A stretch of DNA of 48,791 nucleotides from Deltaproteobacteria bacterium RBG_16_64_85. Lineage in GTDB: Bacteria; Desulfobacterota; Deferrimicrobia; Deferrimicrobiales; Deferrimicrobiaceae. A program made the position numbers and the translations under genes. The stretch spans positions 1 through 48,791 of the forward strand of contig MGQW01000014.1 of the NCBI GenBank assembly GCA_001798885.1, in the 5' to 3' direction. Positions 1-48,791 of the stretch are shown in pieces (the stretch's first letter is position 1; each line of letters starts with the position of its first letter). The notes beneath the pieces were generated by a model. The model saw nothing but the letters and a program-made list of their open reading frames with translations. It was not told the origin of the DNA and did no database searches.

Positions 1-3000
1 GGAGACGCGGTCGAGACCCGCCACCGCGACTGGCTGAAGAACCACGTGCGGCGGATCGTGCACGGGACCCCGAAGCCTTCCCTTACGACCCTTCTCACCG
101 ACGACCAGCAAGGCAGCATTCCGGAGTTCCTCCTCCGCCACGCGCGACGGAAGGGCGTCGGGACCGGGCAGCTCGAGAGCATCGAGCGGCAGAGACGGGT
201 CATCGACCGGATCCTTACGGACTTCGAGCAACCCTACGGGCGCGACGAGAAGCTCATCGTCTACGATCGCCTCGCAAAGCTGGGCCTTCTTTCGAGGGTG
301 CCCCTGGTTACGGGCCGGGATATCCTCTGGGACGACGCGATTAGGCGGACGGAGGAGAAGCTCAAGGCCAGGGGCAAGGACATCGACGAGTTCGCGGCGG
401 TCGAGATGGGCGGCGGGGAGCCCGCGATGCTCAGCTACTCCAGCGGTTCCACCGGCCAGCCCAAGGGGATCATCTCCCTCATCGGCTCGATCGTTTCCGG
501 AGCCCAGACCATGTTCAACTCCTTCGGGCTATCGCCCCACGAGATCCACCACACGTCCACGGACTACGGATGGATCGTGGGCCCCGCGTACGCCCTGTGG
601 TTCCCGATGATGGAAGGCCGCAGCTTCATCCTCCAGAGCTTCGTGCCCACCCCACGGAGACTTGCCCAGGTGGTCGAGGACTACGGGGCCTCTTTCCTCA
701 AAGCCGGGTCTCCGATCTACGAGGCGATGTCGAAGGTCGACGGGCTCTTCGACCCCGGCAAGGGGGGGTTCGACGTCCGATCCCTGCAGCGGGAGGGGGC
801 CCCGGGAATCTGCGGTTGCGCGGCCCCCTACTCCTACCCTGCCCACGCCCGGATCCAGGCTGTGCTGGGCGACGTGGCGATCAACTCGCTGTGGCGCACC
901 GAGGATTTCGGGTCCCAGCACGCGACGTTCAAGCGCCGCCCGAGCGTCGAGCGCCGTTGCGTCGAGACCTACCGTGATGAGCTCCTCGGGCTCGCCGGGG
1001 CCCGCGAGCCCGAGGAGGTGGTGGCCCGGGTGCGGACCCCGATTGAGATGGATATCGAGCACCCCGAAATCCTCCCGCTGCCGTGGGTGAACCCGGTGAT
1101 CGCCGACCGCCTGGAGGACGAGGAGGGCAACCGGGTCGAGTCGCCCAGCGAGGTGACCGAGGCTCTCATCACCGCTTCGGGGCGAAGCCGCAAGGCGGTG
1201 ATCGGGCAGCTGCTCTACCGGGGCGCCCAGCCGCACCGGATGGCGTGGCTGATGGGAAGCAACGAGGGCCGGGGGGAGCCCGCCCGGCCCGACGCGAAAC
1301 TCACCGCGGCGAAGTATTACAACCATGCGTTCGCCCCCGACTGGCCGGGGAAGGGAAGGGAGGGCCGGCGCCTGGCTCACGACGGCGGCGACTCGGCCTA
1401 CTGGGTGCGGGTGCTCTACGACCCCGGGAGCCCGGAGGACGCGCTGATCCTCGACGGCCCGGAAGACCCGGTGACCCCGAGGACCTTCTACGCATCTGGG
1501 CGTTCCGGAAACATCGCCAATGTCAACGGCCACCTGGTCAACGAGACGATGTACGAGAACGCGCTGAACGAGCACACCCGGTTCTTCCGGAAAGTCGGCG
1601 TGACCTTCATCCATCACCCCACCAAGGACCGGACGCCGGTCGTCGTGGCGGCCCTGCAGCCGGGAGTCCAGCCCGGCCAGGAGCTGATCGATCTCGTCCA
1701 GATGACGATCAACCAGAAGCTCAACCCGCAAGTCAAGCCGGAGGTCCAGGACATCGTCTTCCTGGTGGCCGAGGCGGCGGGCTTCGAAGGGGAAGAGACC
1801 TTCCTGCCGATGACCCTCACGGCGAAGATCATGTACGAGCTGATCAAGTTCTATGCCGCGAAGCCCCAGGAAACTCTCAAGCGGATGCAGCAGGCCCTGG
1901 TTCCCGACGAAGTCCGGGCAACGATCCGCGGGGGCGACGCCGAGTTCTTCCGGGCCAACCCGCTTTTCCAGGGGATGCCCAACCTCGACGGGCTGAAGGT
2001 CAAGGGGACGCTGATCAACATCCTGGACCGGGTCATCGCCTCCCGCGAGGGGGACGAGGCGGTGACCGCCCCGTTCCGTCCCGACGCACCCGTGGCCGAC
2101 TCCTACGCGGACATCCCCGACCGGCTCGTCAAGCGCTTGGGGGACCCGCCGCTCCGCGCCGGGTTCGACTCGGTCCCGCCCTACCAGGAGGCGTACGGGA
2201 TCGCCCGCAACGAGGACGGGATGAGCATCGTGCACCGGGACCCGGCCCTGGGATTCCGGAAGTTCGTGCGCCCCACGCCTTGCCTCTCGGCCGGGCAGGC
2301 CCTGGTCCAGATCCTTTACGCCGGCGCCACCTACAACGTCATCAACGGAATCACTTCCGACCCGGTCGACGTGCTGGGCGACAAGGACCACCACGTGCTC
2401 GGCGACGCGGCCGTCGGGCAGATCGTGGGGCTCTCCCCCGAGGCGGAAGCAGAGGGGCGCCTCGCCATCGGCCAATTGGTGCTCGTCGACCCGATGGTGT
2501 TCAACCGCCAGGCGCCCACCGTGACCCTGGATGCCCAGCGCGAGGGCCATATCGGCGGGTACCAGGGCGGCCGGGACCAGGCCACCCTGCAGGCGTTCGC
2601 GGCTTTCGACACGGGCAGCCTCATCGAGCTTCCGGTGGACATGCCCCTTCCCCTGGCGGCGACCCTGATCCTGAACGGTCCCACCGTGGAGCACGCCCTG
2701 TTTTCTCCGGCCAAGCTCGACCTTACCGCGGGGGACGTGCTCCTGGCCCATGGCGGCAGCGGCCACACCGGGTCCCTGGCGATCGACATGGCGGAGGCCC
2801 TGGGGATCCCGGTCCTGACCTACGTCTTCGACGAGGGAGAGGCGGACTTCGTCCGCAGCCGTCATCCCCATGCGGACCTTTATTTCATACTGCGAAGGGA
2901 CCACGCGGAAGCCTTGCGAGCGGCCCCGACAGACGACCCCGAAGAACTGGCGAAGTGGCAACAGGCGTTGGATCGCCTGGTGGCGTCGATTCCCGCGAGG

Positions 3001-5223
3001 TACCGGCCCACGAAGGTCATGCAGAACGCCGGGCGGGGCCTGCAGGCGGCGGACTTCCGGCTGCTGCGGCCAAGCGCGCAGGGCAGCCGCACCGCCTGGT
3101 TCTCGGGCGCCTTCGGTCTTTACGGAACGTTCAACGGGTACGACGCGCGGCTGACGGCCGCCGAGGCCCTCGGGCCGGACGGGGCGGACGTATCGCTCGG
3201 GGAGAACGTGCTGGTCCACTACGGCGCCAATGCCGACGCTTCGGCCCTGGACGAGCCGGCCACCTCGGCCATCGTCGAGGCCGCCCGCCTCGGGGCCCGG
3301 GTGACGGTGCTGGCCGAGACCCAGGAGCAGCAAAACGTTCTGCTCCGGCGGGAGGACGTCACCGCGCGCTTCGGCAAGACCCGGATCCAGAACGTCGAGG
3401 CCCTGCGGGAAGGGGAAGGCAAGAAGAAGCTGCTTTGGCCCGAGCACATGCCCGACGTGGACGAAGGGCGCTTCGCCCCGGGGCGGGAGGCCCACGAGAG
3501 CTGGCCCGGCAGGGACGCCCAGACCCGCTTCGCAACCGAGACCGTGAGCGTGGTCAAGAACGCCTTGGCGCCGTACAACACCAACCACTCGGGCTCATGG
3601 GACGCAATCTGGGACAGCGGCCGCCGGGACCACCTGGCGCTCAACGTCGCCCTCCTGACCGAGCAGACCGGCCGTGTGGTATACGGTGAGACCACCTCTC
3701 ATCAGACGCTCACCTTCCACCTCGCCCAGGGGTGGATGCAGCAGCGGACGATCCTCGTGCCGGCAGACCCCAAAGATCTCGACGCAGCCGCCTCGGTCCG
3801 GGAGAAGATCGTCCGCATGGCCGGCTCCCACATGTACGAGCCTCACGAGGCAAAAGCGTTCCGGGACAAGATCGACAGGGGGCTCTATCATCTCCACGGG
3901 CCGGACCGGATTCTTGACGCCGACGAGATCCCGCGCGGCTTCAGCGACCAGTTCCACGGCCGGGCCCCCGGCTCCACCGCCTACCGGATGACGACGAACC
4001 TGGACTCCGTCCGCTCCGAGCGCGACCTGTTGCTGAGCCAGGGAGTCCGGATCGCCGAAGAGCTCTCGCTGATGCGGCTTCTGCTCCACCCCATCGATGC
4101 GGACGCATCGATCGCCACGGTGGAATTCAAGCTCAACCAGCCCAAGGGCAGCAACACCCTGCGCAACGCCGACCTGCACTGGTTCCGGGGCGACGCGGTC
4201 AAGCAGCTCCGGCTTCTCTTCCATCGGATCCGGGAAGAGGGGACGGTCCGGGCCGTGGTGCTGACCGCCGAAGGTACCCGGGCGTTCGTTCCGGGTCAGA
4301 ACAGCGACGAGCTCTCCGTGCTGGACGACGAGCAGATCACCGAGCTCGCCGCTCTGGCGCAGGAAACGATGAGCACCATCGAGGGCTTCAAGATCCCGGT
4401 CGTCCTGAACCTCAACGGCCTGGCCCTGGGCGGCGGAGCCGAGCTCGTGGCCGCCGCGCACTACGTGGTCGCCTCCCGGGTCGAGCGCATCTACCTGGGC
4501 CAGCCCGAGACCGTCATCAACCTCATACCCGGTTTCGGCGGCACCCAGCGCCTGGTCCGGCTGATGGCGGGGAAGTCCCGGCTAGGGCCCAGGAGCGGGC
4601 TCCTCTTCGCGGTCGATACGATCCTGACCGGGCAGCCGATGACCGTGGAGGAGGCCTACGCGCACGGGCTGGTCTCGGAGATCGTCCCCTCGAACTCCCT
4701 GGCCCGGGCGTACCGACTCGCCGCGGGCCACGCACTGGGCACCGACGACACCCTTCGCCGCGCCATGGAGGAGCGCCACCGGGCCGTGCAGCGCTGGGAG
4801 GAGCCTTTGACCGACGAGGACACGGGCCGCCCCGTCGACCCGTCGATTCTCGCCGAGGACGAGCACGTCAAGGGGTACCTCCGCCAAGCCGAGACCGTGG
4901 GGCGGAGAGGCGTGATCTTGCGCAACGCCCTGGACCTGATCCTCCGGAACATCACGGAGGGGGTCCAGTACGGCGAGGAGGCCTACAACTTCGGACAGGC
5001 GGGGAGCAGCAGCGAGTTCCGGCAGTCGATCGTCCGGTTCCGCAACCGCGCGCCGCTTCCGCGGCCTCCCCGCCGGCCGACGACGGAACGGGAACGCGCA
5101 AGGATCCGTCAACTGGCGGACGAGTCGATTTCCGCGGCAAGGCTGCGCGTGGCCGAACCATCATGGGAACTCGCCGCGTCCGACCCGCTGTCTTTTCCTG
5201 TTCGTCGGATCAGCGCACGGTAA
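1..5223 (+). CDS. Propionyl-CoA-synthase-like trimodular enzyme (ligase-reductase-hydratase), 5' end missing
   Basis: The reading frame is open from base 1, so the N-terminus lies outside the window; an internal GTG at 46 gives 1725 residues and is used for numbering. Module 1 is an AMP-forming acyl-CoA ligase: A3 motif YSSGSTGQPKG near residue 131, an A8-like segment GRSGNIANVNGH, and the A10 lysine K594 in LTAKIMYE. Module 2 (about 720-1330) is an MDR/crotonyl-CoA-reductase-like enoyl-CoA reductase with GGSGHTGS near 903 and a second Rossmann-like half, both paralleled in propionyl-CoA synthase (PCS). Module 3 (about 1370-1690) is a crotonase with both catalytic glutamates (E1466 in GGGAEL, E1488 in GQPE). 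PCS converts 3-hydroxypropionate to propionyl-CoA and keeps acrylyl-CoA enclosed. The module order here is ligase-reductase-hydratase, whereas I recall ligase-hydratase-reductase in Chloroflexus. The substrate is not proven; another short hydroxy acid is possible. Confidence 0.85.
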   Translation, partial: GDAVETRHRDWLKNHVRRIVHGTPKPSLTTLLTDDQQGSIPEFLLRHARRKGVGTGQLESIERQRRVIDRILTDFEQPYGRDEKLIVYDRLAKLGLLSRVPLVTGRDILWDDAIRRTEEKLKARGKDIDEFAAVEMGGGEPAMLSYSSGSTGQPKGIISLIGSIVSGAQTMFNSFGLSPHEIHHTSTDYGWIVGPAYALWFPMMEGRSFILQSFVPTPRRLAQVVEDYGASFLKAGSPIYEAMSKVDGLFDPGKGGFDVRSLQREGAPGICGCAAPYSYPAHARIQAVLGDVAINSLWRTEDFGSQHATFKRRPSVERRCVETYRDELLGLAGAREPEEVVARVRTPIEMDIEHPEILPLPWVNPVIADRLEDEEGNRVESPSEVTEALITASGRSRKAVIGQLLYRGAQPHRMAWLMGSNEGRGEPARPDAKLTAAKYYNHAFAPDWPGKGREGRRLAHDGGDSAYWVRVLYDPGSPEDALILDGPEDPVTPRTFYASGRSGNIANVNGHLVNETMYENALNEHTRFFRKVGVTFIHHPTKDRTPVVVAALQPGVQPGQELIDLVQMTINQKLNPQVKPEVQDIVFLVAEAAGFEGEETFLPMTLTAKIMYELIKFYAAKPQETLKRMQQALVPDEVRATIRGGDAEFFRANPLFQGMPNLDGLKVKGTLINILDRVIASREGDEAVTAPFRPDAPVADSYADIPDRLVKRLGDPPLRAGFDSVPPYQEAYGIARNEDGMSIVHRDPALGFRKFVRPTPCLSAGQALVQILYAGATYNVINGITSDPVDVLGDKDHHVLGDAAVGQIVGLSPEAEAEGRLAIGQLVLVDPMVFNRQAPTVTLDAQREGHIGGYQGGRDQATLQAFAAFDTGSLIELPVDMPLPLAATLILNGPTVEHALFSPAKLDLTAGDVLLAHGGSGHTGSLAIDMAEALGIPVLTYVFDEGEADFVRSRHPHADLYFILRRDHAEALRAAPTDDPEELAKWQQALDRLVASIPARYRPTKVMQNAGRGLQAADFRLLRPSAQGSRTAWFSGAFGLYGTFNGYDARLTAAEALGPDGADVSLGENVLVHYGANADASALDEPATSAIVEAARLGARVTVLAETQEQQNVLLRREDVTARFGKTRIQNVEALREGEGKKKLLWPEHMPDVDEGRFAPGREAHESWPGRDAQTRFATETVSVVKNALAPYNTNHSGSWDAIWDSGRRDHLALNVALLTEQTGRVVYGETTSHQTLTFHLAQGWMQQRTILVPADPKDLDAAASVREKIVRMAGSHMYEPHEAKAFRDKIDRGLYHLHGPDRILDADEIPRGFSDQFHGRAPGSTAYRMTTNLDSVRSERDLLLSQGVRIAEELSLMRLLLHPIDADASIATVEFKLNQPKGSNTLRNADLHWFRGDAVKQLRLLFHRIREEGTVRAVVLTAEGTRAFVPGQNSDELSVLDDEQITELAALAQETMSTIEGFKIPVVLNLNGLALGGGAELVAAAHYVVASRVERIYLGQPETVINLIPGFGGTQRLVRLMAGKSRLGPRSGLLFAVDTILTGQPMTVEEAYAHGLVSEIVPSNSLARAYRLAAGHALGTDDTLRRAMEERHRAVQRWEEPLTDEDTGRPVDPSILAEDEHVKGYLRQAETVGRRGVILRNALDLILRNITEGVQYGEEAYNFGQAGSSSEFRQSIVRFRNRAPLPRPPRRPTTERERARIRQLADESISAARLRVAEPSWELAASDPLSFPVRRISAR

Positions 5224-5344
5224 TCCGGAAAACCAGGCGCGAGCCGGTGGCGGACGCCGCGGAAGGGATGGACCTCCCGCCGAAGAGAGATGCACCCATT
5301 ATGTGCCGTCCGGGGGAGGTAAGGATTCCATACGGTTTACCGGT

Positions 5345-6400
5345 TCACTTCCCGAGGAAGAGGATCTCGACGCGAAACGTTGTGGCATACACCGGCTTCC
5401 TTGCTCCCCGGTCGTCCCGCGGCCAGTTCACTTCCGGCTCCAGCTCCCAGAAAAACCAGGGGCGGAGGTCGTTCCGCCGGTACTTTATGCCGATCCGATA
5501 ATTGGACGCAACCGTGTGAGGCCGGGTCTGGCCGCTTACCCCGATGGAGGGAGAAACGGCGCTCCGGGGCGACAGCTGGTCGAACAGGGAAAACGCCGTT
5601 CCCCATTCCAGGCCCTTGCTGACTTCCGAAACCGTTCCCGAATTCGCCCAACTGACCAGGAGGCCGGGACGCATCTGACGTTCCAGGCTGAATTCGGTCG
5701 TTTCGCCAAAGCCAACCTTGCTGTTCCAGAAGGGGGTGAGTGAGGATCGGAAGTAGTTGTGTTCCCAGAAAGGCCGGTCGAATTGGTACCGCACCCGAAC
5801 GAACACCTCGGGGGGCAGGACCAGGCGGACGCCCGTCCCGGCGAAGAAGTAGCCCTTCTCGCTCTGGAGAAATTCATAGCGAAGTTCCGTGTTGAACTGC
5901 TTGATCGAAGATCCCGGTGCCTGTTGGTTGAAGCCGGGGTTCCCGGGGTCGGCGGGAAGCACGACGGTCGGGTCGGGCTTGCTCTCGCCGGAGACCACCA
6001 GCCTCAGTTTCCGGCTGAGCTCGGGGAAGCGGATGTTGGCCCGGAGGGAAGTGCGGAACTTCGGCCCTTGTCCCTCCTCCACGCGCACTTCATTGGTCCA
6101 CCGCAGGGTGAATTCCGGCCGGGCCTTGTCCACGCTGCGCGTCTGCCCGAAGAAGTCGTCGAACCACACGATGGTCGTGTCGATTCGATTCAACAGGTAG
6201 GCGTGGGTCCGGTCCACCCACTCCACGGGAGAAAGGGCGGCATTGTCGGGGAGCGCTTCCGGAGGCGGGGATGGTTCCTGTGGATCGGAGCCTGCCGCCG
6301 ACGCGGACCCGGCGAAGAGGCAGAGAAGGAACAGCGCGATCGAGGCCCGGAGAAAAGCGCGGCCCCTTTGTCCCGCGCTGCGACGATTCGCTCCGACCAC
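5345..6400 (-). CDS. Probable outer-membrane beta-barrel protein
   Basis: The 351-residue protein starts at a GTG preceded by a strong AGGAGG. An N-terminal signal peptide is visible (hydrophobic IALFLLCLFAGSASA, likely cleavage after ASA). A proline-rich linker follows, then about 260 residues rich in alternating hydrophobic/aromatic strands such as FRTSLRANIRFPE and LRYEFLQSEKGYFFAG. The C-terminus RVEILFLGK resembles a last beta strand but lacks the classic terminal aromatic residue. These features suggest an outer-membrane barrel. I do not recognise a named family, and pore, lipase or anchoring roles are all possible. The gene is divergent from the OmpA-like lipoprotein gene, with about 160 bases between them, and convergent with the trimodular enzyme gene. 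Confidence 0.6.
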   Translation of the reverse strand: MVGANRRSAGQRGRAFLRASIALFLLCLFAGSASAAGSDPQEPSPPPEALPDNAALSPVEWVDRTHAYLLNRIDTTIVWFDDFFGQTRSVDKARPEFTLRWTNEVRVEEGQGPKFRTSLRANIRFPELSRKLRLVVSGESKPDPTVVLPADPGNPGFNQQAPGSSIKQFNTELRYEFLQSEKGYFFAGTGVRLVLPPEVFVRVRYQFDRPFWEHNYFRSSLTPFWNSKVGFGETTEFSLERQMRPGLLVSWANSGTVSEVSKGLEWGTAFSLFDQLSPRSAVSPSIGVSGQTRPHTVASNYRIGIKYRRNDLRPWFFWELEPEVNWPRDDRGARKPVYATTFRVEILFLGK

Positions 6401-6507
6401 GCCTCCTCCTTCGGCTCGTGCTTCGCGGCAGCCTCATTTCAGAGCTTCGACTTCACCTCCGGGTGGCACTCCTTGAGCGGGGCGATGGTATTTTACCCTG
6501 ATTTCTG

Positions 6508-6513
6508 CATAAT
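6508..6513 (+). promoter_or_regulatory. Possible -10 element before the OmpA-like gene
   Basis: CATAAT matches five of six bases of the sigma-70 -10 consensus and is directly preceded by TG. It lies about 50 bases before the ATG at 6562, a suitable 5' leader length. No convincing -35 box is seen at 16-18 bases, so this is a weak candidate. Confidence 0.3.
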
Positions 6514-6561
6514 TCCTGTATGGGTTCGTCGGTTCGACGCCCCGGACAAAGGAGGTTCTCC

Positions 6562-7350
6562 ATGGGGAAAAACATGTCGCTGCTGGTGGTTGTCGCGGCC
6601 ATTGCCCTCGCGATGGGCGGATGCACCGTGATGGGAAGCACGTACACGAAGAAGGTGAACGAGGCGGACAATAATGCCAGGGAGCTGGCCGCGCTGCAAC
6701 AGAAGTACGAGACCCTTTCGGCCGAGAACTCTGCGGTCAAGGCCCGGGTCGTCGGCCTGACGACGGATCTCGTGAAGACCACCGGGGAGCGGAACAAGGT
6801 GGTGACCGACAACAAGGCGCTGGAGAGCGAAAACGCCAGATTGAAGCAGGACCTCGCCGCCCTGCGGAAGGCCCAGGAAGAGAACGTCCAGAAGGTCAGC
6901 AAGACGTACGAGGATCTGCTGGTGAAGATGAAGGGCGAGATCGCGAAGGGGCAGATGACGATATCGGAACTGAAGGGAAAACTGACGGTCAACATGGTGG
7001 ACGCCGTCCTCTTCGACTCCGGCAAGGCGGAGGTGAAAGCCGGAGGTCAGGCCATCCTGCAAAAAATCGTCTCCATCCTGAAGGACGTGAAGGACAAGTC
7101 GATCCGGATCGAGGGACACACGGACAACGTTCCGATCATCGGGATGCTGGCGAAAAAATACCCCACCAACCGGGAGCTTTCCGCCGCGCGCGCCCTCAAC
7201 GTGACTCGCTACCTGCAGGAGCAGGGGATCGACCCCGCCCATCTCTCCGCGATCGCCTACGGGGAGTACAAGCCGGTCGCGGGCAACGACACGCCGGAGG
7301 GGAAGGCGAAGAACCGGCGGATCGAGATCATCCTGGTCCCGAAGGAGTAA
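6562..7350 (+). CDS. OmpA-family peptidoglycan-associated lipoprotein with coiled coil
   Basis: The ATG at 6562 is chosen because AAAGGAGG lies just upstream; it gives 262 residues. The N-terminus is a lipoprotein signal ending in a lipobox (MGGC), so the mature protein should be lipid-anchored, probably in the outer membrane. Residues of about 35-140 form a charged heptad-like region (repeated ELAALQQ and LKQDLAALRKAQEE patterns), predicted to be a coiled coil. The C-terminal 120 residues are an OmpA/MotB domain: VLFDSGKAEV, the peptidoglycan-contact segment IEGHTDNVPI, and the closing NRRIEIILVP. The family binds meso-diaminopimelate in peptidoglycan and tethers the envelope. It is followed after 7 bases by the thioesterase gene, probably in the same transcript. 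Confidence 0.85.
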   Translation: MGKNMSLLVVVAAIALAMGGCTVMGSTYTKKVNEADNNARELAALQQKYETLSAENSAVKARVVGLTTDLVKTTGERNKVVTDNKALESENARLKQDLAALRKAQEENVQKVSKTYEDLLVKMKGEIAKGQMTISELKGKLTVNMVDAVLFDSGKAEVKAGGQAILQKIVSILKDVKDKSIRIEGHTDNVPIIGMLAKKYPTNRELSAARALNVTRYLQEQGIDPAHLSAIAYGEYKPVAGNDTPEGKAKNRRIEIILVPKE

Positions 7351-7357
7351 GAGCGCG

Positions 7358-7840
7358 ATGGCGAGCGAGCCGAAGCCGGTCTCTGCCTCCCGGCTGGTGC
7401 TGGCGCAGGTGATGACGCCGCTGGACGCAAATGTCTCCGGGAACGTCCACGGCGGCAACATCATGAAACTTGCGGACACGGCGGCAGGGGTCGTGGCGAT
7501 CCGGCACTCCGGGCGAAATTGCGTCACCGCGACGGTCGACCGGTTCGACTTCCACGCCCCCGTGTACGTCGGGAACCTGGTGACCCTCAAGGCCTCCTTG
7601 AATTATGTCGGGCGCACATCGATGGAGATCGGCGTCCGCGTGGAAGCGGAGGACCTGCGGACCGGAAGGAGGACGCACACAAACTCGTGCTACATCACGA
7701 TGGTGGCGCTCGATGCGGACGGGAAGCCCGCCGAGGTCCCCCGCCTCCTCCTGGAAACCGACGAGGACCGGCGCCGGCACGAAAAGGCCACGTTGCGAGT
7801 CCTGGACCGGAGGAAGTCCAAGCGGTCCGGAAGCCCTTGA
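7358..7840 (+). CDS. Acyl-CoA thioesterase, YciA/BACH hot-dog family
   Basis: The 160-residue protein has a single hot-dog fold. It begins with the characteristic LAQVMTPLDANVSGNVHGG segment, in which the central helix region GGNIMKLADTAAGVVA carries the catalytic Asp of the YciA type. It continues with CVTATVDRFDFHAPVYVG and the NYVGRTSMEIGV strand. Family members hydrolyse acyl-CoA to the free acid and CoA in the cytoplasm, with broad chain-length range. It lies seven bases after the OmpA-like gene and is convergent with glutamate dehydrogenase, 21 bases away. Chain-length preference cannot be read from the sequence. Confidence 0.85.
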   Translation: MASEPKPVSASRLVLAQVMTPLDANVSGNVHGGNIMKLADTAAGVVAIRHSGRNCVTATVDRFDFHAPVYVGNLVTLKASLNYVGRTSMEIGVRVEAEDLRTGRRTHTNSCYITMVALDADGKPAEVPRLLLETDEDRRRHEKATLRVLDRRKSKRSGSP

Positions 7841-7861
7841 AGGGTGCGGCGTTCCGCGCGC

Positions 7862-9136
7862 TTACGGATACAGTCCCCGGAACCGCATCGCCTCGGCCAC
7901 CCGCGAGATGCCGATCATCAGCGCGGCCATCCGGTGGCTCAACTCCTTCTCTTTCACCTGGGTCATGACCTCCCGGAACGCGCGCAGCATGATGCGCTCC
8001 AGCTGAAGCTGGACCTGGGAGAGATCCCAGAAGAACTTCTGGGTGTCCTGCACCCACTCGAAGTAGGAGGCGGTCACTCCTCCCGCATTCCCGAGGATGT
8101 CGGGGATGATGAAGACACCCTTCGCCTGGAGGATTTCGTCCGCCTCCAGCGTGGTCGGCCCGTTGGCGCCTTCGGCAAGGACCCGGCATCGGATCCGCGG
8201 TGCATTCTCCTTCGTGATCTGTCCGGCAGTAGCGCACGGGGCCAGGATGTCGCACGGGATCTCCAGGAGCTCCCGGTTCGACACCGGCGTCACGCCGGGA
8301 AACTCCGAAACCTTCCCGCCGGCACCCACGTGGCGAACCAGGGCGTCGACGGCGATCCCCGCGGGATTGCAGGCGCCTCCGAACACATCGCTCACGGCGA
8401 TCACCCTGACCTTGCGCTTCCACAGCTCCAGCGCGGCCACGGAGCCGACGTTGCCGAACCCCTGCACCACCGCCGTCATCTTCCCGGGGTCCAGCCCGAG
8501 CTGGTCGAGGGACGCGAAGATAACATTGCACAAACCGAGCCCGGTGGCCTCCCGCCGCCCCAGCGATCCTCCCACGGTGACCGGCTTCCCGGTGACCACC
8601 CCAGGGACGGAGTAGCCGACCTGCATGGAATAGGTGTCCATCATCCACGACATCGTCTGTTCGTTCGTGTACATGTCCGGGGCGGGGATGTCCTTTTCCG
8701 GGCCGATCAGCATGAAAATCTCCGAGGTGAACCTCCGGGTCAGCGCCTGGATCTCCCTTTGCGTCATCTTGTGCGTGTCGCAGCAGACCCCGCCCTTGGC
8801 CCCGCCGAAGGGGATGTTCATCAGGGCGCACTTCCAGGTCATCCACATCGCCAGGGCGGTCGTCTCCTCCAGGGAGACGGAGGGGGCGTACCGGACCCCC
8901 CCCTTGCCGGGGCCCAGCGTGAGGTTGTGGTGCACCCGGTAGCCGGTGTAGGATACGACCCTGCCGTCGTCCATCCTCACCGGCACGGTGACGACGAGGG
9001 CGCGCTTGGGGTACCTCAGGCGGTCGGCGAGGTTGGGGTCGAGTCCGAGCAGGGTGGATGCGCGGTCGAACTGCTCCACCGACTCCTTGAGCATGCTGTG
9101 TCCTTCCGTGGTTTCTGCAAAGAACGGAAACGGCAT
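7862..9136 (-). CDS. gdhA: Glutamate dehydrogenase (Glu/Leu/Phe/Val family)
   Basis: The start is set at the ATG at 9136, 16 codons inside the longest frame, because GGAGGAGA precedes it; this gives 424 residues, normal for hexameric bacterial and archaeal enzymes. The N-terminal domain carries the glycine-rich substrate loop GPGKGGVRYAP and the catalytic-lysine region NIPFGGAKGGV, then IPAPDMYTNE. The C-terminal dinucleotide domain has GFGNVGSVAA. The enzyme interconverts glutamate and 2-oxoglutarate plus ammonia with NAD(P). Cofactor preference is not decided here, and a related branched-chain amino acid dehydrogenase is less likely given the length and motifs. It is transcribed divergently from epmA. 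Confidence 0.92.
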   Translation of the reverse strand: MPFPFFAETTEGHSMLKESVEQFDRASTLLGLDPNLADRLRYPKRALVVTVPVRMDDGRVVSYTGYRVHHNLTLGPGKGGVRYAPSVSLEETTALAMWMTWKCALMNIPFGGAKGGVCCDTHKMTQREIQALTRRFTSEIFMLIGPEKDIPAPDMYTNEQTMSWMMDTYSMQVGYSVPGVVTGKPVTVGGSLGRREATGLGLCNVIFASLDQLGLDPGKMTAVVQGFGNVGSVAALELWKRKVRVIAVSDVFGGACNPAGIAVDALVRHVGAGGKVSEFPGVTPVSNRELLEIPCDILAPCATAGQITKENAPRIRCRVLAEGANGPTTLEADEILQAKGVFIIPDILGNAGGVTASYFEWVQDTQKFFWDLSQVQLQLERIMLRAFREVMTQVKEKELSHRMAALMIGISRVAEAMRFRGLYP

Positions 9137-9264
9137 CGTACTCTCCTCCCGGTAAAGGATTGACGGCGCTGACCGCTGCAAGATCCCGATCGTCCCCTAG
9201 AGTTTACCAATAAATCGCTCCCCCCTTGTTTTCTTTCCGGCGGATTGGTTTACGATAGGAAGGA

Positions 9265-10284
9265 ATGGCCCACCCGGATTCGAAAGCCGAACGTACGTGG
9301 CGGCGACTGGCGAAAGGCGAGCTCTCCTGGGAGACGTTGCGTCTCCGGTCCCGGATCCTCGACCGTATCCGCGCCTATTTTCGCGCGAGTGGGTTTCTCG
9401 AGGTCGATCCGCCGATCGCCGTGCTCTACCCGAACATCGACCCGAATGTCTACCCCGTGAGCCTGTCGGACGCGCACGGCCGGGTTTCGCAGCGGTTCCT
9501 CCACACCTCCCCCGAGCTGTCGATGAAAAAGCTCCTCGCGGCGGGATCGGGCAACCTTTTCTCCCTGGGAAAGGTGTTCCGGGACCGGGAAGGCTCCCCT
9601 CTCCACCATCCCGAGTTCACGATGCTGGAATGGTACCGTGTCGGCGAATCCGCGGAGGCGGTGATGGAGGACGTCGAAGCGTTGACCCGGACCCTGGCGC
9701 TGGAAATCCACGGGCGGGAGGAGATCCGGCGGGGAGGCGCAATCATTCCCCTCGGCGGGAAGTGGGCCCGGTGGGAGCTGTCCGACGCCTTCGATGCCCT
9801 GCTCGGGGTTTCCATGGGAGATGAAGGGTCGTTGCGGGCGGCCCTCTCGCGGAAGGGCTTGCGGCCGGGCACCGCGGAGCGGTGGGAGGACCTCTTCTTC
9901 CGCTCCTGTGTGGACGTGATCGAGCCCGCCCTCCGGGAAAGGGGGGCGATCTTCCTGACGGGCTTTCCATCCGCGCTCGCCGCGATGGCGAGGCGGCGGA
10001 AAGGGAACGAAGAAATCTGCGAGCGGTTCGAAGGGGTTCTCTGCGGCGTGGAGCTCGTCAACGGCTACGAGGAGCTGACCGACCCCGTCGAGCAGGAAGA
10101 GCGCCTTCGGCAACTGGCGGCGCGGCACAAACATCAAACGGGCATCGTGCTCCCGATCGACCCCGACTTCCTCGACGCTCTTCGCATGGGGCTGCCGTTC
10201 TGCTCGGGGGCCGCTCTCGGCGTCGACCGGCTGGCCATGCTTCTTCTGGACAAGGAAACGATCGAAGACGTGGCCATCCGATGA
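9265..10284 (+). CDS. epmA: EF-P lysine aminoacylase-like LysRS paralogue (EpmA/GenX/PoxA)
   Basis: The 339-residue protein is a class II lysyl-tRNA synthetase catalytic core without the N-terminal OB-fold anticodon domain, which is the hallmark of EpmA. Motif 2 is visible as FRDREGSPLHHPEFTMLEWYR-like sequence near residues 110-130 and motif 3 as GAALGVDRLAMLL at the C-terminus. EpmA attaches (R)-beta-lysine to a conserved lysine of elongation factor P. Neither efp nor the aminomutase epmB is in the window. AGGAAGGA precedes the ATG. The last four bases overlap the next gene (ATGA), implying translational coupling. Confidence 0.88.
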   Translation: MAHPDSKAERTWRRLAKGELSWETLRLRSRILDRIRAYFRASGFLEVDPPIAVLYPNIDPNVYPVSLSDAHGRVSQRFLHTSPELSMKKLLAAGSGNLFSLGKVFRDREGSPLHHPEFTMLEWYRVGESAEAVMEDVEALTRTLALEIHGREEIRRGGAIIPLGGKWARWELSDAFDALLGVSMGDEGSLRAALSRKGLRPGTAERWEDLFFRSCVDVIEPALRERGAIFLTGFPSALAAMARRRKGNEEICERFEGVLCGVELVNGYEELTDPVEQEERLRQLAARHKHQTGIVLPIDPDFLDALRMGLPFCSGAALGVDRLAMLLLDKETIEDVAIR

Positions 10285-11456
10285 ACAACCCCTCTCTGCT
10301 GCTGTTCCTGCTCTCGTTCGGGCACCTGTGCACCGACATCGTGCAGGGGGCGCTTCCCGCGCTCCTGCCGTTCCTCAAGGACAAGTTTTCCCTTTCCTAC
10401 ACGGTCACCGGGACGCTCCTGCTTGCTGCCCACCTGACCTCTTCGGTGATCCAGCCGCTGTTCGGATACGTGACCGACCGGAAGCCGTTTCCGATCCTGC
10501 TGGCCCTGGGGTGCCTGGTCTCGGGCGCCGGCATCGCGCTCGTCCCGTTCTCCCCCGGCTTCGCGTGGCTGATCGCCTTCGTGATGTTCACGGGGCTGGG
10601 AACCGCCGCCTTCCATCCGGAGGGGTTCAAGGCGACCGCCTGCATCGCCTCCGTGAAGCGCGCCACGGGGATGTCGCTGTTCTCGGTGGGGGGGAACCTG
10701 GGGTTCTCCATCGGCGCGCCTGCCGCGATCTTCCTCGTCTCCCGGTACGGATTGCACGGCGCTGCGGGACTGCTCCTCCCCGCGGCGCTGGCGGGCGTGC
10801 TCTTCCTGCCCGCGCTTCCGCACATCCGCCGGCGGATCGAGGCGGTCTCCGAAAAACCCGCTCCCATCGGCCGCAACGGCGTGGAACACCCCGTCTACGC
10901 GGTCTCGCTGATCGTCCTCATCGTCGTTTTTCGCTCCTGGACGCAGCTGGGCCTGGCCACCTACATCCCGTTCCTCTACCGGGCGGAGCTTTCGAACAAC
11001 CCCGATTTCGTCGCGACGCTGCTCTTCCTCTTCCTGGGGGCGGGAACGATCGGCACGCTCGCCGGCGGGCCCCTGGCCGACCGGATCGGGCACCGGAAGA
11101 TGCTCTTCTATTCGATGGCCCTCCAGGTCCCGCTCATCCACCTGTTCCTCATCTCGAAAGGTTGGCTCGTTTTCGCGCTGGCGGGTGTCGTGGGGGCCAC
11201 GATCGTTTCGACCTTCTCCGTCACGATCGTCATGGCGCAGGAGCTGTTTCCCCGACGGATGGCGACGGCGTCGGGGACGATCGCGGGGTTCGCGATCGGG
11301 ACGGGGGGGATCGGGGTCACCCTCCTGGGAGTGGTGGCCGACCGGTACGGCGTCCCCGCCGCAACCCACCTCATCAACATCTTCCCCGCGGTCGGCGCGA
11401 TGCTGGCGCTCGGCCTCCCCATCGCCTGGAAGCAGGCGCAGGAGACCGCGGCGTGA
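10281..11456 (+). CDS. MFS transporter, fosmidomycin-resistance (Fsr)-like
   Basis: The start is the ATG at 10281, overlapping the epmA stop; the 391-residue product has about 12 hydrophobic segments. The opening FGHLCTDIVQGALPALLPFL, then LFGYVTDRKP and a GTAAFHPEGF motif in the loop after TM4, are typical of the Fsr branch of the major facilitator superfamily. It is an inner-membrane, proton-driven exporter or uniporter. Family members have been linked to drug or small-molecule efflux, but the substrate here is unknown. It overlaps the amidohydrolase gene by four bases (GTGA), so epmA, mfs and the amidohydrolase are probably one transcript. Confidence 0.82.
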   Translation: MNNPSLLLFLLSFGHLCTDIVQGALPALLPFLKDKFSLSYTVTGTLLLAAHLTSSVIQPLFGYVTDRKPFPILLALGCLVSGAGIALVPFSPGFAWLIAFVMFTGLGTAAFHPEGFKATACIASVKRATGMSLFSVGGNLGFSIGAPAAIFLVSRYGLHGAAGLLLPAALAGVLFLPALPHIRRRIEAVSEKPAPIGRNGVEHPVYAVSLIVLIVVFRSWTQLGLATYIPFLYRAELSNNPDFVATLLFLFLGAGTIGTLAGGPLADRIGHRKMLFYSMALQVPLIHLFLISKGWLVFALAGVVGATIVSTFSVTIVMAQELFPRRMATASGTIAGFAIGTGGIGVTLLGVVADRYGVPAATHLINIFPAVGAMLALGLPIAWKQAQETAA

Positions 11457-12316
11457 GGCGGATCATCGACGTCCACGTCCACCTCTACCCGGAAAAGCGC
11501 CTCGGGGGGTTGATGCGCTGGGTTCACCGGGGGATGCCCGACCATCCCGTCCCCGTGGAGATTACGGTCCCGCAGGTCATCAACGACCTCCGCGAGGCGG
11601 GCGTCGAGAAGTTCCTCGCCGCGGCCTTCCCGCTGGTCCCCGGCGAAGCGCAGGAGCTGAACCGGTTCAACGCTCTCCTTGCGCGATCGATCCCCGAGAT
11701 GATCCCGCTGGGGACGGTGCACCAGGACGACGCGGACCCGGAAGGCCTGGCCAGGGAGGCGCTGTGCTCCCTGGGCCTGAAGGGGATCAAGCTCCACCCG
11801 ATGATGATGCGGATGGAGATCAACGACCCCCGGATGGCAAAGGTTTTCGCCCTCGCCCAGGAGATGGGGCTCCCCATCCTTCTTCATACGGGTTTCGAGG
11901 AAGGGTACGGCAGGGACATCCCGGGCGAGGAATGGGAGAAGCTGTTCCGCTCCTTCCCCAGGCTCACCTTCCTGCTGGCGCACATGTTCTTCCCCGATCT
12001 CCCGTTGGGGTTTGCCCTTCTCGACCGCTTCGAGAACATTTTCCTCGACTGCACGAACGTATTCGGGATGTACGGATGGCCCGAGGGACCCTTGCCGTTC
12101 GGCATCTCCCGGCCCTGCTGGGGGAAGGAAACCTTCCTTTCCGCCGTCGAGGCCAATGCCTCCCGGGTCCTCTTCGGCAGCGACCACCCCGCGGGAACGG
12201 GGACGATGGGGAAGATCGTGGAGCAAGTGGAAACGTTCGGGCTGTCGAAGGAGGCCGTGGAGCGGATCCTCTACCGCAACTCGCACCAGTTACTCAACCG
12301 CCTCGGTTTGGAATAA
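11453..12316 (+). CDS. Amidohydrolase-2 family metal-dependent hydrolase
   Basis: The GTG start at 11453 overlaps the preceding stop codon; the product has 287 residues. It is a TIM-barrel amidohydrolase of the ACMSD/amidohydrolase-2 type: an HxH metal motif in DVHVHLYP at the N-terminus, LKGIKLHPM for the mid-barrel strand, LLHTGF, LLAHMF, and the late metal aspartate in VLFGSDHPAG. Enzymes of this group are decarboxylases or hydrolases of small carboxylates. The reaction cannot be assigned. Coupling to a transporter gene suggests the two act on the same compound, which is inference. Confidence 0.8.
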   Translation: MRRIIDVHVHLYPEKRLGGLMRWVHRGMPDHPVPVEITVPQVINDLREAGVEKFLAAAFPLVPGEAQELNRFNALLARSIPEMIPLGTVHQDDADPEGLAREALCSLGLKGIKLHPMMMRMEINDPRMAKVFALAQEMGLPILLHTGFEEGYGRDIPGEEWEKLFRSFPRLTFLLAHMFFPDLPLGFALLDRFENIFLDCTNVFGMYGWPEGPLPFGISRPCWGKETFLSAVEANASRVLFGSDHPAGTGTMGKIVEQVETFGLSKEAVERILYRNSHQLLNRLGLE

Positions 12317-12358
12317 AATACGGGATCGAGCCGAAGCCAACGGGCAAGGAGAGAAGGA

Positions 12359-13504
12359 ATGGGAGAGGAAGGAAACGGAAACAACGCCGCCTCGAAGGAC
12401 TCCCGCCGGAAGTGGGCACTGGGGATCTTCTTCGTCGCCTCCGTGACGACGGTTGTCTCCGGCGCATTCTACTGGTGGTGGCGTCAGACCCACATCGCCA
12501 CCGACGACGCCTTCGTCGAGGGGAGGATCCACCCCGTTGCCGCCCGTATCCAGGGGACGGTAGCCGAGGTGCTCGTGGGCGACAATCAGCCGGTGAAGAA
12601 AGGACAGCCGCTCGTCCGGATCGACCTGGAGCCGTACGCCGTCCGGGTATCCGCCGCCGCCTCCGCCCTCTCGGCCGCTTCGGCAGACCTGAAGGCCTCC
12701 CGCTCGGACACCAAGGCCGCCCAGGAGGATATTGCGGCAGCGCGGGCCCATCTCGTCCAGATGCGGGCGGCGGTCGAGGCGGCCCGGGCGAAGGGGGCAC
12801 TCGCCGAAGCGCGGCTCGCCCAGGCCGACCGGGATGCGGAGCGCGCAAGGAACCTCTTCGAGCGGCATTCCATCAGCCGCGAGAGGAACGAGAAGGCCCA
12901 GACGGAAAGCCTGGTGGCAAAAGCCCAGGGCGACGTTGCGCGGGAGGAACTGCGTCTCGCGGAGGCTGCCCTCCCCGCGCAGGAAGCCCTGATCGCCCAA
13001 CGGATGGCGGTCCTCGGCCAGCGGGAGGCCCGGATCGGCCAGCGGGGCGCCGACCTCAAACAAAAGGAATCCACTCTCGCCGAGGCGAAGCTTTACCAGG
13101 GATACACCGAGGTCGTCGCCCCCGCGGATGGGTACATCACCCGGAAAAACGTCGAAGCCGGCCAAGTCGTCTCCCCGGGCCAGCTGCTGCTCGCGGTCGC
13201 CTCGCTCTCCGACGTCTGGGTGGTGGCCAACTACAAGGAAACCCAGATCGAGAAGATCCGCCCCGGCCTGCAGGCCAAGGTCCGCGTGGACACCTATCCC
13301 GGCAAGGAGTTCAAGGGAAAGGTGGAGAGCATCATGGCGGGGACCGGCTCCGCCTTCTCCCTCTTCCCGCCGGAAAACGCCACCGGGAACTACGTCAAGG
13401 TCGTGCAGCGGGTGCCGGTGAAGATCATCCTCGAGAAGGGGGAGGACCCGGACCATCTCCTCCGGATCGGGATGTCCGTCGAACCCACGGTCCTCATCCA
13501 GTAG
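12359..13504 (+). CDS. emrA: EmrA/HlyD-type membrane fusion protein
   Basis: The 381-residue protein has one N-terminal transmembrane helix (about 20-42), a biotinyl/lipoyl-like half starting at THIATDDAFVEGRIHPVAARI, a long alanine/arginine/glutamate-rich helical hairpin (about 90-240), the second lipoyl half with VVAPADGYITRKNVEAGQVV, and a beta-barrel domain with WVVANYKETQIEKIRPGLQA. This is the periplasmic adaptor of a tripartite efflux pump. It is followed by an EmrB-type MFS transporter gene and, further on, a TolC-type gene, so the three likely form an EmrAB-TolC system. The substrate is unknown. Confidence 0.88.
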   Translation: MGEEGNGNNAASKDSRRKWALGIFFVASVTTVVSGAFYWWWRQTHIATDDAFVEGRIHPVAARIQGTVAEVLVGDNQPVKKGQPLVRIDLEPYAVRVSAAASALSAASADLKASRSDTKAAQEDIAAARAHLVQMRAAVEAARAKGALAEARLAQADRDAERARNLFERHSISRERNEKAQTESLVAKAQGDVAREELRLAEAALPAQEALIAQRMAVLGQREARIGQRGADLKQKESTLAEAKLYQGYTEVVAPADGYITRKNVEAGQVVSPGQLLLAVASLSDVWVVANYKETQIEKIRPGLQAKVRVDTYPGKEFKGKVESIMAGTGSAFSLFPPENATGNYVKVVQRVPVKIILEKGEDPDHLLRIGMSVEPTVLIQ

Positions 13505-13665
13505 TGTCCCGCCTCGTAAATAGGCTGAGCACCGAGAACGCCGATGCGCCGCGCCGGCAAGGCGCGCGACCGAGGCGTACTGGGAGAGTACGGTGAGGGA
13601 GCGCAACGCAGCCGGAGAGGATGCAGCGGCGTTCGAATGCCAGGTTATTTGCGAGACGGGGCACT
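13503..13665. repeat. About 163-bp hairpin-forming, MITE-like repeat
   Basis: The sequence fills the emrA-emrB gap. Its ends form an imperfect terminal inverted repeat: 13503-13526 pairs with 13642-13665 in about 19 of 24 positions (core CCTCGTAAATA versus CTCGCAAATA). A second nested pair is GAACGCCGATGC (13536-13547) with GCAGCGGCGTTC (13623-13634), matching 11 of 12. At the centre GTACT (13577-13581) and AGTAC (13587-13591) flank a 5-base loop. There is no coding potential of its own. It resembles short non-autonomous or REP-like elements dispersed in deltaproteobacterial genomes. A structured RNA between co-transcribed genes is the alternative. No second copy was seen in the window. Confidence 0.6.
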
Positions 13666-13671
13666 AAACGC

Positions 13672-15270
13672 ATGAACGGAGGGAACCGGTTCGGCAACGC
13701 GGTCGGAGCGATGCGCGAGAACAAGTGGATCGTCGCCGTCACCGTGATGCTCCCCACGCTGATCGAGATCATCGACATCAGCGTGGCCAACGTCTCCCTC
13801 GACCACATCCGCGGGTCGCTCTCCGCGGGGATCGACGAGGCGGGGTGGGTCCTGACCTCCTACCTCGTCTCGAACGCCATCATCATCCCGATGACGGGAT
13901 GGTTCGCCCGCTCCTTCGGCCGGAAACGGTACCTCCTCTTCTCCATTTTCCTCTTCACCGCCGCCTCCTTCCTGTGCGGGTCCTCCACGAGCCTGGGGAT
14001 GCTCGTCTTCTTCCGCGTCCTGCAGGGGATCGGCGGGGGGGCGCTCCAGCCGCTCTCGCAGGCGATCCTCCTGGAGTCGTTCCCGCCGAAAGAGCACGGG
14101 GTCGCCATGGCCATCTTCGGCATCGGGATCATGTTCGGGCCGATCATGGGTCCCCTCATGGGCGGCTACATCACGGATACCTTGTCCTGGAGATGGATCT
14201 TCTACGTCAACCTCCCGATCGGGCTGCTCGCCGTCTTCATGGTGACGCTCTTCATCCACGACCCGCACTACCTGAAGCGGACGGAGAAAGTGAAGGTGGA
14301 CCTGTGGGGGATCGCCCTTCTGACCGTGGGAATCGGGGCCCTCCAGATCGTCCTGGACAAGGGACAGCGGGAAGACTGGTTCCAGTCCGACTTCATCCTT
14401 GCGCTCTCGGCGGTCGCGGTGCTCGCCCTCGCCCTCTTCGTCATCGTCGAGCTGTACATCGCGGAACATCCCATCGTCGACCTGCGAGCGTTCCGGAACG
14501 TGTCCTTCAGCACCGGCAACGTGGTGATGTTCATCGCATTTTTCAACCTGCTCGGGAGCATCGTGCTGCTGCCGCTCTACGCGCAGCTCCTCCTGGGGTA
14601 CACGGCGTTCCTTGCCGGGCTCGTGCTGTCGCCCGGCGGGGTCGCAACCCTTCTCGTCATGCCGATCGTGGGAAAGCTCATCGGCAAGCAAAACCCCAAG
14701 TATCTTCTGACATTCGGGATCATCGTGTGCGCCTTCTCCACCTACGCCATGTCCCGCTTCAGCCTCGGGGCGGACTTCTCCGCGCTCATGTGGCCGAGGA
14801 TCTACCTGGGGATCGGGATGGGTTGCCTGTTCATCCCCCTCACCACCCTGACGCTTTCCTCGATCCCACGGCCCCAGATGGGGAACGCCACCTCCATCTA
14901 CAACCTGCTGCGCAACCTCGGAGGCTCCTTCGGCGTGGCGTTCGCGACGACGATGTTCGTCCATCGCGGCCAGCTCCACCAGAGCCACCTGGCGGAGCAC
15001 CTCACCCGGTTCGACCGGACCTTCACGACCGCCGTCGAGTGGGGGAAAGCCTTCCTCGCGAGGCGGGGCGTCCCCGAAATCGCCGCCGAGCCCACCGCGA
15101 TCAAGGCGATTTACGCCCAAGCGGTCCGCCAGGCGACGGCCCTGGGGTTCAACGACGCCTTCTTCGTCCTCTCCATCCTCATGGCGTGCGTTCTCCCGCT
15201 GGTTCTCCTCCTCCGGCGGCCCGCTCACCAGGGAGGGCCACCGGGCGCGGGGGGGGACGCTCCTGTTTGA
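13672..15270 (+). CDS. emrB: EmrB-type DHA2 (14-TM) multidrug MFS transporter
   Basis: The ATG at 13672 gives 532 residues; no good ribosome-binding site is visible and an ATG at 13711 is possible. The protein has the 14-helix DHA2 layout: TVMLPTLIEIIDISVANVSL in TM1 (motif D1), WVLTSYLVSNAIIIPMTGWF, the motif-A loop RSFGRKRYLL, and motif C in TM5 (GIGIMFGPIMGPLMGG). It is the proton-driven inner-membrane component that works with an EmrA adaptor and a TolC channel. A hairpin repeat separates it from emrA. The frame extends upstream to an ATG inside that repeat, which is probably not used. Confidence 0.88.
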   Translation: MNGGNRFGNAVGAMRENKWIVAVTVMLPTLIEIIDISVANVSLDHIRGSLSAGIDEAGWVLTSYLVSNAIIIPMTGWFARSFGRKRYLLFSIFLFTAASFLCGSSTSLGMLVFFRVLQGIGGGALQPLSQAILLESFPPKEHGVAMAIFGIGIMFGPIMGPLMGGYITDTLSWRWIFYVNLPIGLLAVFMVTLFIHDPHYLKRTEKVKVDLWGIALLTVGIGALQIVLDKGQREDWFQSDFILALSAVAVLALALFVIVELYIAEHPIVDLRAFRNVSFSTGNVVMFIAFFNLLGSIVLLPLYAQLLLGYTAFLAGLVLSPGGVATLLVMPIVGKLIGKQNPKYLLTFGIIVCAFSTYAMSRFSLGADFSALMWPRIYLGIGMGCLFIPLTTLTLSSIPRPQMGNATSIYNLLRNLGGSFGVAFATTMFVHRGQLHQSHLAEHLTRFDRTFTTAVEWGKAFLARRGVPEIAAEPTAIKAIYAQAVRQATALGFNDAFFVLSILMACVLPLVLLLRRPAHQGGPPGAGGDAPV

Positions 15271-15292
15271 CACCGGCTTTTTGCGGTATACT
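15267..15292 (+). promoter_or_regulatory. Promoter-like pair before the YbaK-like gene
   Basis: A perfect TTGACA (15267-15272, overlapping the emrB stop) and TATACT (15287-15292) are separated by only 14 bases, shorter than the usual 16-18. An A-rich stretch follows. The YbaK-like ATG is 80 bases downstream. Short spacing makes the call uncertain. Confidence 0.35.
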
Positions 15293-15371
15293 TAAAAAAA
15301 CTACCGGCCTGTCGTTCGTCCACTCCTCTGCCTGGCGAAAGAAGCCGCGAAATAGCGGCGGGAGGAACCCC

Positions 15372-15854
15372 ATGAGCATCCCGGAAAAGCTGGCCCGGTA
15401 CCTCGAAGAGCGCAAGATCCCCTTCAAGGCCACGACGCATCCGGAAGCGTTCACCGCCCAGCAGTCGGCGCAGGCCGCCCACGTGCCCGGCCGGGCCTTC
15501 GCCAAGTCGGTGATGGTGAACGTGGACGGGAAGATCTGGATGGCGGTCGTCCCGGCGACGGAGCGCGTGGACCTCGCGCGGATGCAGAAATGCCTGGGGG
15601 CCAAGAAGGCCCGGCTTTCCAGCGAGGCCGAATTTTCGCCCCTGTTCGTCGACTGCGACCTCGGGGCGATGCCGGTCTTCGGCTCGCTGTACGGCGTGCC
15701 GGTACTGCTGTCGCACGAACTGACGGAGAACGAGGAGATTGCGTTCACGGCGGGTACCCACAGGGACATCGTCCGTCTGCGGGTGAGTGACTTCCTCACC
15801 GCCGAGAAGCCCAAGGTATGCGAGCGGGAGGCGATCCTGGCCGGCACGAACTGA
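15372..15854 (+). CDS. YbaK/ProX-type aminoacyl-tRNA deacylase-like protein
   Basis: The ATG at 15372 follows GGAGG and gives 160 residues. The single YbaK/EbsC domain shows YLEERKIPFKATTHPEAFT at the start, the invariant lysine of the family in GRAFAKSVMVNV, and the later strands GAMPVFGSLYGVPVLLS and FTAGTHRDIVRL. Family members hydrolyse mischarged tRNAs in trans (for example Cys- or Ala-tRNAPro). Some stand-alone members have unknown substrates, so the exact tRNA is not assigned. The gene lies between emrB and tolC and has its own promoter-like sequence, so it may be only a positional insert in the efflux cluster. Confidence 0.82.
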   Translation: MSIPEKLARYLEERKIPFKATTHPEAFTAQQSAQAAHVPGRAFAKSVMVNVDGKIWMAVVPATERVDLARMQKCLGAKKARLSSEAEFSPLFVDCDLGAMPVFGSLYGVPVLLSHELTENEEIAFTAGTHRDIVRLRVSDFLTAEKPKVCEREAILAGTN

Positions 15855-15997
15855 TCCCCGCACTGGCCCCGTTCCCGTACTACACGCCGCCATTTTTCTG
15901 TTATTCTTCGTGTGTCCGGCCCCTCGACACTCCCCTTGGCGCCTTTCTGTAATCCTCACCCGGGGACGGGCGCGAAACGATCTGGAGGTGGAAGATC

Positions 15998-17275
15998 ATG
16001 AAACCCTGCCTGAGGATCGCGGTCATCACTGCGGCGGCGTTTCTGATGCTGCAGGCCTGGCTTCCGCCAGGCCTCGCCGACAATGTGTCGTGGGACCTCG
16101 ACCAGGTCGTGCAGATCGCCCTCGCCCGCCACCCCCTGGTCAGCCAGGCCGATGCGGATACCCAGGCGGCAGCGGCGCGAAAAGGACAGGCGCAGTCGTC
16201 CTACTACCCGCAGATCGGCCTCTCCACCGGATACGCCAGGTCCCGGGCGTTCTCTCCCACCCTCCAACAAAGCCTCACGTCCTCCTCCGAGTTCCTCCAG
16301 GGCAATCTCTCCCAGATCCTCACCGATTTCGGCCGCACCGGCGCCGCGGTAGGCCGGGCCGAGGCGCTGTTTTCGTCCTCGAGGGAAACGGGGAGATCCG
16401 TCCGCGAGGATGTCGCTTTCAGTGCAAAGGTCGGCTATTACAACGTCCTGCGCGCGCAGCGGATCCTCACCGTCAGCCAGGAGACCGTGAAGCAGCGCGA
16501 ATCCTTATCCAGGCAGGCGCAGGCCTTCTACGAGGCGGGGATCCGGGCGCGGATCGACGTCGCCCGGGCACAGGCCAACCTGTTCCAGGCGCGCGCGGAT
16601 CTTACCGGCGCCGAGAACGATCTCCGGGTCGCGCGGATCACGCTCCTCAACCGGATGGGGGTCGACGGGCCCAGGGGCTTCGAGCTGAAGGACACGCTCG
16701 CCACCGAATCCGTCCCCGGCACGCTGGAGGAGTGGGTCAAGGAAGCGGAAGCCGGCCGGCCGGAGCTCCGGGCTCTGCTGGAGCGGGAACGTGCAGCGGA
16801 CATGGCCCTTCGCGCCGCCCGGGCGGGGAACTACCCGGTCCTCACGGGCAACGGTGGATACGGGTACGCTGCCGAAGACATGCCCCTCGAGCAGAACTAT
16901 ATCGTCACCGTCCAGCTTTCGGTCCCCATCTTCACCGGGTTCCTCACCCGCCAGCAGGTGGCGGAGGCGCGGGCGAACCTCGATTCGGCGCGCTATGCCG
17001 TGACCGACTTCCGGAGGCTGGTCCGCCTCCAGGTCGAGCAGGCGGCCCTCTCCGTCCGCGCCGCCTCCGAGCGCAGCGACGCGCGCCGGAAAGAGAAAGA
17101 GGCCTCCGAGGAGAACCTGCGGCTGGCCACGGGGCGTTACGAGGTGGGCGCGGGGGACATCATCGAGATGATCGACGCCCAGGTGCAGATGGCCCGCTCG
17201 GACACCGACATGATCGACGCTCTGTACGATACCAGCATCTCCATCACTTCGCTGCTGCGCGCAATGGGACGGTAG
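15998..17275 (+). CDS. tolC: TolC-family outer-membrane efflux protein
   Basis: The 425-residue protein starts after GGAGGTGG and has a signal peptide (hydrophobic AVITAAAFLMLQAWLPPGLA). The mature part has the two homologous halves of the TolC/OEP fold: long helices rich in Ala/Arg/Gln (VVQIALARHPLVSQADADTQ early; ARANLDSARYAV late), with short strand regions such as YYPQIGLSTGYARS and NYIVTVQLSVPIFTGF. It forms the trimeric exit duct through the outer membrane. The likely partner is the upstream EmrA/EmrB pair; the RND pump at 36466-40729 has no OEP gene next to it and could share this one. Confidence 0.88.
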   Translation: MKPCLRIAVITAAAFLMLQAWLPPGLADNVSWDLDQVVQIALARHPLVSQADADTQAAAARKGQAQSSYYPQIGLSTGYARSRAFSPTLQQSLTSSSEFLQGNLSQILTDFGRTGAAVGRAEALFSSSRETGRSVREDVAFSAKVGYYNVLRAQRILTVSQETVKQRESLSRQAQAFYEAGIRARIDVARAQANLFQARADLTGAENDLRVARITLLNRMGVDGPRGFELKDTLATESVPGTLEEWVKEAEAGRPELRALLERERAADMALRAARAGNYPVLTGNGGYGYAAEDMPLEQNYIVTVQLSVPIFTGFLTRQQVAEARANLDSARYAVTDFRRLVRLQVEQAALSVRAASERSDARRKEKEASEENLRLATGRYEVGAGDIIEMIDAQVQMARSDTDMIDALYDTSISITSLLRAMGR

Positions 17276-17280
17276 AAAAC

Positions 17281-17676
17281 TTAATAAGCCGTGCGGGACA
17301 CGGGAAGCGCGGTGGACTGCCCCCGCGCGAGGACGCGGCCGTCCCCGGCGGTGACGGTGAGCTCGCAGACCATCGACTGCCGCCCGCGGTGGAAGACGCG
17401 GGACTCCCCGATCACTTCCTCGCCGGGCTTCGCCGCCCGGATGACGTTCAGGCTCCACTGGACGCCGACCGCATCGGTAACCGCGTTGACCGACAGTGCG
17501 AACGCGGCGTCGGCGGCGGCGAACAGCAGCACCCCGTGCCCGATGTTGTGCGCATTCAAAAACCTCTCCTCCACCTTCACCGACACCCGCGCGTACCCTT
17601 CCCGGGCCTCCAGCAGCTTCATCCCGAAGTTCTGGATCAGCCGGTCCCCGTTCCAGATCTCCTCGATCCGCCCCAT
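17281..17676 (-). CDS. PaaI-type hot-dog thioesterase
   Basis: The ATG at 17676 is chosen because GGGGAGAA precedes it; it gives 131 residues, the normal size for a single hot-dog domain. The sequence RFLNAHNIGHGVLLFAAADAAFA matches the PaaI signature, in which the Asn/His region and the central Asp act in thioester hydrolysis; VIRAAKPGEEVIGESRVFHRGRQ gives the following strands. Family members clear phenylacetyl- or hydroxyphenylacetyl-CoA and related esters. The substrate here is unknown. It lies eight bases after the gamma-carbonic anhydrase gene and is presumably co-transcribed with it. It is convergent with tolC, five bases away. Confidence 0.82.
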   Translation of the reverse strand: MGRIEEIWNGDRLIQNFGMKLLEAREGYARVSVKVEERFLNAHNIGHGVLLFAAADAAFALSVNAVTDAVGVQWSLNVIRAAKPGEEVIGESRVFHRGRQSMVCELTVTAGDGRVLARGQSTALPVSRTAY

Positions 17677-17684
17677 TTTCTCCC

Positions 17685-18191
17685 CTATCCCTTCCGGTAC
17701 GCCTGCGCGTACTCCACGTAATGGTCGGCGGTGATCCGGTTGGCGTCGGCCGACTCGGGCGCAAGGATCTTCACCACTTTCCCCGGCACGCCCATCACCA
17801 GGGCGTGGGGAGGGACAACCATCTTCGGCGGGACGACGGCGCCGGCTCCGATCACGCTCCCCCTGCCGATCACCGCGCCATCCAATACGACCGAGCCGAT
17901 CCCGATCAGGCAATTGTCCTCGATCGTGCAGCCGTGCGCGACAACCCCGTGCCCGAACGTCACGGAGTCGCCGACGGTCACGGCGTCGGCGTAGGTCACG
18001 TGGAGCGTGCAGTTGTCCTGCACGTTCGTCCGCTTCCCGATCCGGATCCGGTGGATGTCCCCCCGAATGACGGTGTTGAACCAGACGCTGGAGTCTTCCC
18101 CGATCTCCACGTCGCCGATGACGGCCGCGCCGTCGGCCACGAACACCGTGGAATGGCAGACGGGAACGATCCCTCGATACGATAGAAGCAC
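17685..18191 (-). CDS. Gamma-carbonic anhydrase-like hexapeptide protein
   Basis: The GTG at 18191, with GGGAGG upstream, gives 168 residues; an ATG at 18230 would add 13 unlikely residues. The protein is a left-handed beta-helix of hexapeptide repeats (AAVIGDVEIGEDSSVW, IGRGSVIGAGAVV), ending in a C-terminal helix. The three histidines of the metal site are present: CTLHVTY, then GHGVVAHGC. Family members (CaiE/YrdA/Cam type) bind Zn or Fe at trimer interfaces; some hydrate CO2 while others show little activity. Activity is therefore probable but not certain. CO2 handling would suit a genome with CO oxidation, which is inference. Confidence 0.85.
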   Translation of the reverse strand: MLLSYRGIVPVCHSTVFVADGAAVIGDVEIGEDSSVWFNTVIRGDIHRIRIGKRTNVQDNCTLHVTYADAVTVGDSVTFGHGVVAHGCTIEDNCLIGIGSVVLDGAVIGRGSVIGAGAVVPPKMVVPPHALVMGVPGKVVKILAPESADANRITADHYVEYAQAYRKG

Positions 18192-18267
18192 GGGCTTTCG
18201 CCTCCCGGGATTTTTCCGACCATTGTACAAGATCAGGAGATGTCCCCGGGGCGGAAATCGGCGCCCT

Positions 18268-20349
18268 TCACGGAACGCTTGTGTCCGTTCTTCGCAGGGG
18301 CGGCCGCTGGCCGCAGGCGGGACAGGCCGAAAGGCTTGCGAGCCGGTCCGCGTATTCGAGAAAAGCCGTTACGAAGGCGGCGTGGCTCCACGTGAGGGGC
18401 GAGACCGACAGCGGCGCGTTCGTGTAGGGGTGGACCTGCTCGGCGAGCACGCCGCTCGGCAGGGCGCGCGATGCCACCCACTTGAGGATATCGAGAGCGG
18501 GCCCCAGATCCCCCGCGCTTTTCGCCAGGGCGATGTGCCACTGGGCGAGCCAGAGCGTACAGACGAACCACGGGTTCCCCGGCACGCGTTCGATGTCCCT
18601 GGACGCCTGGTGGTAATAGTCGTTTTCATAGCGGGCCAGCCCGCCGACTTCGGTCTTGACCCAGAGCCTTTCCCGCACCGCTTCCATCGTTCGAACGATC
18701 CGCGGATCGTCGGGCGGGTACATCCCGAAATACCACAGCCCGTAGAGGCTCGCGTCCAGGGTCGGATCGACGTCGACCTTCCCGTCCCCTTTCACGTCGA
18801 CGGTGCGGGCGAAACGCCCCAACTCCGGGCGGTAGAGGAACCGGTCTGCTGCCGCCCGGAGATCGTCGGCGGCGCCTTTCCACTTCTGCGCGAGGTGTCC
18901 TTCATTGAACCGGTAGGCGAAGCGCGACGCCGCGACGAGCCCCGCCCACACCGCCGCGACGGTGAAGGCGTGCACTCCGTATCGTTCTTCCCAAAGGTCG
19001 TAGCTGGGATGCGGCAGGCCGGTCGACTTGTCCCGGTAGGAGACCATCCAGTCCGCCGCCCGCGCCACCAGCCCCCGGTACTTGTCCTTCGCCCATTCGA
19101 CGTCCCGGAACCGGTCCATGTGCTTCCAGAGCGCCCAGAGGACGAGCCCCGTCTCGTCCTCCTGGATGGGGAGCTGCTTCCCCTCCTTCCCCTGCCACGG
19201 GTGCCAGGAGCTGGCAAGCGACCCGTCCGGGTTGTACTTGTGCAGGAAGTAGCCTTCCTTGGTGATGACGCGGTGGCAGAAATCGAAGAACGCCTGGGAG
19301 GTCTGGAAGTGGTCCGACAGATCCAGCGCGTGGGCGGCGAGCGCCCCGTCGCGCGGCCACATGTAGCTGTACGTGTCACGGGCGAAGTGGATGATGTCGT
19401 GGTCGTTGGCGGCGGTGATCGCCCCGCCGTTGTCGATCTGGGTGCGCAGGAGGAGCAGGCTTCGTCGAAAACAGCCGACGATCTCCTCCGGGATCTCCCC
19501 GAAGTCCCACTCGGACTTGTCCACCCAGAGATCCCAATAGGCGCGCGTCCGACCGATGAATTCGTCGGGGCCGCGCCTCCGGACGCTCCGGTTGATCTCC
19601 GCCACCTCGTCGAAGGTGGTCCCCACGGCCATCCAGTAATGGAGGACGGCGGGAGAGCCCGGAGATGTTTTCGCGGAGAGCCCGATCGTGGAGTCCACCG
19701 ATCCTTGCGCGATGGGGTTCCCCTGGAGCTGCCCATCCTCCGCATCCTTCCAGGTTCCCTCTTTCCCCATGAACTCCTTGACGCCGGTCGCCCACTGGTC
19801 GATCCCCACCACCATCCCCGGGGGCCCCGGCTCCTCTCCCCCGTCTTCCTCGACGACCCCGGGCGGGAGACCGTCCCACTTCGCCCCGTTGATCAGGAAC
19901 CATCGTTTCCCCTTGTAATGGATCAGGCAGCGGCGCTGCGGCTCGTAATAGGCCGTGTCCCCCACGGGATTCTCCAGGATGTGGAAATCGTGGTGGAAGA
20001 AGAACCGTACCTCCCGCGGCCGACCCGAGAGCTCGTGGACGTCGAAGCGCCGGACCAACAGGTTTATCGCCAGGTCGACGGCGTCCGCGCATTCGATCCG
20101 CAGTTCCAGCTCGGGGTGATGGAGGCCGACGGAGGTTACCAGGGTGTCGGTCCGGTACCGCAGGTCGCGCACCCAGCCGGGGTCGTCGATCCAGCGGAAC
20201 ATTCCGTCCACCCACACGCCGAACCGGAAGGCGTGTCCCTGCGCATGGTTTTCCATGCCGACATAGGGAAAATAGATGTCCCTGATCTGATACAGGGAGT
20301 CGAAATTGACGAGGAGGGCCCCGTTCCCGATCGGAAGATCCCGCGGCAT
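18268..20349 (-). CDS. GH15-family glucoamylase-like glycoside hydrolase
   Basis: The 693-residue protein has AAGGAGA before its ATG. The N-terminal 250 residues form the beta-sandwich typical of prokaryotic glucoamylases (opening LPIGNGALLVNFDSLYQIRDIYFP). The rest is an (alpha/alpha)6 barrel with YMWPRDGALAAHALD, QEDETGLVLWALWKH with a likely catalytic glutamate, and AEQVHPYTNAPLSVSPLTWSHA with the second glutamate and the GH15 closing motif. No signal peptide is seen, so it probably acts in the cytoplasm on alpha-glucans or glucosides such as glycogen, maltodextrin or trehalose. It follows the molybdoenzyme chaperone gene by 18 bases, so it may be read from the same transcript despite an unrelated role. 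Confidence 0.85.
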   Translation of the reverse strand: MPRDLPIGNGALLVNFDSLYQIRDIYFPYVGMENHAQGHAFRFGVWVDGMFRWIDDPGWVRDLRYRTDTLVTSVGLHHPELELRIECADAVDLAINLLVRRFDVHELSGRPREVRFFFHHDFHILENPVGDTAYYEPQRRCLIHYKGKRWFLINGAKWDGLPPGVVEEDGGEEPGPPGMVVGIDQWATGVKEFMGKEGTWKDAEDGQLQGNPIAQGSVDSTIGLSAKTSPGSPAVLHYWMAVGTTFDEVAEINRSVRRRGPDEFIGRTRAYWDLWVDKSEWDFGEIPEEIVGCFRRSLLLLRTQIDNGGAITAANDHDIIHFARDTYSYMWPRDGALAAHALDLSDHFQTSQAFFDFCHRVITKEGYFLHKYNPDGSLASSWHPWQGKEGKQLPIQEDETGLVLWALWKHMDRFRDVEWAKDKYRGLVARAADWMVSYRDKSTGLPHPSYDLWEERYGVHAFTVAAVWAGLVAASRFAYRFNEGHLAQKWKGAADDLRAAADRFLYRPELGRFARTVDVKGDGKVDVDPTLDASLYGLWYFGMYPPDDPRIVRTMEAVRERLWVKTEVGGLARYENDYYHQASRDIERVPGNPWFVCTLWLAQWHIALAKSAGDLGPALDILKWVASRALPSGVLAEQVHPYTNAPLSVSPLTWSHAAFVTAFLEYADRLASLSACPACGQRPPLRRTDTSVP

Positions 20350-20367
20350 AAAACTCTCCTTAGCCCG

Positions 20368-20991
20368 CTATCGGGGCGGCTCGACCTCCGCGAGCCAGGC
20401 GCAAAGCGCAAGGAGCAGCGCCTCCCAGAGGGGGTGGGCCTTTTTCCCCGCAAGGACCGCTGCTTTCGGGATCCAGGGCCGCAGGTGCCGCTCGATGAAG
20501 TCCCTTCGGGCGCGGCGGACTCCTTCCACCGTTTCCGGCGGCGCCCCGGACCGGTCTTCCAGCCAGAATAGCACGAGCAGGAACGCGAGCTGGTGCCGGA
20601 GATGATCGGGGTTGTCGGCGTCGCCTTTCGACACCTCGCAGCCGAACGCCTTGTAATAGAGGACGTTCTCGTGGAGAACGGCGGGGGTGTTCCCTTCCTT
20701 CATGTAATGCGTCTCGAAGAGGGGCACCGGGGGGGCAGGGAACCCAACGTCGAAGGTGGAAAGGAAAAGCGACTCCCATTCCCCGATATCGCGCGGCAGG
20801 CCCTGCCGAAGCCTGCCGGGGTCGCTTCCGCCCAGCCATCCACGCGACGCAAGATCCTCAAGCCAGTCGGAAGCAAGGATCAGGTCCCGCTGTTCCCCCG
20901 CAGGCCGGCCGAAAGCCAGGAGAAACGACCGCGCCAACGCCTCCCGGTCGGGCTTCCGCTCCCCGCGCGTCTCTTCCGCCGCGTCCCTCAC
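20368..20991 (-). CDS. TorD/NarJ-type molybdoenzyme maturation chaperone
   Basis: The GTG at 20991 overlaps the gamma-subunit stop (GTGA) and gives 207 residues, the normal length of the family; a longer in-frame extension is low-complexity and out of family. The helical protein has ALARSFLLAFGRPA at the start and the family region VPLFETHYM with following ENVLYYKAFG, then HQLAFLLVLFWLEDR and IERHLRPWIPK. Such chaperones bind the Tat leader and apo-alpha subunit, help cofactor insertion and delay export (NarJ, TorD, DmsD, SerD). The position directly behind alpha, beta and gamma genes supports this. Confidence 0.85.
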   Translation of the reverse strand: MRDAAEETRGERKPDREALARSFLLAFGRPAGEQRDLILASDWLEDLASRGWLGGSDPGRLRQGLPRDIGEWESLFLSTFDVGFPAPPVPLFETHYMKEGNTPAVLHENVLYYKAFGCEVSKGDADNPDHLRHQLAFLLVLFWLEDRSGAPPETVEGVRRARRDFIERHLRPWIPKAAVLAGKKAHPLWEALLLALCAWLAEVEPPR

Positions 20992-21638
20992 GGGCGGACG
21001 AGATACCACGGGGAGTACCACTTGTAACCGTTCCGGTCTCCGGACGCCCCCTCCCAGATCGCAAACGACACGGGCAGTTCCGGATCGAAATCCTCGACCG
21101 TGAACGTTACCTGCCGCCGGCTCCCGTTCCGCGCCTGGACGGCCGATAGCCCCGAGGCATTCCGCGCCTTCTCCACGGTCCCGCGGCCGCGGCCTCGAAG
21201 CGTCTCCACTCCCGTCCCCGCCCGCCACAGGAGGATCCGGACCTCCCTGGCGGGATCCCCCATCATGATCCCGGGAGCACGGCCCCCCTTTTCCGCCGGG
21301 AGCATCAGCGCCGCGGCGTCCCCGAAGAGATCGGTCCTCGCCGTGGGCTTCTTGTAGATGGCGTCGCCGCCGTACGCTGCCCTCTTCGCTCCAGCCACTG
21401 CATCCTCGGTCGGATCCTCCCAGGAAAGCGTTACCCGCAGGGTTTTCCCGTCCACCTGCGCGCGAGCGTGCGCCTTCGGGTCCGCTTTCGGGCCGGCCGG
21501 ATCCGTGAGGAACAGGGCGGGGGTCCGGTTCATGAGGAGGGGAGTGTTCCTGCCCGCCTCGAGGAGAAAATCGGCCCGGGCCGGCAAGGCCAGCGCCAGG
21601 AGGAAAACCGGTATCGTGAGGGATTTAGCGCAACGCAT
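20988..21638 (-). CDS. Haem-b gamma subunit of a type II DMSO-reductase-family enzyme
   Basis: The 216-residue protein carries a Sec signal peptide (hydrophobic LTIPVFLLALALPARA) and is therefore periplasmic. The mature part matches the ethylbenzene-dehydrogenase/selenate-reductase gamma family: DGKTLRVTLSWEDPTED early, LLWRAG near the middle, and the C-terminal SFAIWEGASGDRNG followed by WYSPWYLV. In that family a single haem b is held by a methionine and a lysine and links outside electron carriers to the Fe-S chain of the beta subunit; candidate ligands cannot be fixed by eye. It is 15 bases downstream of the beta gene. This gamma type indicates a soluble-facing complex, unlike NarI, which sits in the membrane. 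Confidence 0.82.
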   Translation of the reverse strand: MRCAKSLTIPVFLLALALPARADFLLEAGRNTPLLMNRTPALFLTDPAGPKADPKAHARAQVDGKTLRVTLSWEDPTEDAVAGAKRAAYGGDAIYKKPTARTDLFGDAAALMLPAEKGGRAPGIMMGDPAREVRILLWRAGTGVETLRGRGRGTVEKARNASGLSAVQARNGSRRQVTFTVEDFDPELPVSFAIWEGASGDRNGYKWYSPWYLVRP

Positions 21639-21653
21639 CGGGGAAACCTCCTG

Positions 21654-22652
21654 TCATCTTCCGGGCCCGGCGGGGGCGGGAATCCGGTAGCGGACCGAGT
21701 CATCCCGGCCGATGAGCAGTTGCAGGACCTCGCTCTTCCCCCCCGACTGGGCGATCTTCAATTCCGCCTCCAGGCGCTCCGCCACTTCCTTTACCCTTGT
21801 TCCGAACAGGTCCGTGAGCGTTTTCCACGGAATCCTCGGGTCCTCGAGAAGCCCCTTCCCGGCACTCCCCCGCCTCGGAGGGTTGAAGGGAGGGACATAG
21901 TACACATTGGGGCCCGTCCCTTTCCCGGGCAGCAGCGGGAGCGCCACCTTGTACCTCCGGACCAGCTTGTGGACGGGAGACTCCGGGTCTCCCAGGAGCC
22001 CCACGAACCGCAACCGCCCGGGGCACTGCTTCGCGCACGCGTTCGGGGTCCCCTTGGCGAGCCTCGGGTAGCAGAAGATGCACTTCTGGGAGACTCCCGC
22101 CACCTCGTTCATGTAGATCTTCTTGTACGGGCAGGCGCGCACGCACTGGCGGTATCCCCGGCACCGCTCCTGGTCGATCAGGACGAGCCCGTCCTCTTCC
22201 CGCTTGTAGATCGCCTTGCGGGGGCACGCTTCGAGACAGGCCGGGTGAGTGCAGTGGTTGCAGATCCTGGGAAGGTAGAAATAGAAATTCTCCCCCCGGT
22301 CGTTCTCCCCCACGTCCTCCTCCCAGTTGGGGGCGAACGAAGGGTCGACGTGGGGCATCACCGGCTTCCCCTTCCCCTCGAAGAGGCGCTGGGAGTAATC
22401 GTATTCGAAGGGAACCCCGTACTTCTCGAGCGGCGGGATCTCCCCGGGGATCGGCTGCCCGCCGGCGAACCCTCCCCCCGCCGTCGTCCAGCCGGCAGGG
22501 TATCCTTTCCCGGGACGGGTCTCGACGTTGTTCCAGTACATATAGTCCATGCCGTCCAGGTCGGTCCAAAGCTTCTTGCACGCGACGGTGCAGGTCTGGC
22601 ATCCCAGGCACTTGTTCAGGTCCATCACCATCGCGTATTGGGTCTTCGCCAT
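21654..22652 (-). CDS. NarH-like beta subunit with four Fe-S clusters
   Basis: The 332-residue protein lacks a signal peptide and should be exported together with alpha. Four cysteine groups are visible: CLGCQTCTVAC (residues 15-25), CNHCTHPACLEACP, CRGYRQCVRACP, and CIFCYPRLAKG...CAKQCPG. In the third group the position normally held by a cysteine is a tyrosine; NarH has tryptophan there and binds a [3Fe-4S] cluster, so one [3Fe-4S] and three [4Fe-4S] clusters are predicted. The length fits SerB/PcrB/EbdB-type subunits rather than the longer NarH of E. coli. It lies 17 bases after the alpha gene. Confidence 0.9.
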   Translation of the reverse strand: MAKTQYAMVMDLNKCLGCQTCTVACKKLWTDLDGMDYMYWNNVETRPGKGYPAGWTTAGGGFAGGQPIPGEIPPLEKYGVPFEYDYSQRLFEGKGKPVMPHVDPSFAPNWEEDVGENDRGENFYFYLPRICNHCTHPACLEACPRKAIYKREEDGLVLIDQERCRGYRQCVRACPYKKIYMNEVAGVSQKCIFCYPRLAKGTPNACAKQCPGRLRFVGLLGDPESPVHKLVRRYKVALPLLPGKGTGPNVYYVPPFNPPRRGSAGKGLLEDPRIPWKTLTDLFGTRVKEVAERLEAELKIAQSGGKSEVLQLLIGRDDSVRYRIPAPAGPGR

Positions 22653-22669
22653 CTAGGCCTCTCCGCGCC

Positions 22670-25432
22670 TCAGATTTTCGCCTTCTCCACTTCCACCTTC
22701 ACGTCCCGGTTGTTCCCCGTCGGTCCCCAGTAGTTGAGCCGGAAGTTGACGTGGCCGTACTTCCCGATGAGCTGGGTCGGCTTGATCTTGATATAGGTGA
22801 GGGACTGCCATCCCCCCTGCTGGAAGCCCAGGAATTTCTCCCAGCCGTGGTACATGGTCACCCGGCCCCGCGGCTCGCCCGGCAGGATCTTCGCACGGAC
22901 GACGCAGAACCCGATGTGGTTGTGGATCCGGATCCAGTCATTGTCGGCGATGCCGCGGGCCGCCGCGTCCTGCGGGTTCAGGTAGGCAATCGGCATCCCC
23001 CGCTGGAGCCGGAGCATGTACCGGTTGTCCCTCCAGGTGGAATGGATCGACCAGCGGCCGTGGGGGGTGTTCCAGTAAAGCGGGTATGGGTCGGTCACCT
23101 GCTCCTTGGATACGGGCAGCTCCTCGCCCAGGTCCAGGAACCAGGAGTGATCGATGTAGAACTGCTGCCTGCCCACGAGCGTGCGCCACGGCTTCTTCTT
23201 CTCCACCTGGTGCTTGAAAGGGGTATAGGCGATCCCCTCCTCCACGTCGGAGTTCCACACATGCGGGTCCGTGTTGACGAACCGCAAGGGGCGCGCCTGA
23301 AGGCCGGCGAACGTCATTCCCTTGGTCTCCTCGGAGTTGGCCAGGATGAAATCCGCCGCCGCCTCGTCTGTCCCGATCTTCCCGTCCCCGGACCATTGCC
23401 GGTGGAACGTCGTGAAGTCCCGCGTCCAGCCGAACTCCTCGTCCCTGTACGCCGCGAGCTTCCGCCGGAGGGCGATTTCTTCGATCTTTTTCGCCAGCGC
23501 GGAGAAGATGTCCCAGTCGGTGCGGCTCTCGAACAGCGGATCGAGGACCTTCGAGAACGGATGGATGAAGGAATGGCAGTCGGTCGTGTTCAGGTCGGTC
23601 TTCTCGTAATAGCTCGAGGCCGGGAGCACGACGTCGGAGTAGAGGGCGGTCGTGTCCATCCGGTAGTTGACGTTCACGATCAGGTCGAGATCGCTCCAGA
23701 GCGACGGGAGGATCTTCTCGTTCCCCTTGGCCTGGTTCAGGTAGTTCGCCCGCCAGACGATCAGGGATCTTGGCTTCTGCTTCCGATTGCGCGGATACAG
23801 AGGCATCCACCCCTTGGCGACGCTCTCCTCGATATACTCCTCGATCCGCTTGCCGTTGTACCGGTGCTCGTCCCGGTTCGAGGAGTGGACGTAGGTCCAC
23901 AAGGTGGTGTTCTGGAACCGCTGCTTCTTCCCCCCCTCCGGGAAGGCGAGCTTCTTGAACCCCTCCTCGGGCCAGATCCGTTCCTGACCCACGTAATGGT
24001 TGAAGCCGCCGCCGTTCTTCCCCACGTTCCCGGTGAGCGCCACGAGGAGCATTATGGCCCGGTTGATCAGGTCGTTGTGGAACCAGTGGTTGGTCCCCGC
24101 GCCGTGGATGATCATCGCGGGCTTGCGCGTCCCCATGTCGCGCGCGAAGGCGACGATGTCCCTCGGGGAAAGGCCGGTCCGCCGGGCCACCTCCTTCAGC
24201 GGATAACGGTTCAGGATTTTGCGCAGCATCTCGAACACCGGGACCGCCGTGATCTTCTCCCCCTTCCGGCCGGACACGACGTATCTCCCCGTGAGCGCAG
24301 GCACCGCCCCGGAAAGGCCGATCGACCGGACCGGCGACCCCATCGAGCCGGGGGCCTTCCGGACGTCCCCCTCCTTTTCGTCGAAGAAGTAGAAGACCGA
24401 GTCGTTCCCGTCCTCCTCCAGGTCCGATTCCCGCAGGAACCTCCTTGTCTTCTCCACCACCAGGAGCGGCAGGTCGGTCTGTTCCCGGATGTAGGGGCCG
24501 TCGTAGAGATTCTCTTCCACGAGGATGCGGGCGACCCCGAGGGCCAAGTCGGCGTCGGTTCCGGGGGCGATCCCCAGATAGAGATCGGCGTGGGTGCAGC
24601 TCGAGTTGAAGTCCGGGGAGATCCCCACGATCTTCGCGCCGTTGTACCTCGCCTCGAAGGCGAAATGGGCGTCGGGGATGCGGGTCTGGGTGACGTTCGA
24701 TCCCCAGAAGACGATCATCTTCGAGTTGAACCAGTCGGCGCATTCGCACGCTTCCGTCTGCACCCCCCACGTCAGGGGCTCACCCGGCGGCAGGTCGCAG
24801 TACCAGTCATAGAAGGACAGAAACACCCCTCCGAGGTAGTGGGCGAGCCGGGAGCCCGCGCAGAAGCTCACCGGGCTCATCGCGGGGATGACGCTGAAGA
24901 ACGTGTTCGTGTCCGGCCCGTAGCGGTACACGTTCTCCAGGAGCCTGCCCGCCACCAGCTCCAGGGCCTCGTCCCAGGAGGCGCGCCGCCACTTTCCCTC
25001 TCCCCGCTTCCCGGTCCGGATGAGGGGGAACCGGAGCCGCTGCGCCCCGTAAACGTATTCGACGAAGCACGCCCCCTTCTGGCAGCCGCGGGGGTTGTAA
25101 TCGGGCAGGTCCTTGCCGATCCTGGGGTAATCGGACGCCTGCTCCTCCCGCAGCATCACCCCGTCTTTCACGTATACCTTCCACGAGCAGGAACCGGTGC
25201 AGTTGGCCGAATGGGTCGAGCGGGCGACCTTGTCCCAGGTCCATTGCTTGTCGTAGAGAGACTCCCACCCCCGGTAGGGGTAGGACCGCATCGGGTCGTA
25301 GTCGAACCGGAAGCCCGAAACCTCGGGAGGCTTCTCCTTCCCGGTCCCGCAGGCGCCGAGTATCGCCCCCGCGGCAGACAGCGAGGACATCCAGAGGAAC
25401 CGCCTCCGGGTGATCTTTCCATCCCCCATCAT
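22670..25432 (-). CDS. Exported NarG-like molybdopterin oxidoreductase, alpha subunit
   Basis: The 920-residue protein belongs to the type II DMSO-reductase family. A twin-arginine leader is visible (TRRRFLW, residues 8-14), followed by a lipobox LGAC with C28, so it is probably a Tat-exported lipoprotein. The FS0 cluster ligands are H74, C78, C82 and C117, the histidine form typical of NarG. The molybdenum aspartate is D213 in YDWYCDLPP, aligning with NarG D222. The surrounding TWGVQTE and GSNVTQTRIPDAHF are strongly NarG-like. The length fits selenate, perchlorate and archaeal-type nitrate reductases better than the 1247-residue E. coli NarG. The start overlaps the cytochrome stop (ATGA). 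Nitrate, nitrite, chlorate or selenate are candidate substrates; none is proven. Confidence 0.88.
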   Translation of the reverse strand: MMGDGKITRRRFLWMSSLSAAGAILGACGTGKEKPPEVSGFRFDYDPMRSYPYRGWESLYDKQWTWDKVARSTHSANCTGSCSWKVYVKDGVMLREEQASDYPRIGKDLPDYNPRGCQKGACFVEYVYGAQRLRFPLIRTGKRGEGKWRRASWDEALELVAGRLLENVYRYGPDTNTFFSVIPAMSPVSFCAGSRLAHYLGGVFLSFYDWYCDLPPGEPLTWGVQTEACECADWFNSKMIVFWGSNVTQTRIPDAHFAFEARYNGAKIVGISPDFNSSCTHADLYLGIAPGTDADLALGVARILVEENLYDGPYIREQTDLPLLVVEKTRRFLRESDLEEDGNDSVFYFFDEKEGDVRKAPGSMGSPVRSIGLSGAVPALTGRYVVSGRKGEKITAVPVFEMLRKILNRYPLKEVARRTGLSPRDIVAFARDMGTRKPAMIIHGAGTNHWFHNDLINRAIMLLVALTGNVGKNGGGFNHYVGQERIWPEEGFKKLAFPEGGKKQRFQNTTLWTYVHSSNRDEHRYNGKRIEEYIEESVAKGWMPLYPRNRKQKPRSLIVWRANYLNQAKGNEKILPSLWSDLDLIVNVNYRMDTTALYSDVVLPASSYYEKTDLNTTDCHSFIHPFSKVLDPLFESRTDWDIFSALAKKIEEIALRRKLAAYRDEEFGWTRDFTTFHRQWSGDGKIGTDEAAADFILANSEETKGMTFAGLQARPLRFVNTDPHVWNSDVEEGIAYTPFKHQVEKKKPWRTLVGRQQFYIDHSWFLDLGEELPVSKEQVTDPYPLYWNTPHGRWSIHSTWRDNRYMLRLQRGMPIAYLNPQDAAARGIADNDWIRIHNHIGFCVVRAKILPGEPRGRVTMYHGWEKFLGFQQGGWQSLTYIKIKPTQLIGKYGHVNFRLNYWGPTGNNRDVKVEVEKAKI

Positions 25433-26841
25433 TTCCTCCTCGGAGCAAGCGATCGGATGTAGGCCAGGAGGTCGGACAGTTCCTCCTTCGTCAACCCGGC
25501 GCCCCCGGTCCCCGCAAAGGCGACCATCGCGGTCCCCGGGCGACCCCTCGCAATCGTCTCGAGAATCATCCCGTCATCGGCCCTTTCCTGGAAGGTCCGG
25601 CTGGAGAGGGTCGGCGCGACCTGGCCCTTCTCTCCGGGGTCGTGGCAGCCGGCGCACTGGCGGGCGAAAATCGACCCGCCGCGCCCGGCATCGCCCGCGG
25701 TCAGCTTCCTCTGCGTCGGTGCGCGGCGTTCCGGAAGCGCCGCGCCGCCCGCGAGGAAGTCCAGCAACTTTTCCAGGTCGGCCTCGGTCATCCCTCCCTC
25801 GAAGCCCGCCATGAGCGTCCCCGGCCGCCCGGTCAGGATGTTGGCCCGCAGGAACTCCCGGTCCACCGACGCAAGGAATGCGGGATTGCGGATCGCCGGG
25901 ACGAACCGCCCCAGGTGCTTGTCGAAGACCCCGAGGGTCCCTTCCCCGTGGCACACACGGCACAGGCGATCGTAAAGCGTGCGACCGTCCCGCTCCCCGT
26001 GATCGTGCCCCTGGGAAAGGAGCCGGTGGCGGTCCCTCGCCACCGCCCGGTCCGGTAGTTCCCGTTCCGCCTGGAGCGAGAGCATGAAGACGGTGAGAGC
26101 GCGCGCCTCCTCGTCCGTGGGGTAGTCCGGCTTCATGAGGCTCTCCGCGACGATCCCCTGCGGGTCCTTGAAATGCAGGTCCAGCCACCGGTAGGTGGTT
26201 CTTTCCCCGTGGAGGTTCGCCATGACCAGCTGGTGCCTGGTCTTCAGCCCCGCGGAGTCCAGCGCCGCGCCGAGGGACCCGCCGAGTCCCCCCAGCCGAT
26301 GACAACCGTGGCACCCCTTCTCCTCGAACAGACGGGCGCCTTCCGCCAGGACGGGCGCCCCCGCCTTCTCCATCGCTTTCGGGTCGTGGCAGATCCCGCA
26401 GGACGACTCCACCAGCTCCCGGGGAAGCAGGGGGAAGTCCCAGTTGGCGTCTATCGCCTTGGCCTCCGGGAAGTTCACTGCCGCCCCCTGGCCCCGGTGG
26501 CAGATCGTGCATCCGAACCGCTCCGGCGGGTGGATCTTCAGGATGTTGCCGGGGTGCGGGCGGAACGGGTTCGGGGCGCCGGCCATCACGGGGTTGTCCA
26601 TCCCACGGTGGCAGGTGACGCACCGGTCGAATGCGCCCAGGTCCGGCACCACGATCTGGTGCAGCTCGATCGGGGCATCCCGCGCCTCCCGCTTCTGCTG
26701 CGGATCTTTCGCGCGCCCGGCCAGGAGCAGCGAATACTCCTTCTGGTACTTCTTCCACGGGACGAAGACGTTCTCGGAAAGCCCGGAGGCGACGAGGAAC
26801 AGGAGAGTGACCAGGCTCGAGGCAAGCAGGAGTTTCTTCAT
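25429..26841 (-). CDS. Hexahaem c-type cytochrome
   Basis: The ATG at 26841 begins a Sec signal/anchor (KKLLLASSLVTLLFLVASGL), giving 470 residues; the longer frame reads back into cytochrome b and is rejected. Six CXXCH motifs are present in order: CVTCH, CTICH, CGICH, CHGCH, CRVCH and CAGCH. The last two lie in domains like monohaem class I cytochromes, with downstream methionines that could be distal ligands (GTLMAGF, GTAMVAF). It should be periplasmic, anchored by its N-terminus. Position between the cytochrome b/Rieske genes and the molybdoenzyme suggests it carries electrons from the quinol-oxidising complex to the gamma or beta subunit. Confidence 0.9.
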   Translation of the reverse strand: MKKLLLASSLVTLLFLVASGLSENVFVPWKKYQKEYSLLLAGRAKDPQQKREARDAPIELHQIVVPDLGAFDRCVTCHRGMDNPVMAGAPNPFRPHPGNILKIHPPERFGCTICHRGQGAAVNFPEAKAIDANWDFPLLPRELVESSCGICHDPKAMEKAGAPVLAEGARLFEEKGCHGCHRLGGLGGSLGAALDSAGLKTRHQLVMANLHGERTTYRWLDLHFKDPQGIVAESLMKPDYPTDEEARALTVFMLSLQAERELPDRAVARDRHRLLSQGHDHGERDGRTLYDRLCRVCHGEGTLGVFDKHLGRFVPAIRNPAFLASVDREFLRANILTGRPGTLMAGFEGGMTEADLEKLLDFLAGGAALPERRAPTQRKLTAGDAGRGGSIFARQCAGCHDPGEKGQVAPTLSSRTFQERADDGMILETIARGRPGTAMVAFAGTGGAGLTKEELSDLLAYIRSLAPRRK

Positions 26842-26851
26842 GCCGCCCCCT

Positions 26852-28390
26852 CTAATGGACCGGCCAACGGGAGGGAGACCAGAAGAACTCCCAGTTGGGC
26901 CCCCGGAAATAGGTTCCGACCAGGGTAAGGACGATGAATCCGGCCAGGAAGCAGGTGAAGATCGCGATGGCGCCCAGTCGCGTGCTGTTTTCCCTGCGGA
27001 TGATCCAGACGGAATACGCCACGTAGAGGAATGCAAGGACTGTCCCCGGGTTGAAGAAGGTGATGACGATCTGGGGGATCCCGGGGTACCAGCTGCGGAG
27101 CCAACCGAACCGGATGGCGAACGCCTCCACGGCGATCACCGCGGCGAGCCCGAAGACAGCGGACCGGAATGCGACCTCCCGGCCCCGGTAAGCCGCCCCG
27201 AACCAGACCCCGACTCCCTCGGTCTCGCGGTCCAGGTAGGGAATGAGGGAAAGCCCGAGGAGGGTGACCATGGGAATCAGCACCCCGCCCGCGAACGCGG
27301 AGAAGGAGACGATCTCCTGGAGCCCGAGGAAATACCAGGGAGCCTTTGCGGGGTTCTCCGGCACCAGCGGGTTGGCCATCTCCTTCAACGGAGCGTCCAG
27401 GAAGAAGGAAAGCGCGACGGTGACCGCCATCGTGAACATGAAGACGGCCGCCTCCGCGGTCATGAGGTGAGGCCAGGAGGGGAGCGTGTTCTCCGGCCCC
27501 CGGCCCACGTTGGGGCCCGTCCCCCGCACCACCGCCATGAGGCCGTAGCTTTTCTTCGGCGCCTGGGAGAAAACGGGTGTTACGTCCTCCCCTGGAGGCC
27601 CGAGCCTTTCGTCGGCGTCCGCGGGGCGCGACAGGCCGCCGTCCTTCCGGATCCGCCAGAAGTGCAGCCCCATGAACGCCGCCATCAGAAGGGGAAGGAA
27701 GAAGACGTGCAGGACATAGAACCGGATCAGGGCGTCCTCCCCCACGGAACGGGAGCCGAGGAGGAGTGTCTTCTGGAGTCCGCCGATGTCGACGTACCGG
27801 GTGATCCCGATGGCATCCGTCAGCTCCCTCGGAGACTGGGCGATGTTGGCGCCGATCGTCACGGCCCAGTAGGCGAGCTGGTCCCAGGGAAGCAGGTATC
27901 CGCTGAACGAAAGGCCGAGCGTCAGGACAAGAAGCACGAGGCCGAACAGCCAGTTCATCTCCCGGGGCTTCCTGTAGGAGGAGGTATAGAAGACCCGGGC
28001 CATGTGGAGCAGCACGGCGATCACCATCAGGTGGGCGCCCCAGCGGTGGATATTGCGCATGAACCGGCCGGTGGGGACGACGTAATGGATGTCCTTGATC
28101 GACTGGTAGGCCAGCACGGTGGACGGCTTGTAATAGAACATGAGGAGCAGGCCGGTCACCGTCAGGAGCAGGAACGAGGCGGCGCAGATGAGTCCGAGCC
28201 CCATCGTGTACGACCAGCGAAGGCTCCACCGGTGGATCCGCGTGCTGTGGATATGCAGGAACAGGTTCTGGAAGACCGCTTCGGCGCGGGAACGGTCGGT
28301 CACCGGCGGACCCTGGCGAACGAGGCTGTGCCACACCGCCCGGGGGACCCCTCTGAGGTTGGCTACGTACTCTTTCCAGGCCCCCACCAC
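26852..28390 (-). CDS. Cytochrome b of a bc-type quinol oxidoreductase
   Basis: The 512-residue membrane protein contains both the cytochrome b6-like and subunit IV-like parts. Haem-ligand histidines occur in pairs: one pair in NIHRWGAHLMVIAVLLH, the other in LHVFFLPLLMAAFMGLH. The quinol-site motif usually written PEWY appears as APWYFLGLQE. SGYLLPWDQLAYWAVTIG is the conserved cd-region. It should bind two b haems and oxidise quinol with the Rieske protein encoded just upstream. The start is a GTG with GGAGAG before it; a second adjacent GTG is equally possible. Extra C-terminal helices (about 440-500) resemble those of delta/epsilon-type bc complexes. Confidence 0.9.
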   Translation of the reverse strand: MVGAWKEYVANLRGVPRAVWHSLVRQGPPVTDRSRAEAVFQNLFLHIHSTRIHRWSLRWSYTMGLGLICAASFLLLTVTGLLLMFYYKPSTVLAYQSIKDIHYVVPTGRFMRNIHRWGAHLMVIAVLLHMARVFYTSSYRKPREMNWLFGLVLLVLTLGLSFSGYLLPWDQLAYWAVTIGANIAQSPRELTDAIGITRYVDIGGLQKTLLLGSRSVGEDALIRFYVLHVFFLPLLMAAFMGLHFWRIRKDGGLSRPADADERLGPPGEDVTPVFSQAPKKSYGLMAVVRGTGPNVGRGPENTLPSWPHLMTAEAAVFMFTMAVTVALSFFLDAPLKEMANPLVPENPAKAPWYFLGLQEIVSFSAFAGGVLIPMVTLLGLSLIPYLDRETEGVGVWFGAAYRGREVAFRSAVFGLAAVIAVEAFAIRFGWLRSWYPGIPQIVITFFNPGTVLAFLYVAYSVWIIRRENSTRLGAIAIFTCFLAGFIVLTLVGTYFRGPNWEFFWSPSRWPVH

Positions 28391-28406
28391 TTCTCTCCTT
28401 TCCCCT

Positions 28407-28874
28407 TCAGACCTTCAGGTACGTGCCAGGAGGCACCGGCTCTCCTTCGTCCACCACGAGCTCCCCGTCGGGCGCCTTCGTCACCTTGAGCCAGTCCAGT
28501 CCCCGGGGCGCCGGCCCTCCGATGATGCGCCCGAGGGCGTCGAAGCGGGAGCCATGGCAGGGGCAGTTGAAACCGGCGGGAACGGGAGCCACGATACACC
28601 CCAGGTGGGTGCAAACCGCCGAGATCGCGAAGACCCCTTCCTCCCCCCGGGATACGAAAATGTTGCGCCCGGCCACGTTGCGGTATTCCAGCTCCGGGAT
28701 CAAGCCCGGCGGGCCGACCTTGACCTTCAGGGACGGGTCGGGGATGACCGACGGCTTGGGGAGGCGGAACATCCCCACGAGCGCCGTCGCCAGCGAGGTG
28801 CAGAACGTTCCCCATGCCGCCAGGGAGAGAAGGTCCCTGCGGCCGAGTGCCTTGCTCCGATCGTCTACGGACAT
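28407..28874 (-). CDS. Rieske [2Fe-2S] protein
   Basis: ATG at 28874 is preferred over the ATG at 28880 because GGGAGGA then sits at proper distance; it gives 155 residues. A twin-arginine-like [11 protein letters not shown] and one hydrophobic helix form the membrane anchor. The cluster motifs are CTHLGC and CPCHGS, complete with both cysteines and both histidines plus the disulphide cysteines, so a high-potential Rieske cluster is expected. It pairs with the cytochrome b encoded 16 bases downstream. The gene start overlaps the end of the flavoprotein gene by ten bases. Confidence 0.92.
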
Positions 28875-30760
28875 CGCCATTCCTCCCGGAACGTGTAACG
28901 TTCCATGGTGATCGCGTCCACCGGGCAGCGCCTCTCGCAGTTGGCGCACCGGATGCACCGGTCCTCGTCCTTGATGATCGCGGACCACTTCTCCGCCGGG
29001 TCTCCGCCGCAAAGCGTTTCCCGCGCCCCGGGCGGCAGGGACAGTTCCTCCAGGGGCACGAGTTTCAGGCACAGCGTGGGGCAGACGTCGGCGCAGCCCC
29101 CGCAGAGGATGCACCGCTCCGAGTCGAAGATCGTGTTCACGCCGCAATCCAGGCAGCGGCTCGCCTCCGCCTCCGCGTCCCCCCGTCCGTACCCGGTTTC
29201 CACGGGGTGGTCGATCCTTCCCATGCGCTCGTCCACGGGTGCGACCGGGACCGGCTTGCGCGGCACCGATTCGTACCCTGCCTCCCGCCCGAACCGGTCG
29301 AGGACCAGGTGGGCCTCGACCGCCCCGGGGACGAGATCCCTGCCCGTCACCCTCCGGTAGATCGAGCGGGCCGCCTTCTTCCCACTGGCGATCGCGTCGA
29401 TCATCAGGCGCGTGCCGTAGGCGGCGTCTCCCGCGACAAAAACCTTCGGGTTCGTCGTGGAAAGCGTCTCCAGGTCCACCTGGAGGAGCCCCCGCTCGGT
29501 CAGCGCGATGCCGTCCCGACCGGGGGAAAGGAACGAAAGGTCCATCACCTGGCCGATGGCAAGGATCACCGTGTCCGCCTGCAAGGCCAGCTGCTCGCCG
29601 GCATCGAACCGGGGGGAGAACCGCCCCGCCTCGTCGAACACCGAGAGCACTTTCTGGAAGACCACCTCCCGGACGCGCCCCTCGCCGTCGAGCAGGATCT
29701 CCAGCGGCCCCACCCGGTTGAACCGGCGGATCCCCTCTTCTTCCCCCTCGCTGATCTCCACGGGATCGGCCGGCATCTCCTGGAGCGACTCCAGGCAGCA
29801 AAGGGAAACCTCCCGCACCCCCTCCTGGCGCAAGGCGGTCCGCGACACGTCGACCTCCTCGTGCCGTATCGCCGTCCGGGAGACGTCGAACGCCACGGAC
29901 CCCCCCCCGATCACAACGACCCTCCGGCCCAGCGGGACCGGCTCTCCGAGGGAGACGCTGCGGAGGAAATCCACGCCTCCCAGGACCCCTGCCCCTTCCG
30001 CGCCGGGAATCGCAAGTTTTCGCGAACGCTTTGCCCCCACCGCGATCAGGACCGCGGCGAACTCCTCGAGGAGATCGTCGAACCCGACGTCCCGCCCCAC
30101 CTTCACCCCGCAGCGGATGGAGACACCCAGCGCCTCGATGACGGCGATTTCCTTCCGGATCAGGTCGCGCGGCAGGCGGTAGGGGGGGACGCCCAGGTGA
30201 AGCATGCCTGCGGGGACCGGCTCCCACTCGAAGATCGTGGGCCGGAAGCCTAAAAGGGCCAGGTCGTGCCCCGCTGCCAGCCCGGCCGGCCCCGATCCGA
30301 CGATCGCCACCTTTTCCCCGGCGGCGGGGACGAACCGTCCCCGGACGCTCCCGCGCACGAGGGCCGCCATCTCCTCGGGCCCCCCGGATTCAGGATCATC
30401 CATCCCGCCGACCGCGGCGATGACTTCATCGCCATCAAACCCTGGGGATTCGGGGCCGTACTGCCCACAGGCAAATCGTTTGAGCGCCCGGATCGAGACC
30501 GGGGCGTCGATCTTCCCCCGGCGGCAGGCCGCCTCGCAGGGGGCGCCGCACACCCTTCCGCACATCGAGGCAAGAGGATTGGGACCTCGCGCAACCAGGT
30601 AGGCGCGCCGGTAATCGCCCGCCGCGATCGCCCGGATATACCCCCTTGCGTCCGTCCCGACAGGGCAGGCGTACTGGCAGCAGATCTGCTCCTTCCAGTA
30701 CCCCCGGTCCGGAACCCGTACCTCGAAGGTTGCGGTCACGCTGGGATCGGTCTCTGGCAT
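28865..30760 (-). CDS. GltD-like FAD/NAD(P) oxidoreductase with C-terminal ferredoxin domain
   Basis: The 631-residue cytoplasmic protein starts with a GltD-type Fe-S domain (cysteines in ICCQYACP and [16 protein letters not shown]), then an FAD-binding fold ([14 protein letters not shown], about residue 150) and an NAD(P)-binding fold ([17 protein letters not shown]). Next comes the FAD-binding return motif [10 protein letters not shown], and finally two ferredoxin motifs ([12 protein letters not shown] and [12 protein letters not shown]). Relatives pass electrons between NAD(P)H and ferredoxin or a partner enzyme. Here it is first in a respiratory operon, suggesting delivery of electrons to the quinone or to a Rieske/b complex; this is inference. 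A 12-residue segment is duplicated inside the second nucleotide fold. Confidence 0.82.
29816..29887 (-). repeat. Tandem 12-codon duplication inside the flavoprotein gene
   Basis: The two adjacent 36-base units (29852-29887, then 29816-29851) encode [12 protein letters not shown] and [12 protein letters not shown]. Eight of the twelve codons differ at the third base without changing the residue, or change conservatively, so the duplication is old and apparently kept at protein level. Relatives have a single copy at this position, as far as I recall. Confidence 0.75.
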
Positions 30761-30784
30761 TCCCGCTCCTTCCGGCAGCTCCCC

Positions 30785-31174
30785 TCAGGAGATGTCGACG
30801 ATCGTGGTCCCTTCCATCGTCTCGATGAAGTTGCTTTGCATTTTCTGCCACACCCGGTGCCGCCGGCAGGAGGCGCCGGGGCAATCGGGGTTCCCGATGA
30901 TGCAGACGGGGGCGAACGACTCCGGCTCGAAGATCTCGAGTAATGTCTTCAGCGAGAGATTTCCGGCGGGCTGCTTGAGGCGGTATCCCCCCATTCTTCC
31001 GCGCACGGACTCCACCACGTCATTTTTCGAGAGCGTGTACAGGACCTTTGCCAGGTACGGCCCGGGGATGCGGAGACGCTTTGCCATCCCCCGCGACTGA
31101 AAATAGCCGCCGGGGGAGGATTCCGCGAGGGCGACAAGGACCCATAAGGCGTACCGGGTGGTCTTGGAAAACAT
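30785..31174 (-). CDS. Rrf2-family transcriptional regulator, probably Fe-S binding
   Basis: The 129-residue protein has the Rrf2 winged helix (TRYALWVLVALAE at the start, recognition region LRIPGPYLAKVLYTLSK, wing VRGRMGGYRL). It also has three cysteines in the usual place for a [2Fe-2S] or [4Fe-4S] cluster (CIIGNPDCPGASC, residues about 91-103). Family members such as IscR, NsrR and RsrR sense cluster status, NO or redox state. It lies 24 bases upstream of, and on the same strand as, the flavoprotein gene, so it may head or autoregulate the respiratory operon. It is divergent from the small membrane protein and CO-dehydrogenase genes. Confidence 0.88.
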   Translation of the reverse strand: MFSKTTRYALWVLVALAESSPGGYFQSRGMAKRLRIPGPYLAKVLYTLSKNDVVESVRGRMGGYRLKQPAGNLSLKTLLEIFEPESFAPVCIIGNPDCPGASCRRHRVWQKMQSNFIETMEGTTIVDIS

Positions 31175-31356
31175 CGTTTCCCCTTATGGGATATTCGGAT
31201 GTGGAGGTATGGATATCACGGGCAATCCGGCGAGGCAAGGAAATTCTCCCGCGGAAAATTGGAACCGGGCAGGAAACCTTTGCGGTCCCGGAGAAGTCTA
31301 TAGAAAAGCGTCGTGGGAAGAACCGGCGGCGGCGATTCCATCGCATCGCCGGACGC

Positions 31357-31365
31357 CGTATTGAA
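31357..31365 (-). promoter_or_regulatory. Inverted copy of the TTCAATACG box
   Basis: CGTATTGAA is the exact reverse complement of the TTCAATACG core repeated four times before cooF. It lies in the 274-base gap between the Rrf2 gene and the small membrane protein gene, about 84 bases before the latter. The rest of this gap has AT-rich patches but no promoter I can defend. It could be a shared operator; a nine-base match alone can arise by chance. Confidence 0.35.
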
Positions 31366-31448
31366 TATTTTCCTCCCGTCTGCCGTTAAGTTGATGGCAT
31401 CGCCATGGTTTTTGCGGACGGCAACCAACGAACCACCGGAGGCAGGTT

Positions 31449-31772
31449 GTGAGACTCTACATGCTGCTGGCCATCCTGTCGGGAATCATCCTCGTCGAGG
31501 GAGTCGTCGTGGAGCTCCTGGCGGTTCTCGAGAAAAAGGTTCCGCACCCCGTGCTTTCCCAGGTGACCGACCTGGGGAGGTACCTCAACCAGTGGATCCT
31601 GCCCATGGTGGGGCTGGCCGCGGCGGGGGCCGTCCTGCTCAAGATGGGGGAATTCTATCCCCTCGGCGCATTGCTCAAGGTTTCCGGCTCCGCGGTGTTT
31701 TCTCTCTTCCTCGTGGTGTTCCTGACCTACATGACTTCCGAGCCTCCATTGGAGGATCGCATCACCCGCTGA
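31449..31772 (+). CDS. Small hydrophobic membrane protein, function unknown
   Basis: The GTG start at 31449 is preceded by GGAGG and gives 107 residues. Three hydrophobic stretches are seen: LLAILSGIILVEGVVVELLAVL, WILPMVGLAAAGAVLLKM, and ALLKVSGSAVFSLFLVVFLTYM. Short charged loops and a hydrophilic tail (SEPPLEDRITR) complete it. It is probably an inner-membrane protein. I do not recognise a family. It stands between the Rrf2 regulator and the cooF operon, on the cooF strand, separated from cooF by 153 bases with the repeat array and a promoter-like site. A part in CO metabolism or respiration is possible but unsupported beyond position. Confidence 0.65.
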   Translation: MRLYMLLAILSGIILVEGVVVELLAVLEKKVPHPVLSQVTDLGRYLNQWILPMVGLAAAGAVLLKMGEFYPLGALLKVSGSAVFSLFLVVFLTYMTSEPPLEDRITR

Positions 31773-31791
31773 AGAAACCCCGCGGGCCCGC

Positions 31792-31838
31792 CTTCAATAC
31801 GCCTTCAATACGTACGTCTTCAATACGTCTTCAATACG
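31792..31838 (+). repeat. Four direct repeats of CTTCAATACG upstream of cooF
   Basis: Exact ten-base copies start at 31792, 31803, 31818 and 31829, so spacing is 11, 15 and 11 bases: two pairs, each one helical turn apart, with a four-base ACGT insert between pairs. The array ends one base before a TTGACA. This layout suggests a binding site for a regulator that recognises tandem half-sites. Confidence 0.7.
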
Positions 31839-31839
31839 T

Positions 31840-31868
31840 TTGACACCGGTACGCCGTCCTGCGACCAT
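31840..31868 (+). promoter_or_regulatory. Probable cooF promoter
   Basis: TTGACA (31840-31845) is a perfect -35 box; 17 bases on lies GACCAT (31863-31868), a poor -10 with three matches. A good -35 with a weak -10 directly downstream of a repeat array fits an activator-dependent or tightly repressed promoter. CooF starts 58 bases after the -10. Confidence 0.45.
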
Positions 31869-31925
31869 GGAAACATCCGCACCTCCCGTCCCACCCATGC
31901 CGGCGAAGAAGGGGGAAGCACAGAG

Positions 31926-32510
31926 ATGAAAAAAGTCGCCCTCGACCCGCTGAAATGCACCGCCTGCCGGACCTGCGAAGTCCAGTGCTCCGTCGCCCAC
32001 TCCCGTTCCGGCAGTCTGTATTCCGCCATCTTCGAATCCCCGCCTTCCCTCACCCGAGTCCGCGTCTCCTGGGCGCCGGGCCTCAACGTCCCCGTCCGCT
32101 GCGTCCACTGCGAAAACGCCCCCTGCCTCCTCGCGTGCCCCGTGGGCGCCATCGAGGAGGACGGCCCCACCGGGACGGTCCAGGTCCGCGAGGAAAAGTG
32201 CATCGGATGCTTCACCTGCCTGCTCGTCTGCCCGTACGGCGCCGTCCGGCTCTCCTTCGACCGGAAGAAGGCATACAAATGCGACGGCTGCCGGGACCGG
32301 ATCCGTGAGGGGCTGGCGCCCGCCTGCGCCTCCGGCTGCCCCACCCGGGCCCTCTCGTTTGCCGACTTCGACGAGATCGCCGCAACGAAAATCTCGGATA
32401 CCGCCGCGCGGGAGGCTGCCGCCCTGGCCGGTGCGGGCGCTGGCGCCTCGCTCAAGCGGTCTTCCCTCGAACTCATTTTAACGATGCGGAAGGAGATGGC
32501 CCGTGGATGA
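31926..32510 (+). CDS. cooF: CO dehydrogenase-associated ferredoxin-like protein CooF
   Basis: The 194-residue protein carries four cysteine groups for [4Fe-4S] clusters: CTACRTCEVQC, CVHCENAPCLLACP, CIGCFTCLLVCP, and CDGC...CASGCP. This polyferredoxin architecture matches CooF and HycB-type electron-transfer subunits. CooF accepts electrons from the B/D-clusters of CooS and passes them to a hydrogenase or flavoprotein. No Ech/Coo hydrogenase gene is in the window, so the FAD oxidoreductase two genes downstream is the likely partner. The stop overlaps the cooS start by eight bases, implying coupled translation. Confidence 0.88.
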   Translation: MKKVALDPLKCTACRTCEVQCSVAHSRSGSLYSAIFESPPSLTRVRVSWAPGLNVPVRCVHCENAPCLLACPVGAIEEDGPTGTVQVREEKCIGCFTCLLVCPYGAVRLSFDRKKAYKCDGCRDRIREGLAPACASGCPTRALSFADFDEIAATKISDTAAREAAALAGAGAGASLKRSSLELILTMRKEMARG

Positions 32511-34434
32511 CAAGACGAGAAGGACCGGATACGAGAATCCCGGCGACCTGGAACTCTTCCGGAAGGCGGAGAAGGAGAACCTCCAGCTGGGGATCGACCG
32601 CCTGAAGAAAATGATGCCGCAGTGCGGGTTCGGCGAGCTGGGCACCTGTTGCGTCCTGTGCTACCTGGGCCCCTGCCGGATCGACCCGTTCGACAACGGC
32701 CCGAAACTGGGGGTCTGCGGGGCGGACGCCGACGTCATCGTGGCGAGGAACTTCCTCCGGGCGGCCGTCGGCGGCGCGTCCTCGCATGCCGGGCACGCGC
32801 GGGAGCTGGCCCTGCTGCTCCTTGCGGTCGCGGAAGGGAAGGCGCCGGGCTATGCGGTCCGGGACGAGGCGAAGCTGCTCTCCGTCGCGAGCCGGCTCGG
32901 GATACAAACGGACGGCAGGACCGGGCAGTCCATCGCCGGGGATGTCGCCCATAAGGCGCTCGAGGACTTCGGCCGGCAGGACGGCAAGCCGATGAACTGG
33001 ATCCGGGCGCGGGCGACCCGAAAGGAATACGACAAGTGGGAAAAGCTCGGGCTCATCGTCTCGAACCCGCACAACGAGATCGAGACCGCGATGCACCGGA
33101 CCTCGATGGGGAACGACGCGGACCCGCTGAACCTGTGGCTCGCCACCCTCCGAATGGGGATCGTGGACAACTTCGCCGGGCTGATGATGGCGACCGACCT
33201 CTCCGACATCCTCTTCGGCACCCCGTCCCCGAAGGTGGTCTCCGCCAACTACGCGGTGATCCGGGACGGCTCCGTCAATATCGCCTGCCACGGGCACAAT
33301 CCGATCCTGGCCTCCAAGCTGGTGGAGTGGGCGGACAAGATGGAAGCCGAGGCGAAGGTCGCGGGGGCGGACGGCATCAACGTAGTGGGCGTCTGCTGTA
33401 TCGGCAACGAGCTCGCCATGCGGTCCGGCGCCTCCTACGCCGGCCACCTGGCCCAGGCCGAACTGTTCCTCACGACCGGCGCCATCGACGCGATGGTCGT
33501 GGACATGCAGTGCATCTGGCCGGGCCTTACGGCGATCGCGAAGTGCCACAAGACGCGGTTCATCACGACCGTGCCGTTCGTCAGGAACCCGGACGCCATC
33601 CACGTCGAATTCGAGCCGGAAACGGCCGACGAGCGCGCGAAGGAGATCCTCCGGCACGGCATCGCGGGGTTCAAGGAGAGAAAAACCGCCGGCCTTTCGA
33701 CCTGCATCCCCCGGGCAAGCGCGAAGATGCTGACGGGGATCTCCGTGGAGGCGCTGGTCTCCGTGCTGTCCGCCGCCAACGCTCAGGACCCGCTGGCGCC
33801 CGTGGTCGACGCCGTCGCCTCGGGGGACATCCTGGGCGCGGTCGGGATCGTCGGCTGTCCGAACCCGAAACTGCGGACCTCCTCGATGACGGAGAGGATG
33901 GCCGCCGAGCTCCTCCTTCACAACGTCCTCATCGTCACCACCGGATGCGTGAACCACATCCTGGCCCACGCCGGATTTTTGACCGGCGAGGCCACGGAGA
34001 AATATGCCGGGGAGAAACTGAAGAAAGTTCTCACGGCCCTGGGAAAGGCGGCGGGGCTGGGCGCTCCGCTCCCGCCGGTCCTGCACATGGGCTCGTGCGT
34101 CGACAACTCCCGGATCTACGACCTCCTTGCCGTGCTGGCCGGGAAGATCGGCATCGAAATCAGCCAGCTCCCTGTGGCCGGCTCCGCCCCCGAGTTCATC
34201 ACCGAAAAGGCCATCTCCATCGGCAGCTTCTTCCTGGCGGCGGGGATCCTGGTCCACGTTGCCCCTCCGCCCAGGGTTTTTGGAAGCCCGTTCGCGATCG
34301 GGCTATTGACCGAAACGCTGCCCGGCATCAATGGAGGGAAGGTGCTGGTCGAAACGGACCCCGAGAAAGCCGCGACCGGGATCATCGCGCACATCCGGGC
34401 GAAGCGGCAGGCGCTCGGGCTCCCGCTCCCCTGA
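32503..34434 (+). CDS. cooS: Anaerobic Ni-Fe-S carbon monoxide dehydrogenase catalytic subunit
   Basis: The GTG start has AAGGAG upstream; the product has 643 residues, standard for CooS. Cluster ligands are all in place: D-cluster C41 and C49; B-cluster C50, C53, C58, C72; C-cluster H265 (in HGHNP), C298/C299, C337, C452, C482 and C532, within one residue or so of Rhodospirillum rubrum numbering. The cytoplasmic homodimer oxidises CO with water to CO2, two protons and two electrons, and can run in reverse. The complete ligand set indicates an active enzyme. No acetyl-CoA synthase genes are beside it, so it looks like a monofunctional CODH rather than part of a Wood-Ljungdahl cluster. Confidence 0.95.
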   Translation: MDDKTRRTGYENPGDLELFRKAEKENLQLGIDRLKKMMPQCGFGELGTCCVLCYLGPCRIDPFDNGPKLGVCGADADVIVARNFLRAAVGGASSHAGHARELALLLLAVAEGKAPGYAVRDEAKLLSVASRLGIQTDGRTGQSIAGDVAHKALEDFGRQDGKPMNWIRARATRKEYDKWEKLGLIVSNPHNEIETAMHRTSMGNDADPLNLWLATLRMGIVDNFAGLMMATDLSDILFGTPSPKVVSANYAVIRDGSVNIACHGHNPILASKLVEWADKMEAEAKVAGADGINVVGVCCIGNELAMRSGASYAGHLAQAELFLTTGAIDAMVVDMQCIWPGLTAIAKCHKTRFITTVPFVRNPDAIHVEFEPETADERAKEILRHGIAGFKERKTAGLSTCIPRASAKMLTGISVEALVSVLSAANAQDPLAPVVDAVASGDILGAVGIVGCPNPKLRTSSMTERMAAELLLHNVLIVTTGCVNHILAHAGFLTGEATEKYAGEKLKKVLTALGKAAGLGAPLPPVLHMGSCVDNSRIYDLLAVLAGKIGIEISQLPVAGSAPEFITEKAISIGSFFLAAGILVHVAPPPRVFGSPFAIGLLTETLPGINGGKVLVETDPEKAATGIIAHIRAKRQALGLPLP

Positions 34435-34461
34435 AGAACGAGGAAACCGGAAAGCCATCGA

Positions 34462-35706
34462 ATGGAGCGAGTCGTCATCGTCGGAAACGGGTACGCAGGC
34501 CTCCAGGCCGCAAAGAGCCTGGCGCGGGAAAAGGGGCTTTCCGTCACGATGGTCTCCGCGGAAAGCTGCCCGGCCTACTGCCCGCACCTTCTTCCCGAGC
34601 TCGCCGCCGGCAGGAAGGAGCCTGCCGACCTTCACCTCTTCGACCCCGCCGGCTACGCTTCCCTTGGAGTGACCTGCAAGGCCGGCGCCAAGGTCGAAAA
34701 ACTGTCCGTAAATAAAAGGACCGCCCTGCTCGCAAACCGGGAGACGGTGGAGTTCGACAAGGCGCTGATCGCCACGGGGGCGAAGGCCTGGGTCCCCGAA
34801 AGCCTGAAAGGGCTCCTTGCGCGGTGCGGGAACGTCATCACCATGAAACGCATGGTGGACGCGCTTGCGCTGAGGAATCTCCTGGATGCGGGCGCCGCCC
34901 GCATCGCCATCATCGGCGCGGGCAGGGTCGGGATGCTGCTCGCCGAGGCGCTGAAGGAAACGGGCGTTACGGTGTCCGTCATCGAGATCGGCCCCGGGAT
35001 CCTGACGACCATGCTCCAGGCGGACGTGGCGGCAAGGCTTCATCCCGTTCTTTCGACACGGCGCCATCTCCGGTTCTACACGGGGGCCCACATCGATTCC
35101 GTCTCCGTCGACGGGGAGGCCGCGCGAGAGATCCACCTCGCAGGCGGCACGACCCTCCCTTGCGACGTCGTGGCAATCGCGACCGGCGTGGAGCCGAACA
35201 CCGCGTTCCTGGATAGCAGGCTCGGGGACCCGGAGGGCATCCCCGTCGCCCCTACCATGGAAACGCGGGAGCCCGGGATCTACGCCGCGGGCGACGTCGT
35301 CCGGTTCGAGACCATCACCGGGAGAAGGGACGTCGGACAGCTGGTCGTCAACGCAAGGGCGCAGGGAGAGGTTGCCGCAAGAAACATCGCCGGACGGAAA
35401 GCCGTCTGCCCGCCCTCCTTCATCGGAAATATCGTGAAGCTCGATCCCGTCATCGCCGCGCGCATCGGGGACATCGACGGGAGCGACCAGGCCGATTTCA
35501 CCGCGGGCAGGAGCTTCGCGCGCGTGACCCTGGAAGGCCAGGTGGTGATCGGGCTCCAGCTCGTCGGAGACCCGGAGGACTTGAGGGGGCTTGTGCCCGC
35601 GGTCCTCAAGAAATTTCCCCCGGGGGACCTGGGCATGCTGCTTCAGGGCAGGCTCGACCTTGGGCTTGCCCCGCTCCTGGCCTCGCGAAGCCTTTCATGG
35701 GCCTGA
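34462..35706 (+). CDS. CODH-associated FAD-dependent NAD(P) oxidoreductase (FNOR-type)
   Basis: The 414-residue protein has an N-terminal FAD fold (VIVGNGYAGLQAAKSLA), a central NAD(P) fold (IAIIGAGRVGMLLAEALK, about residue 150), the FAD motif IYAAGDVV, and a C-terminal extension. It resembles pyridine nucleotide-disulphide/rubredoxin reductase-type flavoproteins without a redox-active CXXXXC pair. Its position between cooS and cooC matches the CODH-CooF-FNOR module known from Geobacter-like and clostridial genomes, where it is thought to reduce NAD(P)+ with electrons from CooF. The direction and exact acceptor are inferred. It overlaps cooC by ten bases. Confidence 0.85.
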   Translation: MERVVIVGNGYAGLQAAKSLAREKGLSVTMVSAESCPAYCPHLLPELAAGRKEPADLHLFDPAGYASLGVTCKAGAKVEKLSVNKRTALLANRETVEFDKALIATGAKAWVPESLKGLLARCGNVITMKRMVDALALRNLLDAGAARIAIIGAGRVGMLLAEALKETGVTVSVIEIGPGILTTMLQADVAARLHPVLSTRRHLRFYTGAHIDSVSVDGEAAREIHLAGGTTLPCDVVAIATGVEPNTAFLDSRLGDPEGIPVAPTMETREPGIYAAGDVVRFETITGRRDVGQLVVNARAQGEVAARNIAGRKAVCPPSFIGNIVKLDPVIAARIGDIDGSDQADFTAGRSFARVTLEGQVVIGLQLVGDPEDLRGLVPAVLKKFPPGDLGMLLQGRLDLGLAPLLASRSLSWA

Positions 35707-36461
35707 AAATCGCCGTGGCCGGCAAGGGCGGCTCCGGCAAAACCACGGTTTCCGTCCTGCTGGCGAAGATCCTTGCGGAGGACGGCCAGAAAGTCCTGCT
35801 GGTCGATCTCGACTCCGACCCCAATCTCGCGAACGCCCTGGGGATTCCCTCCGGCGGCGCGCCTCCCCTCGTGGAGAGGAAAGACCTCATCGCGGAAAGG
35901 ACCGGCTCGACCGGCACGCCGGGAGGAATGTTCATCCTGAACCCCAGGGTGTCGGACATCCCCGGAACGCACACGCTGAAATGCTCCGACCGTGTCTCTC
36001 TCCTGCCCGTCGGGACCATCGAGACCGGCGGGGAGGGATGTTTCTGCCCCCAGACCGCCTTTGTGCGGGCGCTCGTCCGAAAGCTCGTCCTGGAAAAGGA
36101 CGAGTCGGTGATCCTCGACCTGGAGGCGGGGCTCGAGGCGTTCGGAAGGGCCGTCGTCGAGGAGGTGGACCTCCTGCTGATTGTCGTCGAGGCGGGCATG
36201 CGCTCCGTGGAAACGGCGAAACGGATCCTCGGCATGGCTCCGGCGCTGGTCATCCGGAGCGTCCGCATCGTGGCCAACAAGGTCCGGCCCGGGAACCTGG
36301 ACGCCCTGCGGCGTCAGCTGTCCGAGAAAGCGTTATCCGCGGACATCGCGCTCCGCTACAGCGAGGAGCTGGCGCTCCGGGACCTCGAAGGCAGGCCGAT
36401 CTTCGACTACTTGGATCCGGAGTTCGAAACCGGGGTGCGTGCGGTCCTGCGTTCGCTTTAG
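35697..36461 (+). CDS. cooC: CODH nickel-insertion ATPase CooC
   Basis: The 254-residue protein is a MinD/SIMIBI-class P-loop ATPase with the deviant Walker A GKGGSGKTT at residues 9-17, the switch region LLVDLDSDPN, and the CxC motif in GEGCFCP (about residues 113-119) that binds Ni or Zn across the dimer. CooC loads nickel into the C-cluster of CooS in an ATP-dependent way. It ends the cooF-cooS-FNOR-cooC operon and is convergent with the RND pump gene, only four bases away; no terminator hairpin is visible in between. Confidence 0.92.
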   Translation: MGLKIAVAGKGGSGKTTVSVLLAKILAEDGQKVLLVDLDSDPNLANALGIPSGGAPPLVERKDLIAERTGSTGTPGGMFILNPRVSDIPGTHTLKCSDRVSLLPVGTIETGGEGCFCPQTAFVRALVRKLVLEKDESVILDLEAGLEAFGRAVVEEVDLLLIVVEAGMRSVETAKRILGMAPALVIRSVRIVANKVRPGNLDALRRQLSEKALSADIALRYSEELALRDLEGRPIFDYLDPEFETGVRAVLRSL

Positions 36462-36465
36462 CCCG

Positions 36466-39400
36466 CTAGGAATCCGTCGCCGAGGCGGGGTTGCCTCCGT
36501 GCGCTACCTCTCCTGGGCGGGAGCGAGCAAACCGCCGGCGCAGGAACCCCTGCACCTCGTCCAGATAGAGGTACACGACCGGCGTCAGATAAAGGGTGAT
36601 CAGCTGCGAGAAGAGCAACCCTCCCACCACGGCGATGCCCATGGGGCGCCGGGCTTCGGCCCCCGTGCCGAAACCGACGGCGATCGGCAGGGTGGCCATC
36701 AGGGCGGACATCGTGGTCATCATGATGGGCCGGAACCGGACGAGGCATCCCTGGTGGATCGCCTCCCGGGGGCTCTTCCCTTCCTTCCTTTCCGCTTCCA
36801 GTGCGAAGTCGATCATCATGATGGCGTTCTTCTTCACGATCCCCACGAGCATGATCACCCCGACGAAGCCGTAGAGGTTCAGGTCCATGCGGAAGAGCAT
36901 GAGCGCCATCAGCGCTCCGAGTCCCGCGGAGGGGAGCCCGGAAAGGATCGTCAAGGGGTGGATGTAGCTTTCATACAGGATTCCGAGGACGATGTAGATC
37001 ACAAGGATCGCCATCAGGAGGAGGATTCCAAGCCCTTTCAGCGAGGCCTGGAACGCCTGGGCCGTCCCCTGGAAGCTCGTGCTGATCGTGGCGGGAAGCG
37101 TGGCGCGAGTCACCTTGTCCACCGCCCCCACGGCATCGCCAAGGGCAACCTCGGGCTTCAGGTTGAAGGAGATCGTCACCGAGGGGAGTTGCCCCAGGTG
37201 GTTCACCAGCAGGGGGCCCAGGCCCGGGGTCCTCTTCGTCACCGCGGCCAGCGGCACCAACGCGCCGGAGGTGGAGCGCACGTAAAGCCGGGAAAGGGCG
37301 GCGGGGTCTTCCTGGAAGCGGGGCAAAAGCTCCAGGATCACCTTGTACGTGTTCGTGGGGGTGAAGATCGTCGAGATCTGCCGGGTCCCGTAGGCGCTGA
37401 AGAGCGCGTCCTCGATCTGCTGGGCGGAGAGCCCCCTTACCTTCGCCTTGTCCCGGTCGATGGCGACGTTGATCTGGGGGTTCGCGATCTGCAGGTCGCT
37501 CGTCACGTCCTGCAAACCCTGGATCTCCCGCATCTTCGCCTCGAGGACGGGAGCCAACCGGTAGAGTTCGTCGGTGTCCGGGCTCTGGAGCGTCAACTGG
37601 TATTGGCTCTTCGTCAGCTGCCCCCCGATCCGTATCGGGGCGAGGACCTGCAGGAAGGCGCGGATCCCGGGGATCGCGGCCAGCTTCGGCCGCAGATCCT
37701 GGATGATCTCGTCGGCGCTCTTCCGTTCCTCCCGGGGCTTGAGCATCAGGAAGATCCGGCCGGAGTTGGAGGCGATGTTCGGACCGCTCGGCCCGATGCT
37801 CGACATGGCGGAACGGAGGCCCGGCTCGGTGCGGGCGGCGGTGGAGACCGCCTGCTGGTGCCGCGCCATGTCGTCGAAGGAGATCCCCTGGGCCGCCTCG
37901 GTGAAGCCGAAGATCGCCCCGGTATCCTCGTTCGGGAGAAACCCCTTCGGGATCACGATGAACAGGTAAACCGTGGCCGCCAGCAGGATAAAGGAAAGGA
38001 GGACCGTCGCCAGGCGGTGCCGCAGGACCCGCGTGAGCGTCCGGTCGTACACGGAGACCATGCCGTTGAACACCTTCTCCGATGCCAGGTAGAGGCGGCC
38101 GTGCCGTACCGAAGCATGCGGCCGCAGGAACCTGCTGCACAGCATCGGCGTCAGGCTCAAGGAGACGAACCCCGAGACCAGAATCGCCGCCCCGATCGTC
38201 ACGGCGAACTCGTGGAGCAGCCGGCCCACGACCCCGCCCATGAACATCACGGGGAGGAAGACGACAGCCAGGGACAGGGTCATCGAAAGAATCGTGAACC
38301 CGATCTCCTTCGACCCCTTGAGGGCCGCCTCGAGGACCCCCTCCCCCCCTTCCATGTGCCGGACGATGTTCTCGAGCATGACGATGGCGTCGTCCACCAC
38401 GAACCCGACCGCCAGGGTCAGCGCCATCAGGGAGAGGTTGTCCAGGCTGTACCCCAGCAGGTACATGACGGCGAAGGTACCCACGATGGAAAACGGCAGG
38501 GCAAGGCTGGGAATGATCGTGGCGGAGAGGTTCCGCAGGAACAGGAAGATCACCAGGACGACCAGGCAGACGGCAAGGAACAGGGTGAACTTGACGTCTC
38601 TCACCGAGTCCCGGATCGAGGCGGACCGGTCGTAGAGGATGGCGAGGTCCACGGACGCGGGGATCTGGGCGCGAAGGACGGGAAGGAGCGCCCGGATGCT
38701 GTTCACCACCTCCACCGTGTTGGTGCCCGGCTGGCGCTGAATGGCCAGGACGATGGCGCGGGTGTCGTTGTACCAGCTCGCCACCTTGTCGTTCTCCACG
38801 CTGTCCACGACTTGTCCCAGGTCCTGCAGGCGCACGGGGGAGCCGTTCCGGTACGCCACGACAAGGGGACGGTAGGCGGCCGCGTCCATCAATTGGCCGG
38901 CGGTCTCCACCGTGAATGCCTGCCGGGGACCCTGGAGGACTCCGGTGGGGAGATTCACGTTCCCCTGTTCGATCGCGTTTTTCACCTCGTCGATCCCCAC
39001 GCCGCGGGCGGCCAGGGCGTCCGGGTCGACCCGGACCCGCACGGCGTATTTCTGGGAGCCGAAGACCTGGACCTGGGCGACTCCGGTCACCATGGAGATC
39101 CGCTGGGCGATGAACGTCTGCGCGTATTCGTCCACCGTCGAAAGGGGCTGCGTCGTGGAGTGGAGGGCCATGTAGAGGACGGGTTGGTCCGCGGGGTTGA
39201 CTTTCTGGTAGGAGGGAGGCGTCGGCATGCCGGGGGGAAGCTGCGGGGCGGCCTTTGTGATCATCGCCTGGACGTCCTGGGCGGCGGCGTCGATGTTCCG
39301 GTCCAGGGCGAAGGTGAGGGTGATCTGGGTGAGCCCCAGCCCGCTGCTGGAGTTCATCGAGTCCACCCCGGCGATGGTGGAGAACTGCTTCTCCAGCGGG

Positions 39401-39588
39401 GTTGCCACGGAAGAGGCCATCGTCTCCGGGCTCGCCCCCGGAAGGTTCGCCGTGACCAGGATCGTCGGGAAGTCCACGTTGGGGAGGTCGCTCACCGGCA
39501 GCTGCCGGTACCCGAGGATGCCGAACAGGAGGATCGCCAGCATCACCAGGGTCGTCATCACGGGACGACGTATGAAGAGCTCGGTCAT
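36466..39588 (-). CDS. RND multidrug efflux transporter (HAE1, MdtB/MdtC-like)
   Basis: The 1040-residue protein has the 12-TM RND layout with two large periplasmic loops. The N-terminus FIRRPVMTTLVMLAILLFGI, the proton-relay pair in GFVVDDAIVMLENI (TM4), and the TM10 lysine in GIVKKNAIMMIDFALEAER are all present, so it should be a working proton antiporter. Sequence flavour (LPVSDLPNVDFPTILV) is closest to the MdtBC/MuxBC subgroup, although only one pump gene is here rather than two. It follows the adaptor gene by ten bases. No outer-membrane channel gene is adjacent. The substrate range is unknown. Confidence 0.92.
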   Translation of the reverse strand: MTELFIRRPVMTTLVMLAILLFGILGYRQLPVSDLPNVDFPTILVTANLPGASPETMASSVATPLEKQFSTIAGVDSMNSSSGLGLTQITLTFALDRNIDAAAQDVQAMITKAAPQLPPGMPTPPSYQKVNPADQPVLYMALHSTTQPLSTVDEYAQTFIAQRISMVTGVAQVQVFGSQKYAVRVRVDPDALAARGVGIDEVKNAIEQGNVNLPTGVLQGPRQAFTVETAGQLMDAAAYRPLVVAYRNGSPVRLQDLGQVVDSVENDKVASWYNDTRAIVLAIQRQPGTNTVEVVNSIRALLPVLRAQIPASVDLAILYDRSASIRDSVRDVKFTLFLAVCLVVLVIFLFLRNLSATIIPSLALPFSIVGTFAVMYLLGYSLDNLSLMALTLAVGFVVDDAIVMLENIVRHMEGGEGVLEAALKGSKEIGFTILSMTLSLAVVFLPVMFMGGVVGRLLHEFAVTIGAAILVSGFVSLSLTPMLCSRFLRPHASVRHGRLYLASEKVFNGMVSVYDRTLTRVLRHRLATVLLSFILLAATVYLFIVIPKGFLPNEDTGAIFGFTEAAQGISFDDMARHQQAVSTAARTEPGLRSAMSSIGPSGPNIASNSGRIFLMLKPREERKSADEIIQDLRPKLAAIPGIRAFLQVLAPIRIGGQLTKSQYQLTLQSPDTDELYRLAPVLEAKMREIQGLQDVTSDLQIANPQINVAIDRDKAKVRGLSAQQIEDALFSAYGTRQISTIFTPTNTYKVILELLPRFQEDPAALSRLYVRSTSGALVPLAAVTKRTPGLGPLLVNHLGQLPSVTISFNLKPEVALGDAVGAVDKVTRATLPATISTSFQGTAQAFQASLKGLGILLLMAILVIYIVLGILYESYIHPLTILSGLPSAGLGALMALMLFRMDLNLYGFVGVIMLVGIVKKNAIMMIDFALEAERKEGKSPREAIHQGCLVRFRPIMMTTMSALMATLPIAVGFGTGAEARRPMGIAVVGGLLFSQLITLYLTPVVYLYLDEVQGFLRRRFARSRPGEVAHGGNPASATDS

Positions 39589-39598
39589 CGCCGTTCCC

Positions 39599-40729
39599 TT
39601 ACCCGCCGAGTCCCGCCTTGATCTCCACCCGGGAGCCCGGGACGAGGCGCAGCTGCCCGTCGGTCACCACGCGCTCGCCCGCCTGGACCCCTTTCTCGAT
39701 GACGGTTTCGCCGGCGCCCGTCTCCCCGGTGACGACGGGGCGGGACTCCACCGTCAGGTCCGGACGCACCACGAAGATATATTGCCCGCTCTGCCCGGTC
39801 TGCACCGCGGAAGCCGGCACGAGGACGGCTTTGGGCTTCGTGGCGAGGATCAGCGTGACGTTCACGAATCCCCCCGGCCATAACCGCCGGTCCTGGTTGG
39901 GAAACGTCCCTTTGAGCTGGATCGTCCCGGTGGCGTTGTCGACCGCGTTGCTGATGAAGGTGAGCGCTCCCCGGACGGGTTGATCTTCCTGTCCCGGGAT
40001 CACGGCTTCCACCCCCAGCGTCCGGGCCTCCCGGTATTTCCGTATCCCGGCCAGGTACTGCTCCGGGACGGAGAAGGTGATGTAGATGGGGGTGACCTGG
40101 TTGATCGTGACAAGGGTCGAGTCGTTCGCCTTGACGACGTTCCCTTCCTTGATGAAGAGGGTCCCGGTGCGCCCGTCGATGGGGGACCGGATGTAGCAGT
40201 AGCTGAGCTGTACCCGCGCGTTCTCCACCGCGGCGTTGTCGGCGTTGACCGCGGCGGCCAGGGCGGCTGCATTGGAAACCACCTGGTCGAACTGCTGCTT
40301 GGGGACCAGGTCCTTTTCGATCAGATAGACGTATCGCTTGACGTCCTTTTCCGCGTTCTCCTTCAGGGCGAGATTCCTGGCCAGGTTCGCCTCGGCCGTC
40401 ATCAGCGCCGCTTCGTAGGGCCGGGGGTCGATGACGAAGATGAGGTCCCCCTTCTTCACGTCCTGCCCTTCCCGGAACCCCACCTTCACGATCTGCCCGT
40501 TCACCATCGTCTTGACGGACACCGCGGAGTACGCCTCCGCCATCCCGATGGCGCGCAGCTGCACGGGCACGTCCTTCTGCACCGCCAGGGCCGCCATGAC
40601 GGGGACAGCGGGCGGCTGCCCGCGGGGCGCCGCCTTCGAACCCGCGCTGTTCGAGCACCCTGTCAGGAGAAAAACCGCCCCGCAGAGAAAAATCAGCGGC
40701 CGCATTCCCCCGCGGACACGTATTCCCAT
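39599..40729 (-). CDS. RND periplasmic adaptor lipoprotein (MdtA/AcrA-like)
   Basis: The start is set at the ATG at 40729 because AGGGGGT precedes it; this gives 376 residues. A lipoprotein signal ends in LLTGC, so the adaptor is anchored to the inner membrane. The lipoyl, hairpin and barrel order is clear: VNGQIVKVGFREGQDVKKGDLIF, a short alpha-hairpin with EKDLVPKQQFDQVV, then YIRSPIDGRTGTLFIKEGN and a barrel with PIYITFSVPEQYLAGIR. The C-terminal membrane-proximal domain follows. It links the RND pump encoded just downstream to an outer-membrane duct, perhaps the TolC homologue at 15998. Confidence 0.9.
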   Translation of the reverse strand: MGIRVRGGMRPLIFLCGAVFLLTGCSNSAGSKAAPRGQPPAVPVMAALAVQKDVPVQLRAIGMAEAYSAVSVKTMVNGQIVKVGFREGQDVKKGDLIFVIDPRPYEAALMTAEANLARNLALKENAEKDVKRYVYLIEKDLVPKQQFDQVVSNAAALAAAVNADNAAVENARVQLSYCYIRSPIDGRTGTLFIKEGNVVKANDSTLVTINQVTPIYITFSVPEQYLAGIRKYREARTLGVEAVIPGQEDQPVRGALTFISNAVDNATGTIQLKGTFPNQDRRLWPGGFVNVTLILATKPKAVLVPASAVQTGQSGQYIFVVRPDLTVESRPVVTGETGAGETVIEKGVQAGERVVTDGQLRLVPGSRVEIKAGLGG

Positions 40730-40944
40730 TGACACCCCCTTCATCCCGCGCCGGACAGTTCCTTCAAGAGGAATTTTCGAATCCTTCTTTGCAGAATAGC
40801 GAAATGCGTTCGGATGCGCCACACTTCTTAGAGGCTCGATGGTTGCAAAGTTTCCGGGAAGTTATTAAAATACAAGGATAATGTGGAACTACAGGTTCGA
40901 ATCGACCGGGGGCGGGGAACAACGGTAAAAGGAGAGTCGACGCA

Positions 40945-41712
40945 TTGAAAATCAAGGTGTTGGGCGCGTCCGGGTCCGAAGTCCCGGGCCACAACTGTCC
41001 CGCTTTCCTGATCGACGGCAGGATCCTCCTTGACGCGGGGACGATCGCGAACTCCCTCAACATCCGGGAGGAGCACAGCCTTCAGAATATCTTTCTCACG
41101 CACGCCCACCTCGACCACATCAAGGGGATCCCGTTCCTCCTTGACAACCTGGTGACCCGGAGTACCGGGAACACCATTACCGTCATGAGCGGGAAGGACG
41201 TCCTCGACGACCTGAAAAAGAACATCTTCAACGACAGGATCTGGCCGGACTTCAGCAAGATCCCCACCCCCGAGCGCCCCGTGCTGAAATACCAGGCCTT
41301 CTCCCCGTCGAGCCCCGTGACGATCGACGGATACAAGGTCGTGATGGAAAAAGTCCATCACACCGTGCCGGCCTACGGATATATCGTGGAAAACAACAGG
41401 AAGGAGGCGATCGCCTACACCGGCGACACGGGGCCGACCGACCGCTTCTGGAAAACGATGGCCGTCCATGACGTGAAGTTTCTCATCATGGAGACCTCTT
41501 TCCCCAACCGACTGGAAAAGCTCGCGCTGGCGAGCGGGCATCTCACCCCCTCTCTCCTGGAGAAGGAGATCGCGAAAATGCCGGTCCCGCCGACGAGGAT
41601 TTACTTGATGCACCTCAAACCGCAGTACATCCCGGAAATCGAGGCCGAGATCGAGGCGCTCGAGCACGACAACGTAGACTTCCTGAAAGAGGGGGAGGTG
41701 ATCACGGTCTGA
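40945..41712 (+). CDS. Class II 3',5'-cyclic-nucleotide phosphodiesterase-like metallo-hydrolase
   Basis: The TTG start at 40945 has AAGGAGA upstream; the product has 255 residues. The metallo-beta-lactamase fold shows the metal motif THAHLDH (residues 52-58), a later histidine in KVHHTVPAYG, the bridging aspartate in AYTGDTGPT, and a C-terminal histidine in YLMHLKPQ. The segment ETSFPNRLEKLALASGHLT is characteristic of class II cAMP phosphodiesterases (PDE1/CpdP type). It should hydrolyse cAMP or cGMP to the 5' nucleotide. It is convergent with a channel gene carrying a cyclic-nucleotide-binding domain, and an adenylate cyclase gene follows, which supports the assignment. Confidence 0.8.
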   Translation: MKIKVLGASGSEVPGHNCPAFLIDGRILLDAGTIANSLNIREEHSLQNIFLTHAHLDHIKGIPFLLDNLVTRSTGNTITVMSGKDVLDDLKKNIFNDRIWPDFSKIPTPERPVLKYQAFSPSSPVTIDGYKVVMEKVHHTVPAYGYIVENNRKEAIAYTGDTGPTDRFWKTMAVHDVKFLIMETSFPNRLEKLALASGHLTPSLLEKEIAKMPVPPTRIYLMHLKPQYIPEIEAEIEALEHDNVDFLKEGEVITV

Positions 41713-41760
41713 CCGACCTCCAGGACGGGAGGACGTACCTGCCGTCAGGAGATCTTCGGG

Positions 41761-43284
41761 TCACGAAAGACCAAAGAACGCTTTCAGTTTTTTCAGGAAC
41801 ACTTCCTTCCCGCTGACGCTGGCCCGAGAAAGCTCCGCTCTTTTCTTTTGCTCGATATTCATTTCTTCTCTCTGCGCGAGGATGGCGCTCAACTTTTCCA
41901 ACAGATCCGGATTGGCCTTGATCACCGGCTCAATGTCTTCCTTGGAGATTTCGACCAGGTGGACCTCGCTCGCGGCGATCACGGTGGCCTTTCTCCTCTC
42001 TCCGGTGAGAAGCGACATCTCTCCGAAAAACTCCCCTTCCCGGAGGCTTCCAACCACGGCATCATCACGATAAACGTTTAACAACCCCCGCCTTACGATG
42101 AAAAGCGAATCTCCCTCGTCCTTCTGTCGTACGACCACTTCGCCGATCCCGAAGACCTTGACATGAACCCTTTCCGATAACCGTTGGAATTCCTCTTCGC
42201 TGAGCGATTTGAGGAGATCCGTCCGCTGGAGACTGGCAAGAAGGGTCTTGTCGTCCACGGCAAATGGTTCCTGGGGAACCTTGTTGATGATTTCCCGGTG
42301 GGGAAAGGGAATGCTGTACCCTTCCCTCGTGATGGCATACCAGATCTTCTTCAACACGCTGCCCCGGGTCGGAAGGTTGGACGAGTAATCATCGAGGAAG
42401 TACTTCAAATCGTACTCGATGCTGCTATCGAGGAAATTATGCACGATGACAACCGGCTTGGGATCCTTCATGATGTGCTCTTCCTGCAAGAGGATCCGGC
42501 TCATTGTTTCGATGGCTTTCTCGGGAGGCAGATCATATCCAAGGCCGACCTTCAAATGGACCGCCGTCTTCTCGCTCTCTCCCCTGGTGCCCAGGTTCAG
42601 GACGATGTTCTGCATAATATAATTGTTGGGCACCAGGACTTTGTGATGATCCAATGTTCTCAGCGTCGTATATCGGAAGCCCACATTGACGATTTCGCCG
42701 GTGATGTCGTGGTCTTTGATGGAGATCCACGTCTTTCTTTTCAGGTTTTCGTCACCCTGAACATAAAAACCGGAAAAGATATTCGCAATGGTCGTCTGCA
42801 TGGCAAATGCGACTGCGGCCGTCAATACCGTCGTCGTCGTTAAAATAGAGGAAACATCGATCCGGAAGATAATCCTCAAGGACGCCATGGCGAAGACGAT
42901 ATAGACCAGGATGGTCAGAAGGTCTCGTTGGAAGGAAGGGACCTGCTTGTTCATTCGGTAATACATGTAGATATCGACGACGAGATAGGTCACGAAGTTG
43001 GCCAGGCAAACCACCACGATGAGGGTTTGCACATTTCCGATCATTTCTCCGTAGGGAGGAGCGGCCTTGACCTGCGTCTCGAGAAGGAGAATGACGAATC
43101 CCAGCAGCGCGATCTTGATGGTTGCCTTGACCTTGGAAAACGACATGCCCGCCTGGAAAAAGGCATTCAGGCAATAAACGGCGATGAAAAACAGGAGGAC
43201 GGCGGAAAGGATGGCGATTTTATTGATCAGGATGTAGCTGACATCCATCAGGGAGGACATCCCGCCGAAGAGCTGTGAGGTCAT
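41761..43284 (-). CDS. MscS-type channel with C-terminal cyclic-nucleotide-binding domain
   Basis: The 507-residue protein has four to five N-terminal transmembrane helices, the MscS pore and beta domain (TTTVLTAAVAFAMQTTIANIFSGF, then DHDITGEIVNVGFRYTTLRT and VLVPNNYIMQN), and a C-terminal cyclic-nucleotide-binding domain (about 355-470). The phosphate-binding cassette is intact: FGEMSLLTGERRKAT near residues 419-433, with the Glu and Arg that contact cyclic nucleotide. Such bCNG channels are inner-membrane channels whose mechanosensitivity is largely lost and which are gated by cAMP, as known for a few bacterial homologues. It lies 85 bases after the adenylate cyclase gene on the same strand. 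Confidence 0.88.
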   Translation of the reverse strand: MTSQLFGGMSSLMDVSYILINKIAILSAVLLFFIAVYCLNAFFQAGMSFSKVKATIKIALLGFVILLLETQVKAAPPYGEMIGNVQTLIVVVCLANFVTYLVVDIYMYYRMNKQVPSFQRDLLTILVYIVFAMASLRIIFRIDVSSILTTTTVLTAAVAFAMQTTIANIFSGFYVQGDENLKRKTWISIKDHDITGEIVNVGFRYTTLRTLDHHKVLVPNNYIMQNIVLNLGTRGESEKTAVHLKVGLGYDLPPEKAIETMSRILLQEEHIMKDPKPVVIVHNFLDSSIEYDLKYFLDDYSSNLPTRGSVLKKIWYAITREGYSIPFPHREIINKVPQEPFAVDDKTLLASLQRTDLLKSLSEEEFQRLSERVHVKVFGIGEVVVRQKDEGDSLFIVRRGLLNVYRDDAVVGSLREGEFFGEMSLLTGERRKATVIAASEVHLVEISKEDIEPVIKANPDLLEKLSAILAQREEMNIEQKKRAELSRASVSGKEVFLKKLKAFFGLS

Positions 43285-43369
43285 GATCCCCTCGATTTCC
43301 TGAAAAAGAGTGTCCTTCGTAACCCGTTACGATAGCCGCGGAGAGAGGAAACGTCAATCGGCATGCGGT

Positions 43370-45520
43370 TTATTTCTCCGTCATGGTCCAGACGCCTTCC
43401 CATTTCTCCGGCGGATGGTCGATCAAGGCCCGGCATTTCCGGGCATAGGCGGCGGCAGGGGGATCGGTTTTTTCCGTCGCCAGGAACGACTCGAGGGCCA
43501 CGGAAAACCTTCCCGCGTAGAATTCCTGAAGCCCCTTGGCGAATGTGGAAAGCGGTTTTTCGCGGGCGGCGAATTCTTGCGGGGGCAACAGCTCGAAGAT
43601 CCGCACCGGTTCCTTCCTCCCCACCACGGCGACCCGGGAGATTTCCCGGGGGGCAAACCGGTCTCCCAATGCGCTCCGCATGGCTTCCGAGGCCAGGACA
43701 TAGGTGCCGAATTGCTTGTTGATCCCCTCGAGCCGGGAGGCGAGGTTGACGGCGTCTCCGAAAATCGTGTAGTCGAATCGGTTGCGGGATCCCATGTTGC
43801 CGACGACGGCGACCCCGGTGTGGAGACCGATGCGCATGAACAGGTCCTTGCCGATTTTTCCCCGGATGACGGGACGCAGCTCGGAAAGCTTCGCCTGGCA
43901 GCGAACCGCGGCGCGGGCGGCCCGCTCGGCGTGATCGGGCTGCTCCAGGGGGGCGTTCCAGAACGCGATGATGGCGTCGCCCACGTACTTGTCGAGGGTC
44001 CCGCCCTCTTCGTGGATGATGTCCGTCATCGCCGACAGATACTCGTTGAGCAGCCCGGTCAGCGCCTCCGGGTCCAGGCCTTCCGCAATGGCCGTGAACC
44101 CCTGAAGATCGGAGAAGAAAATCGAGAGGGTCCGCCGCTCGCCGCCCAGTTTCAAAAACTCCGGGTGCGCGATGAGCTGCTCGATGACGTCGGGGCTCAG
44201 GTACTGCCGGAAGGCGTTTTTGATGAACCGTTTCTGTTTTCCCTCCGTGGCATAGTTCACGGCCAGCGCGCCGAGGAGCGACAGGGAAACCGCCGCCTGC
44301 TGGACGACCAGCGGAAGCCAGCTTCCCTTCCAGTAGGCGACAAGAGACAGCAGGACGGGCAGGGGAAGACAGACCGCGAAGAACAGCATGCTCTTCCACG
44401 CGCTCCGGGAAAAGGTGACCGGGATCGCGGACAGCAGTGCCAAAAGGAGCGTCAGGGCCACCACGGCCTGCGGGGCCGCATCCGCCAGGAAATCCCCCTC
44501 CATCAGGTTGTCCAGCGCCGTCGCAAGGATCTCGGAACCCGGGAACACGCCACCGACCGGTGCGGGCCGCAGATCGTAAAGTCCCGGCGCGCTGAACCCG
44601 AAGATGACGTGGCAGTCCCGGAAAGCGTTCGGGTCCCGGATGACCGGGTCCTCTCCGTCCTGAAGGCGCAGCTCGGATTGGATCACGGCAGCGACGCTGT
44701 ACTGCCGGTAGGTCGTCCCGGATGCACCCCGGAAACGGAGAATGGCGTACCCTTCTTTATCGATCGGTACCGTCTTCCCTGCGATCGCCATCTCGCCCGG
44801 TCGAATCGCAACCCCGGACCCCGGGGATGCAACCAGCAGGCTCGCCAGCGCAAGCGAAGGGATCGCTTTCCCGTCGAAGAACCGGAACAGCCGCACTCGC
44901 CGATACACGCCATCGGGATCGGGATTTTGCTGGACGTCGGCAAGGATCGCCGCCCGGGAGGCTATTTCCGGAATGGGGAACAACGCCCGGGACGCGGCGA
45001 CGCCGTCACGGGCCGGGCTCGCGGACAACCATTGCTCCAGCCCCTTGATCTCCAGCGGAACCGCCGGAATCGTGCTCGGCCAGGCGGTTGCGCTTCCGGT
45101 TTTTTCCCCGAGGAAAAGCGCGCCCACGAATCCTTTGTGGCTGCCGATGGCGCTTCCAAGGGCGAGATCGTCCGCCACGCCGTATTTGGAGGGCTCCGTA
45201 AAAAGAACGTCGAAAGCGACGCTTTTCGCGCCGACTCGCTTGAGATACCCGAGGATGGCGCCGTAGGCTTCCCGCGGCCATGGCCACGACAGACCGTTTT
45301 CCTTCTGGCCCCAGTCGAGGCTTTGCTGGTCCAGGAGAATCAGGCGAATCTTATCGGTGGAGGGGGCCGGCCGGGCCATGCGGCTCACGCGCCAATCCCA
45401 TGTGCGGTATTCCCATCGGTCCAGCCAGCCGGCCGCCCACAGAAGCGACGCCACGGCGGTGGAAGCGAGCGCCACCAGCGCCCCCTCCAGGATTTTTTTT
45501 CCGGCGGGAGGGAATTCCAC
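43370..45520 (-). CDS. CHASE2-domain class III adenylate cyclase
   Basis: The GTG at 45520, six bases after the M48 stop, gives 716 residues; the frame extends upstream only as a shadow of the protease gene. The layout is: TM helix, an extracytoplasmic CHASE2 sensor (about 40-330; IRLILLDQQSLDWGQ, YPVT-like strands), three closely spaced TM helices (about 340-420), then a class III cyclase domain (about 450-640). Catalytic residues are present: metal aspartates in FFSDLQGFT and VGDAIIAFW, the adenine-selecting lysine in TLDKYVGD, and NLASRLEG with the transition-state Asn and Arg. An ATP-specific cyclase producing cAMP is predicted. The signal sensed by CHASE2 is unknown. Confidence 0.9.
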   Translation of the reverse strand: MEFPPAGKKILEGALVALASTAVASLLWAAGWLDRWEYRTWDWRVSRMARPAPSTDKIRLILLDQQSLDWGQKENGLSWPWPREAYGAILGYLKRVGAKSVAFDVLFTEPSKYGVADDLALGSAIGSHKGFVGALFLGEKTGSATAWPSTIPAVPLEIKGLEQWLSASPARDGVAASRALFPIPEIASRAAILADVQQNPDPDGVYRRVRLFRFFDGKAIPSLALASLLVASPGSGVAIRPGEMAIAGKTVPIDKEGYAILRFRGASGTTYRQYSVAAVIQSELRLQDGEDPVIRDPNAFRDCHVIFGFSAPGLYDLRPAPVGGVFPGSEILATALDNLMEGDFLADAAPQAVVALTLLLALLSAIPVTFSRSAWKSMLFFAVCLPLPVLLSLVAYWKGSWLPLVVQQAAVSLSLLGALAVNYATEGKQKRFIKNAFRQYLSPDVIEQLIAHPEFLKLGGERRTLSIFFSDLQGFTAIAEGLDPEALTGLLNEYLSAMTDIIHEEGGTLDKYVGDAIIAFWNAPLEQPDHAERAARAAVRCQAKLSELRPVIRGKIGKDLFMRIGLHTGVAVVGNMGSRNRFDYTIFGDAVNLASRLEGINKQFGTYVLASEAMRSALGDRFAPREISRVAVVGRKEPVRIFELLPPQEFAAREKPLSTFAKGLQEFYAGRFSVALESFLATEKTDPPAAAYARKCRALIDHPPEKWEGVWTMTEK

Positions 45521-45525
45521 TTTCG

Positions 45526-46446
45526 CTAGATCTTCCCCAGAGCCTTGCGGAATCTCCCCTGCCGGGCGGAAACCTCGAATGAGGCCGCACCGACGACGTT
45601 CAAGGATTCGATGTCGTCGATCCGGCTTTTCGGCGAAGGATGCGTTTTGGCGAAATCGGGTCCGCCGGGCTTGAGATTTTTCTCCATCTCGCTGAGCATC
45701 GCGATCAGCCCGTTGGGGCTGTAGCCGACACGGGAAAGTATCGTGACGGCGGCAGCATCGGCCTCCCGCTCGAAGCTGCGGGAATACCCGTTGTTGATCA
45801 TGGTGGAGGTAACATCGCTGATCGAGCCCTCGAATGCCTTGGTCAGATCGGCAAGTTCCTTGCTGCCGAAGGTCTTGGCGCCCTCCGCGGCCAAGGTCGT
45901 CAACGCTTGCGTCAGCCGGCTCTTGTCGATCGCCTGAAGCCCGTGCCGAAGCTGGACGTGCCCGATTTCGTGGGCCAGCACGGCGGCGACCGCATTCTCG
46001 CTTTTGCAACAGCGCAGCATGCCGCGGGAGACGAAAATCAGGCCTCCGGGCGCCGCGAAGGCGTTGACCTCTCCCGAATCCAGGATCAGGAAACGGTAGC
46101 CGCCGAACGTCTCCGGCCGGTCGGAGGCTTGCGCCAGGGTCTGTCCCAGGAGGTTCAGGTAGTTGTTGGCCTCGGCGTTCGTGTAAGGCTTGTACTTGTT
46201 GACGATGACCGCCCCGACGGACCTTCCGATGTAATATTCCTGCTCCGGGGTGATATCCTCGAAGGACTTTGCCACAGCCGAAGTGGTTTTGGTAATCGAT
46301 TTCGCCTGATCCCCCGTCACGAGCCCCTTCGATTGAGCCACCGATGTGCCTATTTTCGCCGCTTCTTCGAGAGTTGCGCAGCCCTGCCAACCGGCCAGGC
46401 TTACGAGGAGGAACGCGAATCCTGTCGCGCAGCGCAGCCTTCTCAT
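45526..46446 (-). CDS. M48-family metalloprotease lipoprotein
   Basis: The 306-residue protein has a lipoprotein signal (AFLLVSLAGWQGC). The M48 zinc motif HEXXH is seen as LAHEIGHVQLRHG (about residues 158-170), and the third ligand region follows in FEREADAAAV. IYVSRG-like strand sequence FVSRGMLRCCKSENAVAAVL precedes it. Relatives (BepA/LoiP/YcaL type) are periplasmic proteases of the outer-membrane quality-control system. The start overlaps the stop of the SH3 gene (ATGA), and the adenylate cyclase gene follows six bases later, so the three are co-transcribed. The family is clear but the substrate is not. Confidence 0.9.
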   Translation of the reverse strand: MRRLRCATGFAFLLVSLAGWQGCATLEEAAKIGTSVAQSKGLVTGDQAKSITKTTSAVAKSFEDITPEQEYYIGRSVGAVIVNKYKPYTNAEANNYLNLLGQTLAQASDRPETFGGYRFLILDSGEVNAFAAPGGLIFVSRGMLRCCKSENAVAAVLAHEIGHVQLRHGLQAIDKSRLTQALTTLAAEGAKTFGSKELADLTKAFEGSISDVTSTMINNGYSRSFEREADAAAVTILSRVGYSPNGLIAMLSEMEKNLKPGGPDFAKTHPSPKSRIDDIESLNVVGAASFEVSARQGRFRKALGKI

Positions 46447-46943
46447 TTGCCACCTCCCTGGACGGGGGCCAGGTCCCCTTCACGGAGGAAGGCGCTGATT
46501 TTTTCCTGCGGGACTTTCATGGTCTGCATCCTGTCGATCCAGGAGAAGTCGATCTCCTGGTGCTTCCTCTTGAATTCCGCCTCCACGTCGGCGTTGAATC
46601 CCTTGCCGGCCAGGGCCAGCTCTCCGCTGGAGGCCGCAATCTCCGCATCCTTTTTGCTGGCCTTGAGGACGATTCTCTTTTCACTCAAGGCGGAGGAATG
46701 CATCCATCCGGGAGGGCCTTTCCCGGGGGGGACGATTCGGATCCATCCGTCCTTGTCCTCGAGGACCTCGACGCGATCGCCGTAGGATAAGGTCGCGAGG
46801 ATTTTCCCCAGGAAGGAAGGAGTCGCCCTCACCTGCCCCTGTTTCACCTGCACGCTCATCTCCTTCCTGCCCTCTCCCACGGCCGCGGAAACCGTCAGGA
46901 GCACGAGGCAGGAAACCAGCAGCACGTAAAAACGCGCGATCAT
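46443..46943 (-). CDS. Exported SH3-like domain protein
   Basis: The ATG at 46943 is preceded by GGAGG and begins a signal peptide (IARFYVLLVSCLVLLTVSAAV); a longer frame adds 12 residues. The mature 140 residues start with a bacterial SH3 domain (VKQGQVRATPSFLGKILATLSYGDRVEVLEDKDGWIRI, ending in PPGWMHSSALSE). A charged helical segment with Lys/Glu follows. SH3 domains of this type bind peptidoglycan or stems in the periplasm. The last four bases overlap the M48 protease gene. It may recruit or regulate the protease at the cell wall. Function is inferred only from the domain. Confidence 0.78.
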   Translation of the reverse strand: MIARFYVLLVSCLVLLTVSAAVGEGRKEMSVQVKQGQVRATPSFLGKILATLSYGDRVEVLEDKDGWIRIVPPGKGPPGWMHSSALSEKRIVLKASKKDAEIAASSGELALAGKGFNADVEAEFKRKHQEIDFSWIDRMQTMKVPQEKISAFLREGDLAPVQGGGK

Positions 46944-47145
46944 TGCATCCCTCCATGTTCCGGAATTCGCCCGATCCATAAACTTACCTGTAGCGAGGCG
47001 CTCGGGGTTCCACCACTTCGGCCAGGGGCCCGGTCAAACGAAGTCCCGAAAAACGTTCCTTCCTGATGATGAAGTCTTCTGTGAGACAATTCAAGCGTTA
47101 CGACTGCGAGCACACCCGGGAGATTCCTCGGAGGAGGGCAAAAAC

Positions 47146-48791
47146 ATGGGCAAGAAGATCGTCATCATCGGTGGAGTCAGCATCGGGCCGAAGGCGGCGG
47201 CCCGGGCCCGCCGCAGGGACCCCGACGCGGACATCACGATCCTCGAAAAGGGGGAATACCTCTCGTACGCGGGGTGCGGCACCCCGTATTTCATCGCCGG
47301 GAAGATCGTCGACTACGAAGAACTCATGATGACTCCCGCCGGGATCGTCATGGATACGGCCTTCTTCAAGAACATCAAGGCAGTCCACGTGCACAACAAG
47401 ACGATGGCCGAAGACATCGACCCCCTGGGGAAGATCGTCCGGGGAGTGAATGTGGACACCGGGGAGCGGCTCGAATTCCCCTACGACCAGCTTGTCATCG
47501 CCACCGGATCCATGCCGGTCCGTCCCTCCCTGCCCGGGATCGATCTCCAGGGTGTGCACGTGCTGAGCAACCTGGAGGAGGCCATCGAGATCCGCAAGGA
47601 GGTGGAAGACGGCAGGCGGCGTGTCGTCATCGTCGGGGCGGGTCTTATCGGGATGGAGATGGCCGAGGCCTTCGCCGCCCGGGGAGCCGAGATCACGATG
47701 GTGGAGTTGAAGGACCAGGTTCTGCCCGCCCTCCTCGACAGGGAGATGGCGTTCCTCGTGGAAAAGCATCTTGCGGCAAAGAAGGTGACCGTTAAAACCG
47801 GTGTTGCCGTCCAGGGGCTGTCCGGCGACGACCAGGGTCGGGTCACCCGGGTGGTCACCACCCACGGCGACCTCCCGGCCGACCTTGTCCTCGTCGCGGT
47901 AGGAGTCCGGCCGAACGTGACGCTGGCCGCGGCGGCGGGGCTTGCCATCGGACACCGGGGAGGGATCGTCGTCGACGAGTACCTGCGGACCTCGGACCCG
48001 GACATCTTCGCCGGCGGCGACTGCGTTGAAAATCGTCACCTCCTCACCGGTGAGCCGGTCTACGCCCCGAGGGGATCCACTTCGAACAAGCACGGCCGCG
48101 TGATCGGCGACAACCTGACCGGAGGCGCCACGCGATACCCCGGCATCCTCGGTTCGACCATCCTCAAGATCTTCGACTACAATGTGGGGTCGACAGGGCT
48201 CGGCGAACGCACCGCAAGGGAGCGCGGTTACGACGTGTCCACTTCGCTGACCCCCGGGCCGGACCGGGCCCACTACTATCCAGGGGCGAAGCTCCTCGTG
48301 CTCAAAGGGGTGGCGGATCGGAAGACCGGTACGCTGCTGGGACTTCAGGCGGTCGGCCCCGGCGAAGCGTCCAAGCGGATCGACACGGCGGCCCTCGCCA
48401 TCGCGCAGCGGATGACCCTTGGCGAGATCGCGTCAGCGGATTTCTGCTACGCTCCCCCCTACTCCGGGGCAATGGACAATCTGGTCCATCTCGCCAACAC
48501 CCTCGAGAACAAGGTCATGGGCCTCGCGGTGAGCCGGTCGCCTCTGGCGATCCGGCGGATGATCGACGAGGGAGAGGACTTCGTCCTTCTCGATGTGCGG
48601 ACCCTGGAAGAACACGTGGACGCACGGATCGCGGACCCGCGGCACCGCTTCATCCCCTTGGAGGAGCTGCGGGAACGGGCCGCCGAATTGCCCAGGGACA
48701 AGGAGGTCGTGGCGTATTGCCAGACGGCCCTTCGGGGGTACGAGGCGATGCGGATCCTCAAGGGGGCCGGGTTCGGGAAGGCAAGCTACCT
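47146..48791 (+). CDS. CoA-disulfide/persulfide reductase with rhodanese domain (3' end missing)
   Basis: The ATG at 47146 follows GGAGGAGG; the frame is open to the window end (548 complete codons). The flavoprotein part (about 1-450) has FAD motif VIIGGVSIGPKAAARARR, the active cysteine C44 in SYAGCGTPYF, an NADH fold (VVIVGAGLIGMEMAEAFAARG), and DIFAGGDCVE. A rhodanese domain starts near residue 470 (DFVLLDVRTLEEH), with a CQTALRG active-site loop. This pairing is typical of CoADR-Rhd or NADH-dependent persulfide reductases. It reduces CoA disulfides or CoA-persulfides with NAD(P)H in the cytoplasm. Its single-cysteine centre distinguishes it from thioredoxin reductase. Divergent from the SH3 gene by about 200 bases. 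Confidence 0.88.
   Translation, partial: MGKKIVIIGGVSIGPKAAARARRRDPDADITILEKGEYLSYAGCGTPYFIAGKIVDYEELMMTPAGIVMDTAFFKNIKAVHVHNKTMAEDIDPLGKIVRGVNVDTGERLEFPYDQLVIATGSMPVRPSLPGIDLQGVHVLSNLEEAIEIRKEVEDGRRRVVIVGAGLIGMEMAEAFAARGAEITMVELKDQVLPALLDREMAFLVEKHLAAKKVTVKTGVAVQGLSGDDQGRVTRVVTTHGDLPADLVLVAVGVRPNVTLAAAAGLAIGHRGGIVVDEYLRTSDPDIFAGGDCVENRHLLTGEPVYAPRGSTSNKHGRVIGDNLTGGATRYPGILGSTILKIFDYNVGSTGLGERTARERGYDVSTSLTPGPDRAHYYPGAKLLVLKGVADRKTGTLLGLQAVGPGEASKRIDTAALAIAQRMTLGEIASADFCYAPPYSGAMDNLVHLANTLENKVMGLAVSRSPLAIRRMIDEGEDFVLLDVRTLEEHVDARIADPRHRFIPLEELRERAAELPRDKEVVAYCQTALRGYEAMRILKGAGFGKASY

Follow-up and report, generated by a model that had tools for sequence, protein, structure and literature searches.

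Propionyl-CoA synthase (PCS) is a textbook example of how fusing enzymes can shut in a toxic intermediate. The Erythrobacter NAP1 enzyme (PDB 6EQO) is a chain of 1850 residues with the module order ligase-hydratase-reductase, and acrylyl-CoA is held within a chamber of the protein (PMC10176485). This canonical order is independently grounded, because the haloarchaeal PCS of Natrinema (L042) aligns with 6EQO from end to end in a single collinear stretch of 2,088 bits, and the reductase of the Chloroflexus PCS is its C-terminal domain (PMC4029986).

The window analysed here, a stretch of 48,791 nucleotides, opens with a 1,740-codon reading frame whose left end runs off the contig. The first letter of the window is also that of the contig (G000:C14), so the gene is 5′-truncated and its start is missing (Table 1). 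By phmmer against the PDB, the best match overall is 6EQO (E = 4e-76), which covers all three module types. The aligned stretches, however, are out of sequence. Query residues 140–305 (ligase) align with residues 433–596 of the 6EQO chain, 716–1255 (reductase) with 1238–1762, and 1384–1693 (hydratase and its C-terminal extension) with 908–1212. The modules therefore run ligase-reductase-hydratase here, against ligase-hydratase-reductase in 6EQO; the swapped order, which an earlier note on this DNA had read from the letters and compared with the Chloroflexus arrangement, is borne out. Scored against the Erythrobacter PCS, the Natrinema enzyme reaches 2,088 bits and the window protein 260.

At least five further assemblies (G011, G001, G010, G015 and G300) share this order, and relatives in G024 and G003 agree with it as far as their contigs show; loci L027, L028, L029, L030 and L059 likewise depart from full-length collinearity with PCS. 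An assembly artefact is ruled out by this recurrence in several independent genomes. Circular permutation was also considered; three modules allow two cyclic orders, and a simple rotation is excluded because ligase-reductase-hydratase is the other one. We found no published statement of a swapped PCS module order in the literature searched.

Table 1. Coordinates of the PCS-like gene and its parts (window positions) and of the second megaenzyme (positions on the contigs or loci named)
Feature	Coordinates	Strand	Remarks
PCS-like megaenzyme gene, 5′-truncated	1..5223	+	1,740 aa present, ~777 aa missing relative to L029/L027
ACS-type acyl-CoA ligase module, C-terminal two thirds	1..1900	+	window aa 1 to ~633; 6EQO match, PF00501
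Ligase P-loop-like motif YSSGSTGQPKG	436..468	+	from aa 146
Ligase motif INSLWRTED	880..906	+	from aa 294
Ligase A8/hinge region SGRSGNIANVNGH	1495..1533	+	hinge Asp replaced
Ligase A10 motif PMTLTAK	1807..1827	+	catalytic lysine is Lys609
Ligase-reductase linker	1901..2139	+	~80-100 aa, kept within family, no family match; dN/dS 0.15-0.46
PCS-type long MDR enoyl-CoA reductase	2140..3933	+	aa 714-1311; second half with WPEHMPD and GSHMYEP
Reductase dinucleotide-binding motif HGGSGHTG	2749..2772	+	GGSGHTG from ~aa 918
Enoyl-CoA hydratase module with PCS-type C-terminal extension	4099..5079	+	aa 1367-1693
Hydratase first catalytic Glu codon	4441..4443	+	Glu1481 in LALGGGAEL
Hydratase second catalytic Glu codon	4507..4509	+	Glu1503 in GQPETVINLIPG
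C-terminal tail, poorly conserved	5080..5220	+	dN/dS 0.47-0.72, two pairs including the window
Second megaenzyme	G000:C7:18473-26325 (L065:4474-12326); L063:5396-13096		

Complete relatives are about 2,520 residues long and carry a fourth module, giving the order N-terminal crotonase-ligase-reductase-hydratase. By comparison with them, about 777 residues are absent from the window protein, comprising the N-terminal crotonase, a linker and the start of the ligase; this part, which is not visible in the window, is new here. The window's own N-terminal part was looked for on the other contigs of its genome (G000) and not found. Judging from the relatives, the window's protein presumably starts with a crotonase as well. 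Over about 315 residues, with the helical C-terminal part included, this module resembles 3-hydroxyisobutyryl-CoA hydrolase (HIBCH). Its match to Pfam ECH_2 spans the module, and NCBIfam PRK05617 scores 89 bits, well under the curated cut-off of 274. Unlike HIBCH, it is fused to a ligase and lacks the catalytic Asp; the Asp of PExxxGLxPD is Gly, or Tyr in L028, which leaves a single catalytic Glu (in PEV) in place of the Glu/Asp pair. Nor does it have the two Glu of a hydratase, since the first is Gly in the relatives (GSALGL/GSALGI). Possible roles for such a single-Glu crotonase include a proton shuttle or isomerase, an altered thioesterase or a structural wall. AlphaFold models, drawn from alignments of 2–3 close sequences only, reached a pLDDT of only 35 for this module and 32 for the reductase-hydratase part, values too low for the models to be used.

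The family shares with PCS (Chloroflexus, Erythrobacter NAP1 and Natrinema/Natribaculum/Natronococcus) an ACS-type ligase, a Glu/Glu hydratase with its extension and a long MDR reductase in one chain. It differs in module order, in its extra N-terminal crotonase and linkers, in length (about 2,520 against about 1,850 residues) and in a changed ligase hinge, and its identity to PCS is low. By its parts the protein would work like a PCS, yet we do not class it as one because its module order is different.

All three activities had been described as present with intact key residues, and for the most part this stands: every module is there, both hydratase glutamates are kept, and the ligase core motifs and the A10 lysine are invariant in the family. 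The exception is the ligase hinge, where GRSGN (residues 500–504) replaces the GRxDD of ACS and the GRSDE of PCS, with Gly-Asn in place of Asp. The ligase is also the more divergent module, as had been thought, and its profile prefers plain acetyl-CoA synthetase (132 bits, over several stretches) to 6EQO (79 bits). Part of the PCS-specific ligase insertion appears to be shared: its first ~60 residues are collinear and score 27.8, whereas the highest of 100 column shuffles reached 20.0. The Trp of INSLWRTED, lying before the (R)TE, matches Trp414 of acetyl-CoA synthetase, a residue associated with short acyl (C2–C3) substrates.

Over about 600 residues, the reductase scores 149 bits against the Natrinema PCS, 114 against a stand-alone Haladaptatus reductase, 55–59 against crotonyl-CoA carboxylase/reductase (CCR) and 41–46 against a second megaenzyme of the lineage. 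In a maximum-likelihood tree, a split with 100/97 support sets the family reductases, PCS and the Haladaptatus reductase apart from CCR and the second megaenzyme. The Haladaptatus reductase groups with the haloarchaeal PCS reductases (85/74), and the family reductase branches outside this group. For the C-terminal hydratase, the tree gives moderate support (85/86) to a grouping with PCS hydratases and not with the second megaenzyme. The module trees include haloarchaeal PCS but neither Chloroflexus nor Erythrobacter sequences, which limits placement, as do the long branches (2.2–2.4 changes per site in reductase and hydratase). Both modules are thus PCS-type by tree, including the second half of the reductase, but the close resemblance claimed for them was overstated, since identity to PCS is about 25% for the reductase and 32–35% for the hydratase (25–35% overall).

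The Haladaptatus reductase (WP_277506101, 632 residues, L044:5902-7800) belongs to the same long MDR family as that of the window protein. Unlike the latter, it is unfused; hydratases and an acetate-CoA ligase family protein are encoded next to it by genes of their own. The plasmid region that holds them all (L044:1191-8569) also encodes a BCCT transporter and is apparently a parts list for an unfused PCS.

The second megaenzyme comprises a PCS-like long MDR, an ECH, an unknown domain and two SDR units, without a ligase. It is encoded by one ORF of about 2,600 residues in G011, G005, G014 and G003, and by two overlapping ORFs in the window's genome, G010 and G006. Its MDR-ECH part occurs in 16 of the 26 genomes of the class, and the megaenzyme is found in most genomes that have the PCS-like gene. 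Like the window protein, it places the reductase before the hydratase and has a long MDR with a second half; unlike it, it has SDR units, no ligase and a reductase that groups with CCR. That grouping, together with the low score, rules out derivation of the family's reductase-hydratase pair from the second megaenzyme, in spite of the common order. The best PDB matches of the tandem SDR are 8HJW and 8HI4, named SDR in the PDB, with scores not clearly above those of generic SDRs; we take both to be bifunctional malonyl-CoA reductases.

Purifying selection acts on every module. For the ligase, reductase and C-terminal hydratase, dN/dS is 0.11–0.27 when the window or L027 is one of the pair; the C-terminal hydratase rises to 0.29 against G015, which has a disturbed frame, and the N-terminal crotonase lies at 0.22–0.33. 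Counting contig-end fragments and a remnant in G020, the PCS-like gene occurs in 9 of the 26 genomes of the class. Relatives from the same family are MAGs (G011, G001, G010, G015, G024 and G003), and G300 belongs to another family. A scan of genome contigs, made with family-specific peptides that permuted relatives in distant phyla could escape, returned five Deltaproteobacteria MAG loci, most of them named for groundwater or soil samples. In a draw of 395 genomes from the phylum, G300 alone carried the gene outside the class, and it was absent from all 11 other genomes of G300's order; the G300 copy is therefore either a recent transfer or a binning contamination. There, a corrinoid protein, a URO-D-type methyltransferase and an FGGY kinase are encoded ahead of the PCS-like gene in the same orientation (L059:8416-11783), possibly in one operon, and a broken transposase-like stretch lies upstream. 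The frame is shifted near query residues 1580–1592 in G015 (C56:19497-19907) and in the G020 remnant (C9:93156-94405). The frame changes differ, and either assembly errors or independent decay would explain them.

On balance, we think it somewhat probable that the PCS-like enzyme makes propionyl-CoA from 3-hydroxypropionate, a reading in which substrate, direction, cofactor and channelling are all deduced from sequence. The ligase would convert free 3-hydroxypropionate, ATP and CoA to 3-hydroxypropionyl-CoA, the C-terminal hydratase would remove water to give acrylyl-CoA, and the reductase would reduce this with NADPH to propionyl-CoA, the reactive acrylyl-CoA being kept inside a single protein. 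Propionyl-CoA could then pass to a carboxylase and on to methylmalonyl-CoA mutase. The window's genome encodes such a mutase (C15:37765-39303) close to a carboxyltransferase (C15:41484-42935), and haloarchaeal PCS genes likewise have methylmalonyl-CoA mutase genes as neighbours, joined at one locus by an acyl-CoA carboxylase. Counting against this reading are the hinge change, the ligase profile's preference for plain acetyl-CoA synthetase, the low identity and long branches, the fourth module and the lack of a conserved operon: the neighbours of the gene differ among genomes, and none ties it consistently to a source of 3-hydroxypropionate.

A less probable reading is that the same chemistry acts on a branched or C4 3-hydroxy acid, for example taking 3-hydroxyisobutyrate to isobutyryl-CoA by way of toxic methacrylyl-CoA, or 3-hydroxybutyrate to butyryl-CoA. 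That the crotonase best matches ECH_2 and PRK05617 over nearly its full length would fit such a substrate, as would a branched-chain-amino-acid-type ABC transporter divergently upstream of the gene in G010 and the binding protein of such a transporter near it in G015. However, the replaced HIBCH Asp and the score far under the cut-off weaken the first point, and the second loses force in that the transporter type is unspecific and none is seen beside the gene in G011 or G300. The ligase, moreover, retains the Trp associated with C2–C3 acids. The altered hinge can instead be taken to mean that the ligase is impaired and that the protein is a CoA-ester hydratase/reductase scaffold in a longer reductive or biosynthetic route, working with the second megaenzyme or two-gene pair that the lineage possesses. 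We regard this as improbable, given that ligase dN/dS (0.11–0.25) is comparable to the low values of the other modules, that the core motifs and A10 lysine do not vary, and that G024 has the PCS-like gene with no detectable second megaenzyme. The fragments and shifted frames in G020 and G015 could be read as signs of a functionless gene, decaying or mis-assembled. This is very hard to reconcile with intact frames of about 2,520 residues or long open fragments in the window's genome, G011, G001, G010 and G300, all in the same order and under purifying selection, although the enzyme may be dispensable in those relatives where it is broken.

Two origins of the protein are possible. Since the family reductase lies outside the group of haloarchaeal PCS and Haladaptatus reductases, the protein could descend from an early split from PCS followed by rearrangement, or from an independent fusion. 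We further speculate, as a rather unlikely extension, that malonyl-CoA is turned into propionyl-CoA in this lineage by a 3-hydroxypropionate route of its own, made of two giants (or a giant and a gene pair), MDR-ECH-SDR-SDR and ECH-ligase-MDR-ECH, assembled independently of the Chloroflexus enzymes and amounting to a second solution to acrylyl-CoA sequestration. If the SDR part of the second megaenzyme is a malonyl-CoA reductase, the two proteins would between them cover the whole route.

A PCS relative that departs in module order and gains a module offers a test of whether the chamber needs a given chain order or only contacts between modules, and of whether such enclosure evolved repeatedly. 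It would also extend 3-hydroxypropionate chemistry to a lineage reported to be without its key enzymes: these were not identified in a genome study of MBNT15 (PMC9386147), whose genome is probably of the same lineage as the window (MBNT15/Deferrimicrobia). Searches that demand the canonical full-length arrangement could miss permuted PCS-like enzymes.

Elsewhere in the window, a small 4HBT-type acyl-CoA thioesterase gene (7358-7840) follows the PCS-like gene at a distance of about 2 kb, with no sign of linkage to it. Further along (12359-17275), genes for an HlyD-type adaptor, an MFS pump and an outer-membrane efflux protein stand in a row, apparently encoding a tripartite efflux pump.
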